A stretch of 64,000 bases of DNA from Thermomicrobium sp. 4228-Ro. GTDB taxonomy: Bacteria; Chloroflexota; Chloroflexia; Thermomicrobiales; Thermomicrobiaceae. Shown here one piece after another: positions 1 to 64,000 of this stretch (the stretch's first letter is position 1; the number at the start of each line of letters is the position of its first letter). Under the pieces are notes generated by a model. The model saw only the letters and a list, made by a program, of their open reading frames with translations. It had not been told where the DNA came from and did no database searches. The stretch is from the NCBI RefSeq assembly GCF_026241205.1, contig NZ_JAPFQM010000001.1, positions 930,001-994,000 of the forward strand, in the 5' to 3' direction. A program made the translations under genes and the position numbers.

Positions 1-3000
1 TGGCAGTCACCGCCTGACTACTATAGCGTCGATGCCGGCGGCTGGCACGTCATCGTGCTCAATTCCAACAGCCGGTTCGGACAATACGGACCGGGCTCAC
101 CACAATACGAGTGGCTCCTGCGTGACCTCCAGACGCACCGAGATGCTTGCACGATCGTCGCTTTCCATCACCCACGCTTCAGCATCGGCCCGCAAGGGGA
201 CACGCCAGCGCTCCAAGCGATGTGGGAACTCTTGTACCAGTTCGGCGTGGAACTCGTCGTCGTCGGGCATGACCACAACTACCAGCGCTGGGTTCCGCTC
301 GACCGCAACGGGCAGCCGGACCCGAACGGCATCGTCCAGATCGTTTCCGGTACGGGCGGACACGGCATCCGTGCCTTCGTACGGAGCGACGCACGGGTCG
401 CTGCGGGGTACGACCAGCCACCCGATGGGTTCGGAGTCCTTGTCGCGTCCCTCGCTACCGGCCGAGCTGACCTCTCTTTCGTCGACCTGAGCGGCCGCGT
501 CCGCGACACGACCAGTCTTACCTGCCACGGCCCAAACGATACGACTCCGCCGACTGCGCCGACCGGCGTGACCGCGAGCCTGATCTCGAGCCAGGAAGTG
601 GCAGTGTTTTGGGCACCAGGAACCGACGATTACGCAGTCACCGCGTACGAAGTCCTGCGTGACGGGTCCACCGTGGCCACGGTCTCGGGTACCCAGCGTA
701 CGTTCGTAGACCGGAGCCTACAGCCTGCCCGCACCTATACCTACCAAGTGGTCGCACTCGATGCGGTCGGCAACCGCTCGGCAGCGAGTGCGCCCGTGAC
801 GATCTCGACGGACACCACCGTCTTCCTCGACGATTTCGAGAGCGGGTCACTCGGACGCTGGAGTACCGTGAACGGCCTCACCGTGACGAACCTCCAACCC
901 CGAAGTGGACAATACGCCGCGCAGGCACAATCGACGCAACGGACGGCCGCTTATGGAGTGGCACACTGGCCCTCGGCACTGACTGACGGCACGGTGGAGA
1001 GCTGGGTGTTCATCGCCGCGCGCGGCAACCATCAGCTGACTCTCCTCCGCATGCGTGCGCCCGATGGGACAGGACTCGGTAGCGTCCAAATCAACACGAA
1101 CGGGCTCCTCGCGTTTCGCAACGAAGTGGCGGGCACAACGACGACGACATCCGTATCGGTGGCCATGAATTCGTGGCATCGGATCGTGCTCCATCTCAGC
1201 ACTGGCACGAACGGTCGCGTCGACCTCTGGTACGACGGAACACAGCTCATCGGTCGGGCGCAGAGCTTCGGGTCCTCCGCGATCGGCCAGCTCCAGATCG
1301 GGGACCACGTGACCGGTCGAACGTTCGACGTCCGCTTCGACGACGTGCGTGTCACCGCGGGAGCTACCTCTCCACCGGACACCTCGCCTCCTGAGACGAC
1401 CCTCACCAGCACACCACCGGCTTCGACGGACCAGACGTCCGCGACCTTCGCCTTCACGGCGAGCGAGCCCGCGACCTTCCGCTGCAGTCTCGACGGGGCA
1501 CCAGGGCAGCCGTGCACGAGTCCGGTCAACTTTAGCGGGCTGGCAATCGGGACACACACGTTCAGCGTGGTAGCAGTCGACGCCGCAGGGAATGTCGACC
1601 CCACGCCCGCCTCGTACGCGTGGGACGTCATCGCACCTGCGACACCCGAAACGACCCTGCTCTCGACTCCGCCGGCACTCACGAACCTCGCCAGTGCGAC
1701 CTTTACATTCAGCTCGAGTGATGCAGCGGCAACCTTCGAATGCCAGCTCGACAGCACGTCGAGTGTCGTCTGCTCGACTCCCTGGACCGTCAACGGCCTC
1801 GCTGAGGGGACACATACCTTCACCGTCCGGGCGATCGACGGTGAGGGCAATCCGGATCCGACACCAGCGAGCTGGTCGTGGACGGTCGACCTCACCCCTC
1901 CGACGCCGCCTCCGAGCCTCACTGCCACGCCATTGAACGGCACGCAAGTGAGTCTCTCCTGGTCCAGCGTCAGCGATGCGAACGGTATCGCCGGGTACGA
2001 CGTCCTCCGTGATGGCAACCTGCTCTTCCGCCTTGGGCCCGTCACGAGCGCCACCGACGCGACCGTCCAACCGGCGTCGACGTACCGGTACACGGTCCGT
2101 GCCCGCGACAACGCTGGGAACCTTTCGGGCGAGTCACCCGTCGCGACCGTGACCACTCCGAGTCTCCGCTTGTTCGAGGACGACTTCGAGAGCGGCACGC
2201 TCGTCCGCTGGTCGAGCGTCAATGGGCTCACCGTGACGACCGAAGCGCCGTTCTCTGGCAATTACGCGGCCCGTGCGTTCTCGACAGCCGGAACTGCCTC
2301 CTACGCGCTCGCGACACTGCCGCGCTCGGTGAGCGACTTCTCCGTTCGTATCCGGTTCCAGGTTGTCAGCCAAGGTGCCAACACGGTGTATCTCGTCAAA
2401 TGGCGCAGTGGCACCAGTTCGCTCGGTGGCGTCTATCTCACGAGTACCGGACAGCTCGCTGTCCGCAACGATATTGCAGCGCAGGGATCGTCAACGACGA
2501 CCTCGATCACGTCCGGCACCTGGCATACGCTGGAAGTGCACGTGCGCACAGGAAGCGACGGTTTCGTCGAAATCTGGTACGACGGGACACGCATCCACCA
2601 GAGCTTCCAGAATTTCGGCACTAACCAGGTGACGGGGATCCAGCTCGGGGAGAACAGCACTGGCCGGCTCTTCGACGTACGGTTCGACGAGGTCGTCGCC
2701 GATACCGGACCGATCGACGCGCCAGCCGATACGACTCCGCCCGAGACGACCCTCACCAGCACCCCTCCAGCTTCGACAGCTGTCTTCGCCTTTTCGGCGA
2801 ACGAACTCGCGACCTTCCGCTGCAGTCTGGACGGCACAGCAGCCCAACCGTGCACGAGTCCAGTCTCGTATACGGGACTCACGGCGGGCATCCACACGTT
2901 CAGCGTTACAGCCGTGGACCTGGCCGGCAACGTCGATCCCACACCCGCAACCTTCAGCTGGGAGATCACGGCGGCACCGGCAGCTCCGGACACGGTACTC

Positions 3001-4065
3001 ACCACGACACCGTCCGCGCTGACCAATAGCAGTACGGCGACGTTCGCGTTCGCCTCGGACGATCCGAACGCCACGTTCCGCTGCCAGTTGGACGGCGCGA
3101 CGCCGAGCACCTGCACCAGCCCGCTCACACTCGAAAACCTCACCGAAGGCGCGCACACGTTTACCGTCGCAGCGGTGAACTCGGCAGGCGTAGCCGATCC
3201 TTCCCCGGCGAGCTGGACTTGGACGATCGACCTGACCCCACCGCCAGCACCGAGTAGTCTGACCGCCGTCGCTGGCAATGGCCGCGTCACGATCACCTGG
3301 CAGGCGTCGAGCGACCCCAATGGCATCGCCGGGTACGACGTCTATCGCGACGGCACGCTCCTCGTCTCGCTCGGCGATACGACGAGCTACGTCGACACCA
3401 CGGTACAACCGAACTCTACGTACTCGTATGCTGTCGCGACACGCGACCAGGCCGGGAATGCATCGCCACCCAGCACACCGGTTACCGTCACGACCACCAG
3501 CTTCGCCCTCTTCGCTGACGACTTCGAATCGGGAACGCTCGCCGACTGGTCGACGGTCAGTGGCCTCACGCTGACGAACGAACAGCCGTACAGCGGCCAG
3601 TACGCTGCCCGCGCACTCTCGACCAGCGGCACAGCCGCCTCTGCCTCCGCGATTCTCCCCAGCACGACGAGCGACGTTTACGTCCGCGTCCGCTTCTTCG
3701 TCTCCTCGCAAGGAGCGAACACCGTCTACCTCCTGAAGTTACGGACTGCGACGGGTGGTTCGCTCGGTGGCATCTTCCTCTCGAGCACGGGTAAGCTCGG
3801 TTTCCGGAACGACGTGGCTGGGCAAAGCACGACGACGACAACCGGCGTGACACCCGGTACCTGGCACACGCTCCTGCTCCACGTCGTCGTCGGCACGAAC
3901 GGAAGCGTGGAGATCTGGTACGACGGAAACCAGATCGCGACGATCAGTGGGAACCTGGGAACTGACCCCGTCGGACGCTTCCAGCTGGGCGAGAACAGTA
4001 CCGGTCGGACCTTCGATATTCGCTTCGACGAGGTCGTCGTCGATACGCAGCTCATCGCAGGCTGA
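1..4065 (+). CDS. Secreted metallophosphoesterase with repeated FN3-LamG-Ig modules (5' end missing)
   Basis: The frame is open from base 1, so the N-terminus lies outside the window; 1354 residues are visible. The first 170 are the C-terminal half of a purple-acid-phosphatase-like metallophosphoesterase: FHHPRFS and the GHDHNYQRW metal-binding signature are present. Then comes a module of fibronectin III domain, LamG-like jelly roll (starts FxDDFESG, ends FDVRFD) and two bacterial Ig-like repeats (PETTLTSTPPA..., each with paired Cys). FN3-LamG-Ig-Ig occurs twice in full, followed by a third FN3-LamG, with a period near 1.34 kb. The tail suggests an extracellular enzyme that binds polymers or surfaces. 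The same phosphoesterase domain, without the tail, is encoded 20 bp downstream. Substrate unknown; a phosphomonoesterase or nucleotidase is likely. Confidence 0.88.
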   Translation, partial: WQSPPDYYSVDAGGWHVIVLNSNSRFGQYGPGSPQYEWLLRDLQTHRDACTIVAFHHPRFSIGPQGDTPALQAMWELLYQFGVELVVVGHDHNYQRWVPLDRNGQPDPNGIVQIVSGTGGHGIRAFVRSDARVAAGYDQPPDGFGVLVASLATGRADLSFVDLSGRVRDTTSLTCHGPNDTTPPTAPTGVTASLISSQEVAVFWAPGTDDYAVTAYEVLRDGSTVATVSGTQRTFVDRSLQPARTYTYQVVALDAVGNRSAASAPVTISTDTTVFLDDFESGSLGRWSTVNGLTVTNLQPRSGQYAAQAQSTQRTAAYGVAHWPSALTDGTVESWVFIAARGNHQLTLLRMRAPDGTGLGSVQINTNGLLAFRNEVAGTTTTTSVSVAMNSWHRIVLHLSTGTNGRVDLWYDGTQLIGRAQSFGSSAIGQLQIGDHVTGRTFDVRFDDVRVTAGATSPPDTSPPETTLTSTPPASTDQTSATFAFTASEPATFRCSLDGAPGQPCTSPVNFSGLAIGTHTFSVVAVDAAGNVDPTPASYAWDVIAPATPETTLLSTPPALTNLASATFTFSSSDAAATFECQLDSTSSVVCSTPWTVNGLAEGTHTFTVRAIDGEGNPDPTPASWSWTVDLTPPTPPPSLTATPLNGTQVSLSWSSVSDANGIAGYDVLRDGNLLFRLGPVTSATDATVQPASTYRYTVRARDNAGNLSGESPVATVTTPSLRLFEDDFESGTLVRWSSVNGLTVTTEAPFSGNYAARAFSTAGTASYALATLPRSVSDFSVRIRFQVVSQGANTVYLVKWRSGTSSLGGVYLTSTGQLAVRNDIAAQGSSTTTSITSGTWHTLEVHVRTGSDGFVEIWYDGTRIHQSFQNFGTNQVTGIQLGENSTGRLFDVRFDEVVADTGPIDAPADTTPPETTLTSTPPASTAVFAFSANELATFRCSLDGTAAQPCTSPVSYTGLTAGIHTFSVTAVDLAGNVDPTPATFSWEITAAPAAPDTVLTTTPSALTNSSTATFAFASDDPNATFRCQLDGATPSTCTSPLTLENLTEGAHTFTVAAVNSAGVADPSPASWTWTIDLTPPPAPSSLTAVAGNGRVTITWQASSDPNGIAGYDVYRDGTLLVSLGDTTSYVDTTVQPNSTYSYAVATRDQAGNASPPSTPVTVTTTSFALFADDFESGTLADWSTVSGLTLTNEQPYSGQYAARALSTSGTAASASAILPSTTSDVYVRVRFFVSSQGANTVYLLKLRTATGGSLGGIFLSSTGKLGFRNDVAGQSTTTTTGVTPGTWHTLLLHVVVGTNGSVEIWYDGNQIATISGNLGTDPVGRFQLGENSTGRTFDIRFDEVVVDTQLIAG

Positions 4066-4085
4066 AGGAAGGCAGCGTCGCTCCG

Positions 4086-5015
4086 ATGCGAGGAACAGGT
4101 CGCCTGGGGCTCATGCTTCTCGTGCTCGCGCTCTTCGCTGCGTGCACGGCCAGCCACGCGAACTCGTTGCCCCCGACATCCCCAGTCGAGTCAGCAACTC
4201 CCGCACCGACAGTAGACGTGCCAGCGATCCTTTGGGCCGTCGGCGACGCCGCGACGTGCCGGTCGCAGAACGACGATGCAGTCGCCGCTTTCCTCGCGCA
4301 ACAGCCGGGAACCATCGCCCTGCTCGGTGACGTCGTCTACGAGCGCGGGACGGCCGAGGAGTTCCGGAATTGTTTCGATCCGCTCTTCGGCTCCGTGAAG
4401 GAGCGGATCCACCCTGCGATCGGGAACCACGAGTACGGATCGCGCGATGCCAGACCGTACTTCGACTACTTCGGCGCGAGCGCTGGCCTTCCCGGTCAGG
4501 GCTGGTACTCCTACGATCTCGGCGCTTGGCACGTCGTCGTCCTGAACTCGAACTGCAAGCCCGCCGGGGGCTGCGACGAGACCTCACCGCAGTATCAGTG
4601 GCTCCGTGCCGACCTCGCGGCGCACCCCACCCGGTGCACGCTGGCGTACTGGCACCATCCGCGGTGGAGTTCCGGTGAGCATGGGAACTTCGAGTCCATG
4701 CAACCGATCTGGGAACTGCTCAGCCGCACAGGTGTAGACCTCGTTCTCAGTGGGCATGACCACGACTACGAGCGGTTCCAGCCGCTGGATGCCAACGGTC
4801 ATCCCGATCCGGAGCAGGGCATCGTCCAGTTCGTGGTCGGTACCGGCGGGCGCAGCCTCCGTCCGATCCAACACCGGTTACCGACGAGCGCCACCGCGAC
4901 GGATCAGGCGTACGGCGTGCTCCGGCTCGAACTGTTCTCCGATCACTACACGTGGCAGTTCGTCACAGTTTCCGGTATCCCCTTCACCGACAGCGGGCGC
5001 GCTGCCTGCCACTAA
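4086..5015 (+). CDS. Metallophosphoesterase lipoprotein
   Basis: This 309-residue protein has a lipoprotein signal peptide (hydrophobic residues 7-19, lipobox LFAAC with Cys20). A complete calcineurin-like phosphoesterase domain follows. Metal-binding motifs in order are VGDAATC, LLGDVVYE, AIGNHEYGS, YWHHPRW and SGHDHDYERF, so the dinuclear site looks intact. It should hydrolyse phosphate esters outside the cell, anchored to the membrane. It starts 20 bp after the stop of a larger paralog that has the same catalytic domain plus adhesive repeats, so the pair is probably one operon and an old duplication. The exact substrate cannot be read from sequence. Confidence 0.9.
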   Translation: MRGTGRLGLMLLVLALFAACTASHANSLPPTSPVESATPAPTVDVPAILWAVGDAATCRSQNDDAVAAFLAQQPGTIALLGDVVYERGTAEEFRNCFDPLFGSVKERIHPAIGNHEYGSRDARPYFDYFGASAGLPGQGWYSYDLGAWHVVVLNSNCKPAGGCDETSPQYQWLRADLAAHPTRCTLAYWHHPRWSSGEHGNFESMQPIWELLSRTGVDLVLSGHDHDYERFQPLDANGHPDPEQGIVQFVVGTGGRSLRPIQHRLPTSATATDQAYGVLRLELFSDHYTWQFVTVSGIPFTDSGRAACH

Positions 5016-5044
5016 CGCCCGAAAGCAGGAAGTCACACTGAACA

Positions 5045-5100
5045 GAACTTGAACACTCTCTGCTCAAGGTTCAACGTCAGCCGTCCGGTATCGTTACCGG
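5045..5100. other. Two inverted repeats between phosphoesterase and broken ABM gene
   Basis: GAACTTGA at 5045-5052 faces TCAAGGTTC at 5064-5072, an imperfect hairpin with no T run. A perfect palindrome CCGGTA-TCGT-TACCGG lies at 5085-5100. The second could be an operator of the gene at 5132, or the first a weak terminator of the phosphoesterase genes. Role is inference only. Confidence 0.35.
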
Positions 5101-5131
5101 GTCGTGCCGTGAAGAGCGAACGAGGTTCGCG

Positions 5132-5387
5132 ATGTATGCGACGTATGTACTTCGAACGATGGACCCAGCGACTCGTGTCTCGACGCTCGAGCGTGCAGCG
5201 GAGGAATTCTGGCCGAAGCTGCAAGAGGCACCAGACTTCCGGCACTTTTTCCTCCGTCCAGCAAGCCGACGACCAGACGCTCGGCATCATTCTGTGGGAA
5301 AGCGAAGAGATGGCGCATGCCTTCATGCCGGTACTCGACGACTGGCAGATGACGCTGGACAGTCTCGGCCATCGTCGGATCGCATAG
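5132..5387 (+). pseudogene. Small dimeric alpha-beta barrel (ABM/EthD-like) protein, frameshifted
   Basis: Translation from ATG 5132 gives MYATYVLRTMDP... through ...APDFRHF, then runs off frame. The next frame continues sensibly as SSVQQADDQTLGIILWESEE to RRIA and stops with TAG at 5385. The switch lies at the run of five T at 5246-5250; removing one T restores a continuous protein of about 84 residues. Length, the WES segment and the alternating strand-helix pattern resemble antibiotic-biosynthesis-monooxygenase or EthD-like ferredoxin-fold proteins. A second member of the same fold class, also broken, follows at 5562. The indel is either a real mutation or a homopolymer sequencing error. 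Confidence 0.6.
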
Positions 5388-5561
5388 GGTCGTGGTCAGG
5401 TGCTCGAGATGTGAGCGGTACCGGAGGGAGGGCGGATGCGTTTTGCTCGACGCTCGTGATCCGTCCATCCGGGGCGCCGGGTACGAGCACACTCGTTTCG
5501 TCGAAGACCGCCAGTGTGCGGAGCGAGGTCGGCGAGGCGACCACGCGAAGGGAGCCGGTTC

Positions 5562-5870
5562 ATGGACGGAACGATCGTTCATCTGCAGGCGAAGCCCGGT
5601 CGAGAGGCTGCGATCCGCCAGCTGTTCGAACTCTGGAATCGCGAGCGATCGCCCCGGGTACAGGGTTTCCGCGCCAGCTAGCTCTTCAAGCCGGACCGGA
5701 CGAGCGACGAACTGATCGGCGTGGCGACCTTCGACGATCGGGAGAGCTATCGCCGGAACGCGGACGATCCTGAGCAGGATCGCTGGTACCGTGCACTACG
5801 GGCATTGCTCAGCGAGGACCCGTACTGGGAAGATGGCGAGGTCATGCAGGCGATCCTGGCGACGGAGTGA
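5562..5870 (+). pseudogene. Small ABM/ferredoxin-fold protein with in-frame amber codon
   Basis: ATG 5562 follows a GGGAG ribosome binding site. The reading frame MDGTIVHLQAKPGREAAIRQ... runs to TGA at 5868 and would give 102 residues, but codon 40 is TAG (5679-5681), inside GFRAS-[stop]-LFKPDRTSDE. Related proteins have an aromatic residue in this strand, so TAC-to-TAG is the simplest reading. The sequence after the stop (ELIGVATFDDRESYRRNADD) is clearly protein-like. It is probably a recent nonsense mutation or a base error. TAG is used as an ordinary stop elsewhere in the window (for example 49135-49137), so a changed genetic code is unlikely. Confidence 0.62.
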
Positions 5871-6114
5871 CCGTCGTCCGTACCGCACCAGTCGACCTTC
5901 GGTGGTTCCACTGGGCCATGAGGGTCGGTTGGTGCGTGCTGCGTTCGGAGTGAACTCCCAAGAGCCCGAGGGTCGGAGCTGGCTGAGCTACTGTGCCTGA
6001 GGATCGCCCGTCAGCCCGAGACTGGAGCGGCCTCCTCGGTTCGTCCTCGCGTGCAGGCGCGACACCGTGCGCTCGACGCGCTACAATCCGCTGCGGGAAC
6101 GGAAGGGGCGGACG

Positions 6115-6285
6115 ATGGGCTTCATTGGGATGCAGCCAGAACCATTGACACCACGTGGCAAGGCGATCGTCCTCACCGCGGTGGTCCTCGCGCTCCTCTT
6201 CATCGTCGTCTGGGGTGCCGGGATTGTGCTGATGCTCCACAATCCGGGGCAGGGATCGGTGTGCCTGAGCGGCCGGTGCTGGTAG
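6115..6285 (+). CDS. Small single-pass membrane protein
   Basis: A 56-residue protein starting at ATG 6115 behind GGAAGGGG. A -10 like hexamer TACAAT sits at 6083-6088. Residues 17-38 form one strong hydrophobic helix, flanked by a short N-terminal tail and a C-terminal tail ending CLSGRCW with two cysteines. It ends with TAG six bases before the convergent GNAT gene. I recognise no family. The promoter-like element, ribosome binding site and clean membrane helix support a real gene. Confidence 0.55.
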   Translation: MGFIGMQPEPLTPRGKAIVLTAVVLALLFIVVWGAGIVLMLHNPGQGSVCLSGRCW

Positions 6286-6291
6286 CTGTGT

Positions 6292-6798
6292 TCATTCGTG
6301 CCAGGATGCACGTTCGCCACGGCGCTTCTGCATGAGGACGCCGTGGCGGTTGCGTCCATAATAGTGCCGGATCTCCGCGACGGGTACGTAGCCGAAGCGA
6401 CGGTAGAGTGCGAACGCGGGTGCGTTCTTGTCCTCGACCATGAGCGTGTAGAGATCGGCAGCGAGCTCCTGCTCGAGCGCTGCCAACAAGACCGTACCGA
6501 TGCCTCGCCGCCGCCAGGCCGGACTGACGCAGAGATTCAGCACCCGGGCATGTCGCCCCCGGCGATCCCCGACAATACTCCCGACCAGCTCGTCCCCAAC
6601 TCGCGCCACGAGCACACGCACGCCGGGCCACAACCACAGGACGAGAAAGGCGAAAAAGCTATAGGCCTGGCGCGGCTCAAAGCACGCGCGCTGCAAGCGA
6701 GCGAGCGCCCACAGATCGCGGAACGTCGCCGGGAGAACCCAGAGATCCCGACCGGCGAGACGCTGGATCGCGACGAGACGTACCGTGTGCCCGGCCAC
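6292..6798 (-). CDS. GNAT N-acetyltransferase (RimI-like)
   Basis: I chose GTG at 6798 because AGGAGGG lies just upstream (6802-6808); a longer ATG start at 6834 adds twelve residues without a better site. The 168-residue protein has the acetyl-CoA binding motif A as LCVSPAWRRRGIGTVLLAAL (about 95-115) and the C-terminal ALYRRFGYVPVAE segment of Gcn5-related acetyltransferases. RimI-like members acetylate N-termini or small amines; the substrate is not predictable here. It is the last gene of a probable operon behind the HD-GYP and PAS-GGDEF genes, 45 bp after the former. Confidence 0.85.
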   Translation of the reverse strand: MAGHTVRLVAIQRLAGRDLWVLPATFRDLWALARLQRACFEPRQAYSFFAFLVLWLWPGVRVLVARVGDELVGSIVGDRRGRHARVLNLCVSPAWRRRGIGTVLLAALEQELAADLYTLMVEDKNAPAFALYRRFGYVPVAEIRHYYGRNRHGVLMQKRRGERASWHE

Positions 6799-6843
6799 TG
6801 TCCCTCCTCTGCTGGATGATGATACCGTGCCCAACGGGCACGA

Positions 6844-8364
6844 TCACCGGTGCTCCAACGACGGCTCCACGGGCGATCGCGCTCTCTGCATGGTTTCCCG
6901 TTCGTTCCCGACGAGCGAGACGCCGTACTGCTCGACCAGCCGTTCCAGTGCCGCCACGCACTCGACATCCAATCGGGTGCCAGCCTCTTGGCGCAGGAGC
7001 GCGAGCGCTTCTTCGACGCTCAACGCCGCACGATACGGCCGCACCGAAGTGAGCGCATCGAACACATCAGCGACAGCCAAAATGCGCGCATCGAGCGGGA
7101 TCTCTTCCCCGCGGAGACCGTCCGGATGGCCGCTGCCATCGAGCCGCTCGTGATGCCAGCGGATGGCGGGGAGCATCGGCGCGAAGGAGCGGATCTGGCG
7201 AGCGATCTCCCAGCTCCGCACCGGGTGCTCGCGCACCAGTGCGAACTCCTCGGCAGTGAGCCGGCCCGGCTTCTGGAGGATCGCATCGGGAATACCGATC
7301 TTCCCGATATCGTGGAGGATCCCCGCCTGGTACAGGATACGCTCGCGCTCGGGTGGCAGCCCGAGTTCCTGCGCGATCGAGGCGGCGAGCCGCGCGACGC
7401 GCACGCTGTGCTCCTTGGTGTAGCTATCCTCGGCTTCGACCGCTGCCGCCAGGGCCGCGACGACCTCGGTGGAGCCACGTTCGAGGTGCTCGAGCGCATC
7501 GCGCAGGAGTAACCCTTCCAGTACGCCGCGCCAGGAGCCTGACCGCGCGTACTCGCGGACGAGCCCGCTGAGTGCGGCCAGGGAGCCAGCGAGCAACAGA
7601 ACGTGATACTCCCACCAGCTCAGGTGCCACACCGGCGCGAGCAGCAGCGCGATCCCCGCCTGCACGAGAAACGGGCAGGCTCCCAGGAGTCCCCAGACGA
7701 GCGGAGTCGCCCAGCGTCGCGCCACACGCCAGTAGTGGGCGAAGGCGAGCAGCGAAAGGGCGAGACTCGCCAGGCCGAGCACCAGTGCGGTGCGTCCACC
7801 GCCGATCGTGGTGGCGAGCTGCTCGAGCGTCCGCAGCCCGCTGAGCCGCGCACCGGCTTCAGTTGCGGCTGCACGCTGGAGAACGAGATCGCTCACCGCC
7901 ACGCTTCCGTAGGCGACGAGCAGGAGCGCCGTCCCCAACGCGATCCACCCGCGATAGCGCAGGAGCGTCCGGTGTACTGCGATAGGCGACTCGAGCGCGC
8001 TGGCGGCCAGGAACCAGGAGCCCCCGAACAGGGCGAGACGAGCCGAAGCACCGACCCACCCATTCACCCCCGGCGCGATGACGCCCGGGGTCGCCAGGCC
8101 GTGGATCGCGAAAAGCCCGCTCAGTGACACGATCGCGAGCGCCAGCGCGAGGACACGCACATCGGCGATCTGGACCGCTGCCGCGAGTACCAGCGCAGCG
8201 ATCACAAACGACAGGACAGAGATGAGGGTGACGACGATGAAATGCCCGCGCGGCACGACCAGTGCATGATCAGGAAGGATGTCCAGAAGGAAAGCGAAGA
8301 GGACGAACAGCGGAACGGCCGCACCGAGGAACCACCACCCCTGTCGCTGTCGTCGCTCGTCCAT
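6844..8364 (-). CDS. Membrane-bound HD-GYP domain c-di-GMP phosphodiesterase
   Basis: This 506-residue protein has seven or more hydrophobic helices over residues 10-275, then a cytosolic HD-GYP domain. The metal motif HDIGKIGIPD starts at residue 351. The HHERLDGSG segment is followed by HPDGL at about 413, so the eponymous GYP reads GHP. Downstream landmarks ARILAVADVFDALTSVRPYR are intact. HD-GYP proteins hydrolyse c-di-GMP to pGpG or GMP. The gene lies 15 bp after the stop of the nine-PAS diguanylate cyclase, so synthase and hydrolase are very likely co-transcribed. The Tyr-to-His change in GYP occurs in some active members; activity is likely but not certain. Confidence 0.9.
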   Translation of the reverse strand: MDERRQRQGWWFLGAAVPLFVLFAFLLDILPDHALVVPRGHFIVVTLISVLSFVIAALVLAAAVQIADVRVLALALAIVSLSGLFAIHGLATPGVIAPGVNGWVGASARLALFGGSWFLAASALESPIAVHRTLLRYRGWIALGTALLLVAYGSVAVSDLVLQRAAATEAGARLSGLRTLEQLATTIGGGRTALVLGLASLALSLLAFAHYWRVARRWATPLVWGLLGACPFLVQAGIALLLAPVWHLSWWEYHVLLLAGSLAALSGLVREYARSGSWRGVLEGLLLRDALEHLERGSTEVVAALAAAVEAEDSYTKEHSVRVARLAASIAQELGLPPERERILYQAGILHDIGKIGIPDAILQKPGRLTAEEFALVREHPVRSWEIARQIRSFAPMLPAIRWHHERLDGSGHPDGLRGEEIPLDARILAVADVFDALTSVRPYRAALSVEEALALLRQEAGTRLDVECVAALERLVEQYGVSLVGNERETMQRARSPVEPSLEHR

Positions 8365-8379
8365 CGCCGACCGCTTCGC

Positions 8380-11300
8380 TCATCCGCTGGTCGCGTCCCC
8401 CTGGGCACTGAGCACGACGAGTTCGGCGCAACACTTGCCGCACCGCTTCGCCCGATAGAGCGCTTGGTCGGCAGCGAGGAGCAGCGTGCCGCTGTCCGGT
8501 AACGGCGAGCCAACCCCGAGCGCTGCACCGACCGAGACGCTGACCCGTGCAGCTGCGACCTCGAAAGCGATCGGTTCGGCCAGCGTCGCGATCAACCGCT
8601 CAGCCACACCGCGCACCTCGTCAGGATCGGAAACACCTTCGAGCAGCACGGTGAACTCATCGCCAGCGAACCGGGCTACCGTGTCACCGGCCCGCACACT
8701 CCGGGCCAACCGGTGAGCCACCTCCTGCAGCACGAGGTCACCGGCTCCATGTCCCCACGTGTCGTTGATCCGCTTGAAGTCGTCCAGGTCGACGAACAGG
8801 ACAGCGATGCCTCCGTCCCGCTCGGCCCGCGCCAGCGCGTGTTCGAGCCGGTCGAGAAAGAGCAACCGGTTCGGCAGACCGGTCAGCGGGTCGTGGAACG
8901 CACGGTGACGGAGCTCTTCCGTTTCGCGCCAATGCTCGAGCGCCAGCGCAGCGATCTGCGTGGCCAGCTCGAGCAGCCGCTCCTCCTCCGGCCGCGGCGC
9001 GCGTGCCTCGCTCGCATAGAGCGCCACCGTACCGAGGACGTTGCCGTGTGCATCACGGATCGGCGTCGACCAGCAGGCACCGAGATCGAACCGCTCGGCG
9101 AGGTGGCGCCAGTCCGCCCAGCGGGGGTCCGTGCGCGTATCGCTCACGTAGACCGGCTGGTTCAGGTAGGCAGCCGTCCCACAGCTTCCGGCCAGCGGTC
9201 CGATCGCGAGACCGTCGATCGACCGGACCGCTTCCGGCGGTAGGCTCGGCGCAGCACCGTGGCGCAACCGGCCGTCCGAACCGAGCAGCAACACGGAACA
9301 GCGGAGGCCTGGTGCCTGGTCCTCGACGAGACGGCACAGGAGCTCCAGAACACCGCTCAGCGGTGCTCCCTCGGCGATGAGTCGCAGGAGCGTCGTCTGG
9401 GTGACCAAGAGCTGTTCGGCGCGCTTCTGTTCGGTCACGTCGATCAGGAGACCGTGCCAGAAGAGCGGCTGGCCCTGCGCGTCCCGCAACATCACTGCCC
9501 GGTTCTCGAGCCAGACCCAGCGACCGTCCTTGCGCTGCCAGCGGAAGGTCACCTGGAACGGCTCACCCGTCTCGTCGGTCTGCTGCGCTTCCACGAAGAC
9601 ACGCGGCTGGTCCTCGGGATGCATGCGACTGAACCAGAGACCGGGCACCGTTTCGAACTCCTCCGGTGTGAAGCCGGTCACCTCTTCGATCCGTGGGCTC
9701 ACATAGGTAATGGGATAGTGGAGGGTCCCGTCCGGGAGCAAGACTGGCTGCGCCGCCGTCACGATCACCGCGGCCGGAATCTGCTCGACCAGCGAACGGT
9801 AGCGTTCCTCGGCGACCCGCAGTTCGTTCTCGATGCGCTTGCGCTCGGTGACGTCGAGCATCACCCCTTGCCAGGCGACCGGCTTCCCGTCCGCGTCGCG
9901 GATCAGGCGCGCGGTGCTTTCCAGCCAGCGGACGCTCCCGTCGCGGTGCGCGATCCGGAACTCGCTGTGGAAACGGCCGGTCGCCCAAGCCTCCCGCGTC
10001 TCCTGCCGCACCCGCTGGTAGTCATCCGGATGGATCGCCCGCTTCCAGAGCGAGCGGTCACGCTGGTGCGCCTCAGCCGAGTGACCCGTGAGTTCCTCGA
10101 TCCGCGGGCTCACGTAGAGGAGCGGCCGATCGAGCCGGCCGTTCGGATGGCGGACCGGTGTGACCCCCTCGACGTAGACGACGGCTGGCAACTGCTCGAC
10201 GAGGTTCCGGTAGCGTTCCTCCGCCTCGCGCAGCGCTCGCTCGGCTTCCTTTTGACGCGTGATATCGAGCATGAGGAGGTGCCACTGCAGCACCGATCCG
10301 TCGGCCCCGCGGATCGGCCAGATGTCGAGCCGATGCCAGACGACCCGCCCGTCTTTGCAGACGAACCGGTACTCGAGACTCGCCGGCTCGCCGGTCGCCT
10401 CGACCCGTTGCATGAACTCCAGCAGCGCTGGCCGGTCGTCCGGATGAGTCGATCGGGCAAGGATGCCGAGTTGCGCCCACTCCTCCGGCGTATAGCCGGT
10501 GAGGTCGAAGATGCGCGGGCTGGCATAGAGTGTCCGATACCCGGGTAGTCCGTCCGGGAGCCAGTGTGGATGCGGATCCAGAATAACCAATGCAGCAGGG
10601 ATCTGTTCGACGAGCATGCGGAACCGCTCTTCGGCCGCCCGCAACGCTTCTTCTATCCGCTTCCGTTCGGTCACGTCCAAGAGAACGGCCTGCCGGGCTT
10701 CGATCGCCCCATCCGGGCCGCGGATCGCACGTACCTCGTGCCAGAGCCAGACCGTCTCACCGTCCTTGCGCAGGAAGCGGTACTCGAGACGCAGTGGTTC
10801 ACCGGTCTCCTCGTGCTGCCAGAACTGCTCCAGCACCCAGTCGCGATCCTCCGGATGGAGCTGACGCGCCCAGATACCTGGTTGCTTCCATTCTTCTGGG
10901 CTGAAGCCCGTGACCGCCTCGATCTGTGGACTGACGTAGCTCGTCTCGTAGCCCGGTAGACCGTCCGGCAGCCGCTGGGCATGCGCTGCGACACGGACGA
11001 CTGCTGCTGGCAGCTGCTCGACGAGCGTGCGGTAGTGCGCCTCGGCAGCCCGCAGGGCTTCCTCGGCTCGCTTTCGCTCCGTGACGTCGGTGAGCAGGAC
11101 TTGCCGGTAGAGTGGCGTCCCGTCAGCCGCCCGGATGACATGCGAGATGCTCCAGACCCAGACGACCAAGCCGTCCTTCCGGAACAGCCGGTACTCGATC
11201 GAAATCGGTGCGAGTTGCCGATCCGCATCCAGGATGCTGGTGAGGACGCGCTCCCGATCCTCGGGATGGAGTTGCTGCACGAACCGTTCCGGTGTCCATT

Positions 11301-13785
11301 CCTCGGGCGAGAAGCCGGTCAGGCGTTCGATCGCCGGACTGACATACCAGTTCGACGGCATCTGCTCATGCGTCGCTCGATCCAATGCGAGAGGCCGTAT
11401 CAGTACGGCACCCGGTAGTTGCTCGACGAGCGTCCGGTAACGCTCCTCAGCCAGGCGGAGCTGCTCGAGGAGCTCGCGCTGCTCGGTGATATCGAGCGTG
11501 ATGAGGTAGAGATAACGCGGCTTCCCGTTCGCATCGCGGACGAGTGCGCCGTCCTGCCGGAACCAGACGAGCCGCCCGTCTTTCCGACGGAAACGGTATT
11601 CGAGCGGCTCGGACGGCCCGACTGTGTACCAGCGACGGGCTTCGGCCAGGACACGCTCTCGGTCCTCCGGATGGATATTGCGCATCCAGACACCGAGCTC
11701 GCTCCACTCCTCGGCGGTATACCCGGTGAAATCGACGATGCGCGGGCTCGCATACTGAGTCCGCCAGCCGAGCGTCCCGTCCGGTAGCGGCACGGGCTCC
11801 GGTTCGACGATCGTGACAGCAGCGGGATGGTGCTCGGCGAGCAAGCGAAACCGCTCCTCCGCCTCCCGGAGCGCCTCTTCGGCCTGCTTCTCGGCCGTTC
11901 GATCGAGGAGCAGCGACTGCCAGTAGAGCGGTTCGCCCGCCTCGTCCATGATCAGGGTCGCCTCGTGGCGAATCCAGATCGTCTGTCCATCGGCACGGAT
12001 CAATCGGTACTCGACGCCGTGGCTCTGCCGGCTTTCGAGACAGCGTTCCAGACAGCGCAGGACGTGCTGCCGGTCGTCCGGGTGCACGACGCGGAGCCAG
12101 AGCCCGGGCTCGTACCAGGCAGCGGCGGGATAACCGGTCAGTCGCTCGATCTGCGGGCTGGCATAGAGGAACTCGAACGCCGGGGTACCGTCGTCGAGCC
12201 ACGTCGGCACGGCACGAGCCACCAGCAGGGCCCCCGGTAGTTGCTCGACCAGCCGCCGGTAGCGCTCTTCGGCTTCCCGTAAGGCCTGCTCGGTTTCCTT
12301 TTGCTGCGTGACGTCGACGATCAGCCCCTGCCAGACGGCCGGCTTTCCCTGCTCGTCGCGGAGGAGCACGGCGCGCTCGCGCACCCAGATCACCCGGCCG
12401 TCGCGCCGGACCAGCCGGTACTCGAGGTCGAACAGTTCGCCCGTCTCGTCGGTACGCAGCGCCTCTTGCGCGTAGCGCGCACGATCCTCGGGGTGAACGA
12501 GTTCCGCGTAGAGGCCTGGCTGCTCGTACAGCGCCGACGCTGGATAGCCGGTCAGTGTCTCGAAATACTCGTTGACGTAGCGGACTGAGTAGGTCGGCAC
12601 ACCGTCCTCGCGCACGACCGGCACCGCATCGACGACGAAGACGACCGCCGGCATCGCGGTGACCAGCGCAGCCAATCGCCTCTCGGCCTCGGCGCGGGCC
12701 AGCTCGGCCTGCTTGCGCTCGGTGATGTCGAGCATCACCCCGTGGATGAACCGGCCACCGCGATCGTCTCGTTGGACGCGACCCCAGTCCTGTACCCAGA
12801 CGACCGAGCCGTCGCGCCGCACCATCCGGTATTCGAGCGAGAACTCTCGACCGCCGGCGACCGCCTGCTCGATCGCTGCGACGACCCGATCGCGGTCGTC
12901 CGGGTGGAGGTGGCGGTACCACATACCCGACTGGGCAAGCCACTCCTCGACGGTGTAGCCGAGCAGCTGCTCGATCTGCGGGCTCACGTAGCTCGTCTCG
13001 GCGATCGCATCGGCCGGCGCACGGTAGACGACGACAGGGAGGAGCTCGACCAGCTCGCGGTAGCGTGCCTCGAAGGTGGCGGCCCGTCGCTCAGCTGCTC
13101 GACGCTGGGTGATATCGCGCAGCCGGATCACGTGGGCGACAACTCGCTCTTCTTCGCGCACCGGTACATAGTCGATTTCGACGACAAGGCCGTCGCGACG
13201 CTCCAGCTCGAGCTGGCGCACCGGCTGACCATGTTCGATCGTCTCCCGGAGCGCGCTGGCAGCGATCGGGCCCTCGACGAAGGTCGCCGCCATGACCTGC
13301 TCGAGGGCCTCGAGCCTACTCCCGACCGGTAGAGCGACGGTGTCTCCGGCCAGCAACCGTAGAGCGACCGTGTTCCGGTACCGGAGGTAGCCTGCACGGT
13401 CAAAGATCAGCGACCCGATCTCCACCTGCTCGACGATGAAGGCACCCAGCCAGCGCTCGAGCTCCCGCTCGTCCTCCCAGGGCACCTCGGCCGGCTCTGG
13501 GAGTGGATGGAGAAGCCACGCACTGGTTCCGAAATCGCCCGGAACCGCGCCGCACTGGTAGCGACGCGCCCGGCCATCGAGGGCGAGCGTGACCTCGCTC
13601 CACACTGGCTGGCCGGCGCGCAGCGTGGCCAGGAGCGCTTCGACGTGCGCTCGCTCGGCCGGTACGACGAGATCGAACACCGTGCGCCCGGCTGGCACAG
13701 CACCGTCCGGAGAGACGGCCACGATGCGGCCGAGCCCATCCAGGCGAAGCAGTACCTTCTCGGTAGTGATCGCGAGATTCCTCAC
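8380..13785 (-). CDS. Multi-PAS, GAF, GGDEF diguanylate cyclase
   Basis: The open frame could extend to 14151, but that would overlap the divergent CCA-adding gene. I placed the start at GTG 13785, about 40 nt after a TATACT hexamer. The 1801-residue product has two degenerate N-terminal PAS-like regions, then nine tandem PAS-PAC units. Most units open RYRxLVEQLPAxV, contain YVSPxIExxTG and HPEDR, and close LDVTERKxAExALRxAEE. A GAF domain follows. The C-terminal GGDEF domain has active-site motif RFAGDEF at about 1705 and an RxxD inhibitory site (RAGD) five residues before it, so product feedback is expected. No membrane helix is obvious. First gene of an operon with the HD-GYP gene. The exact N-terminus is uncertain. 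Confidence 0.9.
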   Translation of the reverse strand: MRNLAITTEKVLLRLDGLGRIVAVSPDGAVPAGRTVFDLVVPAERAHVEALLATLRAGQPVWSEVTLALDGRARRYQCGAVPGDFGTSAWLLHPLPEPAEVPWEDERELERWLGAFIVEQVEIGSLIFDRAGYLRYRNTVALRLLAGDTVALPVGSRLEALEQVMAATFVEGPIAASALRETIEHGQPVRQLELERRDGLVVEIDYVPVREEERVVAHVIRLRDITQRRAAERRAATFEARYRELVELLPVVVYRAPADAIAETSYVSPQIEQLLGYTVEEWLAQSGMWYRHLHPDDRDRVVAAIEQAVAGGREFSLEYRMVRRDGSVVWVQDWGRVQRDDRGGRFIHGVMLDITERKQAELARAEAERRLAALVTAMPAVVFVVDAVPVVREDGVPTYSVRYVNEYFETLTGYPASALYEQPGLYAELVHPEDRARYAQEALRTDETGELFDLEYRLVRRDGRVIWVRERAVLLRDEQGKPAVWQGLIVDVTQQKETEQALREAEERYRRLVEQLPGALLVARAVPTWLDDGTPAFEFLYASPQIERLTGYPAAAWYEPGLWLRVVHPDDRQHVLRCLERCLESRQSHGVEYRLIRADGQTIWIRHEATLIMDEAGEPLYWQSLLLDRTAEKQAEEALREAEERFRLLAEHHPAAVTIVEPEPVPLPDGTLGWRTQYASPRIVDFTGYTAEEWSELGVWMRNIHPEDRERVLAEARRWYTVGPSEPLEYRFRRKDGRLVWFRQDGALVRDANGKPRYLYLITLDITEQRELLEQLRLAEERYRTLVEQLPGAVLIRPLALDRATHEQMPSNWYVSPAIERLTGFSPEEWTPERFVQQLHPEDRERVLTSILDADRQLAPISIEYRLFRKDGLVVWVWSISHVIRAADGTPLYRQVLLTDVTERKRAEEALRAAEAHYRTLVEQLPAAVVRVAAHAQRLPDGLPGYETSYVSPQIEAVTGFSPEEWKQPGIWARQLHPEDRDWVLEQFWQHEETGEPLRLEYRFLRKDGETVWLWHEVRAIRGPDGAIEARQAVLLDVTERKRIEEALRAAEERFRMLVEQIPAALVILDPHPHWLPDGLPGYRTLYASPRIFDLTGYTPEEWAQLGILARSTHPDDRPALLEFMQRVEATGEPASLEYRFVCKDGRVVWHRLDIWPIRGADGSVLQWHLLMLDITRQKEAERALREAEERYRNLVEQLPAVVYVEGVTPVRHPNGRLDRPLLYVSPRIEELTGHSAEAHQRDRSLWKRAIHPDDYQRVRQETREAWATGRFHSEFRIAHRDGSVRWLESTARLIRDADGKPVAWQGVMLDVTERKRIENELRVAEERYRSLVEQIPAAVIVTAAQPVLLPDGTLHYPITYVSPRIEEVTGFTPEEFETVPGLWFSRMHPEDQPRVFVEAQQTDETGEPFQVTFRWQRKDGRWVWLENRAVMLRDAQGQPLFWHGLLIDVTEQKRAEQLLVTQTTLLRLIAEGAPLSGVLELLCRLVEDQAPGLRCSVLLLGSDGRLRHGAAPSLPPEAVRSIDGLAIGPLAGSCGTAAYLNQPVYVSDTRTDPRWADWRHLAERFDLGACWSTPIRDAHGNVLGTVALYASEARAPRPEEERLLELATQIAALALEHWRETEELRHRAFHDPLTGLPNRLLFLDRLEHALARAERDGGIAVLFVDLDDFKRINDTWGHGAGDLVLQEVAHRLARSVRAGDTVARFAGDEFTVLLEGVSDPDEVRGVAERLIATLAEPIAFEVAAARVSVSVGAALGVGSPLPDSGTLLLAADQALYRAKRCGKCCAELVVLSAQGDATSG

Positions 13786-14052
13786 GTCGTTGACCCCGTC
13801 GTCGTTCGAGAAACCGACCAGCAAGTATACCCGGCCACTGATCCGTCCCTCTGTGAAGTGTCGACGGAATCCTGTGCCAGCCAGGTCACCGATTCGTACC
13901 AAATCGACGAGCCACCGAGGGGCCGTATCAGCACAGCTGAGAACGAGGAGGGAAAACAACCGAACGGACCCCCGACACGTCTCTCTCCTACTCCCGAGAT
14001 GCCCATGCAGCGACCACGACCGGTCCTGCAAAGACGAGGCGCCCACCTCGGG

Positions 14053-14058
14053 TACAAT
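14053..14058 (+). promoter_or_regulatory. -10 element (TACAAT) of the CCA-adding enzyme gene
   Basis: TACAAT lies 27 bp upstream of the ATG, which would give a leader of about 20 nt. No convincing -35 hexamer is visible at 17 bp, so this rests on the -10 box alone. Confidence 0.4.
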
Positions 14059-14084
14059 GGCAGGGTGTGTCGGGAGCGTGTGGG

Positions 14085-15548
14085 ATGACCGAACGGCGTC
14101 CGACGAGTCTGGAGACCGAGCTCGACCGTTCCGTCCTCGAGCGGTTACCACCCGCCTTGCGGGATATCAACGACCGTCTGGCGCGCGTATTCACCGCAGC
14201 CGGGCACGAGCTGTATCTCGTCGGCGGTGTGGTGCGCGACCTGTTGCTCGGGCGCCCGGTTACCGATCTCGACTACACGACTTCGGCGCATCCTGAAGAG
14301 ACGAAACGGCTTGGTCAAGAAGCTGGAGCCGACAGTCTCTACACGGTCGGCGAAGCGTTCGGGACGATCGGTCTGGTCTTCGCCGGGGTGACGGTCGAGA
14401 TCACCACCTACCGGACCGAGTGGTATCCGACAGCCGACCGTCGTCCGAGCGTCCGCTTCGGCGAGAGCCTCCTCGAGGATCTGGCGCGCCGCGACTTCAC
14501 GGTGAACGCCATGGCCGTCCACGCAGTGACCGGCGACCTGGTCGACCCCTTCGGGGGACTCCGGGACCTGGAACGCCGCCTCATCCGGGCAGTCGGTGAC
14601 CCACGTGAGCGGTTCGGTGAGGACCCGCTGCGGATGTTGCGCGCCGCTCGCTTCGCGGCCCAGCTGGGCTTCGACGTCGAGGCCGAAACGCGTGCCGCGA
14701 TGCGCGAGCTGGCCGCCGAACTCCAGCGCGTGAGCGTCGAGCGGATCGCGATGGAACTCAACCGGCTGCTGATCGCGCCGGAACCCGATCGGGGGCTGGA
14801 GCTCTTGCGCGAGACTGGGCTGCTCGCCTTCGTGCTCCCCGAACTCGTCCCGCTCGCCGAGGACGTAACCGACCGGCGGCACAAGGACATCTGGCGGCAC
14901 ACGCTCCAGGTGGTCCGGCAGAGCCCACCGCGGCTCGCGGTACGCTGGGCTGCCCTCCTGCACGATGCCGCCAAGCCGATGACGCGGACGATCGACGAGC
15001 ACGGCGAGGTGCACTTCTTCGGCCACGAGGTGAAAGGGGCAGAACTCGCACGCAAGGCGCTCCGCCGCCTGCGGCAAGAGAAAGCGCTGACCGAGCGCGT
15101 CGCCCGGCTGGTCGAACTGCACCTGCGTCCGGCAGCCTACGACGAGACGTGGACCGATTCGGCTGTCCGCCGCTTGATGGTCGAAGCGGGCGACCTCCTC
15201 GAGGACCTCCTCGATCTGGTCGCGGCCGACGTGACGAGCGCGCGTGCCTGGCGACGCCGCGAGGCCCGCGAGCGGATGGAACGGCTCCGTGCGCATATCC
15301 GCCGGCTGGAAGAGGAAGCGGCGCTCGCTCAGATCAAGAGCCCGCTGGACGGCAACGAGCTGATGGCGATCTTCGGCCTACCGCCAGGCCGCTGGATCGC
15401 CGAAGTCAAGAACTATCTCCGCGACCTGGTGATCGAAGGCCAGCTTGCCCCGGGAGACAAGGAGACAGCACGCCTTCTGGCCGAGCGCTGGGTCGCCGAG
15501 CATCCGGAGGTCATCGCTGCGGCGCGAGAACGCCCTGGCCGACGTTGA
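14085..15548 (+). CDS. cca: CCA-adding tRNA nucleotidyltransferase with HD domain
   Basis: The 487-residue protein has the class II nucleotidyltransferase signature [20 protein letters not shown] (44-63: GG motif, DxD metal site), [10 protein letters not shown] and the [15 protein letters not shown] motif. An HD hydrolase domain ([18 protein letters not shown]) comes next, and a C-terminal [18 protein letters not shown] motif. It adds or repairs the 3' CCA of tRNAs; the HD domain may give phosphohydrolase activity. The tRNA-Leu gene in this window lacks an encoded CCA, consistent with need for this enzyme. ATG 14085 is preferred to GTG 14067 since a TACAAT box lies just upstream. Its last 38 bp overlap the convergent chemoreceptor gene. 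Confidence 0.93.
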
Positions 15549-17334
15549 CTCCGGCCGTCTGGTCCGTCGAACCTGTGTTGTCGAGAGGGCGAAAGGCCTG
15601 GGCGACACGGGTAAGTTGTCCAGCGGCATCGGCAAGCGTTTCCGCCACATCTCGGACACTCTCGGTTTCAGCCTGGAGCTGTGCGATGAGCGTGCCGAGA
15701 CTCTCGGCCGCCGCGCTCGTATCACGGCTCGCTGCCGCCACCTCATGGACTTGTCGTGTGACCCGCTCCAGGGTGACCGCGACTTCTTCCGTCGCTGCGG
15801 TGTGACTTTCAATAACCCGGGTGACGCGCTCGAGCTCGGCAACCAGTTCGTCTTTGGCACGCGTCATCGTCGTGCTCGCATGGCCGACCGCTTGCATACG
15901 CTCACCGATCTCCCGCATGCCGGTCATCAAGCGCTGGAGTGCCATCTCGGCAGAACCGGCGAGCGTCACACCTTCCTCCACCTCCTGCACCCCAGACGTG
16001 GTCACGGCAACGACCTCGTCCAGCTTTGTCAAGACGTCATCGACAAGCCCGCGAATCTCCTGGGTCGTCGTACTGGAACGTTCAGCGAGCTTGCGCACTT
16101 CTTCGGCGACGACGGCGAAACCCTTTCCAGCTTCCCCAGCTCGCGCTGCCTCGATCGCGGCGTTCAGGGCCAAAAGATTGGTCTGGCGAGCGATGTCGTC
16201 GACTGCTTCGACCATTTGCGTGATCCGCCGCGAGAGGGTCGCCATCTCGGTCACCCTCGTGCCGATCTGCTGCATAGCCTCGCCGGATCGGCGGAGCGAG
16301 CTGATCGCTCGCCGGACTGTCTCGGAGCCTGACGCTGCCTCTTCGCTGTTCCGCTGAGTCGCGCACGCTCCTTCGTGGGCAGTCGTCGCGACTGCCTGGA
16401 TGGCCGCCGCGAGCGTCTGCGCGAGTTCGGTCAAGCGCTGTACCGCGCGCTGCTGCTCCGCTGCGCCGCCAGCGATAGCAGCGACGGCACGCTGCACCTC
16501 GTCGATCGCCCGCGTCGCTTGTTCGAGCAGTTCGCTCTGCCGGACAGAGCCGCCAGCGACGACCTGAACGGCCTGTGCCGCCTCGGTCGCAGCCTGAGCG
16601 AGGTCCTGGCTCACGGCATCGAGCCGTGCACTGGCACTGCCGGCGAGTGCCGTGACCAGCTGCAAACCGCGGATAGCCGAAAGTACCCCTTCTTTGAGTT
16701 CCCGGTATCGGTCGGAGAGGTCGTCCTCCGGTCGCTCCGGCACGACGGCAGCGAGATCGAAACCGACCGAGTCGAGGTACTCGAAGAAGAAAGCATCGAC
16801 GACCGCCTGCTGGTCGAGATTGAAAACCTTGGTGAGTGCACGCTCAACCCGCCACACGCGCCACGGCTGGAGAGGATACCTGCGGCGGAGTTCAGCACGC
16901 ACGAAGTCGAGATAGCGTCCGTAACTGCCCAGATACCACTTCATCGGCAAGTCGATCACGTTGTGGCGCACGCCGATGCGCAGGCGCTGTCGAAAGTAGG
17001 CGAGATCGTAGCCCTGCTGGGCAGCTCGGAAGATCTCGCGAAAGTAGGCTGCTTGTGACTGCTCGAGCCGGCGACGCACTTCGGCGAGCGGCATCCCGTG
17101 CGCCTGCGCATAGCGCTCGAAGAAGCGGCGAGTCGGCTCGAAGGCGAACTGAAAATCGTAGAAGCGCTTGGCTATGGAGTCCGCCACCCGCTCGGCCCAA
17201 GGCAGCAGGCGCGCGAGTTCGCGACGCTCTCGGTCAGTGAGGCCGAGGAAAGAGAGTCTCAGGCGGAGTCCCTCTTCCGTCAGTCGCATCGTCTGAGCGA
17301 GCGAATCGGCCCGCTGATCCTGTGGTGTGCGCAT
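15511..17334 (-). CDS. Globin-coupled methyl-accepting chemotaxis protein (HemAT-like)
   Basis: ATG 17334 follows a GGAGGAGG site. Residues 20-190 form a protoglobin-type sensor: [14 protein letters not shown], and [20 protein letters not shown] with His124 as likely proximal haem ligand. A helical linker and a methyl-accepting signalling domain follow; the hairpin tip (379-420) contains [20 protein letters not shown] and [18 protein letters not shown]. No transmembrane segment exists, so it is a soluble oxygen (or other gas) receptor acting on a CheA-CheW complex. HemAT proteins mediate aerotaxis. No other chemotaxis gene is in the window. The 3' end overlaps cca by 38 bp. Confidence 0.92.
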
Positions 17335-17559
17335 CTCGCCTGACCTCCTCCGGTAGATCCCCCGATCGCATGATTCACAGTGCGTTTCTATATTAAAATG
17401 GTGAACAAGTGACCCATCCAGCCGTTTTGCCTCGCTTTCCCAGATCGCTCAGGATGGAAATATCGCAAGAACGCAGCGTTCCCTGAAGGTTTCTCTCCTA
17501 GGACAAAAGTCGGATCGCGCCGGTACGGCCGTCTATTAGACTGGGACACGAGGGAGACG

Positions 17560-18627
17560 GTGCAGGAAGAGTTTTCGCTCACCAGAACGATCGACGAGTG
17601 GCTCGCCGGTCGTCCCGCTGCAACGCGTCGCGCGTATCGCCACGACGTTCAAGAGTTCCTGGCTGCGCTCGGAGGAGACCTGGGTCGTTTGGACGAGCCG
17701 GCGATCCGTCGCTGGCTGGCGACGTTCGATCACCGGCGTCTCGCCCAGGCGACCGCCCGGCGCAAGCTGGCCGCTGTCCGGTCGTTTCTCCGCTTTCTCC
17801 ATCAACGCGGACTCGTCGCTCACGATCTCACTCGCGCCGTGCCGACAACGCTGCAGGTCACCGAGTCTCCCGTACCGATCGTGCGTTCGACCGAACGCGG
17901 GCGGCTGCTCGCCGCCTCGCTCCGCGTCGCCGATCCACGCCTGCAGCTCCTGCTCTGGCTCGCCGGCTGCGGCTGCCCACTTCCGGTCGTCGCTCGTCTC
18001 CGCTGGCGCGATCTCCATCCCTACGATGGGGAAGGGATCGCCGTCTGCTCGGACGAGCAGAATCGGCTACTCCGGTGTGTCATTCCAGGCATGATCTGGC
18101 GCTCGCTCCAGCCGTTGCTCGCCAAAGAGCACCCTGACGCTCCCGTATTCCAGAGCAGCGACGGTAGCGCGGCGCGGCCGGAAGATCTGGCCGAGGCGAT
18201 CGGCTGGGTGCTCGACGAGACGGCAGACAGTCGCCTCGGTGCGGAACGCGATCGCGACCGACTGCTCACGCTGACCGAGATCGCGCGCCGGCTCGGCCTA
18301 CCAGAAACGACGGTTCGGTACTACCGCGACCGGTTCGCTCCCTACCTCCCGGCTGTCGGCAGCGGCCGTGCGCGCCGCTATCCACAGCAGACCGTCGAGC
18401 GGTTGCGCTGGATCGTCGAACAGCTTCGGGCTGGCGCCTCGCCGCACGAGATCGAGGCACAGCTGCGCTCCGCCCCGCCTGACCTCGCGACACACGCCCC
18501 TGCTGCTGACGCGCAATTGACCGATTCTGTCGGCCGCTTGAGCCAGCGGATTCGAGAACTGACTGAAAGCTTGCAGCGACTGTCCCAGATTCTCAGCGAG
18601 CTGCGTTCCATTGCACCGGACAAGTGA
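17560..18627 (+). CDS. Catalytically dead tyrosine-recombinase-like protein fused to a MerR-type DNA-binding domain
   Basis: GTG 17560 follows GAGGGAGA. Residues 8-100 form a phage-integrase SAM-like core-binding domain (RRAYRHDVQEFLAAL, ARRKLAAVRSFLRFLHQRGL). Residues 110-215 resemble the start of the recombinase catalytic fold (LRWRDL), but the first catalytic Arg of the usual TGLRxSE box is absent (AGCGCPLPVVARLRW). The strand that should carry the Lys reads SDEQNRLLRCVIPG, and there is no HxxR box or nucleophilic Tyr. Instead a MerR-like winged helix begins (about 228-300: LTLTEIARRLGLPETTVRYYRDRFAPYL), followed by a coiled coil to the end. I infer a domesticated integrase acting as a DNA-binding regulator. 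The target is unknown. Confidence 0.72.
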   Translation: MQEEFSLTRTIDEWLAGRPAATRRAYRHDVQEFLAALGGDLGRLDEPAIRRWLATFDHRRLAQATARRKLAAVRSFLRFLHQRGLVAHDLTRAVPTTLQVTESPVPIVRSTERGRLLAASLRVADPRLQLLLWLAGCGCPLPVVARLRWRDLHPYDGEGIAVCSDEQNRLLRCVIPGMIWRSLQPLLAKEHPDAPVFQSSDGSAARPEDLAEAIGWVLDETADSRLGAERDRDRLLTLTEIARRLGLPETTVRYYRDRFAPYLPAVGSGRARRYPQQTVERLRWIVEQLRAGASPHEIEAQLRSAPPDLATHAPAADAQLTDSVGRLSQRIRELTESLQRLSQILSELRSIAPDK

Positions 18628-18713
18628 GTTCGCTGGCGCTGTCATGCCTCACCACGAACGCCCCGGTCACCCCACGGCCAGTAGCGTGGTGACTCCCGGC
18701 AGACAGCTGCGGC

Positions 18714-19271
18714 TCAGTCGGACACCGCCCGGGCCGCCCAGATGGAGCCAGGGAAGCGCTCGCGTAGCCTAGCCCAGACCCGATCGAGTTCGGTGCGCGA
18801 CCGCGTCACCAGGTACACCGCAACACCCCACCAGTAGTGTGCCTCGGGTGCCCAAGGACTCACCGGGTCCCGCATCGCGACGTGCCCGAACAGGCGCAAA
18901 GCATCGGTGAAGCGTGCCCAGTGGAGGGCGACGTGCCCTTCACCCAGATCCAGCAGATCGAGGAACAGCTCCGGCGGCAGGAAGTCCGGGCTCTGGTAGC
19001 GCACGGCACCGCGCCGGTCGAGGAAGAGCACAGTCGGCGTCCAGATGACCCCGAGCGGGCGCAGCCACTCCCGCGGATCCCGGAACAGGTCGAGCGAGAG
19101 CGGAACGAAGCGCTGCTCGACCGCTGCGCGGACACGCTCGTCGCTGAAGGTCACGGCTTCCAGCCGTGCGCACCCGCGTCAGCCGTCTTTCCAGACATAG
19201 GTCAGCACGGGCTTGCGCTCGTGTTGCGCGCGTTCGAGAGCATCCGGCAGCGAACGACGCCAGGCGATCAT
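18714..19271 (-). CDS. Thioredoxin-like protein, probable selenoprotein (TGA = Sec31)
   Basis: ATG 19271 has a strong GGAGGAGG site five nt upstream. The frame reads MIAWRRSLPDALERAQHERK PVLTYVWKDG, then TGA (19179-19181), then RGCARLEAVTFSDERV and on to 18714. Reading the TGA as residue 31 gives 185 residues of a thioredoxin-7-like fold with a U-R-G-C redox motif exactly where CxxC is expected. The conserved helix, V-x-LDLF strand and WTPTVLFLDRRG cis-Pro segment follow, then a TPR-like tail. A 6-bp hairpin with loop UGGAA starts 11 nt after the TGA, matching bacterial SECIS geometry. It probably reduces or scavenges thiol or peroxide substrates in the cytosol. The alternatives are a nonsense mutation or a truncated GTG start at 19154, which would discard the redox motif. 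It lies 75 bp after the EAL gene, same strand. Confidence 0.75.
19152..19168 (-). promoter_or_regulatory. SECIS-like hairpin after the in-frame TGA
   Basis: On the coding strand, CACGGC pairs perfectly with GCCGUG around loop UGGAA (17 nt in all), starting at nt 11 after UGA. A lower stem GGGU/ACCU can extend it, leaving a GCG bulge. The loop begins 16 nt after UGA, with a G at its second position. This fits the published bacterial SECIS rules (apical loop 16-37 nt after UGA, G among the first two loop bases). The alternative is chance structure in GC-rich DNA. Confidence 0.68.
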
Positions 19272-19346
19272 GCGGGCCTCCTCCAGTCTATGCGCAGTAT
19301 CGTCTCCTTCAGCAGAACAGGCAACTGAAGCAGCGACCTGTCGCTT

Positions 19347-22300
19347 TTAGCGGTGCTGTTGCTCCCGCAAGAGTTCGACGATCGCCTCGGGTGGGCGCGG
19401 CCGAGCGATCGCGAATCCCTGGCCATAGTCGCACCCGAGCGAGCGGAGGAGCACGAGCTGACGCTCGTTCTCGATTCCCTCGGCGGTGACCGAAAGCCGC
19501 AGGGAACGCGCGAGTTCGAGGACCGACCGGACAACTGCCTCGCTCGTTGCATTCTCGTGGATGTCCGCAATGAGCTGACGGTCAAGCTTGATGCCGTGCA
19601 CCGGTAAGCGCTTGAGGTACCCGAGCGACGAGTACCCTGCGCCGAAATCGTCGATAACGACAGCGATACCGAGCGCACGCAGGCGTTCGAGACGTTCGCG
19701 CGACACTGCAGGATCCAGCATCGCCGATTCGGTCATTTCCAGCGTCAACCGTTCGGGCGGGAGACCGATGACGTGGAGAATGTCCTCGGCGAGCTGTGGG
19801 ACGTCGATGTGCAGGAAGTCGGTCGGGCTAAGATTCACGCTGACGGTCAGGTCCGGAGCGAGACCGAGGCGCAGCCAGCTGCGCAGCTGCCGGCAGGCCT
19901 GCAAGAGCACCCACTGGGTGAGATGCGAGATGAGTCCAGTTACCTCCGCGAGTGGAACGAAGACCGCAGGAGAGACAGCACCGCGAGTCGGGTGGTACCA
20001 GCGGACGAGCGCTTCCACACTGACGATGCGACCAGTCGCGAGGTCCACGACGGGCTGGTAATGGAGATGGAGATCCCCTTGCTCGAGCGCTCGTCGCAGG
20101 TCACGCTCGAGCGCCTGTCGGTCGACACTCGCCTGGTAGAGCTCCGCGTCGAAGACAGCCAGGCGCTCGCGTTGCTGGCGCTTACTGGCCTGGAACGCGA
20201 TCTCCGCACGCCGGAGCGCCTGGACCGGGCTATCGTCCGGCTCGACGAAGGCGAGACCACCACGCATGCTGAGGTACACTTCCTCACCACCGACGTCGTA
20301 CCAGTCGCTCGAGTGCTCGAGCAGCGCGGTCGCCAGCCGAACGAGGTGCTGGCGGTCGTCGGCACGCAAGAGGACCGCGAAGCGATCTGCCTCCAGGCGG
20401 GCAGCGATCAGCGCTTCCGGAACGCCGCGCAAGCGATCCGCCACAGACCGGAGGGCAGCGTCACCGGCCTCCCAGCTGATCGCATCGTTCAAGGCTGAGA
20501 ACCGCTCGAGATCGCAACAGAGGACACCGAGCACACCGTCCTCGGCGGACGAGCGGAACGCTTCGAGTGCCTCGAGAAAGCCGAAGCGATTCGCGAGACC
20601 GGTCAGCGGATCGCGCGTGGCTCGCTCGCGCAACAGCTGTTGCGCACGGTGCCGCTCCGTCACGTCCCGGATCGAGAGCACGACCCCGCCGATATGCGGG
20701 TCGTCCACGAGGTCGACACCAGAGATCTCGACGATCCGTGACGGTCTGTCCTTGAGACTGAGCTCGATCCGGGTCGTCCGATCGGGCACGAGTTCCTCCG
20801 CGAGCCAGCGCTGCAACCGCTCGGGATCAGCGATGAACTCGGTAAGCCGGTGTCCCACGGCTGCGCCCGCCTCGATCCCCAGGACCCGTCCACTGGCCGG
20901 CGAGGCGAAGCGGACGATTCCCTCGCCATCCAGTACCAGGAGCGCATCCGGGGAAGCGAGCACGGTCGCACGCAGCCAGGCGTGGTGCTGGGCTTCGACC
21001 TGCTCGGCCCGGCGCTGGAGGACGGCTGCCATGATCAGCTGACCGACGAGCGTCAGCAGATCGATCTCCTCCTCGCTCCACAACCGTTGCTCCCGCTGTT
21101 GCGCGGCGACGAGGCAGCCGAGCAGCTGACCGGAGGTGGAGAGCGGCACAGCGACCAGCGAGCGGACACCCAGGTGTTGGAAGACGGTGCGCTCAGCTTT
21201 CGCTTCTTCGGGTAGTTGTTCGAGCCTAGTCAGCAGGACGAGCTGCCGCTGCTCCAATCGCTGGCGCAGCCAGGTCAGTTCGGCGACCGTCCGGTCGTCC
21301 GGCCACTGTGCAGAAAGCGACTGACCACTGGCCTGCCAGCGAGCGAGCAGCGTCACACTCTCGTTCTGGAAACAGAAGAGCACGAGCGCATCGACGGCGA
21401 GAAACTGTCCGACATCGGCCAGGATCGTGGAGAGCGCCGTTTCGAGTCCCTCGCTCGTGACCGCGACCAGGTTGCTCGCGATCCCGAGCAGTACATTATG
21501 GAATGCGAGTTCGCGTTGGAGGCGTGCCTCGATCCGCTTCTGCTGCGTGACGTCCGTCAAGATCCCGTGCCAGATCCAGGGGCGACCACCCTCGTCCGTC
21601 ACCAGGATCGCTTCGTCGCGCAGCCAGACGACTCGCCCATCGCCGGTGCGGAAACGATACTCGACGCGGAACGGCTCGCCCGAGCGATCGGTCTGCTCCT
21701 CCTGGTGGAGGACCCACACGCGGTCCTCGGGGAGGACAAAGCGCTCGTACCAAGTCGCCCGATCGACCTGTAACTGCTCCGGCGACCAGCCGAGCAGGCG
21801 CTCGGCAGCGGGGCTGACGTAGACCTTCCGGTGTGGCGGCGCGACTTCCTCCGCGTACACGACAGCTGGGAGTTGCTCGATGAGCGCCTGGTAGCGCCGC
21901 GCTATTGCCTCGAAATCGGGAAGACGCGCGAGGACCTCTCCGAGATCGTGGACAGTCGAGCGCAGAAACGTACGCCCCCCGACCTGGACCGGCGCCGTCA
22001 CGACTTCGACCAGCCGGATCTGGTGGTCAGCGAACCGGTGCAGGAACACGAACCGCCCGGTACTTCGCTGGAGCACTTCGCGCATGCGGGCGACGATCTC
22101 CGGCCACGGCAGTACGTTCAGCCGATCGATCCGGAAGGTCCGGAGCGTCGCCCGCGGCCAACCGTAGAAGCGGGCTGCTGCCTCGTTGGCGTCGACGATC
22201 CGACCGTGCTCCGGATCGATGAGGAGCTGGGGCTCGTCCGGCCCATGGAAGCCAGCCAGCGAAGAACCGATTGACTCCCCGTCATCCGGTCGCGCGGCGC

Positions 22301-22391
22301 ACTCCCCTCGGAGCGAGGAAGATGCGGCACTGCGTTGTGCCGGTTGACGCTCGCGCCCCTCCACCCTGTCCCCCTGTTCCAGCGAGGACAT
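19347..22391 (-). CDS. PAS-GAF-PAS-GGDEF(degenerate)-EAL c-di-GMP phosphodiesterase
   Basis: I chose ATG 22391; the frame is open to 22571 but that extension looks non-coding. The 1014-residue product has three PAS segments (one PAS-PAC unit ending ILTDVTQQKR), a GAF domain (NVLLGIASNLVAV...), and a GGDEF domain whose signature reads EADRF. An EAL domain follows with every catalytic motif: SVEALVRWYHP, VSVNLSP, EMTESAML, DDFGAGYSSLGYLKRLP, IKLDRQ, TAEGIEN and GCDYGQGF. So it should hydrolyse c-di-GMP, with the dead GGDEF domain possibly sensing GTP. Its sensory half resembles the multi-PAS cyclase at 8380-13785. It stops with TAA. It is followed closely by the thioredoxin-like gene. Confidence 0.9.
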   Translation of the reverse strand: MSSLEQGDRVEGRERQPAQRSAASSSLRGECAARPDDGESIGSSLAGFHGPDEPQLLIDPEHGRIVDANEAAARFYGWPRATLRTFRIDRLNVLPWPEIVARMREVLQRSTGRFVFLHRFADHQIRLVEVVTAPVQVGGRTFLRSTVHDLGEVLARLPDFEAIARRYQALIEQLPAVVYAEEVAPPHRKVYVSPAAERLLGWSPEQLQVDRATWYERFVLPEDRVWVLHQEEQTDRSGEPFRVEYRFRTGDGRVVWLRDEAILVTDEGGRPWIWHGILTDVTQQKRIEARLQRELAFHNVLLGIASNLVAVTSEGLETALSTILADVGQFLAVDALVLFCFQNESVTLLARWQASGQSLSAQWPDDRTVAELTWLRQRLEQRQLVLLTRLEQLPEEAKAERTVFQHLGVRSLVAVPLSTSGQLLGCLVAAQQREQRLWSEEEIDLLTLVGQLIMAAVLQRRAEQVEAQHHAWLRATVLASPDALLVLDGEGIVRFASPASGRVLGIEAGAAVGHRLTEFIADPERLQRWLAEELVPDRTTRIELSLKDRPSRIVEISGVDLVDDPHIGGVVLSIRDVTERHRAQQLLRERATRDPLTGLANRFGFLEALEAFRSSAEDGVLGVLCCDLERFSALNDAISWEAGDAALRSVADRLRGVPEALIAARLEADRFAVLLRADDRQHLVRLATALLEHSSDWYDVGGEEVYLSMRGGLAFVEPDDSPVQALRRAEIAFQASKRQQRERLAVFDAELYQASVDRQALERDLRRALEQGDLHLHYQPVVDLATGRIVSVEALVRWYHPTRGAVSPAVFVPLAEVTGLISHLTQWVLLQACRQLRSWLRLGLAPDLTVSVNLSPTDFLHIDVPQLAEDILHVIGLPPERLTLEMTESAMLDPAVSRERLERLRALGIAVVIDDFGAGYSSLGYLKRLPVHGIKLDRQLIADIHENATSEAVVRSVLELARSLRLSVTAEGIENERQLVLLRSLGCDYGQGFAIARPRPPEAIVELLREQQHR

Positions 22392-22642
22392 GCTCAGTGT
22401 TCTGTAATCGGCAAACAGACGAAGAATCTGAAGGGGAGTTGCCTTCTCGCTGCGTTCTCGGATGGCGACTGACTGCACTCGGGCAGGCACGTGCGCCGGA
22501 CGTACCTCGCGTGCCAGCACGCGTACAAGGTCCGGTCGCTGCCCGGCTGCGGTAGCCCGCTGCGCGACCACCCGGAGGTTGGGCCGGCGGTGCTCGACCG
22601 TCCACAGATCCGCTTACCCGAACGAGCCCCGTACCGACGAAA

Positions 22643-22667
22643 GCCGCCCGGGATCTTCCCGGGCGGC
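22643..22667 (-). terminator. Strong hairpin, likely terminator of the DUF2267 gene
   Basis: An 11-bp perfect stem (GCCGCCCGGGA and its complement) with a 3-nt loop, 53 bp past the DUF2267 stop. On the minus strand it is followed by CUUUCGU, a weak U tract. The rest of the 22392-22719 gap shows no gene. Confidence 0.6.
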
Positions 22668-22719
22668 GCATAGTACACGGGTCACGCGCCAGTGCAGATG
22701 CAGGACTCGGTCCTGGCGA

Positions 22720-23112
22720 TCACTGCGGCCCTTCCCACTCGAAGAGTGGCGCGTAGTCGGGGCCAAGCTGGTGCTTGACATCGTCGAGCTCGCCAGCGCT
22801 GACCGCTTCCTGGATCACGCTCATCACGGCGCGCGCCCAAAAGGCTGCTTCCGGCATCGGCGCATGCAACCGCTCGGCGATCCGCTCGTAGAACTGCTTG
22901 AGCGACATGTGCCGGCCTTCGCCAGCATGCGGGTATTCGAGGATATAGTCCTTGACGATCATCGGCAGCTGGGCAGCGAGATCCTTCGCTTCCCCGCCAG
23001 CGAGCCGCTCGGCGAGCGTTTCCAGCACGGCCCGCGTCACCCGCTCGGCCTCGCCACGCGAAGCCAACCGCGCTCGATGCTGCACCTTGCCGATGAACTC
23101 ATCGAACTGCAT
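22720..23112 (-). CDS. DUF2267 family protein
   Basis: A 130-residue soluble helical protein with ATG 23112 behind GGGGAGGGAG. The sequence MQFDEFIGKVQHRARLAS..AVLETLAERL, the second helical repeat (MSLKQFYERIAERL) and the aromatic C-terminal FEWEG match the DUF2267 family. Two related halves of about 60 residues can be seen. The function of the family is not established; members often occur near stress or envelope genes. It stands alone, with a strong hairpin behind it and a long repeat-rich gap in front. Confidence 0.8.
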   Translation of the reverse strand: MQFDEFIGKVQHRARLASRGEAERVTRAVLETLAERLAGGEAKDLAAQLPMIVKDYILEYPHAGEGRHMSLKQFYERIAERLHAPMPEAAFWARAVMSVIQEAVSAGELDDVKHQLGPDYAPLFEWEGPQ

Positions 23113-23806
23113 GACACTCCCTCCCCGTCTCGATCGAAACCGACGACCATACTATGCGACAGAACGTGCGACCGCGCAAGAGTCGCGCCGCGCGGGCGGG
23201 GTGCGGCGGCTGCCTCCAGCAGCGAGAAGCACGCTGGAACGGCTTGCCCTGGTCACTCCGCTCGCACCCGTGGGGAAGGATGGTGGACAAAGCGCGAGCC
23301 GTGGCAAGACCAGGGACGGCGATACCTTTGTACACGGCAGCAGCCGTCGCGTGGCTCCTCATCGACGCCTCAACCGGCGGGACGATCGTCGACCGGACGA
23401 TCCCCGCGCCTGGCAGCGCGGCCGGGCGAGGCGCGCAGAGCCGACCTGCACCTAATCGACCACCGTTGTCGCTGTAGGGATCAGGCGTGCCTGAGCCGCC
23501 CGGCCTGATCGGGCCGGAAAACCACCGTTCCCGCGCCTACGGTGCGGACGGGCGAGGCACGCCTCGCCCCTACAGGGGAAAACGCGGACGGGGGAACTAC
23601 GCGTGGCGAGGCGAGGATGCGGGTATTCAGATGGGCACCGCTGCACCTTCGGTGGTGCCCGCGCCATCCGGCGCGGCCGGGCGAGGCACGCCTCGCCCCT
23701 ACCGGGGCAACGTGGACGGGGTGCCGGGCGTGTGCCCGGCGGGGATCAGGGATGCCCCACCCGGCGCTATACTGCTGGCCGGACGCGACGCGCGAAAGGG
23801 GCGACC
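23113..23806. repeat. Gene-free gap with palindromic repeat modules
   Basis: No credible gene. The part from about 23430 holds modules of the intergenic repeat family: GCGAGGCACGCCTCGCCCCT with a flanking CTAC at about 23552 and again at about 23682, plus one GATCAGGCGTGCCTGA variant near 23480. The apparent open frames here are read-through of GC-rich palindromes. The last 40 bp hold the promoter and leader of the gene at 23807. Confidence 0.7.
23768..23801 (+). promoter_or_regulatory. TATACT -10 box and conserved leader
   Basis: TATACTGCT at 23768-23776 is followed by GACGCGACGCGCGAAAGGGG at 23782-23801, which includes the ribosome binding site. The same two blocks recur at 29374 and 29388 before the M28-like peptidase gene. 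Confidence 0.6.
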
Positions 23807-24685
23807 ATGCGGATCGGGCTCGTCTTCCCGCAGACCGAGATCGGTAGCGACCCGGCGGTCATCCGCGAATATGCTCAGGTAGCCGAGGGGCTCGGCTACA
23901 CCCACCTCCTCACCTACGAACACGTCGTCGGTGTCGACCTCGCCCGCTACCCGGGCTGGCGGGGACCCTACCACGCTGGCCACCAGTTCCACGAGCCGTT
24001 CGTCCTCTTCGGTTACCTCGCGGCGGTGACGGAGCGGATCGAGCTGGTCACCGGCGTCGTCATCCTGCCGCAGCGGCAGACGGTGCTGGCAGCCAAACAG
24101 GCAGCCGAGGTGGACGTCCTCTCCGGCGGGCGGCTGCGGCTCGGGGTCGGTGTCGGTTGGAACGAGGCGGAGTACGTCGCGCTCGGGATGGACTTCCACA
24201 CGCGCGGTCGGCGCGAGGAGGAGCAGATCGAGGTGCTGCGCCTGCTCTGGACGCAGCCGGTGGTGACTTACGAGGGGCGCTGGCACCGCCTGCCAGCCGT
24301 CGGGATCAACCCGCTGCCGGTGCAGCGCCCGATCCCGATCTGGCTGGGCGGCATGTCGGAGGCGGCACGCCGCCGGGCGGCCCGGCTGGCCGACGGCTGG
24401 ATGCCGCAGTGGCGGCCGACCGCCGAGCTGCGGGCGATGGTCGAGGAGCTGCGCGAGTGGGTGGCGGCAGCCGGCCGCGATCCAGCGTCGTTCGGGATCG
24501 AGGGGCGGCTCACGCTCGCCCAGGTGCCGACGTCCGAATGGGAAAAAGACGTCCAGGCCTGGCGCGGCCTCGGTGCGACGCACCTGTGTATCAACACGAT
24601 GGGGATGGGACTGGCCGGGCCGCGCGAGCACATCCGCCTGATCCGCGAGCTGGCCGGCGTCTTCGGCGTGGAGCCGGATGCGTGA
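23807..24685 (+). CDS. LLM-class F420-dependent oxidoreductase
   Basis: ATG 23807 lies six nt after AAAGGGG; the longer upstream frame is repeat DNA. The 292-residue protein is a luciferase-like TIM barrel: MRIGLVFPQTEIG, YAQVAEGLGYTHLLTYEHV, LVTGVVILPQRQTVLAAKQAAEVDVLSGGRLRLGVGVGWN (split over strands 3-4) and PIPIWLGGMSEAARRRAARLADGW. These are the family's cofactor-binding landmarks. F420 use is typical of this subgroup, but FMN use cannot be excluded, and the substrate is unknown. It shares promoter and leader with the gene at 29418 and is followed 70 bp later by tupA, perhaps co-transcribed. Confidence 0.9.
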   Translation: MRIGLVFPQTEIGSDPAVIREYAQVAEGLGYTHLLTYEHVVGVDLARYPGWRGPYHAGHQFHEPFVLFGYLAAVTERIELVTGVVILPQRQTVLAAKQAAEVDVLSGGRLRLGVGVGWNEAEYVALGMDFHTRGRREEEQIEVLRLLWTQPVVTYEGRWHRLPAVGINPLPVQRPIPIWLGGMSEAARRRAARLADGWMPQWRPTAELRAMVEELREWVAAAGRDPASFGIEGRLTLAQVPTSEWEKDVQAWRGLGATHLCINTMGMGLAGPREHIRLIRELAGVFGVEPDA

Positions 24686-24755
24686 GCGAGGCGCCGCTCG
24701 CGCAGCCGCCGCGGGCCGAGGCGGTGGGAAGCACCTGGGCGTGAGGAGAAGCGCA

Positions 24756-25688
24756 GTGCGAGCTGGGTGTTGGTGGGTACTCCTGGTAGCCATCGTGCTC
24801 GCCGGCTGTGCGGGCACCCCGGCCTCGACGGCGACCGGGCCGGCGGCGAGCGCGCCCGTCGTCCAGCCGACCGCGGCGGCCACGGCGACCGCAGAACGGC
24901 TGCCGACCGCAGTACCGGGCCAGGAGACGGTGTTCCTGGCGACGACGACGAGCGTGCAGGACAGCGGGCTCCTCGACGCGCTCCTGCCGCGCTTCCAGGA
25001 GGAGACCGGCTACGTGGTGCGGGTCACCGCGGTCGGGACGGGGCAGGCGCTGGAGCTCGGGCGTCGCGGCGAAGCGGACGTCCTGCTCGTCCATGCGCCG
25101 GATGCCGAGGAGCGCTTCATGGCCGAAGGGAACGGGAAGCTCCGCTGGCTGGTTGCGACCAATGATTTCGTGGTCGTCGGGCCGGCGGACGACCCGGCTG
25201 GTGTGCGCGGCACGACGTCGGTGCTGGCATGCCTGCAGCGGATCGCCGCCGCGGGCGCGACCTGGGTCAGCCGGGACGACCGCTCGGGGACCGACCTCCT
25301 GGAGAAGCGGTTGTGGAAGGAAGCGGGGATCGACCCGTCCGGGCAGCCCTGGTACGTCACCTCCGGCCAGGGGATGGGGCGGACGCTCGTCCTCACCGAC
25401 CAGAAGCGGGCCTACACGCTGAGCGATCGCTCGACCTATCTGGCCTTTCGGTCCAGGCTCCAGCTCGAGGTCCTGTGTGCCGGTGACCCGAAGCTGGTCA
25501 ACCAGTATCACGTCATCACGGTCAATCCGGAGAAGTTCCCGCACGTCAACGCGGCTGGCGCCGAGGCGTTCGCGCGCTTCCTGGTCTCACCGGAGGCACA
25601 GCAGATCATCGCGCGCTTCGGTGCTGACCGGTACGGTGAGCCGCTGTTCCGACCGGCGATCGAGCCGAGGGCGACACCGGCGCCCTGA
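24756..25688 (+). CDS. tupA: Tungstate ABC transporter substrate-binding lipoprotein
   Basis: GTG 24756 is preferred since AGGAGA lies just upstream and it gives a clean lipoprotein signal (WWVLLVAIVLAGC). The mature 310-residue precursor has the TupA landmarks TTTSVQDSGLLDALLPRF, AVGTGQALELG, EADVLLVHAPDAEE and NDFVVVGP, then YTLSDRSTYLAF. It binds tungstate (possibly molybdate) outside the membrane. The permease follows 12 bp later. Tungstate supply would serve tungsten or molybdenum pterin enzymes, which are not in this window. Confidence 0.92.
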   Translation: MRAGCWWVLLVAIVLAGCAGTPASTATGPAASAPVVQPTAAATATAERLPTAVPGQETVFLATTTSVQDSGLLDALLPRFQEETGYVVRVTAVGTGQALELGRRGEADVLLVHAPDAEERFMAEGNGKLRWLVATNDFVVVGPADDPAGVRGTTSVLACLQRIAAAGATWVSRDDRSGTDLLEKRLWKEAGIDPSGQPWYVTSGQGMGRTLVLTDQKRAYTLSDRSTYLAFRSRLQLEVLCAGDPKLVNQYHVITVNPEKFPHVNAAGAEAFARFLVSPEAQQIIARFGADRYGEPLFRPAIEPRATPAP

Positions 25689-25700
25689 GCGAGGAGCGCG

Positions 25701-26393
25701 ATGGAACTCTTCTGGGACGGGCTGGTCGGTGCAGTCCAGCTGATCCTGCGCGGGGACCCGCAGCTGCGCGAGGTCGTTTGGCGGACGCTGGTCGTCTCCG
25801 GCTGCGCGACACTGCTGGCCGTGGTCGCTGGGGTGCCGCTCGGTGTGGCGCTGGCGGTCGGGCGCTTTCCGGGCCGGGAAGCGCTCAGCCTGGCGGTGAA
25901 CACCGGTATGGGCTTGCCACCCGTGCTGGTCGGGCTGGTGGTCACGATCTTGCTCTGGCGGAGCGGGCCCTTCGGCTTTCTGGGGCTGCTCTACACTCCG
26001 GCCGCGATGATACTCGCCCAGTGGATCGTCGCCTGGCCGATCGCGGCCGGTGTCACGCGCACTGCGATCGAGGTGCTCGACCAGGAGCTGGTGGACGCGC
26101 TGCGGGTCTTCGGTGCCGGGCCGTTCCGGACCGGCTGGGAGCTGGTGCGGGCGGCGTTGCCACAGGTGGGATTCGCCGCAGCCGCCGCCTTCGGGCGGGC
26201 CATTTCAGAGGTCGGCGCCTCGATCATGGTCGGTGGGAACATCCTGGGACAGACGCGGATCCTGACGACGGCGATCGTTTTGGAGACGAACCGCGGCGAG
26301 TTCGCGCTGGCGCTCGCGCTCGGTTTCGTCCTGCTCGCGCTCGCGCTGGTGGTCAATATCGGGGCGCGGGCGCTCGTGCTCCCGGCACGCTGA
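25701..26393 (+). CDS. tupB: Tungstate ABC transporter permease
   Basis: A 230-residue integral membrane protein with about five helices and the permease EAA-type loop ELVDALRVFGAGPFRTGWEL. The N-terminal pattern, VNTGMGLPPVLVGLVV, and the segment GRAISEVGASIMVGGNI are typical of TupB. It forms the channel for tungstate bound by the product upstream. No ATPase (TupC) follows; downstream is 780 bp without a protein gene. The ATPase must be encoded elsewhere or shared. Confidence 0.92.
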   Translation: MELFWDGLVGAVQLILRGDPQLREVVWRTLVVSGCATLLAVVAGVPLGVALAVGRFPGREALSLAVNTGMGLPPVLVGLVVTILLWRSGPFGFLGLLYTPAAMILAQWIVAWPIAAGVTRTAIEVLDQELVDALRVFGAGPFRTGWELVRAALPQVGFAAAAAFGRAISEVGASIMVGGNILGQTRILTTAIVLETNRGEFALALALGFVLLALALVVNIGARALVLPAR

Positions 26394-26557
26394 ACAGTGA
26401 CGCCAGCAGGTAGCGTGGTCAGCACGGCATCCGGTGGCGCGTGTCGAATTCTCCGGCTCACCGGAGCCAGCGGGTGATTGCACTCCGTCCGAGCATGCCC
26501 CTGCTCCACCGCACTGCGACCGGCCGACTTCGCTGCGGAGGAAAGGGCGGTGCCACC

Positions 26558-26696
26558 TTGGCAACGACTTCTGTCGAGTGGTATCCTTTGTCTTGGCGGG
26601 CGGGAGCACCCCCGCTACCCGGCCCGCACCCCAATCCCTTCCCTTCCCTTGGCGCGCGGAGCGCTCCGTCCCCCAGTGCTCCGCGCGTTTTTCTTT
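26558..26696 (+). ncRNA. Candidate small RNA with its own promoter and terminator
   Basis: TTGGCA (26558-26563) and TATCCT (26582-26587) with an 18-bp spacer form a good sigma-70-type promoter. An intrinsic terminator ends at 26696. The implied transcript of about 100 nt (from about 26594) contains no credible coding frame. It would fold as a 5' GC hairpin (about 26595-26628), a single-stranded run of CCCTT repeats (about 26631-26650), and the terminator stem. The C-rich run is complementary to purine-rich ribosome binding sites, a layout known from regulatory sRNAs. It could instead be the 3' end of the tup mRNA. No known RNA family is recognised. Confidence 0.45.
26653..26696 (+). terminator. 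Intrinsic terminator
   Basis: A 10-bp perfect stem (CGCGCGGAGC with GCTCCGCGCG) around a 15-nt loop, followed directly by TTTTTCTTT. This is the clearest Rho-independent terminator in the window. It ends the candidate small RNA or the tup operon. Confidence 0.85.
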
Positions 26697-27105
26697 AGGC
26701 GCACTCGGTGTACCATGCCCGCGAACACACTGACCGGCGAGGAAAATCGGATACCCCGCCGGTCAGTGACCCCCTTTTGCCGCGACGGGCACGAGCGACC
26801 ATCCGGGCGCGATTCGGCGGGCGGCCCGCGCGAGAGGGCAAGAGGACGGCCGGCCAGCTCGCCCGCTCTGGCGGCTGCCCGGCGGTACTCGCTCCCGCTG
26901 CGCTCGCCGTCCGTGAAACCGGCGGCCCGTCTCGCTTCCATCGCCCGCCTCTCCGCCGGCCATGTCGTGCACCGACGCGTCCGTGCACTGGCTATGTACG
27001 ACTTCCAGAGTGCAGTGTCTGTCCGTCGTTCGGGGGATGGAGGGAGCTGGACGTATCCGCAATTCGGGGGACAGCGGTCGAGCGGTCCGATCGGGCGGAC
27101 GGCCA

Positions 27106-27127
27106 GTGTCCGTCGTTTGACGGACAC
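27106..27127 (+). promoter_or_regulatory. Palindromic operator candidate upstream of LuxR-type gene
   Basis: GTGTCCG and CGGACAC arms around an 8-bp centre beginning TCG, 47 bp before the gene. A poorer half-site copy (TGTCCGTCGTT) lies at 27020-27030. The same palindrome occurs twice at 59003-59057. Confidence 0.5.
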
Positions 27128-27174
27128 GGTCGGCTGGAGAAAGAATAGGGTCGTATCGGTCGGCTCTCCGGCAC

Positions 27175-28500
27175 GTGAAGGGGCAGGCTGGAGTGCGGGA
27201 GCCGGGTCGGGCAGCTCTCGGGCTCGGGTTGGTCTTCGCGTGGCTGCTCTTGGTGCCGCTCGGTCCGGCCGCTGGTGCCGCGACCGGCTGGGTGAGCGGG
27301 GCCGCGGTCGCCCACGGTCTGGGGTTGCTCGTCGCTGGTTGGACTCTCCGGCGCTGGGGGACACGACTCTGGCCGGTCATTGCGGTGTTCGGTGCCGCCG
27401 CGCTGGTGCAGGCGCTCTGGCCAGCTGGGCGGGGTGCGTTCCTGGTGGTCGCTGGGGCGCTCGCGGCCGTGCCGGTGCTGGCCTGTGCCGGCGCGCTCGC
27501 CGCCTTGTCACCGCGCCAGCGCCCGTGGGCAGTGGCCGCCGGTGCCGCGTTGGCCAACCTGCCGCTCCTGGTGCTGCACGCGGGGAGTTCGCCGCTGCTG
27601 CTCCGGGCTGGTGCCGTCGCGGCGGCGCTGATCGCCGTGCTCGGCGGGTGGCTCGTGCGCCCTGCCACCGGCGCGCCGGTCGGGCCGCTGCCTCCGCGGC
27701 TCGTGGCGGCCGTCGGTGCCACCTACCTGGTCGGGGGCATCACCTATGGCCTGGTTCTGCCCGGACTCGGTGGCAACCCGCTCGGGGTGGTGCCGTACCT
27801 CGTGCTGCTCGGTGTTGCTGCCTGGCTGGCTGACCGGTTGGGGCGCGGGACGACCATCCGGATAGGGCTGGCGGCGCTCGGGCTGGCAGCCCTGGGCTGG
27901 GGACTCGGTTGGTCGCTGCTCGGCCCGCTCCTGGCGGCGCTCCTGGTCGGTTGCTGGGCGTTCGTCGACGTCGGCTGGTGGGCCCGGCTGGGTGACGAGC
28001 CGGACTGGCCGACGAGTTACGGCGCGGGGCTGGCGGCGATGGCCGCTGCGATCGGTCTGGGTCTCGTGGTCACGCCGCTCTTGGGCGGTGTCCATCCGCC
28101 CTCCGGTGCGGCTCTGGCGCTGGCAGCGCTGCTGGGCGCAGCGTTGCTCTTGCCGGGCGAGGTGTACGCGCAGCCGAGTGTACCGGTGTCAGCGGAACCA
28201 CGGCAGCCAGTACCCGGAGCAGCCGAGCCGGAACGACCAGCAGATCCCGCACCGGTGGTGCGCTTGAGCCCGCGCGAGCGGCGGGTGCTGGAGCTGGTCG
28301 CCCGTGGCGCGAGCAACAAGGAGATCGCCCAGGAGCTGGGGGTAAGCGAGGCAACGGTCCGTACGCACCTGGAGCGGCTCTACCGCAAGCTGGGGGTACG
28401 CTCACGGACCGAGGCGGCTGCCTGGTACTGGCGGATGCTGGCCCGGGAGATGCCGGAGGCGGAGCGCGAGCGACAGCCGCGGGGTGGCGCGCGCGAGTGA
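27175..28500 (+). CDS. Multi-pass membrane protein with C-terminal LuxR-type HTH
   Basis: A 441-residue protein; GTG 27175 or GTG 27193 could start it, and neither has a decisive ribosome binding site. About ten to twelve hydrophobic helices span residues 15-335, resembling an MFS-like sensor, then a Pro-rich linker. A LuxR/NarL-type helix-turn-helix (about 361-420) follows: LSPRERRVLELVARGASNKE, with VSEATVRTHLERLYRKLGVRS. It is a membrane-tethered one-component transcription regulator that may sense a small molecule or membrane state. A palindrome upstream suggests autoregulation. Its targets are unknown; matching palindromes lie before the surface-protein gene at 59354. Confidence 0.85.
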   Translation: MKGQAGVREPGRAALGLGLVFAWLLLVPLGPAAGAATGWVSGAAVAHGLGLLVAGWTLRRWGTRLWPVIAVFGAAALVQALWPAGRGAFLVVAGALAAVPVLACAGALAALSPRQRPWAVAAGAALANLPLLVLHAGSSPLLLRAGAVAAALIAVLGGWLVRPATGAPVGPLPPRLVAAVGATYLVGGITYGLVLPGLGGNPLGVVPYLVLLGVAAWLADRLGRGTTIRIGLAALGLAALGWGLGWSLLGPLLAALLVGCWAFVDVGWWARLGDEPDWPTSYGAGLAAMAAAIGLGLVVTPLLGGVHPPSGAALALAALLGAALLLPGEVYAQPSVPVSAEPRQPVPGAAEPERPADPAPVVRLSPRERRVLELVARGASNKEIAQELGVSEATVRTHLERLYRKLGVRSRTEAAAWYWRMLAREMPEAERERQPRGGARE

Positions 28501-29417
28501 GAAACGCGCCCGGTCGGGGTCGGGCAGGCCCGACCCGCAGTCTCCTCATCCCCCGGCCCCTGCCCCGCGATCGTGGGAACGGAGCCGAAACCCCGTAGGG
28601 AGCCAGGCGTGCCTGACCCGCCAAGCCCCCCGTCCCCCTCTCCCGCACCGCGCGGGAGAGGGGGTGCCGAGCGGAGCGAGACGGGAGTGAGGAGTGTCCG
28701 ACCGGGCGACGCACGCGTCGCCCATCCAACGAACGTTGGGCGCCGCACGCCGCGCCCCTACGATGTGTGGCGGTCAGGGCCGGTGGCACACGCACTGCCC
28801 ACCGGCCCGCATCGACGACCGCCATCCCATAGGGGTCACGCGTGCGTGACCCGTCGGGTCGGGTGTGCCCGACCTGTCCGGGCCGTCAGGCCCGGGAAAC
28901 CCGCCACGTTCCCGCACCTCGCGGCGCGACACGCCGCGAGCCCCCTCACCCTCGGCCCCTCTCCCGCGGTGTGCGGGAGAGGGGTGCCGCACCAGCGGCG
29001 GGGGTGAGGGGTGTCCAACCGGGCGACGCACGCGTCGCCCCGACGAAAATGGGTCATTCGGCCACGGTCGCCTGCCGATCGCCCACCGGCCCCCATCGAC
29101 CACCGCCATCCCGTAGGGGTCACGCGTGCGTGACCCTCCGGGTCAGGCGTGCCTGACCCGGCCGGGCCGTCAGGCCCGGTACGGCCGGGGCAGGCGAACG
29201 TTCGGGCGCGGCGTGCCGCGCCCCGACAGGGGGAGCGGGCCGGCGTGCCGAGCGCCGGCGCCGGGGTCAGGGATGTGCCTCCAGGTGCGGCATGCGTCGA
29301 CCCGACCGGGGAATCGGCCAGGCGGACGACTGCGGTTCGCCGCATCGCTGCGCGGCAACGGCCTGGCCGCCGGTATACTGCTCCTCAGACGCGACGCGCG
29401 AAAGGGGAGGATCGCGG
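28501..29417. repeat. Repeat-rich gap with several copies of the palindromic modules
   Basis: No gene. It contains, in order, a CCCTCTCCCGC...GCGGGAGAGGG hairpin module (28642-28668), GGGCGACGCACGCGTCGCCC (28704-28723), a TCACGCGTGCGTGA module (from 28830), GGTCGGGTGTGCCCGACC, a GGGCCGTCAGGCCCGG module, a second CTCTCCCGC hairpin (about 28958-28985), GGGCGACGCACGCGTCGCCC again (29021-29040), a second TCACGCGTGCGTGA module (29114) and GGGTCAGGCGTGCCTGACCC (29140-29159). Order and strand match the other repeat blocks. Promoter and leader of the next gene occupy the last 45 bp. Confidence 0.8.
29374..29407 (+). promoter_or_regulatory. TATACT -10 box and conserved leader (second copy)
   Basis: TATACTGCT at 29374-29382 and GACGCGACGCGCGAAAGGGG at 29388-29407. 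The 20-nt leader block is identical to that at 23782-23801. Confidence 0.6.
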
Positions 29418-31196
29418 ATGCATACCGCCTGGCGCGACCCGGAAGCAGAGCAGCGGATCCTGTCGGCGATCAGCCTGGAGGAGCCGTGGGCGGCGGTCGA
29501 GACGTTCGCTCAGCTGGTACGCCTTTCGGGGAGTCCGGAGGAACGCGAAGCGCTCGACTACCTCATCGAGCGGCTGGACCGCTGGGGCGTGCCCTACCGG
29601 GTCTTCTGGCCCGTCTGTCTGGTTTCGACGCCGGTCTACGCGACGTTGCGGGTCGTGTCGCCGGAGCCGCGACCGATCCGGGCCAAGACGCTCGCCTTCT
29701 CTCCCTCGACGGACGGGGCGGAAGTGGTCGGTGAACTCGTCCCGGTCACGGCCGAGCAGGCGGCTGGGCTGGAGGGGATCTTCGGCGGCGCGGTGCCTGG
29801 TGCGTTGCCCGACTTGCGGGGCAAGGTGGTGCTGGTCGATGGCTTCGGCTTCGCCGCGCAAGCGGTGCGCTGGGCGGCGACCGGGGCAGTCGGGGCGGTC
29901 TTCGTCCATCCGGGCGAGGCCATCCACGAGGGGATCGCGACGACCTCCTGGGGCTCGCCTGACCTCGATGCCGAGGAGACGGTGCCAGCAGTGCCAGTGG
30001 TGACGATCGCCCGGCCGGACGGGGAAGCGCTGCGGGAACTGGCCGCTCGCGGCCCGGTGACGGTCGCCTTCTCGACCGCCGTCGAGACCGGCTGGCGGCC
30101 GATTCCGGTGCTGGTCGCCGAGATCCCGGGCACGCAGGCGGCCGACGAGTTCGTGCTCCTGCACGCGCACCTCGATTCCTGGCACGTCGGGGTGGGCGAC
30201 AACGCAACCGGTGACGCGACGCTGCTCGAGCTGGCCCGCGTCTTCTGGCAGCACCGGGACCAGCTGGTGCGGACGCTGCGCATCGCCTGGTGGTCAGGGC
30301 ACTCGCACGGTCGCTACGCCGGATCGACCTGGTACGCCGATGCGCACGCGCAGGATCTCGTGCCCAACTGCGTGGCACACGTCAACTGCGACTCGCCCGG
30401 TTGCCGGGGGGCGACCGAGTACCGCGACGTGGCGGCGATGGCCGAGGCGGCGGCGCTGGTGCGCACGGTGATCCGCGACGTGACCGGACTGGAGGCGACG
30501 ATGGCCCGGCCACCGCGAGCTGGCGACTATTCGTTCACCAACCTCGGGATCACTGGCTGCCTGATGCTCTCCTCCACCATGCCGGAGGAGGTGCGGCGGG
30601 CCAAGGGGTACTACCCGGTCGGGGGATGCGGCGGCAATATCGTCTGGCATACCGAGGAGGACACGCTGGAGGTCGCCGATCCGGACGTCCTCTTGCGCGA
30701 TATGCGCGTCTACGCGGCGGTCGTGCTGCGCCTGCTCAACGCGCCGGTGCACCCGTTCGATTTCCGCGCGACGGTGCGCGAGATCGAGGCGCACGTGCAC
30801 CGATACCAGGAGGCGGCCGGGGAGGCGTTCGATCTCCGCCCGGCCCTGCAGGCGGCTGGGATGCTCCTCACGGCGCTCGACCGTTTCTACGAGCATACGG
30901 CGACGTTGCTCGACCGACCGGCCGACGATCCCGAGGTGCGGCGGGTGAACGCGATGCAGCGGGGACTGGCGCGGCATCTGGTGCCGGTCGACTATGTGCG
31001 GCGCGGTCGGTTCCGGCACGATCCAGCCGAGCCGATCCCGCCGGTGCCGGAACTGGCCCCAGCGCTGGAATTGCCGCACCTCCAGCCGGAAAGCGACCGC
31101 TGGCACCGGGTGCGGACGCACCTCGTACGCGGGCAGAATCAGGTGGTCTGGTCGCTGCGCCAGGCCCACCGCCGCATCGCCGAGCTACTGGCGTGA
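29418..31196 (+). CDS. M28-family peptidase-like protein with PA-type insert
   Basis: ATG 29418 follows GGGGAGG. The 592-residue protein has an N-terminal helical part, a PA-like insert (GKVVLVDGFGFAAQAVRWAA..GAVGAVFVHPGE) and an M28 aminopeptidase core. Metal-site motifs are LLHAHLDSWHVGVGDNATGD (His and Asp ligands) and, at the C-terminal end of the core, NIVWHTEEDTLEVADPD. Where classical M28 enzymes have the catalytic GAEExGLxGS, this one has WWSGHSHGRYAGSTWYAD, so the acid base Glu is not at its usual place. It has no signal peptide and is probably cytosolic. It may be a divergent dinuclear-zinc amidohydrolase rather than an aminopeptidase. Confidence 0.8.
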   Translation: MHTAWRDPEAEQRILSAISLEEPWAAVETFAQLVRLSGSPEEREALDYLIERLDRWGVPYRVFWPVCLVSTPVYATLRVVSPEPRPIRAKTLAFSPSTDGAEVVGELVPVTAEQAAGLEGIFGGAVPGALPDLRGKVVLVDGFGFAAQAVRWAATGAVGAVFVHPGEAIHEGIATTSWGSPDLDAEETVPAVPVVTIARPDGEALRELAARGPVTVAFSTAVETGWRPIPVLVAEIPGTQAADEFVLLHAHLDSWHVGVGDNATGDATLLELARVFWQHRDQLVRTLRIAWWSGHSHGRYAGSTWYADAHAQDLVPNCVAHVNCDSPGCRGATEYRDVAAMAEAAALVRTVIRDVTGLEATMARPPRAGDYSFTNLGITGCLMLSSTMPEEVRRAKGYYPVGGCGGNIVWHTEEDTLEVADPDVLLRDMRVYAAVVLRLLNAPVHPFDFRATVREIEAHVHRYQEAAGEAFDLRPALQAAGMLLTALDRFYEHTATLLDRPADDPEVRRVNAMQRGLARHLVPVDYVRRGRFRHDPAEPIPPVPELAPALELPHLQPESDRWHRVRTHLVRGQNQVVWSLRQAHRRIAELLA

Positions 31197-31420
31197 GCGA
31201 CGCTGGGGGAGCGACCAGGCGCCCTGTGGCGGCAGGCCGGTCGGGTGTTCGGGCTGCAGAGACGGTGCGCGCCAGCTCTCCTCGTGGCTGACCCATGGAG
31301 CAGACGCATCGCCCAGGACACGTGCCCGTTTGGGCGTTGCGGGCAGTAAATCGCGGAAGATCACCGTGCTCGCCTGCTGCATCCGAGCGGCACGGCGGAA
31401 CGGATATGACCAGCTCGGTT

Positions 31421-31756
31421 TCAAAGGCGCACGGCCGTTCCGGAGACGGTAACCATGAGCATGTTGCTGCCACCCATGTCGATCGTCTCGTAGTCGATAT
31501 CGACACCGATCACCGCGTTGGCGCCGAGCTGGCGGGCGGCCTCGGCCATCTCCTGGAAGGCGATCTCGCGTGCCTTGCGCAGCTCCTTCTCGTAGGCGCC
31601 GGAGCGGCCGCCGACGATGTCGCGGATACTGGCGAAGAGGTCGCGGAAGATATTGGCACCGAGGATCGCCTCGCCGGTCACCACCCCGAGATACTGCTTG
31701 ACCGGCCGGCCCTCGACGACCGGCGTCGTGGTGATCAGGAGATCGGTCGTCGTCAT
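31421..31756 (-). CDS. YbjQ/UPF0145 family protein
   Basis: ATG 31756 follows GGGGGACCGGAG; the longer open frame is repeat DNA. The 111-residue protein carries the family pattern: [56 protein letters not shown] and [15 protein letters not shown]. Members form pentamers and are named as possible heavy-metal-binding proteins, but their role is not established. It stands alone; a repeat block lies upstream and a 224-bp gap with nothing recognisable lies downstream. Confidence 0.9.
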
Positions 31757-31849
31757 CTCCGGTCCCCCTTTCCCGATCCTCGTGCTCACCTGTCGTATGG
31801 TAGCAGGTCGGCGGTCGGGACAGCGCTGTCCCGGTTCCGGGGCAGCGTG

Positions 31850-32400
31850 TTCGGGACGAGTGACCACGGCCGATCCCCGTCGGCGCGACGCCTGCGTGAC
31901 CTGCGAAGCCCCCTCACCCGAGGCGTGCGGGAGAGGGAACGCCGAAACGTCCCGTCGGGGTCGGGCGTGTCCGAACCGCTCGGGCCGCCAGGCCCGGTGA
32001 ACCTGGCCCTGTTTCCGCGCCTGCGGCGCGGACGGGCGAGGCACGCCTCGCCCCTACCGGGTCTGGTCGGCTGGCGACGGTCGCCGATCGCACGGCTACC
32101 GGCGCCCCTGCGATCCACCGTCGCCCCTGTAGGGGTCACGCGTGCGTGACCCAGCCGGCCCATCAGGGCCGGGAACAGGACCACCGACCCGGGACGCATG
32201 CCCACGCGCGGCAGGCATGCACCCCTCACCCCCCCGGCCCCCTCTCCCGCACACCGCGGGAGAGGGGGTGGCGAGCGCCAGCGAGCCGGGGGTGAGGGGT
32301 GTCTCCTCGGGCGCGGCACGCCTCGCCCCGACGAGGAACACGCGGCGAGGGTGCCGCGGAAGCGGCGGGGGTGAGGAGGGTCTTCGGCCGGGCGCGCTGT
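31850..32400. repeat. Repeat block between YbjQ-like and PotD-like genes
   Basis: No gene. Modules seen: GCGAGGCACGCCTCGCCCCT with CTAC (about 32036), the TCACGCGTGCGTGA module with a preceding GTAGGGG (about 32130-32151), and a CCCCTCTCCCGC...GCGGGAGAGGGG hairpin (about 32240-32267). Several half copies are also present, including GTGAGGGGTGTC. Confidence 0.7.
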
Positions 32401-32427
32401 GTCCCGGCTGGTGCAGGGCCTGTCGCC

Positions 32428-33627
32428 TCAGCTCGTGACCCAGGCGTTGAACCGCTGGACGACCTCGTCCAGGTGGTCGGCCCACCACTGGTAGTCCGGG
32501 TAGACCTGCAGCTTCTTGTTCTCCGGCGCGCTCGGCAGCACCGCGACGCCGTCGGGTGGCAGCGCCTCGAACGCCCGCTGGTTGGCTGGGCCGTCCGGAT
32601 AGATCATGGCGAAGGCACGCTGCACCTCCGGCCGCAGCGCGAAGTTGATGAAGTCGTGCGCCACGTCGACGTTCTTGGAGCCGCGTGGGATGACGAGCGA
32701 GTCGCTGGAGAGCCGCCCCTGGTTCCAGGTGTACCCGAGCTGGGTGTTCCCCTGCTCGATGAGGAACTGAATGCGGGCGATCCAGGCATCGGTCAGGTCG
32801 ACCTCGCCGTCCGTCAGGAGCTGGGCAGGTTGTGCACCGGATTCCCACCAGACGGTGATGTGCGGCTTGATCCGGTCGAGCGAGCGGAAGGCACGGTCGA
32901 TATCCAGCGGGTAGAGCTGGTCGATCGGGACGCCGTCGGCCAGGAGCGCCGCCTCGATCGGCCCCCATTGCGCGTACTTCTGGAAGGCGCGCACGCCGGG
33001 AAAGCCCTGGACGTCCCAGAAGTCGGCCCAGCTGTTGGGCGGCTTGTTCGGGAACTTGTCCTTCCGGTAGCCAAGACAGGTGGAATAGTAGTAATACCCC
33101 ACGCCGTGCTCGAGGACCAGTTCGGGGAAGATGTCTTTGGTGTCGATCTTGCTGTAGTCGAGTGGTTCGAGGAGGTTGAGGCGCCCCATCGGGATGACCG
33201 ACTCGGTCCCCACGTCGACGACGTCCCACTGGACGTTCCCCGACTCGACCATGGTGCGCAGCTTGGCCTCGTCGGTCGTATCTTCGACGATCTGGCAGCC
33301 GGTCAGCCGGGCGAACGGCTGGTAGATCGCCTTGCGCAGGGCGTCCTGGAGCGCACCGCCCCAGGAGGTGACGACCAACGTCCGTCCCTTCCAGCGGTTG
33401 GGGTCGTCGTAGCCGGGGACGGTGAGCTCGCCGGATGCCGCGGTCGCCGGCGTCGGCGTCGCTGCTGCGCCAGCAGTCGGCGTGGTGACGCTCGGTGTCG
33501 GGGTCGCTTGGGACTGTCGGCAAGCAGCGAGAGTGGTGGCGGCGAGCACACCACCGAGGAAGGCACGTCGGCGCAGCCGGTGTTGCTGGCTGAAGAAGCG
33601 GAGCAGTGCATCGGAGCGGTCGGGCAT
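32428..33627 (-). CDS. PotD-like ABC substrate-binding protein (Tat signal lipoprotein)
   Basis: ATG 33627 follows AGGAGGTG. The 399-residue precursor has a twin-arginine motif RRRAFLGG and lipobox LAAC (residues about 19-36), then a Thr/Pro-rich linker. The spermidine/putrescine-type binding fold follows: TLVVTSWGGALQDALRKAIY, VQWDVVDVGTES, YYYSTCLGYRKDKFP, VIPRGSKNVDVAHDFINFAL. It binds a small cationic or amine solute outside the membrane. It is the last gene behind the FAD oxidase and Rieske oxygenase, so a quaternary ammonium or N-methylated amine is a likely ligand. No permease or ATPase is adjacent. Confidence 0.88.
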   Translation of the reverse strand: MPDRSDALLRFFSQQHRLRRRAFLGGVLAATTLAACRQSQATPTPSVTTPTAGAAATPTPATAASGELTVPGYDDPNRWKGRTLVVTSWGGALQDALRKAIYQPFARLTGCQIVEDTTDEAKLRTMVESGNVQWDVVDVGTESVIPMGRLNLLEPLDYSKIDTKDIFPELVLEHGVGYYYYSTCLGYRKDKFPNKPPNSWADFWDVQGFPGVRAFQKYAQWGPIEAALLADGVPIDQLYPLDIDRAFRSLDRIKPHITVWWESGAQPAQLLTDGEVDLTDAWIARIQFLIEQGNTQLGYTWNQGRLSSDSLVIPRGSKNVDVAHDFINFALRPEVQRAFAMIYPDGPANQRAFEALPPDGVAVLPSAPENKKLQVYPDYQWWADHLDEVVQRFNAWVTS

Positions 33628-33704
33628 GAAAGCACCTCCTCTCGCCGGTCGGGAGCTGTCGTCGCTACCGGCTTCGTGGTCTGTATCGGTTCGCGCGTCG
33701 CCCG

Positions 33705-34871
33705 CTACCGCGTCGGGAAGGGCAGCGCGATCGCGTCGCGCACCTTGCCGGGCTCGCGGAAGCGATCGAGCCGGATCTCCTCGGCCGGGAGCTCGCTGAC
33801 GCGCTCGTCGAGGACGAGCTCGGCCATCTTCATCCCCAGTGCTGGGCCCCACATCATCCCGTGACCACCGGCAGCCAGGACGTAGAAGCCGTGCCGCGGC
33901 TCGTCGATGATGGGGAGGTGGTCCGGCGTGTAGTCGATCGAACCGGTCCAGGCGCGACCGACCGGGAGCCCTTTCAGGGCCGGGATCGTCGCTTCCCAGT
34001 CCGGCTTGAGGCGCTCGAAGTAGTCCCAGTCGAACTCGAGCAGGAACCGTTCGGTCGGATCGGGCTGCTCCTCCGGATTGCTCATGCCGAGCAGCACGCC
34101 CTGCTCGTCAGGCCGGAGGTAGTATCCCTTGGCCAGCACGAAGAGCATCGGAAAGTTCGCTGGCAGCTCGGCAGGGCGAGTAGGGAAGCTGACGATCTGG
34201 TGACGGGCGGCCGAGACCGGTACCTCGATGCCGAGGAGCTCGCCGATGCGGCGTGCACCGCGCGGTCCGGCCGCGTTGACCACGCGCTCGGCCTCGAAGG
34301 TGCCGCGCGTGGTACGGACGCGATAGCCGCTAGGGAGCGGCTCGATCTCCTGCACCTCGCACTCCTCGAAGAGCGCGACGCCAGCGCGCAGGACCGCGTA
34401 GGTGATGTTGCGCGCAACGATGTGCGGGTAGACGAAGCCGTCGTCCGGTGTGTAGGTCGCACCCAGGTAGCGGCTCCAATCGACGAAGGGAAGTCGCTGG
34501 GCCAGCTCGTCCGGTTCCAGCCAGACGTTCTCGATACCGCAGCGCCGGCGCAGCTCGACGAGGTCGAGGAAGGCGGCACGTTCCTCGGGTGTCGAGGCGA
34601 GGACATAATAGCCGACCTCGACGAAACCGCTGCCGAGGCCGAGCTCGCGCCCGAGCTCCTGGTAGAGCTGGCGCGACCACTTGCCGAGCTTGACGGCCGT
34701 CTCCGAACCACCTTGCTGGCGCACGATGCCAGCCGAGCGCGTGGTGGCGCCGAAGCCGGCCCAGTAGCGCTCGCAGACCGCGATCCGCTGCACGCCGCGC
34801 TTGGCGAGGTGATAGGCGGTCCAGAGGCCGAGGTTCCCGCCACCGATGATGAGGACATCAGAGGAAGGCAT
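33705..34871 (-). CDS. FAD-dependent amine oxidoreductase (DAO family, sarcosine/glycine oxidase-like)
   Basis: A 388-residue flavoprotein with N-terminal dinucleotide-binding motif VLIIGGGNLGLWTAYHLAKR, the GATTRSAGIVRQQ flavin loop, and a C-terminal FYVLAAGGHGMMWGPALG FAD motif. Such enzymes oxidise sarcosine, dimethylglycine, glycine or related secondary or tertiary amines. The gene sits between a PotD-like binding protein and a Rieske oxygenase of the quaternary-amine type on the same strand. This suggests successive N-demethylation of a betaine or stachydrine-like compound. AAAGGAG precedes the ATG. It ends with TAG. Confidence 0.88.
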   Translation of the reverse strand: MPSSDVLIIGGGNLGLWTAYHLAKRGVQRIAVCERYWAGFGATTRSAGIVRQQGGSETAVKLGKWSRQLYQELGRELGLGSGFVEVGYYVLASTPEERAAFLDLVELRRRCGIENVWLEPDELAQRLPFVDWSRYLGATYTPDDGFVYPHIVARNITYAVLRAGVALFEECEVQEIEPLPSGYRVRTTRGTFEAERVVNAAGPRGARRIGELLGIEVPVSAARHQIVSFPTRPAELPANFPMLFVLAKGYYLRPDEQGVLLGMSNPEEQPDPTERFLLEFDWDYFERLKPDWEATIPALKGLPVGRAWTGSIDYTPDHLPIIDEPRHGFYVLAAGGHGMMWGPALGMKMAELVLDERVSELPAEEIRLDRFREPGKVRDAIALPFPTR

Positions 34872-34926
34872 CAGCCACTGCTCCTTTCACTGTTCCCGAA
34901 CCCGGCGGAGTCCACCAGACCATTCC

Positions 34927-36048
34927 TCACGCGTCCTCGCCCAGCTGCGCCAGCACCCAGTCGTTGAAGCGCCGGATGTGCGACTCGATCGGCGCGAAGA
35001 TGCCGCCCTCCGCGTAGGCCCGTGAGTGCATGCTCGCCTGGCAGCGCTCGCACATCGCCCAGTCCTGGCGGTTCACGAGGTCCCAGAAGTCGACCGCATC
35101 GCTGGGGTCGAAATCGGGTGATTCGACGACATCGGGCGCGAAGAGCCAGTCGCAGACGATGCGCGTGCGCCCGACGTCGAGCGGCTCCAACCGGTGGATG
35201 AGGACGTAGTCCGGGTGGAGGTTGACGAAGACGTTCGGCAGGAGGACCATGCCGTAGTAGGTCCGGTCGTCCTCCGGCCGGAGACCGGGCAAGAGCGGCC
35301 GGGTGCGCTTGCCGGTGAGCGTCAGTGTTTCCACTCCCTCGGCAAAGGTCGCGCCGACGCCGTGCTGGTAGGCATAGCCAGCGCGGAAGCTCGGGACCAG
35401 CTGGCTCAGTTCCGGGTGGACGACGGCGCAGTGGTAGCACTCCATGAAGTTCTCGACGACGAGCTTCCAGTTCGCGGCCACGTCGTAGGTGACGGTCGCG
35501 CCGATCCGCAGCTCGCCGATACCGTAGCGCCGGAAGATCGCCGGGTCGCCGAGCCGCTCGACGACACGCGGCAGGAGCTGGGACTCGACCGGGGGCGGGT
35601 CGCTCGCGAGGTTGACCCAGATCATCCCTTCCCAGACGGCGAGCGCGACCGGAAGCAAGCCGTAGGCACTTGGCGAGAATCCTTCAGCGTCGCGCATGTT
35701 CGGCGCACCGATCAGACGCCCGTCGAGCGCGTAGCTCCAGGCGTGATACGGGCACTGGATCACCCGCGATTCCAAGCGCCCGCACGGCTCGGTGCACAGC
35801 CGGGCACCGCGATGCCGGCAAACGTTCAGGAAGGCGCGGAGCTGGCCGTCCTGCCCGCGGACGACCAGGATCGGCTCGCCGGCCACTTCGGTGGTGAGGT
35901 AGTCACCGGCTTGCGGGAGTGCTGCTGCCAGGCCGACACAGGTCCACAGCTGGGCGAAAATGCGCTCCTGCTCGCGCCGGTAGAGTTCCGGGCTCGCGTA
36001 GAAGCGACCTGGTAGGGTGGGGACGATCGGGGATGCCTGAACGTTCAT
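34927..36048 (-). CDS. Rieske non-haem iron oxygenase, quaternary-ammonium type
   Basis: ATG 36048 follows GAGAGGAG. The 373-residue alpha subunit has the Rieske cluster ligands CRH (Cys77, His79) and CPYH (Cys99, His102). The mononuclear iron site is in NWKLVVENFMECYHCAVVHP (His206, His211). The residue linking the two metal centres is Glu204 where ring-hydroxylating enzymes have Asp. In the literature a Glu here marks carnitine, choline and betaine-type oxygenases such as CntA and GbcA. It should oxidatively cleave a C-N bond or demethylate a quaternary amine. A separate reductase is needed and is not in the window. First gene of the module, divergent from pucR-type gene. Confidence 0.88.
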   Translation of the reverse strand: MNVQASPIVPTLPGRFYASPELYRREQERIFAQLWTCVGLAAALPQAGDYLTTEVAGEPILVVRGQDGQLRAFLNVCRHRGARLCTEPCGRLESRVIQCPYHAWSYALDGRLIGAPNMRDAEGFSPSAYGLLPVALAVWEGMIWVNLASDPPPVESQLLPRVVERLGDPAIFRRYGIGELRIGATVTYDVAANWKLVVENFMECYHCAVVHPELSQLVPSFRAGYAYQHGVGATFAEGVETLTLTGKRTRPLLPGLRPEDDRTYYGMVLLPNVFVNLHPDYVLIHRLEPLDVGRTRIVCDWLFAPDVVESPDFDPSDAVDFWDLVNRQDWAMCERCQASMHSRAYAEGGIFAPIESHIRRFNDWVLAQLGEDA

Positions 36049-36068
36049 CGACGGCTCCTCTCGCGAGT

Positions 36069-36087
36069 GATCGGACCGGTTCCGATC
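36069..36087. promoter_or_regulatory. Palindrome in the Rieske/PucR divergent promoter region
   Basis: GATCGGA and TCCGATC arms around CCGGT, 21 bp upstream of the Rieske start. It is a plausible operator for the divergent PucR-family regulator. A TATCCT hexamer at 36116-36121 could serve the plus-strand gene. Confidence 0.4.
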
Positions 36088-36239
36088 GATCCCTTCGTCG
36101 AACTGACCGTTTCGGGTATCCTTTGTCACGTATACCCGGTCGATCGGTGACATGCAATACGTCGAGCGTCTAGCCTCTGCTGTGCGCGTTCAGACAACTG
36201 TATGAAGCCCCAACGACGGATGTCCGGTGAGGTGCAGCG

Positions 36240-37853
36240 ATGCCGATCACGGTGCGGGAATTGCTCGAGCGGCCCGATCTCAAGACGCGCCTGATCGCTG
36301 GCGCAGGTGGGGTCGATCGTGTCGTGACGTGGGCGCACGTCTGCGAGCTGGAGGACCCGACAGTCTGGCTCTGCGGAGGCGAGCTGGTCATGACCGTCGG
36401 GATCGGGCTGCCGCGCGATCCAGCGGGGCAGGTCGCCTATGTGGAGCGGCTGGCACGAGCGCAACTAGCTGGCCTGATGATCTGCGAGGGAATGAAGGCG
36501 CCACCGCTCTCACCGGAGATGCTTTCTGCTGCCGACCGGCTGGCGTTGCCGGTCATGCTGACGGCCTACGAAGTGCCGTTCGTCGCTGTCTCGCGGGTAG
36601 TCGCCGACGCTAACCTCGAGGAAGAGCACCGGCGGCTGCGCCAAACGGTACAGGTGTATGATGTGGCGCGCCTCGTCGTGCACGGCGAGTTAGACGAGAC
36701 CGAGCTGATCGGCCGGCTGGAACGGATCGTCGGTGCCCGCCTGGCGGTCGTCGACCCGGCCTCGGGTCGCGTCCTGATGCCGAGCGACCGGGCCGGTGAT
36801 GCGGCGTTCGTCCAGCCGCTGCGGCGGGTCATCGAGCGGTATCCCCCCGGACAGCTGCCCGCTGTGCTGCAAGTGAGCGAGGCGGGCGCAGGGACAGTGG
36901 CACTGGCCGTGCCGACGCACCGGCCAGTGTTCCTCGTCGTCCCACAGCGCATGCCGGTGCAGCGCGATATCGTCACGCTCCGGCACGTCGCGACGGTGCT
37001 GGCGCTCGCCCTGGAGCGCGAGCGCGCCGAACGAGAGCGGCAGTATCGTTTCGGAAGTGAACTGTTCGCGCACCTCGCGGACGGGCGCTTGCCGAGCGAG
37101 TTGGCACTGGAGCTTCTCCGGCGCGAGCACGGATTCCCCGAGCCACCCTACGTCGTCGTCGCGGTGACGGCTTCCGATCGCGTGCTGCCGGAACTCCAGG
37201 ACGAGCTGGCGGCGCTCGGTATACCGCATGTGGCGTTGCGCCGCGACAGCCTGGCATATCTGCTCCTCCCCGAGCCTGCGCTCGTCGCCATCGAGCGAGT
37301 GGGTACGGCGGCAGGGATGGGGGCCAGTCAACCGGTGCGGACACTGGCGCGCGTTCCCGAAGCGATGGTCGAGGCGCGCTGGGCGCTCGAGCGTCTCGCA
37401 GACGGGCAGCGGCTCGCACGCTTCGGCGAGGGGGTGCTCGGTGCCGGACACTGGCCACTCAGCGTGGAGGCAGCCCGCGAGCTGGTCGACCGGGTACTCG
37501 GCCCGCTCGAGGCGCACGATGCGCGACAGGGGACGCAGCTGGTGCGGACACTCGCGACCTTCCTGGCACACGATGGATCGTGGAGCGCGACGGCACGGGC
37601 ACTCGGTATCCACCGGCAGACGCTGGTCTACCGGGTGCGGCGGATCGAGCAGCTGACCGGCTGCCGGGTCGATCGGGTGAGCGAGCTGGCCACGCTCTAC
37701 CTGGCGCTGGAAGCGGCGCGGGCCCTGGGCCGGCTTTCGCCGGACAGCAGTGGCCAAGGGTTGGCTGCGTCCGAGGACACGGCAGCAGTGTCCGGGAGCG
37801 AGGCCAGGCGGGGCGCCGAGGCGAGGGAGCTGGTCGGACGGGCGCGCGCCTGA
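36240..37853 (+). CDS. PucR/CdaR-family transcriptional regulator
   Basis: A 537-residue protein with an N-terminal PucR domain (about 5-125: ITVRELLERPDLKTRLIAGA, VTWAHVCELEDPTVWLCGGE), a middle GGDEF-like CdaR region and a C-terminal helix-turn-helix (about 445-500: LVRTLATFLAHDGSWSATAR, ALGIHRQTLVYRVRRIEQLT). This family activates purine, sugar-acid or amino-acid degradation genes upon ligand binding. GAGGTG precedes the ATG. It is transcribed away from the Rieske gene, and I infer it controls that module in response to its substrate. Confidence 0.9.
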   Translation: MPITVRELLERPDLKTRLIAGAGGVDRVVTWAHVCELEDPTVWLCGGELVMTVGIGLPRDPAGQVAYVERLARAQLAGLMICEGMKAPPLSPEMLSAADRLALPVMLTAYEVPFVAVSRVVADANLEEEHRRLRQTVQVYDVARLVVHGELDETELIGRLERIVGARLAVVDPASGRVLMPSDRAGDAAFVQPLRRVIERYPPGQLPAVLQVSEAGAGTVALAVPTHRPVFLVVPQRMPVQRDIVTLRHVATVLALALERERAERERQYRFGSELFAHLADGRLPSELALELLRREHGFPEPPYVVVAVTASDRVLPELQDELAALGIPHVALRRDSLAYLLLPEPALVAIERVGTAAGMGASQPVRTLARVPEAMVEARWALERLADGQRLARFGEGVLGAGHWPLSVEAARELVDRVLGPLEAHDARQGTQLVRTLATFLAHDGSWSATARALGIHRQTLVYRVRRIEQLTGCRVDRVSELATLYLALEAARALGRLSPDSSGQGLAASEDTAAVSGSEARRGAEARELVGRARA

Positions 37854-38164
37854 GGGGCACCAGAAAGGCGGAACGGATCGAGGAGTCTCGTCCGCCTGGG
37901 GTGGTCAGCGCAGCGAGCGTCGGCGGGTCGGTGCGCGGCTGGATCTCGGTGTACCGGCAGGGAGGTGGTGACTACACGGAGCGGAGTCGAGGGAGCTGGT
38001 GCGGAAGCGACGAGCGGGAGCAGCGTCGGCGGTTGCGGCGGTGCGGGCGGTGGGCAGAGGGGGGCTTGCCGCCGGTCGACGCGACAGGATCGGTGCGGCA
38101 CAGCAGCGAGATCCTGACGGGCGCGCGAGCGGTCGATCGGGAGCGGAATATCGGGAAAATCGGG

Positions 38165-38170
38165 TATACT
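38165..38170 (+). promoter_or_regulatory. -10 element (TATACT) of tRNA-Leu
   Basis: TATACT lies 28 bp before the mature tRNA, within GGGTATACT, the same context as the -10 boxes at 45915 and 13820. No strong -35. The rest of the 37854-38197 gap holds nothing recognisable. Confidence 0.5.
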
Positions 38171-38197
38171 TGGAAGAGGCTCGCCCGAGCCTCGTGA

Positions 38198-38280
38198 GCC
38201 GGCGTGGCGGAACGGCAGACGCGGCGGTCTCAAAAACCGCTGGGGGCAACCCCGTGTGGGTTCGAGTCCCTCCGCCGGCA
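38198..38280 (+). tRNA. tRNA-Leu (anticodon CAA)
   Basis: An 83-nt class II tRNA: acceptor arms GCCGGCG and CGCCGGC, D-arm TGGCGGAACGGCAGACGC, anticodon arm GCGGT-CTCAAAA-ACCGC with anticodon CAA, a long variable arm (GGGGGCAACCCCG), and T-arm with GGTTCGAGTCC. The discriminator is A and is followed by CCG, so the 3' CCA is not encoded and must be added by the nucleotidyltransferase encoded at 14085. Confidence 0.96.
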
Positions 38281-39466
38281 CCGCCAGGACGAGGAAACTG
38301 ACCGGGAAGGGCACCGCTCTCCCGCACGCCCCGGAGCGAGAACCGGGGGTCGAACGGTGGTCAGACACCCGTTCGAACCGAACCCCCCGCCGGCGACACG
38401 GCCAGCGGACGCCGCCAGCCCTGGGCGCGTGCGTCGAGTTCGCGATCGAGTTCGCAACCAGCGCGTGGAGGCGTGCGGCCGCCTCGCGTGCCAGCGTCGG
38501 CTCGACGGGTGAGTCCGTGTCGCGGGTGGTCTGCCCGATGCTGCGCATCGAGCAGCTGGCCAGCGAATCGGGGGAGACCCGGCCGAGGACGAGAGCACCA
38601 ACGCCTCGCGGGAGCGGCTGTGCGACGCCCGAACCGCTCTCCACCGAGACTCCCAGCGGAGCGAGCGGAGCCGCGCTCGCGATCGGCTGTTTCGGCGCGT
38701 AGCGGACCGTCTGGGGGCCCGAGCCTCGACCTGGGGAGTGAGGCTCTCGTCTCAGGGACCAGCGCTTCGGGTATCCGACGACTGCCCTCCATTCTCGACC
38801 ACCGCCGCTTCGGTCGTTTCCGACTGGAAGGTCTCGTGTGAGCTGCTTGCGCTCGCGCGGAGCGTCTCCGGTCTCTTTCCCGTGTAGCGTCGAATGATGC
38901 ACCGAGTCCGTCGATCCCGCTGTCGCTGGACGGACCGGCGGTGGTTCCCGTGCTGCCCGCGACGAGCTGGCGATCGCGGCCCCCGGCTGGATACAGCACT
39001 CGATCGGCTTCGAGTCGCCCCTCGCTGCAGGACAGCCGACGTTGCTTCCCCGTTGCCCGGGTGAGTCGTTGTCTGCCCGGAGCGTGCCGCGACGACTGGG
39101 GGTAGGTTTCGCCGCGCAGGGGCACACGACCGTCGTGCGCTCGACCGCTCTGCCGGCATCGCATCGCTGGCCGGCTGGTCGCTGATCGGATGGAGCTGCC
39201 ATGCACGATCCGGCCCTGCACGCTCGATCGGAAGCGCCGGTGAGCCTCGAGCGGGCAGCACCCGGCACTGGTCGCACAGCCCTGCATATGGCTATAACCA
39301 GATGCCGGCGAGGAGAGACATCGACGCGCGCCGCCTCGCCGTTGAAACAGCTGCTCGAGGGGTCACGAGGTGGAAGCGCGTGCGCAGGGAGGAACTCGGG
39401 TCGTGTGTTGCCAGGAGGCAGACTGCCGGTTCCGGTGAACGCCTGGCTACAGGAAGGGAGTTCATA
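38281..39466. other. 1.2-kb gap with no recognisable gene
   Basis: Open frames exist on both strands (the longest, on the minus strand, runs through the antisense of the tRNA), but all are rich in Arg, Ser and Pro, lack hydrophobic cores and lack ribosome binding sites. None of the palindromic modules seen in other gaps is present. It may be decayed genes or an unrecognised RNA. Confidence 0.5.
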
Positions 39467-40549
39467 GTGGCGGACGAGCGATTTCCTGCCGCCTGCCGAG
39501 CACGTCTCGCACACACTCTCCCCTTCTGGCGCTCGGGGCGCTGGGCACGACTTTCCCCTCTCGGCATGGCCATTGCGGTCGGTGTCATCGCTGCGGTCAT
39601 CAGTGCCGCCGGTTTGCACCAGCGAGGCGGCTACGCCGGTGATTTCACCTGGGCCTGGCGCGCCGCTCGCTTGCTCGCCCAGGGACAGAATCCCTATCGC
39701 GATCCAGGGCTCGACCCGATCTTCCCCTACCCGTTCGATGCGCCGCTGCTCTATCCGTTGACGGCAGTCGTCATCGCCGCTCCGTTCGCACTGTTCCCAG
39801 CCTGGCTCGCCGGATCGCTCTTCTTCGGCTGCAGTGCAGCGCTCCTCGCCTACGGCATCGCACGTTCGCGGCGCTGGTACCTCCTACCGCTCTTCCTGAG
39901 TGCCCCGTTCTACGTCGCCGCGACGGTCGCCCAGTGGTCACCGCTCGTCGTGGCCAGCGCGCTCGCTCCGGGTCTCGCCTTTCTCGCTGTGTGCAAGCCG
40001 AGTATCGGCCTACCGGTTCTCCTGACGCACGGTGACCGCCGGAGCTGGCAACAGGCTGCGCTCTTCGTGCTCCTCACGCTGGCGCTCTTTCCGCTCTGGC
40101 CGCTCGGCTGGCTGCACAACCTCCGCACCGAGCACGGCTATCCCGTGCCGCTGACTGTCTTCCCGGGCGTGTTCCTCCTGCTCGCGCTCCTCCGCTGGCG
40201 CGACCCGCGTGCCCGGTTGCTCGTGCTGATGGCGTGCTTCCCGCAGCGCCTGTGGTTCTACGACCAGTTGCCGCTCTGGCTGGTCGTGCGGAACGGGCGG
40301 GAATCGCTCCTCCTCACGGTCGCGAGCTGGATCGGTTACTGGGGATGGCGGCTGGCGTCCGAGTCGCCCGTCCGGAACGGCTCGAATCCGGCCGACGCGC
40401 CGGTATGGGTCGTGACGTGCATCTATCTCGTGGCGCTCGGTATCGTGCTCTGGCCGAGCGTCCGCCGTGGGTGGGAGGGCGTCCGAGCGTGGTGGCAAGA
40501 CCGCATCCCTGTCACGGGATCGACGATCCTCCCGCGTGCTGAAAGATGA
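39467..40549 (+). CDS. Multi-pass membrane protein, GT87/DUF2029-like glycosyltransferase
   Basis: GTG 39467 follows GGAAGGGAG; the upstream part of the open frame looks non-coding. The 360-residue protein has about nine membrane helices. The first periplasmic loop contains GGYAGDFTWAWRAARLLAQG and NPYRDP, the acidic-loop pattern (DF...G.NPY) of GT-C mannosyltransferases that use polyprenyl-phosphate sugars. It likely glycosylates a cell-envelope polymer or lipid. It converges on, and overlaps by 38 bp, another GT-C-like gene, so the two may act in the same envelope pathway. The family call is from pattern only. Confidence 0.65.
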   Translation: MADERFPAACRARLAHTLPFWRSGRWARLSPLGMAIAVGVIAAVISAAGLHQRGGYAGDFTWAWRAARLLAQGQNPYRDPGLDPIFPYPFDAPLLYPLTAVVIAAPFALFPAWLAGSLFFGCSAALLAYGIARSRRWYLLPLFLSAPFYVAATVAQWSPLVVASALAPGLAFLAVCKPSIGLPVLLTHGDRRSWQQAALFVLLTLALFPLWPLGWLHNLRTEHGYPVPLTVFPGVFLLLALLRWRDPRARLLVLMACFPQRLWFYDQLPLWLVVRNGRESLLLTVASWIGYWGWRLASESPVRNGSNPADAPVWVVTCIYLVALGIVLWPSVRRGWEGVRAWWQDRIPVTGSTILPRAER

Positions 40550-42176
40550 TCGCCCCCGGCCCGTCGTACACCAGGCGGTAGTCCGGACTCCGGAGCAACT
40601 CGCTGATCAGCGCCCCGAAGCGCTCGAAGCGACGCCCGTCGATCCAGTACGGCTGCCGGGCAATGTAGACGAAGTCGTAGGTCATGCCCCGGCTCTCCGC
40701 CCAGTGCTCCAGACAGGCACGCCCGGCGCTCGCGCAGAGCTGCAGCGCCGTTGCCGCTTCGATCCGCTCCGAGAAGTCGCCGAGCCATTCGTATCCCTGC
40801 ACGACAGCGAGGTTCACTCGCCCGGTGAGGGCGGGGAACCATTCGGCGACGCGGTCTTGCCCGAACCAGGTCTCGCCCGTCAGGACGAGGAAGCGTGCTC
40901 CCGACGGCGTGTGCTCGGCGACCCAGGCCATGGCTGCGCGGTCGTCCGGCGTCAGCCCAGTGAGCAGCGGCCGGTAGGCTGGCGCCGTCGCGACCGTCGA
41001 CTGGAGGATGACGGCGAGGAGCGCGAGCTGGACGACCCACCACGGTACTGGATGCAGGCTGCCCCCGTCCGGCAGAGCGTGCGTGCGCAGCCGGTGATTC
41101 GGGCGGAGCCGGTCGAGTGGCAGCCGTGCCTGCCCCACGAGCGGCAACAGGACCTCGCTCAGCCCGATACCGGCCAGGAGCGCGAGCGGGATCACTGCAC
41201 GCTGGTCGAAGGCACGGGCTTGCAGCGCTGGGATCACGACGAGCCACAGCGGCAAGAGATACCGCCGCTGCCCGAACTCGTGCAGCACGCCGAGGAGCGC
41301 GAGCATCCCCAGCACCGGAAAGACCGGCTCGCGCGTGACGTCGAACAGGGCGAGACGGCCGAGCCCGCTCAGGAAAGACCAGCCGGAGTCGTGCAGCGGC
41401 CGGAAGACCGCTGTGCCGTGACGCGCCACGACCGTCACCAGCCACGGGCTGACGAGAACGACCGCGCCGAGCGCCGCCAGGAGCGAGGACAGGAACGTGT
41501 CGCGTCGCCGGCTCAGGACGAGCCAGAAGAACGGCACGCTGTAGGCCAGGAACCAGCTCGCTTCCGGATGGCTCAGTACGGTGGCTGCTGCGCTGAGGGC
41601 GAGGCCGAACACCGGCCAGCGACCGCCACCGGTGTACAGCCGGTAAGCGCAGAGGAGTGCCAGGATGGAGAACAGCTGCCCGAACGCCCGGGTGACACCG
41701 CCGCCCATGATCGGCCAGGCGAAACTCATCGGCAAGAGCGCGAAGGCCACCGTCGCCGCCGCACTCGCCCGCCGCGAGCTGAGGATCCGATGCGCGAGCG
41801 CGGCGAAGGCGGCGACGCTGCCCACGGTTACCAGGGTCGGTAGATACCGGAACAGATCGAGCCGAGCGAATCCAAGTTTTTCGAGGAAGGCCACGACGTA
41901 GAGCCCGAGCGGCGGGTAAACGAACGGGATGCGCGCCTGGTTGTAGCTCGTGAAGACCGGTAACCGGAACTGCGCGCGCTCGAGGTCGTCGACCATCGCC
42001 CAGAAGAGCCCACCGTCGTTCAAGGGGAAGGAGGTCTGGTGGACGAACCAGAGGCGGAAGACGAGCGCGAGGAGCAGCGCTTGTGCCAGGATCACCGGAT
42101 GCCAGAGCGAGCGACGCACTCGTTCTGGAGCGGGATCGGTGCGCGTTTCCGGCGCTCGTTCGGGAGCGAGTACCAT
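40512..42176 (-). CDS. Multi-pass membrane protein, GT-C/GT39-like
   Basis: ATG 42176 is chosen with GAGGGGTAGG upstream; the open frame to 42431 is low-complexity. The 554-residue protein has about eleven helices and a soluble C-terminal domain. After the first helix, FPLNDGGLFWAMVDDL gives the acidic loop motif of GT-C transferases, and NQARIPFVYPPLGLYVVAFL follows, as in dolichol-phosphate-mannose-type or ArnT-like proteins. It probably transfers a lipid-linked sugar outside the membrane. The 340-bp gap upstream (42177-42516) shows no gene. Confidence 0.6.
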   Translation of the reverse strand: MVLAPERAPETRTDPAPERVRRSLWHPVILAQALLLALVFRLWFVHQTSFPLNDGGLFWAMVDDLERAQFRLPVFTSYNQARIPFVYPPLGLYVVAFLEKLGFARLDLFRYLPTLVTVGSVAAFAALAHRILSSRRASAAATVAFALLPMSFAWPIMGGGVTRAFGQLFSILALLCAYRLYTGGGRWPVFGLALSAAATVLSHPEASWFLAYSVPFFWLVLSRRRDTFLSSLLAALGAVVLVSPWLVTVVARHGTAVFRPLHDSGWSFLSGLGRLALFDVTREPVFPVLGMLALLGVLHEFGQRRYLLPLWLVVIPALQARAFDQRAVIPLALLAGIGLSEVLLPLVGQARLPLDRLRPNHRLRTHALPDGGSLHPVPWWVVQLALLAVILQSTVATAPAYRPLLTGLTPDDRAAMAWVAEHTPSGARFLVLTGETWFGQDRVAEWFPALTGRVNLAVVQGYEWLGDFSERIEAATALQLCASAGRACLEHWAESRGMTYDFVYIARQPYWIDGRRFERFGALISELLRSPDYRLVYDGPGAIIFQHAGGSSIP

Positions 42177-42516
42177 GTCGCGTCCTACCCCTCGAAGCGC
42201 ACTGGCTCGCTCCATACCCAGTCGTCGAGCGTCGCGTCGCGGCGAGGCGGTCGCTCGGCTCGATCCGCTCGAAGCCGGCACGCTGGCTGCCTGGAAGGCT
42301 CTCGGCCGCCCGCGCCAGCCGGCCAGCAATCCTACGTCGCGGGGAGGTGCACTGCACAGAGACCGCACCGCGAGACATCCGCGAGCGGTGGTGTCGAGCG
42401 ACCAGCCGCGTGGCGAGCCCATCCGGAACACAGAGCGACTCGGCTACCTCCTCGTGCAGTGCACGAGAACGAGGGGTTCGCGGAGCGACTCTGGATGCTG
42501 CGCGTCGGCTCCGCGC

Positions 42517-43419
42517 TCAGTTGCTCACCGGGCGGGTGCCGATATCCCGCTGGATCGCCCGCAGGGCGACGGCGAGGAAGAGCACGCTGTACACGGCGAG
42601 GACGAGCGTGGCTCGCCAGGGGTGGAGGTCGGGGGCGGCCGCTTGCCCGCTCAGGTCAGCCGGCAGGAAAGCCCGCGAGTTGAGCGACTGGAGCGCCGAG
42701 GCGTTCTGGCCGAGCAACGTCCAGTCCAGGACAGTGAAGATCCAGGAGAGGCTCGTCCCCTCGACCGAGGGGCGCAGCAGCTGCAGGATACTGAACCCCA
42801 CCTGCTCCACGAAGACGTAAGCCAGCACGATCCCCATCGCCAGTGCGGAAGAGCGGAAGAGGAGAGCCAGGGCGATCGCGCCCAGGATGTAGGGGACGGT
42901 AGCCCAGAAGGAGCGCAACAGCGACAGGAGGACGTCGCCCCACTGCTCGGTGAGCCAGCCGAGCGGCACATGTCCCAGGTGCAGCTGCGACGCGACGGCT
43001 CCGAGGAGGATGCCGACGAGCACCGTCACGAGGAGGTAGGCGACCGTCATGACCAGGAGCGCGATCACCTTCGCGGCGACGAGTTGCGACCGCGAGGCAC
43101 CGCGCGAGAGGAGCGGGACGATGGTGCCCCAGGCGAACTCGGTACCGGCATTGCTCGCTGCCACGACGAGCACGCCGAAGATACCGATGCTGGGGATGAA
43201 ATTGAACGTATCGGCGAGCGCACCCGGCAGCGTGACCAGATTTTCGAAGAGGTCGCTCGCCATCGCCTGGTCCTGCCCAGCGGTCGGCAGGGAGACGAAG
43301 GAGAGGGCGATCAGCAGGCCGCGCAGCGTCACCATGATCGCCACCAGGATCACCAGCGTGATCCAGGTCATCGGCCGGCGCAGGAGCTTGAAGAACTCGG
43401 CGGCCAGCAGGTCTCCCAC
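42517..43419 (-). CDS. ABC-2 type transporter permease
   Basis: A 300-residue protein starting at GTG 43419, three bases after the ATPase stop. It has six hydrophobic helices in the ABC-2 arrangement, with a long extracellular loop after helix 1 (about 45-75) and the ASRSQLVAAKVIALLVMTVA segment. It pairs with the ATPase just upstream as an exporter of drugs, lipids or peptides. The substrate cannot be told. The distal location behind recA may reflect shared transcription. Confidence 0.88.
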   Translation of the reverse strand: MGDLLAAEFFKLLRRPMTWITLVILVAIMVTLRGLLIALSFVSLPTAGQDQAMASDLFENLVTLPGALADTFNFIPSIGIFGVLVVAASNAGTEFAWGTIVPLLSRGASRSQLVAAKVIALLVMTVAYLLVTVLVGILLGAVASQLHLGHVPLGWLTEQWGDVLLSLLRSFWATVPYILGAIALALLFRSSALAMGIVLAYVFVEQVGFSILQLLRPSVEGTSLSWIFTVLDWTLLGQNASALQSLNSRAFLPADLSGQAAAPDLHPWRATLVLAVYSVLFLAVALRAIQRDIGTRPVSN

Positions 43420-43422
43420 CCC

Positions 43423-44355
43423 TCACTCCCCCGTTCTTGGCGCCGCGCGGCTGGTCAACTCGACGAAGGTCGAGACGAGGTCCCCCTCGACCGGCCGCAG
43501 CTCGCGGAGGTAGAGCTCGTGCTGGACGAGGAAGGCGCTCAGCTCCGGCACCCGTTCGGCCGGCAGGTGGACGACCAGGTGGTCGTCGTGCCGGTCGACG
43601 CCGGTGATCCAGTCCGGACGCGCCGGCCCGCTCAGCAGGACGAGTGCCCGGTCGTCAGCGACGGTGCGGACGAGGACGCGCAATTCGCCTGGTCGGAGCA
43701 GCCGCTCGACCGGACTGTCCTCCAGAACCTTGCCGCGATGGATGATGATCACCCGCTGACAGAGTTCCTGGACGTCGTGCAGGAGGTGGCTCGAGAGGAC
43801 CACCGTCTTGCCGCGGGCAGCCAGGTCCCTGAGCAACTGGTGCACCCGCTGCTGGCCGAAGGGATCGAGCCCGTTGGTCGGCTCGTCGAGGAGCAGCAGA
43901 TCGGGGTCGCCCAGCAAGGCGTTGGCGAGCGAGAGCATCTGGCGCATCCCCTGCGAGTAGGTCCGGAACGGGCGGTTCGCGTGCTCGGTGAGTCCGACCT
44001 GCTCGATCAGGGGATCGATCTGGCGGTGGTCGGCACCGTAGACGTGCGCCATCACCCGCAGGTTCTGCCGGGCATCGAGATAGGGGTAGAAACTGGCGAC
44101 TTCCGGCATCAGGCCGACCCGGCGGAGCACGCGCCGGTCCGCATCGAGTGGGCGCCCGAACAAGACGATCCGGCCCGCGGTGGGCCGGACCAGTCCTGCG
44201 ATCATCGAGAGCGTCGTCGTCTTCCCTGCGCCGTTGGGGCCGAGGAGCCCGACGAGTTCACCGGGGCCGAGCGTGAAGGAGATTCCATCGACTGCCGTTC
44301 GCTCACCGAACCGCTTCGTTAACTCATGAACTTCGAGGACGCTCGCATCCCCCAT
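43423..44355 (-). CDS. ABC-2 type transporter ATP-binding protein
   Basis: A 310-residue ATPase with Walker A GPNGAGKTT, a signature YSQGMRQMLSLANALL (GM in place of the usual GQ), Walker B DLLLLDEPTNGLDP and switch HLLHDV. A C-terminal extension of about 90 residues is typical of ABC-2 exporters (CcmA/NatA-like). It drives the permease encoded three bases downstream. It lies 41 bp after recA on the same strand. Confidence 0.92.
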   Translation of the reverse strand: MGDASVLEVHELTKRFGERTAVDGISFTLGPGELVGLLGPNGAGKTTTLSMIAGLVRPTAGRIVLFGRPLDADRRVLRRVGLMPEVASFYPYLDARQNLRVMAHVYGADHRQIDPLIEQVGLTEHANRPFRTYSQGMRQMLSLANALLGDPDLLLLDEPTNGLDPFGQQRVHQLLRDLAARGKTVVLSSHLLHDVQELCQRVIIIHRGKVLEDSPVERLLRPGELRVLVRTVADDRALVLLSGPARPDWITGVDRHDDHLVVHLPAERVPELSAFLVQHELYLRELRPVEGDLVSTFVELTSRAAPRTGE

Positions 44356-44396
44356 CCCCCCGTCCTCTCGTTCGAGCTACCACCGGTCTGGGCGCC

Positions 44397-45461
44397 TCAC
44401 ACGTCGAAGAGCGAGGTGGCTGCGGCCTCGGGCTCGCTCTCTTCGCCGGTGCTGCCGTCGTAGTGGATGCGCCCGCGTAGCTCCGGGGCAGCCTGCCGGA
44501 TCCGCTGCTCGATCTCCCGCATGAGGTCCGGATTGGCTTTCAGGAACGCCTTGGCGTTCTCGCGGCCTTGCCCGAGCCGCTCCTCGCCCAGGTAGTACCA
44601 GGCACCGCTCTTGCGGATGATGCCGAGGTCGGTCGCCACGTCCAACAAGTTGCCAGCCACCGAGATCCCCTCGTTGTACATGATGTCGAACTCGGCCTGG
44701 CGGAACGGTGGGGCCACCTTGTTCTTGACCACCTTGACGCGGACGCGCGTGCCGACCGTCTCGTTCCCTTCCTTGATCGCATCGACCTTGCGGATATCGA
44801 GGCGGACCGAGGCGTAGAACTTCAGCGCGTTTCCGCCCGTCGTCGTCTCCGGATTCCCGTACATCACGCCGATCTTCATGCGCAGCTGGTTGATGAAGAT
44901 CACCGCCGTCTTCGAGCGGCTGATCGCACCAGTGAGCTTCCGGAGTGCCTGGCTCATCAGGCGCGCTTGCAGCCCCACGTGCGCATCCCCCATCTCGCCT
45001 TCGATCTCGGCACGGGGGACGAGCGCGGCGACCGAGTCGATCACGACCACGTCGACCGCGCCGGAGCGGACCAGCGTCTCGGTGATCTCCAGCGCCTGCT
45101 CGCCGGTATCCGGCTGGGAGATCAGGAGGTTGTCGAGATCGACACCGAGACGCTCAGCGTACACCGGGTCGAAGGCATGCTCGGCATCGATGTAGGCCGC
45201 AATGCCGCCCATCTTCTGCGCCTGAGCGATGACGTGCAGCGCCAGGGTCGTCTTTCCGCTCGATTCGGGGCCGAAGATCTCGGTGATCCGGCCACGCGGG
45301 ATGCCGCCGACGCCGAGCGCCAGGTCGAGCGCGATCGCCCCCGTCGGGATCACGTCGACCTGGAGCTTCGAGGCGTCCTCCCCCATGCGCATGATGGCGC
45401 CCTTGCCGAAGGTGCGCTCGATCTGTGAGATCGCCAGTTCCAGTGCTTTCTGCCGGTCCAT
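44397..45461 (-). CDS. recA: Recombinase RecA
   Basis: A full-length 354-residue RecA: Walker A GPESSGKT (64-71), Walker [11 protein letters not shown], the L1 loop around [15 protein letters not shown], the L2 loop [20 protein letters not shown] with [14 protein letters not shown], and an acidic C-terminal tail. It coats single-stranded DNA, drives homologous recombination and triggers LexA cleavage. A LexA-type box lies 33 bp upstream, indicating SOS control. Its neighbours are a c-di-AMP receptor upstream and an ABC exporter downstream; recX is not adjacent. Confidence 0.98.
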
Positions 45462-45493
45462 CCGTCTCGCCGCCTTCCTGATATGCTCAGGGT

Positions 45494-45507
45494 AGAACCC
45501 ATGTTCG
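45494..45507 (-). promoter_or_regulatory. LexA (SOS) box upstream of recA
   Basis: On the coding strand it reads CGAACATGGGTTCT, one mismatch from the Gram-positive consensus CGAAC-N4-GTTCG. A TTGAGC -35-like hexamer lies just upstream, so LexA would block the promoter. Confidence 0.75.
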
Positions 45508-45543
45508 AGTCTCGCTCAATCGTACCCGGCGAGGTCCGTCCTG

Positions 45544-45882
45544 TCAATCGTCCCCGATCCGCTCGAGTCGTTCGACCGGTAAGACGAAGACGGTGGCGCC
45601 GCCGATCTCGACCTCGAAGTTCTCCGGCATCCAGAGCAGACCGGGCTCCATCGCTGGTGCGTACGGGACCACGACCTCCTTGCGCCGGCGACAGGTCCGT
45701 CGGATGACGGAGAGGACCCGCAGGACGTCGCGATCGTCGACTCCCACGAGCAGGCTGACGTTCTCGCGACGCAGGAGCGCCCCACTGCTCGCGATCCGCG
45801 TGACGCCAAACCCCTCGTCGACCAGTTCGCTGACCAGGCGGTCAGCATCGTCGCTCTGAACGATCGCGATGACGAGTTTCAC
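45544..45882 (-). CDS. PII-like cyclic-di-AMP receptor (DUF970, DarA/PstA type)
   Basis: A 112-residue protein starting at GTG 45882. The order MKLVIAIVQSDDADRLVSEL, FGVTRIASSGALLRRENVSL, LVGVDDRDVLRVLSVI and the late VEIGGATVFVLPVERLER match the PII-like DarA/PstA family, which forms trimers that bind c-di-AMP. It likely relays c-di-AMP levels to an unknown partner. It sits 82 bp upstream of recA; a LexA box in the gap suggests separate promoters. Together with the several c-di-GMP enzymes, it shows that the organism uses two cyclic dinucleotides. Confidence 0.88.
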   Translation of the reverse strand: MKLVIAIVQSDDADRLVSELVDEGFGVTRIASSGALLRRENVSLLVGVDDRDVLRVLSVIRRTCRRRKEVVVPYAPAMEPGLLWMPENFEVEIGGATVFVLPVERLERIGDD

Positions 45883-45914
45883 TGGCCCATCCGTTCGATC
45901 GTTTCGACGTCGTC

Positions 45915-45920
45915 AGTATA
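45915..45920 (-). promoter_or_regulatory. -10 element (TATACT) of the c-di-AMP receptor gene
   Basis: TATACT on the minus strand, 32 bp before the GTG, within GGGTATACT as at tRNA-Leu. No clear -35. Confidence 0.45.
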
Positions 45921-45949
45921 CCCGATCGCGCCCAGCAACGGCCCGCGAC

Positions 45950-46600
45950 GCGTACCGGGGGCCGGGATCGACCGCTGCCGCAGCGCGGCCGGGCGCGGCA
46001 CACCTCGCCCCTCCACCGGGAGAACCCGGAGGGGGCGCCGAGCGGAGCGAGGCGGGGTGAGGGGTATTCGACCGGGCATCCTGGCACCACGGTGCGATCC
46101 CCGCGCCTGGCGGCGAGGCGGGGCGACGCACGCGTCGCCCCGACCGGGTGTGGTCGATCGCCGACGGTCGCCTGCCTCATCGTCCACCCGCAGCCGATCG
46201 ACCACCGTCGATCCCTGTAGGGGTCGGGCGTGCCCGACCCGCCCGGCCCGCCAGGCCCGGGAATCCGACCCTGTTCCCACACATTGCGGCGTGGATGGGC
46301 GAGGCACGCGCTGGAGCCCCCCTCACCCCCCGGCCCCCTCTCCCGCACGGTGCGGGAGAGGGGGTGCCGCGGTAGCGCCGGGGGTGAGGGGTGTCCCATA
46401 GGCGATACACGCCTCACTCCTACAGGCGAAGCGAGGAGAGGGGGTGGCGAGCACTCGCGAGCCGGGGGTGAGGGGTGTGCGACCGCGTGCGGAAACGTGG
46501 GCGGTCGACTGCCGTGCCTGTGGCGCGGCCAGGCGCGGCACGCCTCGCCCCTACCGGGGAATCCGGACGAGGCCAATCGACGACGGTCGCCGATCGCACG
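45950..46600. repeat. Repeat block upstream of the IclR operon
   Basis: No gene between 45883 and 46786. Modules: GCGGCACACCTCGCCCCT (about 45991), GGGCGACGCACGCGTCGCCC (46123-46142), GTAGGGGTCGGGCGTGCCCG (46218), a GGCCCGCCAGGCCCGG module, a CCCCTCTCCCGC...GCGGGAGAGGGG hairpin (46335-46363), and GGCGCGGCACGCCTCGCCCC (about 46532). Order is as in the other blocks. Confidence 0.75.
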
Positions 46601-46694
46601 TCCACCGACGGGCAAGACCACAGCCGCCCGGCCCGGAAGAGCGGTGCTCGAACGGGCCCAGCAGGCTCCGTTCGTCTCCGGAACGCTGGGGATA

Positions 46695-46723
46695 TTGACA
46701 CCGAGTGAACGGCGCAGTAGGAT
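46695..46723 (+). promoter_or_regulatory. Promoter of the IclR-deoxysugar operon
   Basis: TTGACA (46695-46700), a 17-bp spacer, and TAGGAT (46718-46723). The -35 is perfect. It lies 64 bp upstream of the IclR-family start. Confidence 0.75.
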
Positions 46724-46748
46724 GGGGGTAGTTCGAGACCCGGAACAG

Positions 46749-46766
46749 CGTTCGCGATAACGAACG
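46749..46766 (+). promoter_or_regulatory. Inverted repeat, likely IclR operator
   Basis: CGTTCG and CGAACG arms separated by CGATAA, just downstream of the promoter and 20 bp before the regulator. The position fits autorepression by the IclR-family product. Confidence 0.5.
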
Positions 46767-46786
46767 ACACGACGAGGAGCGGTCGG

Positions 46787-47608
46787 ATGCCTGCACGTTC
46801 GCCAGCTGTTTTCCGGGCGGTCGCTACACTCGATGCACTGGCACGCGCGAGCGAAGGGCTGACGCTCAGCGAACTCGCCCGCGAGACCAGCGAGCCGAAA
46901 AGCACGCTCCATGCGGTCCTGGCCACGCTGGTCGAGGCGGGCTTGCTGGTGCGGGACGGAGCGACGAAGCGGTATCGCCTGGGACCGCATCTCCTCGCGC
47001 TGGCCGGCGCCTATGCGCGGCAGAGCGACCTCCTGCGGGCGTTCGGCGAGGTCGCCCGACCGCTGGCCCGCGAGCTCGGCGAGACGGTCCAGCTCGCGAT
47101 CCTGCAGGGCCGCGACGTGCTCTATATCGGGAAGCAAGAAGGCACGCAGTGGGTGCGGCTGGCGTCGGAGGTCGGGACGCGGCTCCCGGCACACGCGACG
47201 TCCCTGGGGAAGTGTCTCCTCGCCTGGCTTCCGCCGGAGGAGCTGGAACGCTTGCTCGCTGCCGGACCGCTCGTCGCGCTGACACCGCGCACCATCACCG
47301 ATCCTGACACGTTGCGAAGCGAGCTCGCCCAGGTGCGCCAGCGCGGCTATGCGATCGACCGTGGGGAAACACTCCCCGATGTCTGGTGTTTCGGTGCGCC
47401 GGTGCGGGACGCCCAGGGAACCGTCGTCGCGGCGCTCAGTATCTCGGTGCCGGTCACGCGGATCGCGCCGGAGCGGATCGACGAGCTGACCGCCGCAGCC
47501 CGGCGGGCGGCCACGGAGCTGTCGCTTCGCCTCGGGTACTATGACATGGTAACGGCAGAGGGCGCTGAGGTGATCGAGGATCTCGAGAGGAGGAGGGTCG
47601 CGCCATGA
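46787..47608 (+). CDS. IclR-family transcriptional regulator
   Basis: A 273-residue protein with ATG after GAGGAGCGG. The N-terminal winged helix (about 8-65: AVFRAVATLDALARASEGLT, LSELARETSEPKSTLHAVLA) and the effector domain (ETVQLAILQGRDVLYIGKQE, HATSLGKCLLAWLP, DVWCFGAPVRDAQGTVVAAL) are complete. Members bind metabolites and repress or activate catabolic operons. Its stop overlaps the start of the binding-protein gene (ATGA), so it is the first gene of the operon and presumably senses the sugar or an acid derived from it. Confidence 0.92.
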   Translation: MPARSPAVFRAVATLDALARASEGLTLSELARETSEPKSTLHAVLATLVEAGLLVRDGATKRYRLGPHLLALAGAYARQSDLLRAFGEVARPLARELGETVQLAILQGRDVLYIGKQEGTQWVRLASEVGTRLPAHATSLGKCLLAWLPPEELERLLAAGPLVALTPRTITDPDTLRSELAQVRQRGYAIDRGETLPDVWCFGAPVRDAQGTVVAALSISVPVTRIAPERIDELTAAARRAATELSLRLGYYDMVTAEGAEVIEDLERRRVAP

Positions 47609-49137
47609 GGATGCTCTCGCGTCGACGGTTTCTGGGTGTCTCTGCTCTCGCCGGGTCGGCGTTGCTCGCCGCCTGTCGCGGCGGCCAGCAGGCGACGCCG
47701 ACTCCCGCGACGACCGGTGGAACAGCCGGCACCGGGCAGCGTTTCGACGGCGTCGAGGTCAACGTGATCACCTTCACCGGACCACAGATCGCTGAGCCGC
47801 TGCAGCGACGGGCTCCGGAGTTCCAGAAACTGACAGGGGCCAAGATCAACGTGATCACGGTACCCTTCGCCGACCTCTACCAGAAGATCCTCACCGACTT
47901 CACGACCGGCACGAACAGCTACCACGTGATCGTCTTCGCACCGCAGTGGATGGCTGACTACGTCGAGCCAGGGTATCTGGAAGACCTCACGCCGCGCGTC
48001 GAGGCCGATCCCGCGTTGCAGTGGGACGACATCGCGCCCTTCTTCCGCAACTTCAGTGCGACGTACGGTGGGCGCATCTACACCATTCCGCTCGACGGCG
48101 ACTTCCAGATGGCCTACTACCGCTCCGACCTCCTGGAAGCCGAAGGGCTCAAGCCGCCCGAAACCTGGGAGGACTACCTGGCGATCGCCCAGCACTTCCA
48201 CGGCAAGGACCTCAACGGTGACGGCGTCCCCGACTTCGGCTCCGGGATCGCCAAGCGGCGCGGTGCCCAGAGCTACTGGATGTTCTGGTCGATCGCCGCC
48301 TCCTTCCTCCAGAGCCAGGGGACGCAGCAAGGCGCGTTCTTCGACGTCGACACCATGGAGCCCTTGACCAACAACCAGGCGCTGGAACGCGCACTGGAAA
48401 TCTACAAAGAGACCGGGAAGTACGGCCCGCCGGACGAGCTGAACTGGGACGTCGGCGACAGCCGCTCCGCCTTCGTCACTGGTCGTTGCGCGCTGACGAT
48501 CGACTGGGGCGATATCGGTACGCTGGCGATCGATCCCGAGCAGTCGAAAGTCAAGGACAAGGTCGGCGCGATCATCCTGCCCGGTACCAAGGAAGTGCTC
48601 GACCGCAAGACCGGCAAGCTCGTCGCCTGTGACCAGAACACCTGCCCGCACGCGATCAACGGCGTGAACCACGCACCCTACGCAGCCTTCGGCGGTTGGT
48701 CGGGTGCGATCAACAAGAACGCGCCCGCCAAGGTGAAGGACGCCGGCTACGCGTTCCTCTCCTACATGAGCCAGCCGGCTCAGGCCAACGTCGACGTCAC
48801 GATCGGGAAGACTGGCTTCAACCCCTACCGGATCTCGCAGTTCGAGAACCTCGACCTCTGGATCAAGGCGGGTATGAGCGAGGCGGCTGCGAAGAACTAT
48901 CTCGGAGCGATCAAGGAGAGTCTGAACAGCCCGAACATGGTGCTCGACCTCCGGATTCCTGGCGCACAACGGTACCAGGGCGTGGTGCTGGACACGGTCC
49001 TCTCGCGTTACCTCGCTGGCGAGCTGACGACGAAGCAGGCCATGGAAGAGCTGACCAAGGGGTGGAACGAGATCACCGACGAACTCGGTCGCGAGAAGCA
49101 GAAGCAGGCCTACCGGGCGAGCTTGAGCATCCGTTAG
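47605..49137 (+). CDS. Carbohydrate ABC transporter substrate-binding protein (family 1, Tat lipoprotein)
   Basis: A 510-residue precursor with twin-arginine motif SRRRFLG and lipobox LLAAC (Cys24), then the family-1 sugar-binding fold: VEVNVITFTGPQIAEPLQRR, GRIYTIPLDGDFQMAYYRSD, a DLNGDGVPDFG loop resembling a calcium site, and AFGGWSGAINKNAPAKVKDA. It delivers a sugar to the two permeases downstream. It ends in TAG, whose last bases form part of the next ribosome binding site (AGGAAAGG). The catabolic genes behind it suggest L-fucose or L-rhamnose. Confidence 0.92.
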   Translation: MRMLSRRRFLGVSALAGSALLAACRGGQQATPTPATTGGTAGTGQRFDGVEVNVITFTGPQIAEPLQRRAPEFQKLTGAKINVITVPFADLYQKILTDFTTGTNSYHVIVFAPQWMADYVEPGYLEDLTPRVEADPALQWDDIAPFFRNFSATYGGRIYTIPLDGDFQMAYYRSDLLEAEGLKPPETWEDYLAIAQHFHGKDLNGDGVPDFGSGIAKRRGAQSYWMFWSIAASFLQSQGTQQGAFFDVDTMEPLTNNQALERALEIYKETGKYGPPDELNWDVGDSRSAFVTGRCALTIDWGDIGTLAIDPEQSKVKDKVGAIILPGTKEVLDRKTGKLVACDQNTCPHAINGVNHAPYAAFGGWSGAINKNAPAKVKDAGYAFLSYMSQPAQANVDVTIGKTGFNPYRISQFENLDLWIKAGMSEAAAKNYLGAIKESLNSPNMVLDLRIPGAQRYQGVVLDTVLSRYLAGELTTKQAMEELTKGWNEITDELGREKQKQAYRASLSIR

Positions 49138-49150
49138 GAAAGGCTCGGCC

Positions 49151-50329
49151 GTGCGCGACACGCGACCTATCGAGACGACGCCTGCGCGTGGGGATGCGGC
49201 GGTGCAGGCAGCCCGCCGCGTCCCCCTCACCCGTGACCGCCTGGTGACCTGGGCGGACCGCCAGGCTGGGGCAGTCCTCGTGCTTCCGGCTGTCCTGGTC
49301 ATCCTGGCGCTCTCGGTTTTCCCCTTGCTCTTCTCCCTATACCTCTCGCTGGCGCGCTTCCAGCCGGTCGCCGGCGGTTTCCGTTTCCGGTTCGTGGGGC
49401 TGCTCAACTACCGCAAGTTGTTCGTCGGTTCGGAACAGGAGCACTTTCTCGGCCGGCTCGGGAACCTGGGCCTGGCCGGCTGGCTCGTCTTCCTCGCGCT
49501 GGCTACGGTCTTCGTCTTCCTGCTCTGGCGTTCGCTCCGGGCCGAGCCGGTCACGCCCCTCCGTCTCCTCGGGCACAGCATCGTCGCGGTCGCCGGACTG
49601 CTCGCGCTCTGGCTCGTCGTGCGGACGACCGCCACCGGTGGGCGTCCGGGGACGCTGGTCGTGACCTGGGTCTACGTCTTCGGCGGTGTCGCGCTCCAGT
49701 TCCTGGTCGGGCTCCTCCTGGCTGTCCTCTGTGCCCAGCAACTCCCGGGACGACGCTTCTTCCGCGTCGTCTTCCTCTTGCCGATGATGATCACCCCGGT
49801 CGGCGTCGCCTACACCTTCCGGATGCTCACCGATACCGGCAAGGGGCCGTTCGCGCCGGTCGCCAACTGGCTCGGCTATGCGAACGTGAGTTGGGTGAAC
49901 GATCCCTGGGGGGCGCGGATCGCGGTGATGATCGGCGATCTCTGGCAGTGGACGCCGTTCATGTTCATCGTGCTCCTGGCTGCGCTCGAGAGCCAGTCGC
50001 CCGAGCCGATCGAGGCCGCGATCGTCGACGGTGCCAGCCCCTGGCAGATCTTCTGGCACATCACGCTGCCGCAGATCGCGCCGGTGGCCAGCACGGTCGT
50101 CCTGATCCGCCTCATCGAGGCGTTCAAGATTTTCGACATGCCGCAAGTGTTGACCGGTGGCGGACCTGGTACGGCGACGGAGTCGCTGACGCTGCATGCC
50201 TACGTGCTCTGGCGCTCGCTCGACTACGGCACCTCCGCAGCGGTCGCCTATTCGCTCCTGTTCGTCGTCACCTTCATCGGCATCGCCTACGTGCGCGTGC
50301 TCCACCGGCGCTTGACGACACTGGGTTGA
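49151..50329 (+). CDS. Carbohydrate ABC transporter permease (MalF-like) with extra helices
   Basis: GTG 49151, 13 bp after the binding protein. The 392-residue protein has the MalF-type core, with the EAA loop EAAIVDGASPWQIFWHITLP near residue 295 and GGGPGTATESLTLHAYVLWR at the end. It is about 90 residues longer than usual: an insert at about 95-185 contains two or three additional hydrophobic helices before the normal third helix. No ATPase is encoded in the operon; a shared MsmK-like ATPase is presumably used. Confidence 0.92.
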   Translation: MRDTRPIETTPARGDAAVQAARRVPLTRDRLVTWADRQAGAVLVLPAVLVILALSVFPLLFSLYLSLARFQPVAGGFRFRFVGLLNYRKLFVGSEQEHFLGRLGNLGLAGWLVFLALATVFVFLLWRSLRAEPVTPLRLLGHSIVAVAGLLALWLVVRTTATGGRPGTLVVTWVYVFGGVALQFLVGLLLAVLCAQQLPGRRFFRVVFLLPMMITPVGVAYTFRMLTDTGKGPFAPVANWLGYANVSWVNDPWGARIAVMIGDLWQWTPFMFIVLLAALESQSPEPIEAAIVDGASPWQIFWHITLPQIAPVASTVVLIRLIEAFKIFDMPQVLTGGGPGTATESLTLHAYVLWRSLDYGTSAAVAYSLLFVVTFIGIAYVRVLHRRLTTLG

Positions 50330-50341
50330 GGGAGGACCGGC

Positions 50342-51367
50342 ATGGCACTGCGCTGGCGCACCACCCCGACTCGACCAGGGCCACTGGCACTCGTCGTCTC
50401 CTATACGGTCTTGCTCCTCTGGGCCCTCGTCGTCCTGTTCCCCCTCTACTGGCTGGCGATCACCGCCTTCAAGCTGCCGATCCACGTCAACGAGGGACCG
50501 AGGTACGTGCCCTTCCTCGACTTCCAGCCGTCGCTCCACGCCTGGCGCTATATCCTGGTCGATCTCGGCAACGACACCTTGCGACCCTATCTCAACACCG
50601 TGATCGTCGGTGTCACGAGTTCCGTCCTCACGCTCCTCCTCGGTGCTGCCGCCACCTACGGCCTGAGCCGGTTCACCTACCGGGTCCGGCTGGCGAGCGT
50701 GCTCGCCTTCCTGGCTGGGGCGGTGCTCGCCGCGGTCGCCATCGAGTTCGGCATCCCGTGGCAACTGGCCGTCGCCGGTGGGCTCGGCGCGTTCGCGCTG
50801 GCCTGGGCGACGGCACTGCGGCGAGTCGGTGGGCCGAGGTTGGGGAACGCCGACATCGCCTTCTGGATGATCTCCCAGCGCATGCTCCCGCCCGTCGCGG
50901 TCGTGATCCCGATCTACATCCTGTTCCAACGACTAGCCCTGCTGGACACGCGGACGGCGCTCGTCATCGCCTATGTCGCGGCCAACCTGCCGATCGCCGT
51001 CTGGTTGCTCCGCGACTATTTCCAGACGATCCCGGTCGAGCTCGAGGAGAGTGCGGCGATCGATGGCGCCAACCGCTACCAGATCCTCTGGCGGATCGTC
51101 CTGCCGCTGGCGCTCCCCGGGCTCGTCGCGACCTTTCTCTTCATCTTCGTGCTCGCCTGGAACGAGTACCTCCTGGCGCTCTTCCTGAGCAGCGCCAAGG
51201 CCCAGACGATGCCGCTGCTGGTGGCGGCCCAGAACGCGACGCGCGGTCCGCAGTGGTGGTACATGTCGGTGCTCATCCTGCTCATGATCGGGCCGGTGAT
51301 CGCGCTCGCCATCGTGCTCGAGCGGTACATCGCCCGCGGGCTGTTGCTCGGAGCCGTCCGCGGCTGA
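50342..51367 (+). CDS. Carbohydrate ABC transporter permease (MalG-like) with extra helices
   Basis: A 341-residue protein, 12 bp after the first permease. MalG-type features are LFPLYWLAITAFKLP and the EAA loop ELEESAAIDGANRYQILWRI near residue 236. An insert at about 118-165 carries two additional hydrophobic segments (VLAFLAGAVLAAVAIEFGIP, LAVAGGLGAFALAWATALRR) before the conserved SQRMLPPVAVVIPIY. The usual length is about 275, so both permeases of this system have extra membrane segments. It imports the same sugar as its neighbours. Confidence 0.92.
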   Translation: MALRWRTTPTRPGPLALVVSYTVLLLWALVVLFPLYWLAITAFKLPIHVNEGPRYVPFLDFQPSLHAWRYILVDLGNDTLRPYLNTVIVGVTSSVLTLLLGAAATYGLSRFTYRVRLASVLAFLAGAVLAAVAIEFGIPWQLAVAGGLGAFALAWATALRRVGGPRLGNADIAFWMISQRMLPPVAVVIPIYILFQRLALLDTRTALVIAYVAANLPIAVWLLRDYFQTIPVELEESAAIDGANRYQILWRIVLPLALPGLVATFLFIFVLAWNEYLLALFLSSAKAQTMPLLVAAQNATRGPQWWYMSVLILLMIGPVIALAIVLERYIARGLLLGAVRG

Positions 51368-51385
51368 AGGAAGGGGTTTTCGCGT

Positions 51386-52138
51386 ATGGAACTCCACGAC
51401 CGGGTCGCCGTCGTGACCGGTGCCGGCTCGGGGATCGGTCGAGCGATCGCCCACCGCTTCGCGCGAGCGGGCGCGCTCGTGGTCGCAGCCGACCTCGATC
51501 TCGAGGCAGCGGAGGCGACGGCGCAGCTCGTACCGGAACGGATCGTCCCGCACGGAGTCGATGTCCGCGACGAGGCGAGTGTGCGGGCACTCATGGCGGC
51601 GACGCTCGACCGCTTCGGCCGCATCGACATCCTGGTCAACAACGCCGGCATCGGGACGACGAAAGACCTGGTCGAGACCGACCTCGAGGAGTGGGAGAAC
51701 GTCTTCGCCGTCAACGTGCGCGGGGTGTTCCTCTGCTGCAAGTACGCCCTGCCCAGCATGCTGGAACGCCGGTCGGGTGTGATCGTCAACATCGGGTCGG
51801 TCGCTGGCCTCATCGGCATCCCGAAACGGGCCGCCTACTGCGCGAGCAAGGGGGCAGTCGTCACGCTCACCAAACAGATCGCGATCGCCTACGTCCGCCA
51901 CGGCATCCGCTGCAACTGCATCTGCCCCGGTACGGTCGATTCCCCTTGGGTCGAACGGCTGGTCGCGCAGGAACCCGACCCGGTCGCTGCGCGCCGCGCC
52001 CTCGAAGCGCGCCAGCCGATGGGCCGGCTGGTCAGGCCGGAAGAAGTGGCTGCGGCAGCGCTCTACCTGGCCTCCGACGAAGCAGCGGCCGTCACCGGGA
52101 GCGTCTTCGTCATCGACGGTGGCTGGCTGGCCCAGTGA
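51386..52138 (+). CDS. Short-chain dehydrogenase, likely 2-keto-3-deoxy-L-fuconate (or -rhamnonate) dehydrogenase
   Basis: A 250-residue classical SDR: cofactor motif TGAGSGIG (11-18), Asp at the end of the second strand (AADLDL) favouring NAD, NNAGIG, catalytic Ser in NIGSVAG, Tyr and Lys in YCASKG, and GGWLAQ at the end. It sits between sugar permeases and a deoxyhexose mutarotase. In the oxidative L-fucose and L-rhamnose routes an SDR oxidises the 2-keto-3-deoxy acid, so this is the best guess. The first-step sugar dehydrogenase is the alternative. Confidence 0.85.
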   Translation: MELHDRVAVVTGAGSGIGRAIAHRFARAGALVVAADLDLEAAEATAQLVPERIVPHGVDVRDEASVRALMAATLDRFGRIDILVNNAGIGTTKDLVETDLEEWENVFAVNVRGVFLCCKYALPSMLERRSGVIVNIGSVAGLIGIPKRAAYCASKGAVVTLTKQIAIAYVRHGIRCNCICPGTVDSPWVERLVAQEPDPVAARRALEARQPMGRLVRPEEVAAAALYLASDEAAAVTGSVFVIDGGWLAQ

Positions 52139-52150
52139 GGAGGCGCAGCG

Positions 52151-52531
52151 GTGAAGTGCTACGGTCTCACGCTCTGCCTGCGCGACGATCCGGCTGCCAT
52201 CGAGGCCTACGTCCGCTACCACCAGGCTGTCTGGCCGCAGGTCTGTGCCCGCCTCCGGGAGGTCGGTATCCACACGATGCGCATCTTCCTGCGCGGGCGG
52301 CGCCTCTTCATGTACATCGAAACGGACGATACCTTCGACCTCGCGCGGGATTTCCCACGGGTGAACGAGGATCCGGTCTCGGCGGAGTGGAACCGGCTCA
52401 TGGCGACGCTGCAGGAACGCGCTCCGGAAGCGGACCCGGACGAATGGTGGGCCCCGATGGAGCTGGTCTTCGACCTCGACTGGCCACAGCACCGGCACCA
52501 GCCTGGTACCGTACCGGAGGTGACGCCGTGA
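52151..52531 (+). CDS. L-rhamnose/L-fucose mutarotase (RhaM family)
   Basis: A 126-residue protein starting at GTG 52151 after GAGGAGG. The family pattern is clear: MKCYGLTLCLRDDP, EAYVRYHQAVWPQV with His24 as expected catalytic residue, GIHTMRIFLRGRRLFMYIET, and the C-terminal WWAPMELVFDLD. It interconverts anomers of L-rhamnose or L-fucose, feeding the right anomer to a pyranose dehydrogenase. Its stop overlaps the next start (GTGA). This gene is the strongest clue to the operon's sugar. Confidence 0.9.
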   Translation: MKCYGLTLCLRDDPAAIEAYVRYHQAVWPQVCARLREVGIHTMRIFLRGRRLFMYIETDDTFDLARDFPRVNEDPVSAEWNRLMATLQERAPEADPDEWWAPMELVFDLDWPQHRHQPGTVPEVTP

Positions 52532-53502
52532 CGACGCTCCCGCGCCGCACGCTCGGCCGGACCGGTCTCGAGGTCAGCATCGTCTGCGCTGGTTGCGCGC
52601 CGCTCGGCGACATGCCGGAAGCCTTCGGCTATCGCGTCCCGGAAGAGCAGGCGCTGGCGACGCTGCGCGAGCTCTTCCGGAGCCCGATCACGTTCCTCGA
52701 TACTGCCGCGGCATACGGGGACGGCGAGAGCGAGCGCCGGATCGGCCTGGTCCTGCGCGAGCTCGGCGGGCTCCCACCGGGTTACGTCCTGGCGACCAAG
52801 GCCGACCGCGACCTGGCGACTGGCCGGTTCGATGCCGACCAGGTACGCCGTTCGGTCGAGCGCAGCCTCCGACTCCTCGGTCTGGAGCGGCTGCAACTGG
52901 TCTACTTCCACGATCCGGAGCATGCCGGGCTCTCGGTGGCCGAGGCGATGGCGCCGGGTGGCCCGGTGGAGGCGCTCCTCGCTCTCCGTGACCAGGGGGT
53001 GATCGAGCACGTCGGTATCGCCGCCGGGCCGATCGACATGCTGATCGAATACGTGGAGACCGGCGTCTTCGAGGTCGTCATCACGCACAACCGCTACACG
53101 CTGCTCAACCGGACCGCTGAGCCGCTCGTCCGCCGCGCGCACGAGCTCGGTGTCGCCGTCGTGAACGCGGCACCGTACGGCAGTGGCCTCCTGGCCAAGG
53201 GACCGTCGGCTTTCCCACGCTATGCCTACCGGGCGGCGCATGCCGAGGAACTGGAGCGGGCACGACAACTCGAGGCGATCTGCACGCGCTACGGAGTCCC
53301 GCTCGCCGCGGTCGCACTCCAGTTCTCGCTGCGCGAACCGCGCATCACCGCGACGATCGTCGGGATGAGTCGTCCAGAGCGCGTGGCGGAGACCGTGCGG
53401 CTGGCGACCTGGCCGATTCCCGAGGCGCTCTGGGACGAGGTCGCGACGGTTGCGCCGCTGCCGTACGATCCTCAGACCGGGCAGGTGCTGAGGCTGGAGT
53501 GA
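52528..53502 (+). CDS. Aldo/keto reductase, L-fucose (D-threo-aldose) dehydrogenase-like
   Basis: GTG 52528 follows GGAGG. The 324-residue AKR has the catalytic tetrad Asp58 and Tyr63 (FLDTAAAYGDGESERRIG), Lys91 (LATKAD) and His128 (VYFHDPEH). Members of this branch (D-threo-aldose 1-dehydrogenase) oxidise L-fucose to L-fucono-lactone. Placement between the mutarotase and the lactonase fits that step. An L-rhamnose 1-dehydrogenase role is the alternative. Confidence 0.88.
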   Translation: MTTLPRRTLGRTGLEVSIVCAGCAPLGDMPEAFGYRVPEEQALATLRELFRSPITFLDTAAAYGDGESERRIGLVLRELGGLPPGYVLATKADRDLATGRFDADQVRRSVERSLRLLGLERLQLVYFHDPEHAGLSVAEAMAPGGPVEALLALRDQGVIEHVGIAAGPIDMLIEYVETGVFEVVITHNRYTLLNRTAEPLVRRAHELGVAVVNAAPYGSGLLAKGPSAFPRYAYRAAHAEELERARQLEAICTRYGVPLAAVALQFSLREPRITATIVGMSRPERVAETVRLATWPIPEALWDEVATVAPLPYDPQTGQVLRLE

Positions 53503-53518
53503 GGACGGGGAGAACGCG

Positions 53519-54379
53519 ATGCCGATCGGAACGGTACCGATCACCGATACGCACGTCCACTTCTGGGACATCGAGCGTTCGGACCTCTACTGGATGACGC
53601 CCGAACTGGCCGAGCAGCTGAAACCGCTGCGCCGGAGCTTCGGCCCCGAAGACCTCGACCCCGAGCGGCGCGCGGTCGGTGTGGACCGGATCGTCATCGT
53701 CCAGGCAGCCCGCTCCGACTGGGACCACGCGTGGTGGTTCTCGCTCTGCGACCGGTATCCCTGGATCGTGGCTGTCGTCGGCTGGGTCGATCTGGCAGCG
53801 CCGGACGTGGGCGAGCGGCTCGACCGTTCGGCTCGCCATCGCGCTTTCCGTGGGGTGCGAGCCACCGCCGAGAACGAGCCGGACCCCGACTGGCTCGTGC
53901 GCCCTGAGGTCTGGCGGGGTATCGCAGCGGTGGCGGAACGGGGTCTGACGCTCGATCTCCTCGTGCGGGTCGAGCATCTCCCCCACGTGCCGCGACTCGC
54001 CGAGCGGTTCCCGGAGCTGACCCTGGTCGTCGATCACCTGGCCAAGCCTCCGATCGCCAGCGGCGACCTCGCGCGCTGGCGCGACCGCATGGCCGCGCTG
54101 GTTCCATATCCGAACGTCTGGTGCAAGCTGTCGGGGCTCCTCACCGAGGCAGGGCCCCAACCGACTGTCGAGGCGTTGCGACCCGTGGTCGCGTTCGCGC
54201 TCGAGCGCTTCGGCCCGGCCCGCCTCCTCTGGGGCAGCGACTGGCCGGTCGCGACCCTGGCTGCCGATTACCGGACGACCTTCGGTGTCTACCAGCAGCT
54301 CACGAGCGACCTGAGCGAAGCCGAGCGCGCTGCCGTGTTCGGGGAGAACGCGGCGCGGGTCTACCGGCTCCCCGGCTGA
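53519..54379 (+). CDS. Amidohydrolase-2 family lactonase (L-fuconolactonase-like)
   Basis: A 286-residue TIM-barrel hydrolase: N-terminal DTHVHFWD metal motif, IVIVQAARSDWDHAWW, VVDHLAKPPIASGD, WCKLSGLLTEA, and LLWGSDWPVAT, the usual landmarks of COG3618 lactonases. Such enzymes open L-fucono-1,5-lactone or related sugar lactones. It is the last gene of the operon. No sugar-acid dehydratase is present, so the route from L-fuconate onward needs a gene elsewhere. Confidence 0.9.
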   Translation: MPIGTVPITDTHVHFWDIERSDLYWMTPELAEQLKPLRRSFGPEDLDPERRAVGVDRIVIVQAARSDWDHAWWFSLCDRYPWIVAVVGWVDLAAPDVGERLDRSARHRAFRGVRATAENEPDPDWLVRPEVWRGIAAVAERGLTLDLLVRVEHLPHVPRLAERFPELTLVVDHLAKPPIASGDLARWRDRMAALVPYPNVWCKLSGLLTEAGPQPTVEALRPVVAFALERFGPARLLWGSDWPVATLAADYRTTFGVYQQLTSDLSEAERAAVFGENAARVYRLPG

Positions 54380-54955
54380 CGACCGCTCGGCAGGCCGCGC
54401 CCGGTCGGACACCCCGCACCCCCGGCTCGCTGGCGCTCACCACCCCACGTCCGCGTCTTCCATTGTCGGGGCGCGGCGTGCCGCGCCCGAACGTCCGTCC
54501 GTTCCCGGGCCTGACGGCCCGGCCGGGTCGGGCACGCCCGACCCGATCGGGTCACGCACGCGTGACCCCTACAGGGATGTCGGTGGTCTTGCACGCCGGT
54601 GGGCGATGGGCAGGCGACCGTCGACGATCGGCCGCGCCCGGACGTCCGTTGTAGGGGCGACGCGTGCGTCGCCCGTCCGCGCCGCAGGCGCGGGAACGTG
54701 GCGGGTTTCCCGGGCCTCGCGGCCCGGCCGGGTCAGGCACGCCTGACCCGAAGGGTCACGCACGCGTGACCCCTACGGGGATGACGGTGGTCTTGCACGC
54801 CGGTGGACGTGCCATCGGCGACCGTCGCCAACCGACCATACCCGGTAGGGGCGACGCGTGCGTCGCACGTTCGGACACCCCTCACCCCGCCTCGCTGGCG
54901 CTCGGCACCCCCTCTCCCGCACGGTGCGGGCGAGGGGGCCGGGGCGCGGGTGGTC
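54380..54955. repeat. Repeat block between lactonase and terminase genes
   Basis: No gene. Modules: GGGCGCGGCGTGCCGCGCCC (54468-54487), GGGCCTGACGGCCCGG module (about 54507), GGGTCGGGCACGCCCGACCC (54525-54544), GGGTCACGCACGCGTGACCC (54549-54568), then GGGCGACGCGTGCGTCGCCC (54655-54674), GGGTCAGGCACGCCTGACCC (54730-54749) and GGGTCACGCACGCGTGACCC (54753-54772), and at the end a CCCCTCTCCCGC...GCGGGCGAGGGG hairpin. Two composite units of about 200 bp can be seen in tandem. Confidence 0.8.
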
Positions 54956-56425
54956 TCACCGCCCGCGGGCGACGCGCGGGCGCCAGTCCTCCTCGTCCAG
55001 CAGCGCCGCCAGCGCCGCGCTCACCGCCAGGTCGTCGTGCGGCTCGCCCCACCAGCGCAGCAGCCGGCCCGGCCCCGGCGCGACCACCGACCGCAGGCTG
55101 GCCAGCTCGGCCAGGAACGCCTCGCCGAGCGCCGCCAGGTCTCCCGGCGTCGCCGCGTCGACCGCGTAGTCCCGGTACCGCCCGCTCTCGACCAGCCCGA
55201 CGAACGCCCAGCCCAGCTCCGACTTCACCCGCGGCGAGAAGACGACCCGCCGCACCCGCTCCCCCAGCGTGTGCTCGAGGAAGGCGGCCAGTCCCGCCCC
55301 CACCCCGCTCGCGTCGACGACCACCCGCTCGGCCCGCCAGGCGCGCGCCAGCTGCACCAGCGCCTCGTGCTGCCGCACCTGCCGCGCTCCCACCCAGCGG
55401 GCCCGCCAGACCGCTTCGTAGCGCGGCAGCGTTCCCGGCACCACCCGCACCACGGTCAGCGCGGTCGCGTCGCGCCGGGCACCGGGATCGTCGCGCAGCT
55501 CCCCGGCGCTCGCCTCGTCCTCCCCCGCCACGTCGACCGTGAGCGCGTAGCGCTCGCCGGCGCGCGGCGCCAGGAGCGCCGGGTGGTCGCCGCGCACCAG
55601 CGCCAGCCGCTCCGGCGGGAAGAGCCGACCCTCCCCGGCCAGCTCCTCCAGCCCGTACTCGGTGCGGACGAACGGGTGCCCGGCCCCCAGCTGCGCCACC
55701 CGCTCGCGCACGTGGTCGCCGTAGGCCGGGAGCTCGGCCGCCACCGCCGTCCAGGGCACCCGCCAGACGCGCCGCTGCCCGTCCTCCCGCTCGAGCGCGG
55801 TGAGGTACCGCAGCTCGCGGGCCAGGAGCGAGTCGCTCCCCCAGGGCGTCCCCAGGTAGAGCGCCGGTGCACCGGTCGAGGCGGCCATCGGCGCGAAGGC
55901 GCTGTCCCAGCGGTCGGGCGCGATGTCCTGCGCCTCGTTGGCGACCAGGAGCAGCGAGGCGGTCAGCCCCCGCACGTTGGCGCTCGGCCCGGCCGACGCG
56001 TAGCGCACCACCGCGCGCCCCAGCGCCACCCGCGCGCCCGCCACCTCCGGCGCGAGCCCCAGCCCGGCCAGGAGCGTCGCCAGCCGCGGCGCAGCCAGCA
56101 CCGCCAGCAGCCGCTCGCGGGCCAGCGTACCCTGCGGCCGCCAGGAGGGGAGCGCCACCACCACCTCGCCGCCCCGGCGGTGGAAGCGCAGGAGGAGCCA
56201 GGCCAGGAGCTGGGCCAGCGCCTCGTCCTTGCCCGACTGCCGGCTGAAGAGCCAGAGCTGGGCGTGCGGCCCGCTGCGGTCACCGCGGGCGCGGGCCAGC
56301 ACCATCGCGGCAGCCGCGGCGACCGGCCCCGCCTGGTAGCCGCGCAGCGCGCGCTCGGGCAGGAGCAGGCGCGAGAAGCCGAGCGGGTCGCCGAGCACCC
56401 GGCGCAGGAGCGCCCGGGCCGTCAT
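54956..56425 (-). CDS. Phage terminase large subunit
   Basis: A 489-residue protein overlapping the preceding gene by ATGA. The ATPase motor has a Walker A-like LFSRQSGKDEAL (compare RQNGKNE of actinophage terminases) and a Walker B-like LLLVANEAQDI, with GTPWGSDS as likely motif III. The nuclease half has ALTVDVAGEDE, VVVDASGVGAGL and HDDLAVSAALA, the three acidic clusters of the RNase H-like fold. It would package and cut phage DNA. Apart from a portal gene and a small membrane protein no phage genes are near, so this is a remnant or a domesticated set. All sites look intact. Confidence 0.88.
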   Translation of the reverse strand: MTARALLRRVLGDPLGFSRLLLPERALRGYQAGPVAAAAAMVLARARGDRSGPHAQLWLFSRQSGKDEALAQLLAWLLLRFHRRGGEVVVALPSWRPQGTLARERLLAVLAAPRLATLLAGLGLAPEVAGARVALGRAVVRYASAGPSANVRGLTASLLLVANEAQDIAPDRWDSAFAPMAASTGAPALYLGTPWGSDSLLARELRYLTALEREDGQRRVWRVPWTAVAAELPAYGDHVRERVAQLGAGHPFVRTEYGLEELAGEGRLFPPERLALVRGDHPALLAPRAGERYALTVDVAGEDEASAGELRDDPGARRDATALTVVRVVPGTLPRYEAVWRARWVGARQVRQHEALVQLARAWRAERVVVDASGVGAGLAAFLEHTLGERVRRVVFSPRVKSELGWAFVGLVESGRYRDYAVDAATPGDLAALGEAFLAELASLRSVVAPGPGRLLRWWGEPHDDLAVSAALAALLDEEDWRPRVARGR

Positions 56426-56717
56426 CCCCGCTGCGTCGAGAGCTCGCGCCGCAGGAAGCGGGCGGTCTCGTAGGCGCCGCTCGCCCCCAGGCCCAGCAGC
56501 AGCGTGGCCACCGCCCAGCGGGCGAACGGCGCGAGCTGCGGCAGCACCGGCGCCGCCTCGGCCAGCGCCGCGACCAGCCCGGCCGCGACCAGGGTCGCCA
56601 GCGGCGCGTAGCGCACCGGCATCCCGGCCCGCTTGGCCGCCTCGACCAGGAGCGGCACCAGCACCACGGCGGGCACCCCGCCACGGCCAGTGTCTCGACG
56701 AACGTCCCTCCGACCAT
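56422..56717 (-). CDS. Small two-helix membrane protein, holin-like, probably frameshifted
   Basis: The best start is ATG 56717, five nt after AAGGAGG; it reads MVGGTFVETLAVAG and then leaves the good frame. The adjacent frame gives VPAVVLVPLLVEAAKRAGMP through two hydrophobic helices to LSTQRG and a stop overlapping the terminase start. The switch falls on four C at 56676-56679 (plus strand); one more base joins the parts into 98 residues. Alternatively GTG 56676 starts an 84-residue product without a ribosome binding site. Size, two helices and the charged tail resemble a holin or a small phage membrane protein. Homopolymer error or true mutation. Confidence 0.5.
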
Positions 56718-56769
56718 CGCGACCTCCTTCCGTCGTGGAAAACCGCAGGACGGCAGCCCCTGCGCGCCC

Positions 56770-57580
56770 GCGGCCCGCGCCCGTTCCGTCGGGGTCACGC
56801 GGGCGTGACCCGCTGAGCCCCCCCTCGCACCCCCGCCTCCCTCTCCCGCGCGGTGCGGGAGGGGGTGCCCGAACGTCCCGGAGGGGTCAGGCGTGCCTGA
56901 CCCGTCCGGCCCGGGAGGGCCCGGGAACGGACGTTCGGGCGCGGCACGCGTCGCCCCTACACGGAAAAACGGGCGACGCACGCGTCGCCCCTACTACGGA
57001 CGTTCGGGCGCGGCCAATCGTCGACGGTCGCCGGCCCATCGCCGACTCCCACCCCGAGATCACGGTCGTCCCCGTAGGGGTCGGGCGTGCCGACCCGTCC
57101 GGCCCGACAGGGCCGGGAACGTGGCCACCGTCCCGCGCCTGACGGCGCGGACGGGCGACGCACGCGTCGCCCCTACAGTGTTACAGGGCGCGGGACGGTG
57201 TGCCGACCGTGAACGATCGTCGGTCGCGGTCGCCGTCTTAACCGGCCGTTTTCCCGTAGGGGTCAGGCGTGCCTGACCCAGCCGGCCCGACAGGGCCGGG
57301 GAACGTGGCCACCGTGCCGCGCCTGACGGCGCGGACGGGCGACGCACGCGTCGCCCCTACAGGGTTACAGGGCGGGGACGGTGTGCCGACCGTGAACGAT
57401 CGTCGGTCGCGGTCGCCGTCGGTACCCGCCGTTTTCCCCGTAGGGGTCAGGCGTGCCTGACCCGCTGAGCCCCCCTCACCCCCCGACCCCCTCTCCCGCG
57501 GTGTGCGGGAGAGGGGGTGCCGAGCGCCAGCGCGGCGGGGGTGAGGGGTGTCCAGCCGGGCGACGCACGCGTCGCCCCTA
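56770..57580. repeat. Repeat block splitting the phage remnant
   Basis: No gene. It begins with a GGGTCACGCGGGCGTGACCC module (56794-56813) and a CTCTCCCGCGCGGTGCGGGA hairpin. Several GGGCGACGCACGCGTCGCCC copies follow (for example 56972-56991, 57153-57172, 57337-57356 and 57559-57578), with GGGTCAGGCGTGCCTGACCC in between. The last copy supplies the stop codon of the portal gene. Confidence 0.8.
57074..57439 (+). repeat. Tandem duplication of a 182-184 bp repeat unit
   Basis: Two near-identical units begin GTAGGGGTC at 57074 and 57256; a third start is at 57440. Each contains the GGGCGACGCACGCGTCGCCC module and the unique run GTGTGCCGACCGTGAACGAT. A few substitutions separate them. Confidence 0.85.
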
Positions 57581-58888
57581 CTACGGACGTTCGGGCGCGG
57601 CCAGGGCCGCCTGCTCGGCCGCCACCCGCGCCAGCTCCGCCTCGGGGTCGAGCGCCCCCAGCTCGCGCGCCGCCGTCAGGCGCGAGCGGATCCCGGCGCC
57701 GACCAGCGCCACCTGCACCCGGGCCGCCCGCTCCTCGTCGACCGGCAGCACCGGCCCCCACACCACCTCCACGCCGCGCGCCCCGCCGAAATCGGCCCCG
57801 CCGAACCGCTCCAGGAGGTCGAGCACCCGCCAGGCGCGCTGCCGGAGCGCCCGCTCCCAGCTGCGCCGCTTGCGCTCCACCTTGTGCACCAGCGGCTGCA
57901 GCTCCAGCTCGAGCGCCGCGCCGGAGAGGTCGCGCCCCTGGTCGCCGAAGGCGGCCCGCGGCACCTCGGCCAGGTCGTGCAGCACCTGGAAGAGCAGCCG
58001 CACGTACTCCAGGTGCAGCGCCACGCCGCCCCCGCTCAGCATGTCCAGGAGGTAGGCCCGGCTCCCCTCCGGCAGCTCCCAGACCGCCCCCTCCTCGGCC
58101 CGGATCCCCTCGCTGGCCGTCACGTTCTCCAAGACCACGATCGGGTTGCCGGAGACCTGCAGGATGCGCGAGAGCACCGTCAGCCGCCGGTTCAGCTCGC
58201 GGCAGACGTCCAGGAGGTCGGCCAGGTCGCTCTCGCCCCACACCCCGCCGGGCGACGGGGTGTTCGGCACCAGGACGTAGGGGATCCAGCCGTAGGGGTT
58301 CTCCCCCGCGTGGAGCGTCTCCCCCGCCACCACCAGCCGGTAGGTGGCGTCCGTCCACTCCTCGCGCACCGTCACCCGACCGTCGGGGCCGAGCCCCGGC
58401 AGCGCCACGCCGTAGACCTGCTCGACCGCCCCGGCGGCCAGCGGGTACTCGTGGGCCAGGGCCACCAGCTCGCGCGGGTCGTCGGGGCGCGCCGCCACCA
58501 CCAGCTGGGCCGGGTCGACCGTGGTCAGGCGGGGGCGCCGGCGGGCGGCGTCCCAGGTCACCTTGAAGGCGGCGTCGCCCAGCACCGCGGTGTCGAGGGC
58601 GGCGGCGTAGTCCAGCCCGTGCCAGTCGTCCTCGGTCGCCAGCTGGGCCAGCGCCCGCTCGGCGGCCGGCGAGTCCGGCACGCTGTAGCGCACCGGGCGG
58701 GAGAAGAGGACGCTGGTGACCTTGCGCACCAGGGCGCGGGCGTAGTTGAGGGTGAGGCGCGTCTCGCCCGGCCGGGGGCGCGCGTCCCACTGGCGGCCGT
58801 CCCAGAAGGCCAGGTAGTCGCGGTAGCGCGCCCAGCGGGCGCGGTCGGCAGCGGTCGGCTCGAGTCGCGTCGCCAGCTCCACGGTCAC
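57581..58888 (-). CDS. Phage portal protein (SPP1 gp6-like)
   Basis: GTG 58888 is preferred with GAGGGG upstream; the frame is open further, but that DNA holds palindromes and a promoter for the opposite strand. The 435-residue protein has the portal pattern: RYRDYLAFWDGRQWDARPRP, LNYARALVRKVTSVLFSRPV, ENPYGWIPYVLVPNTPSPGG, and a long helical stem with LEYVRLLFQVLHDLAEVPRA and SGAALELELQPLVHKVERKR. It would form the dodecameric DNA channel of a capsid. Its TAG stop lies in the first intergenic repeat module. It is separated from the terminase gene by about 0.86 kb of repeats. Confidence 0.85.
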   Translation of the reverse strand: MTVELATRLEPTAADRARWARYRDYLAFWDGRQWDARPRPGETRLTLNYARALVRKVTSVLFSRPVRYSVPDSPAAERALAQLATEDDWHGLDYAAALDTAVLGDAAFKVTWDAARRRPRLTTVDPAQLVVAARPDDPRELVALAHEYPLAAGAVEQVYGVALPGLGPDGRVTVREEWTDATYRLVVAGETLHAGENPYGWIPYVLVPNTPSPGGVWGESDLADLLDVCRELNRRLTVLSRILQVSGNPIVVLENVTASEGIRAEEGAVWELPEGSRAYLLDMLSGGGVALHLEYVRLLFQVLHDLAEVPRAAFGDQGRDLSGAALELELQPLVHKVERKRRSWERALRQRAWRVLDLLERFGGADFGGARGVEVVWGPVLPVDEERAARVQVALVGAGIRSRLTAARELGALDPEAELARVAAEQAALAAPERP

Positions 58889-59353
58889 CCCCTCGCGGCC
58901 TCCGGCACGTGTCCCCTTCCACGGAAGGACACGCCGCGCGACCGGCGGAGGCGGACAGCGCCCGGCGGCTCGAGCAGGGGGCCGGGGCGGGCCAGCGCCC
59001 GCATGTCCGTCGAACGTCGGACATGCCGGAGCCGCATGTCCGTCATTCGTCGGATACCGGCGAGCCGTGCCGATCACTAGAATGGGGTCGACGACCGAAC
59101 GAGCGGGACGGTTCCTCCGCGGGAGGAGGTGAAGCCGACCGATCGGTGTCGCCCTGGCTGCCCAGGGATGGAGCGCGACGTCCGCAGTATCCGCGCGGGG
59201 CGGCCCAGGGAGGGAGTGGGCACATTCCGTCGGGTGTGGACCGCACCGGGGGTCGTGGGGTGCGGAGGCACTGGTGCGTACTCCGGTCGGCTCCGTGCGG
59301 TGCGGGACGATTTCGTGCACGGTCGTGCGGTGCGAAACGAAAGGAGGGTCTCC
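58889..59353 (+). promoter_or_regulatory. Promoter region and long leader of the surface-protein gene
   Basis: Two copies of the TGTCCG...CGGA palindrome lie at 59003-59024 and 59036-59057, 33 bp apart. TAGAAT at 59078-59083 is a good -10 box. The transcript would have a leader of about 265 nt before GTG 59354, rich in G and able to fold. The ribosome binding site AAGGAGGG is at 59341-59348. Confidence 0.5.
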
Positions 59354-61141
59354 GTGGCTGAACGGTTTCGCAGTCGGGCACGCCTCGTCCGGTAGTTGGT
59401 CGCGCTCGCGCTCGTGGTGAGCGGCCTGGCCGGGCTCGCCGTCACCCCAGCCAGCGCGGCGTCGACGATCACCGTCGGACCGGATGTCCGGAACGGGTAC
59501 GACACGAACGATGGCTGCTCGCTCGAGGAGGCGTTCGTCCTGATCCTCGTCCTCCAGGTAGGTGGTTCGGAGACGAACGATTGCGGGAGCACGAGCAGTC
59601 TTTCCTGGCCGGTCACGGTCTCGCTCGCGCCGAATTACACCTATACGATTAGCGACGTGGACGAGCTCCCCTGGAGCCGGACCGACACTGCGTTCCCCGA
59701 GTTGAGCGGGAGTTCGACCGACGTCACCATCCAGGGCAATGGGGCGACGATCGAACGGGCGTCCTCGGCCACGGACGACTTCCGCTTCTTCTACGTGTCG
59801 AACGGCGCGCGGCTCGCGCTGAGCGGCCTCACCCTGGTGAACGGTGACGTGCGCTTAGAGCTAACGTCGCGCGGTGGGGCTATCTACGCGGACGATGCCC
59901 GACTCTCGATCGCGAGCAGCACGTTCAGCGACAACTTCGCCGACGAGGGCGGGGCGGTCTACACCGAGTTCGGCACCCAACTCTCGATCGCCAACAGCAC
60001 GTTCAGCAACAACTACGCCGGCGAGGGCGGGGCGGTCTACGCCGGGTCCGGCACCCAACTCTCGATCGCCAACAGCACGTTCAGCCGGAACGTTGCGAAC
60101 AACGGGGGCTGGGGTGGAGCGATCTACACCTACGGGCAGCTGTCCATCGTGGACAGCACCTTTGCCGACAACTGGGCCGACGAGGGCGGTGCGATCTACG
60201 TCAGCGCTTCCGCCCCGCAGGTCACGATTTCCGGGAGCACCTTCACCGGCAACACTGCCCTCGAGGGCGGGGCCGTCTACGCGGCGAGCGACTTCTCTGT
60301 CACCAACACGACCTTCAGCGGGAACAGCACGACGAGTCCGGACAGCGGCAGCGCCATCTATCTGGCCAACAACGCGACCGCTGACCTCGCCTTCGTCACC
60401 TTCGCCGACCACACCGGTTCTGCAACGCTCGCGGTCGGGTACAGTGAAGCCGGTACGTTCCGCCTCAAGAACGTCGTCCTGGCCGACCCGGACGTGGACG
60501 AATGCGAGAACGACCCCGCTCTCACCGTCCAGACCGCCGGTGTCGTCCTGGCCGACGACAGCTCCTGCTCCGGCGCGACGGTCGTCCCCACCCTCCGCTC
60601 GACGCTCGGGCCGCTCGCCAGTAACGGCGGGCCGACACAGACGCACGCGCTCCTTCCTTCCTCCCCGGCCATCGGTGCCGTCCCGAGCGGTGCCTGCACC
60701 GACTGGGACGGCAACGCCGTCACGAGCGACCAGCGCGGCCAGCCGCGCCCCAACCCCAGCGGTTCCCCCTGCGACGCCGGCGCCTACGAGAGCGACCTGG
60801 GCCCGCCGAGCGGCGGCATCGACCTCCTGGTGACCGGCCTCACTGTCCGCAAGCAAGGACGCCTCACCTGCGCGACGGCCACCGTCAAGAACCAGGGGAG
60901 CGCCCCCGCGCCCAGCACCAGCCTCCGCCTGGCCCTCTCCTTCACCGCGAGCGGCGGCACCCCGGTGGCCACCAGCAGCGTCCCCGCCCTCGGCCCGGGC
61001 AGCACGGCGACGCTCACCCGCTGCCTGAGCCTGCCCAACGACACCCGCCAGTGGCTGGTCGCCACCGTCGATCCCTCCAACACGGTCGCCGAGACGGACG
61101 AGACGAACAATACCCGCGCTGTCCGCTTCCGCTTCCGCTGA
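59354..61141 (+). CDS. Secreted right-handed beta-helix protein with CARDB domain; amber codon in the signal peptide
   Basis: The best ribosome binding site (AAGGAGGG) serves GTG 59354, which reads MAERFRSRARLVR, then TAG at 59393-59395, then LVALALVVSGLAGLAVTPAS A. Together they make a perfect signal peptide (charged start, hydrophobic core, ASA cleavage). Translation could restart at TTG 59396 directly after the stop, giving 582 residues without the charged part. The mature part has polymorphic-membrane-protein-like beta-helix repeats (GGAIYADD, LSIANSTFSNN, EGGAVYAGSG) and a C-terminal CARDB-like domain (LLVTGLTVRKQGRLTCATAT). It is an extracellular adhesin-like or surface protein. The stop may be a mutation, an error or a translational control. 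Confidence 0.75.
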
Positions 61142-61149
61142 GCGCGTCG

Positions 61150-61177
61150 GCGCCCGGGGAGCCCGCTCCCCGGGCGC
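61150..61177 (+). terminator. Hairpin after the beta-helix gene
   Basis: A perfect 12-bp stem (GCGCCCGGGGAG with its complement) and a 4-nt loop, 9 bp after the stop. There is no T run, so termination would be inefficient or Rho-assisted. Confidence 0.5.
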
Positions 61178-61209
61178 GCTCAGGTCATGCGAAGAGAGGA
61201 GAGGGTGCG

Positions 61210-61752
61210 ATGATCGACGACACCACGGTGCGAACGGTGGAGCAGGCGCTCCCCACGCTGGTGCGCGCCACCCTGGAGCAGCCGGTTCCCCCGGACGTCG
61301 CCGAGCGCCGGTTGGGATAGGCGCTCGCCCTGGCGCGCCTGGAGGCGCAGCTCGCGACCGAGCCGCCCGAGCGCGGGCTCGGGCTCCTGGACGAGGGCCT
61401 CCCAGCCGTCACCCGCGGAGAGCGGATCGGCGACCGGCCGGCGGTGCGCGAGCTGCTCGAGCGTCTGCTGGAGCGCGTCTGCGCCCTCCTCCGGGCCGGC
61501 CAGCCGCTGGCCAGCGCGGTCGAGACGGCGCTCCGCGAGTTCTTCGACGAGATCCGGCGGCTCCTCGGCGCCCTGGCTGCCGGCGCGGTGGCTGCTGCGG
61601 TGGCCCCGGGGCTGGCCAAAGTGCTGCTCGCGGCGCTGGTCGCCTACCTCGTGGCCGTGGTCTACCGGGCGGTCACTGCTGGCCTGTGCGGCCCGCTGCC
61701 GGTGCCACCCGACCCGCTGCCGCCGCGGCCTGAACCGGCACCGGGCGCCTGA
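61210..61752 (+). pseudogene. Helical membrane-associated protein of unknown function, interrupted by an amber codon
   Basis: ATG 61210 follows GAGAGGAGAGGG. The frame reads MIDDTTVRTVEQALPTLVRA...AERRLG, then TAG at 61318-61320, then ALALARLEAQLATEPPERGL without another stop to 61752. The whole would be 180 residues: an amphipathic helical N-terminal region, a helical segment RELLERLLERVCALLRAGQP, two hydrophobic segments (about 120-155) and a Pro-rich tail. Compositional continuity across the TAG supports a single gene. I recognise no family. Proximity to the SBBP gene suggests joint transcription. Confidence 0.55.
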
Positions 61753-61850
61753 GCGGAGGCGCGCGGAGCCCCGCGTCCGCGGACCGGACCGAACTCGTCG
61801 GGGGTGCGGACTTGTCGGCACGGACGGTTCTTGAGGGAAGGAGGAACAGT

Positions 61851-64000
61851 GTGCGGACCCGAACGCTGACTTTCGTGCTCGTGCTCGTCCTCGCCTTGCC
61901 CGCTTTTCCGCTGCTGGCCCGTCCCGCCTGGGAGCGGGCAGCCCAGCCGCTACTCGACCGCCTCACCGCAGCCCCTGCGCCCGTCCTCCCCTTCGAGCTC
62001 GCTCCACCGGGCGCGCCGGACGGTGTCGTCGCGACGCTCAGCGGGACCGGTGATGCCGCGCGCCTGTGGGTACGGGACGACGGCGGACTCGTCCTGCAGG
62101 CCGGGCCAGGCACCGTGCGCATCCGACCGGTCGCCGGAAGCGGCACCGTCGTCGCCGGGCCACCCAGCCCGACCGTAGTCCGCCGCTACACCGGCCCGCC
62201 CGACCAGTGGCGCGATCCGGTGCCGACCGCCCAGTGGCTGGAGCTGCGGCAGCTCTGGCCCGGCGTCGACCTGCGGCTCGTCCCGCGGCCCGGCGGGTTC
62301 GAGAAACTCCTCACGCTGGCGCCCGGCAGGGGAGCGGAGGGGGTCGCCTTCGAGGTGGCCGGAGCCACGCCCCAGCTGGACGCCGACGGGACGCTGGCCC
62401 TGACGACCGAGGAGGGGACGGTGTTCCGGGTGGCCCCGCCCCAGGCCTTCCAGCCGCGGGCGGACGGCGGGCGCGACCCGCTCCCGGCCGCCTACTGGGT
62501 GGCGGGGCAGCGCTACGGCGTGCAGCTGCTGGCCCCGCCCGACCCGACCCGGCCCCTCGTGATCGACCCGCTGGTCAGCGCGACCTTCCTCGGGGGAAGC
62601 GGGTTGGACACCGTGGGTGATGTCCGCCGCCTGAGCCGGCTACCGGACGGCCGGCTGGTCGTGGCCGTCTACACGCAGTCGCCGACCTTCCCGGGCGCCG
62701 GTGGGCCACGGCCGGGTGGGCCGGGCGACGCCGTGCTGGTCGCGCTCGACCCGGCACTGACGACGGTCAGCTGGGCGACCTACCTCGGCGGCAGCGGGGA
62801 CGACATCGTCTGGACTGTCGATGCCACGAGCGGCGACGTCTTCGTCGTCGGCTCGACCACCTCCTTCACCGACTTTCCCGGCACGCTGATCGGGCCGGGC
62901 GGCGGCTCCCAGGACGCCTTCATCGCCCGCCTCGCGGCCGACGGCGCGCTCCAGTGGGCACGCCGCATCGGTGGTGCAGCGAACGTCTACTTGGAAGAGT
63001 TTGCCGGCGTGCGGGTAGCCAGCGGGGCGGTCTATGCCGTCGGTTCTACCGACTCCGACTGGCAGGCGGCCAGCATCCCCAACGGGGCGTACGACACCTC
63101 GTTCGACCGCTCCGGCACCACGCCGCCGCTCGGGGCCGCGGTCGTCGCCCGCTTCGACCTGGACGGCAACCTGACCGCCTGGACGTACGACTCCGTGCCA
63201 GGAAACAACTCCTACGCCTTCGACCTCGTCGTCTGGGACAGCGGGCTCGCGGTCGTGGGTAATGCGTGCGGCATCCACACGACGTCCGGCGCCTTCCAGC
63301 CGAACTGCCAGGGCGGTGGAGATTTCGGCGACGGCTGGCTGGCCGTCTTCAGCCTCGACCTGCAGACCCTGCAGTACGGCACCTACCTCGGCTCGCCCGG
63401 CAGCGATGTGGCTTTGACTGTCGTCCGCGACCCTGCGAGAAGCTTGCTCTGGGTCAGTGGCTACACCGACGGCGCCGCGTTCCCCACGACGGCGGACCGC
63501 CTGCAGGGCTGCGGGAACGGCGGCTACGACGCCTTCCTGGTCGCGATCGCCCCGGTCGGTGCCGGCGCGAGCGACCTGCGGTACGGCACCTGCCTCGGCT
63601 CCTCCGGCGACGATCGGGGGATAGCGCTCACCCTCGACTTCCCGGTGCTGGGGCTCGCCGCGACGGTGTCAGGGCCGGTCGGGCCAGGCTGGACGCCCGC
63701 GGGCAGCGCCTTCTTCGACGAGACCTACAACGGCGCCAGCGGCACGGTCAACGACTACCTCGCCCTGCTCGAGCTGGGCGGCACCGCCACCGCGCCGACC
63801 GTCACCCTGCGGGCCTGGAGCTACCTCGGCAGCGACCGGAACGGCAACCCATCTGCCAGCGGGCTCGTGCTGTGGGACGAGTCGGTGTGCGAGGGTGACA
63901 CCTGTGTCGACCGCTACTTCCTCGCCCGGTCGAACCGCCAGGACGGGCAGCTGCTCGACGGGCTGCCGCGCAACCTGCCGGTCGGCCCCGCGGTCATCCT
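61851..64000 (+). CDS. Secreted SBBP beta-propeller protein (3' end missing)
   Basis: GTG 61851 follows AAGGAGG; the frame stays open to the window end, giving at least 716 residues. A signal peptide (LTFVLVLVLALPAFPLLARP) is followed by a DUF7948-like domain (to about 245: RRYTGPPDQWRDPVPTAQWL, LWPGVDLRLV, LVIDPLV). SBBP-type propeller repeats then begin: ATFLGGSGLDTVGDV, DAVLVALDPALTTVSWATYL, GGSGDDIVWTVDA, DAFIARLAADGALQWARRIG, each repeat beginning with a YLGGSGDD-like turn. These are surface or secreted proteins of unknown role, common in Chloroflexota and Acidobacteria. Confidence 0.85.
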   Translation, partial: MRTRTLTFVLVLVLALPAFPLLARPAWERAAQPLLDRLTAAPAPVLPFELAPPGAPDGVVATLSGTGDAARLWVRDDGGLVLQAGPGTVRIRPVAGSGTVVAGPPSPTVVRRYTGPPDQWRDPVPTAQWLELRQLWPGVDLRLVPRPGGFEKLLTLAPGRGAEGVAFEVAGATPQLDADGTLALTTEEGTVFRVAPPQAFQPRADGGRDPLPAAYWVAGQRYGVQLLAPPDPTRPLVIDPLVSATFLGGSGLDTVGDVRRLSRLPDGRLVVAVYTQSPTFPGAGGPRPGGPGDAVLVALDPALTTVSWATYLGGSGDDIVWTVDATSGDVFVVGSTTSFTDFPGTLIGPGGGSQDAFIARLAADGALQWARRIGGAANVYLEEFAGVRVASGAVYAVGSTDSDWQAASIPNGAYDTSFDRSGTTPPLGAAVVARFDLDGNLTAWTYDSVPGNNSYAFDLVVWDSGLAVVGNACGIHTTSGAFQPNCQGGGDFGDGWLAVFSLDLQTLQYGTYLGSPGSDVALTVVRDPARSLLWVSGYTDGAAFPTTADRLQGCGNGGYDAFLVAIAPVGAGASDLRYGTCLGSSGDDRGIALTLDFPVLGLAATVSGPVGPGWTPAGSAFFDETYNGASGTVNDYLALLELGGTATAPTVTLRAWSYLGSDRNGNPSASGLVLWDESVCEGDTCVDRYFLARSNRQDGQLLDGLPRNLPVGPAVI

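Follow-up and report, generated by a model that had tools for sequence, protein, structure and literature searches.

A TGA codon in the middle of a thioredoxin-like gene of Thermomicrobium sp. 4228-Ro is almost certainly translated as an active-site selenocysteine, as judged from the codons of its homologs and the sel genes of the genome. The window, the whole 64,000-nucleotide stretch of DNA analysed here, corresponds to C1:930001-994000 of the 3.07-Mb genome (G000). Within it the gene occupies 18714–19271 on the minus strand, running from an ATG at 19271 to a stop TGA at 18716–18714, a frame of 185 residues whose single internal TGA (19181–19179) is codon 31. The best explanation, in which we place very high confidence, is that the gene product is a cytosolic selenoprotein of the thioredoxin fold, into which selenocysteine would be inserted at UGA31 through SelB and a hairpin in the message. 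The most interesting part of the finding is the hairpin itself, a SECIS that appears to have been relocated within the family.

The gene, its frame and its homologs

The initial annotation had described a strongly preceded ATG opening a frame interrupted by TGA at codon 31, in the position of the first cysteine of a thioredoxin motif, and closer analysis agrees with this description throughout. A Shine-Dalgarno-like GGAGGAGG, read from the sequence at approximately 19276–19283 on the minus strand, lies just 5' of the start codon (19271–19269), and the genus mates likewise have a GGAGG-like purine stretch 5' of the same ATG. The read-through product begins MIAWRRSLPDALERAQHERKPVLTYVWKDG-U-RGCARLEAVTF..., and the context of the TGA (19179–19181, minus strand) is WKDG-TGA-RGCARLE, in which U31 would be the first residue of a U-R-G-C active-site motif and the TGC at 19170–19172 encodes C34, the predicted resolving cysteine. 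The frame remains open after the internal TGA to the terminal one. As had also been foreseen for ordinary gene callers, a standard ORF finder gives only a truncated 146-aa ORF from GTG 19154 (18714–19154, minus strand) that contains neither U31 nor C34; a mid-gene 'stop' codon that would code for selenocysteine leaves gene finders with just a fragment that has no active site. The locus gave no matches when scanned for promoters, terminators and Rfam families. Among named records with the gene, Thermomicrobium sp. SKW109 and bacterium HR28 are the closest.

Searching 150 genomes from the class and 400 from the phylum gave 47 clear homologs. At the position of codon 31, TGA is found in 37 of the 47 and TGC or TGT in the other 10, with no other codon occurring, and the TGA homologs are spread over several families of the phylum (Chloroflexota). 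An alignment of homologs had been expected to show cysteine at this position, and only Sec (TGA) or Cys occurs there; UGA in frame at a site occupied by UGA or Cys in homologs is the pattern by which bacterial selenoproteins are recognized. The second active-site cysteine, C34, is invariant in the homolog alignment (A3), as are C/U31, W77 and P79.

When compared with Pfam, the read-through product matches both Thioredoxin_7 (PF13899, 40.2 bits) and Thioredoxin_2 (PF13098, 40.1 bits) above the cut-off of 27, and it has the UxxC motif and the proline of the cis-Pro loop. The original description as a thioredoxin-7-like protein therefore stands; its TPR-like tail is a more tentative matter, suggested by the TPR/YbgF/CpoB-type chains that the family profile matches over the C-terminal third. 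An AlphaFold model built from three sequences had a mean pLDDT of 50 and was too poor to use. No signal peptide is evident in the 185-aa protein, which is probably cytosolic.

Two hairpins downstream of the UGA

Beginning 11 nt after the TGA is a SECIS-like hairpin, H1 (CACGGC-UGGAA-GCCGUG, 17 nt, 19152–19168 on the minus strand). Its 6-bp stem and UGGAA loop had been pointed out in the initial annotation and are found at 19168–19152, with covariation in seven homologs. The bacterial SECIS consensus has a loop of 3 to 9 nt, with G in the first two loop positions, 16 to 37 nt from the UGA, and the published bSECIS criteria place the hairpin immediately downstream of the UGA with an MFE of at most -7.5 kcal/mol (PMC13188914). 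With a loop starting 16 nt after the UGA, a loop G, a folding energy of -9.6 kcal/mol and covariation, H1 falls within these limits, in line with the earlier proposal of bacterial SECIS spacing and a loop-G rule. Its energy is not exceptional (z -1.16 against shuffles; p 0.18 against codon-preserving randomisation), and folding energy was set aside as proof of a SECIS, not being significant for the window sequence alone. A possible lower stem, GGGU/ACCU, had also been suggested; it forms in this sequence but lacks conservation (68% paired, zero covariation) and was rejected as part of the SECIS.

What raises H1 above chance is the TGA in 36 other homologs, the compensatory changes among its pairs and the identity of codons 36–39. 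The hairpin pairs 6/6 in all seven sequences, four from the genus and three from a second family, f3 (100% paired), with two covarying pairs, a number drawn from seven sequences and few independent events. Within the genus there is a compensatory change from A-U to G-C, and further compensatory changes are found in f3. Codons 36–39, in the stem-loop, are identical across the four genus members, compared with 22% of amino-acid-conserved codons overall. H1 is thus supported by covariation, in this genus and one other family only (seven homologs).

Most Sec homologs are unable to form H1, for which 48% of cells are paired, not above the level of slid controls. An alternative hairpin, H2 (CUGGAUGC-CGUGAC-GUAUCCAG; region 19142–19163, minus strand), overlaps H1 about 7 nt further downstream and is degenerate here, with 3/8 pairs. 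Its loop, CGUGAC, lies 23 nt after the UGA and fits the bacterial SECIS consensus (PMC13188914) as well. The two hairpins are mutually exclusive because the 5' arm of H2 contains the H1 loop and the H2 loop lies within the 3' arm of H1. Over 21 distinct sequences H2 is 94% paired, and in two pairs both partners have changed in a compensatory way, from G-C to C-G and from A-U to G-C. By local folding energy, 28 of the 37 Sec forms have H2 and nine have H1; one or the other is present at -5 kcal/mol or better in all 37, and the same folding test finds neither in any of the 10 Cys forms. In one distant family of four homologs (L082–L085, in G303, G324, G366 and G390), the motif is U-x-A-C, not U-x-G-C, and the C-terminal region differs; the TGA and H2 are kept in all of them.

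It could be argued that the protein is a selenoprotein but that the SECIS of this genus is a bulged remnant of H2, or a larger combined fold, and not H1. H2 is after all the family norm (28/37), and genus mates form weak folds in the H2 region, the best at -6.1 kcal/mol. However, H2 keeps only 3–4 of its 8 pairs within the genus whereas H1 keeps 6/6 in all four members, the change from A-U to G-C is compensatory in H1, and the loop distance of H1 is near that of the genome's own FdhA element. We therefore give this alternative a small chance and take H1 as the candidate SECIS of the genus.

When the hairpin columns are left out of the gene tree, which has no outgroup root, the H1 and H2 labels need three changes. 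Holding all nine H1 forms together was rejected (AU p 7e-5), and holding together the genus and f3 alone was not (AU p 0.10). Since homologs carry different hairpins and the Cys forms carry neither, it seems that on two or more occasions a bacterial SECIS was built anew in a different register, and at least two changes from an ancestral H2 to H1 are the most economical reading of the unrooted tree. We consider it likely, as one joint reading of these sequences, that within a single homologous family an ancestral H2 (loop +23) was replaced by H1 (loop +16) at least twice; that the replacement passed through sequences forming both, as G013 can do and as the damaged H2 retained in f3 suggests; that the protein was bent to fit the RNA, residue 40 varying between V, A (G007 and G011) and D (f3) while the pairing of H1 is kept; and that the SelB of this lineage would tolerate both loop positions. 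The use of each hairpin by SelB we infer from sequence.

Recoding, selection and the genome

Compared with three genus mates, dN/dS is 0.12–0.14 for the whole frame, 0.06–0.20 upstream of the TGA and 0.11–0.15 downstream; purifying selection is seen on both sides of the TGA, codons 1–30 included. This selection bears on the suggestion that translation yields just the 146-aa product from GTG 19154, the UGA being the true stop of a short upstream peptide. That ORF does exist, and GTG occurs in many Sec homologs, which is explained by the position of V40 within the conserved hairpin region. Such a product would have neither U31, C34 nor the first strand of the fold, the GTG site is GAT in f3 and GCG in two genus mates, and the Cys homologs are full length. 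Together with the selection on codons 1–30, these observations make it very improbable, and the full-length selenoprotein is the reading retained here. A pseudogene or sequencing error, with TGA having recently replaced a Cys codon in a dead or misread frame, could be entertained from one genome alone, which shows just a stop inside an ORF, but is refuted to the point of having practically no chance by 36 further homologs in other assemblies that share this TGA and by a dN/dS of about 0.14 over the whole frame.

The machinery needed for recoding was looked for in the same genome, as the initial annotation had advised, and selA, selB, selC and selD are all present, the full set by which a bacterial selenoprotein genome is judged. 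The matches are 548 bits for selA, 359 bits for selB, 357 bits for selD, which has an in-frame TGA of its own, and 73 bits for a tRNA-Sec with anticodon TCA. Of the outcomes named beforehand as refuting the initial reading, neither of the two concerning sel genes and homologs, a genome devoid of sel genes or homologs with neither Cys nor Sec at this codon, was seen. A UGA read as another residue, for example as Trp by suppression, has nothing specific in its favour and is scarcely credible, given that UGA also terminates this gene, that Cys is the sole alternative in homologs and that the sel genes are complete.

Other genes of the genome also contain in-frame TGA codons. In selD (G000 C1:1677655-1678590, L022), the codon lies within a CAG-U-AGK motif, and SelD is therefore probably itself a selenoprotein here. 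Two FdhA-like (formate-dehydrogenase-like) genes (G000 C6:255453-258323, L088, and C1:1201153-1203945, L089) are further selenoproteins of this genome, both with an in-frame TGA followed by a SECIS-like hairpin; in one of them it is UCCCC-GGUCU-GGGGA, whose loop begins some 18 nt past the UGA. Because of the tRNA-Sec, selA, selB and selD, together with the TGA-containing selD and FdhA-like genes, selenocysteine insertion is expected to be active in this organism. In the window, 24678–26393 (plus strand) encodes a PBP_like_2 binding protein and an ABC permease, possibly for tungstate/molybdate uptake, which would make it relevant to the formate dehydrogenases.

Across the genomes tested, selB is found in 25/29 with the Sec form versus 3/10 with the Cys form (Fisher p 0.002), and the four Sec-form genomes without it are 70–81% complete. 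Seven of the 10 Cys forms make up one clade of the gene tree, in none of whose genomes selB was found, so the correlation mainly reflects one evolutionary (loss) event. A genus mate, G015 (99% complete, selB present), is without the gene, which is therefore dispensable, not essential. A plasmid search returned only distant thioredoxins, in Leptospira.

There is no conserved operon, with zero consistently adjacent genes outside the genus, and operon context was accordingly rejected as a clue to substrate. Neighbours within the genus include a protoglobin-MCP, a PolyA_pol/HD protein, an integrase-SAM/MerR protein and a GGDEF/EAL protein. The gene at 17560–18627 (plus strand) adjoins the selenoprotein gene in all four genus members having the latter; its product has a phage-integrase N-terminal SAM-like domain and a MerR HTH domain, with no match to a catalytic recombinase domain. 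At 15511–17334 (minus strand), a protoglobin domain is fused to a methyl-accepting chemotaxis signalling domain, an arrangement of the gas-sensor type. Elsewhere in the window, there are 2.2 repeats of a 184-bp unit at 57069–57463 and, at 59898–60085, a 78-bp (26-codon) tandem repeat resembling a segment of a repeat-rich protein.

Known relatives and proposed role

UxxC thioredoxin-fold selenoproteins are well known and catalogued, and a thiol:disulfide interchange selenoprotein (PF13098, UxxC; representative WP_011366075.1) is listed among them as a high-confidence prediction (PMC13188914). The present family is like it in having a Thioredoxin_2/Thioredoxin_7-type fold with Sec first in CxxC, an agreement of Pfam domain and motif only. 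It differs in its TPR-like C-terminal region and UxGC...L(D/E)AVT signature, the catalogued family having been compared by description only. The best NCBIfam match of the thioredoxin domain is TsoB (NF045694), at 41 bits over its C-terminal DsbD-like end only. TsoB is a 572-position rhodanese/DsbD fusion with a cut-off of 805 bits, listed with two Sec; at 185 aa, the present protein lies outside it in score and in the rhodanese fusion. The VPGUxxT (NF041383) and Trx7/PDZ (NF041199) selenoproteins give weak matches to the Trx7-type domain, far below cut-off, and have other Sec motifs (VPGU, CxxU) and architecture. For instance, Trx_VPGUxxT_two (NF041383) scores 22.6 bits against a required 275, and the motif here is DGUxGC in place of VPGU. 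No selenoprotein model of NCBIfam covers this family above cut-off. By profile, the best solved relatives of the thioredoxin domain are the PDB entry 2kuc, a putative disulphide isomerase (E 6e-17), and the DsbD C-terminal domain (E 1e-14); both are Cys-containing, and the match excludes the TPR-like tail. Set against the bacterial SECIS consensus (PMC13188914), the family is distinguished by two mutually exclusive positions. A search of the literature on selenocysteine and selenoproteins in Thermomicrobium, Thermomicrobia and Sphaerobacter found no paper on this family. The protein is of a known kind and appears to form a new and uncatalogued subfamily, which the PF13098 UxxC catalogue family could include by domain and motif.

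By analogy with other proteins of the thioredoxin fold, the likely role is that of a cytosolic selenol/thiol-disulfide oxidoreductase. SelB carrying Sec-tRNASec would bind the hairpin (loop U-GG-A-A, 16 nt after the UGA) at the ribosome, and Sec would then be inserted at UGA31. U31-x-G-C34 would serve as a selenol/thiol-disulfide redox centre within a thioredoxin fold that has a cis-proline loop (WTP79T); U31 may act as the attacking nucleophile and C34 as the resolving thiol. The centre is probably reduced by a thioredoxin reductase-type system, and the TPR-like helices at the C-terminus are probably a partner-binding region. The SECIS would not be fixed within the family, H2 being present in most homologs and this genus having apparently lost H2 and taken up the upstream H1 instead.

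The finding adds a thioredoxin-like selenoprotein subfamily in several Chloroflexota families, including the hot-spring Thermomicrobium, where annotation without recoding gives a fragment missing its active site. One clade, in which the change from Sec to Cys coincides with the disappearance of selB, provides a clear example from evolution. The H1 and H2 homologs would show how a protein sequence can be shaped by an RNA signal inside its own gene, and the two SECIS registers offer natural paired designs for measuring the allowed distance of the SelB-binding loop from the UGA.
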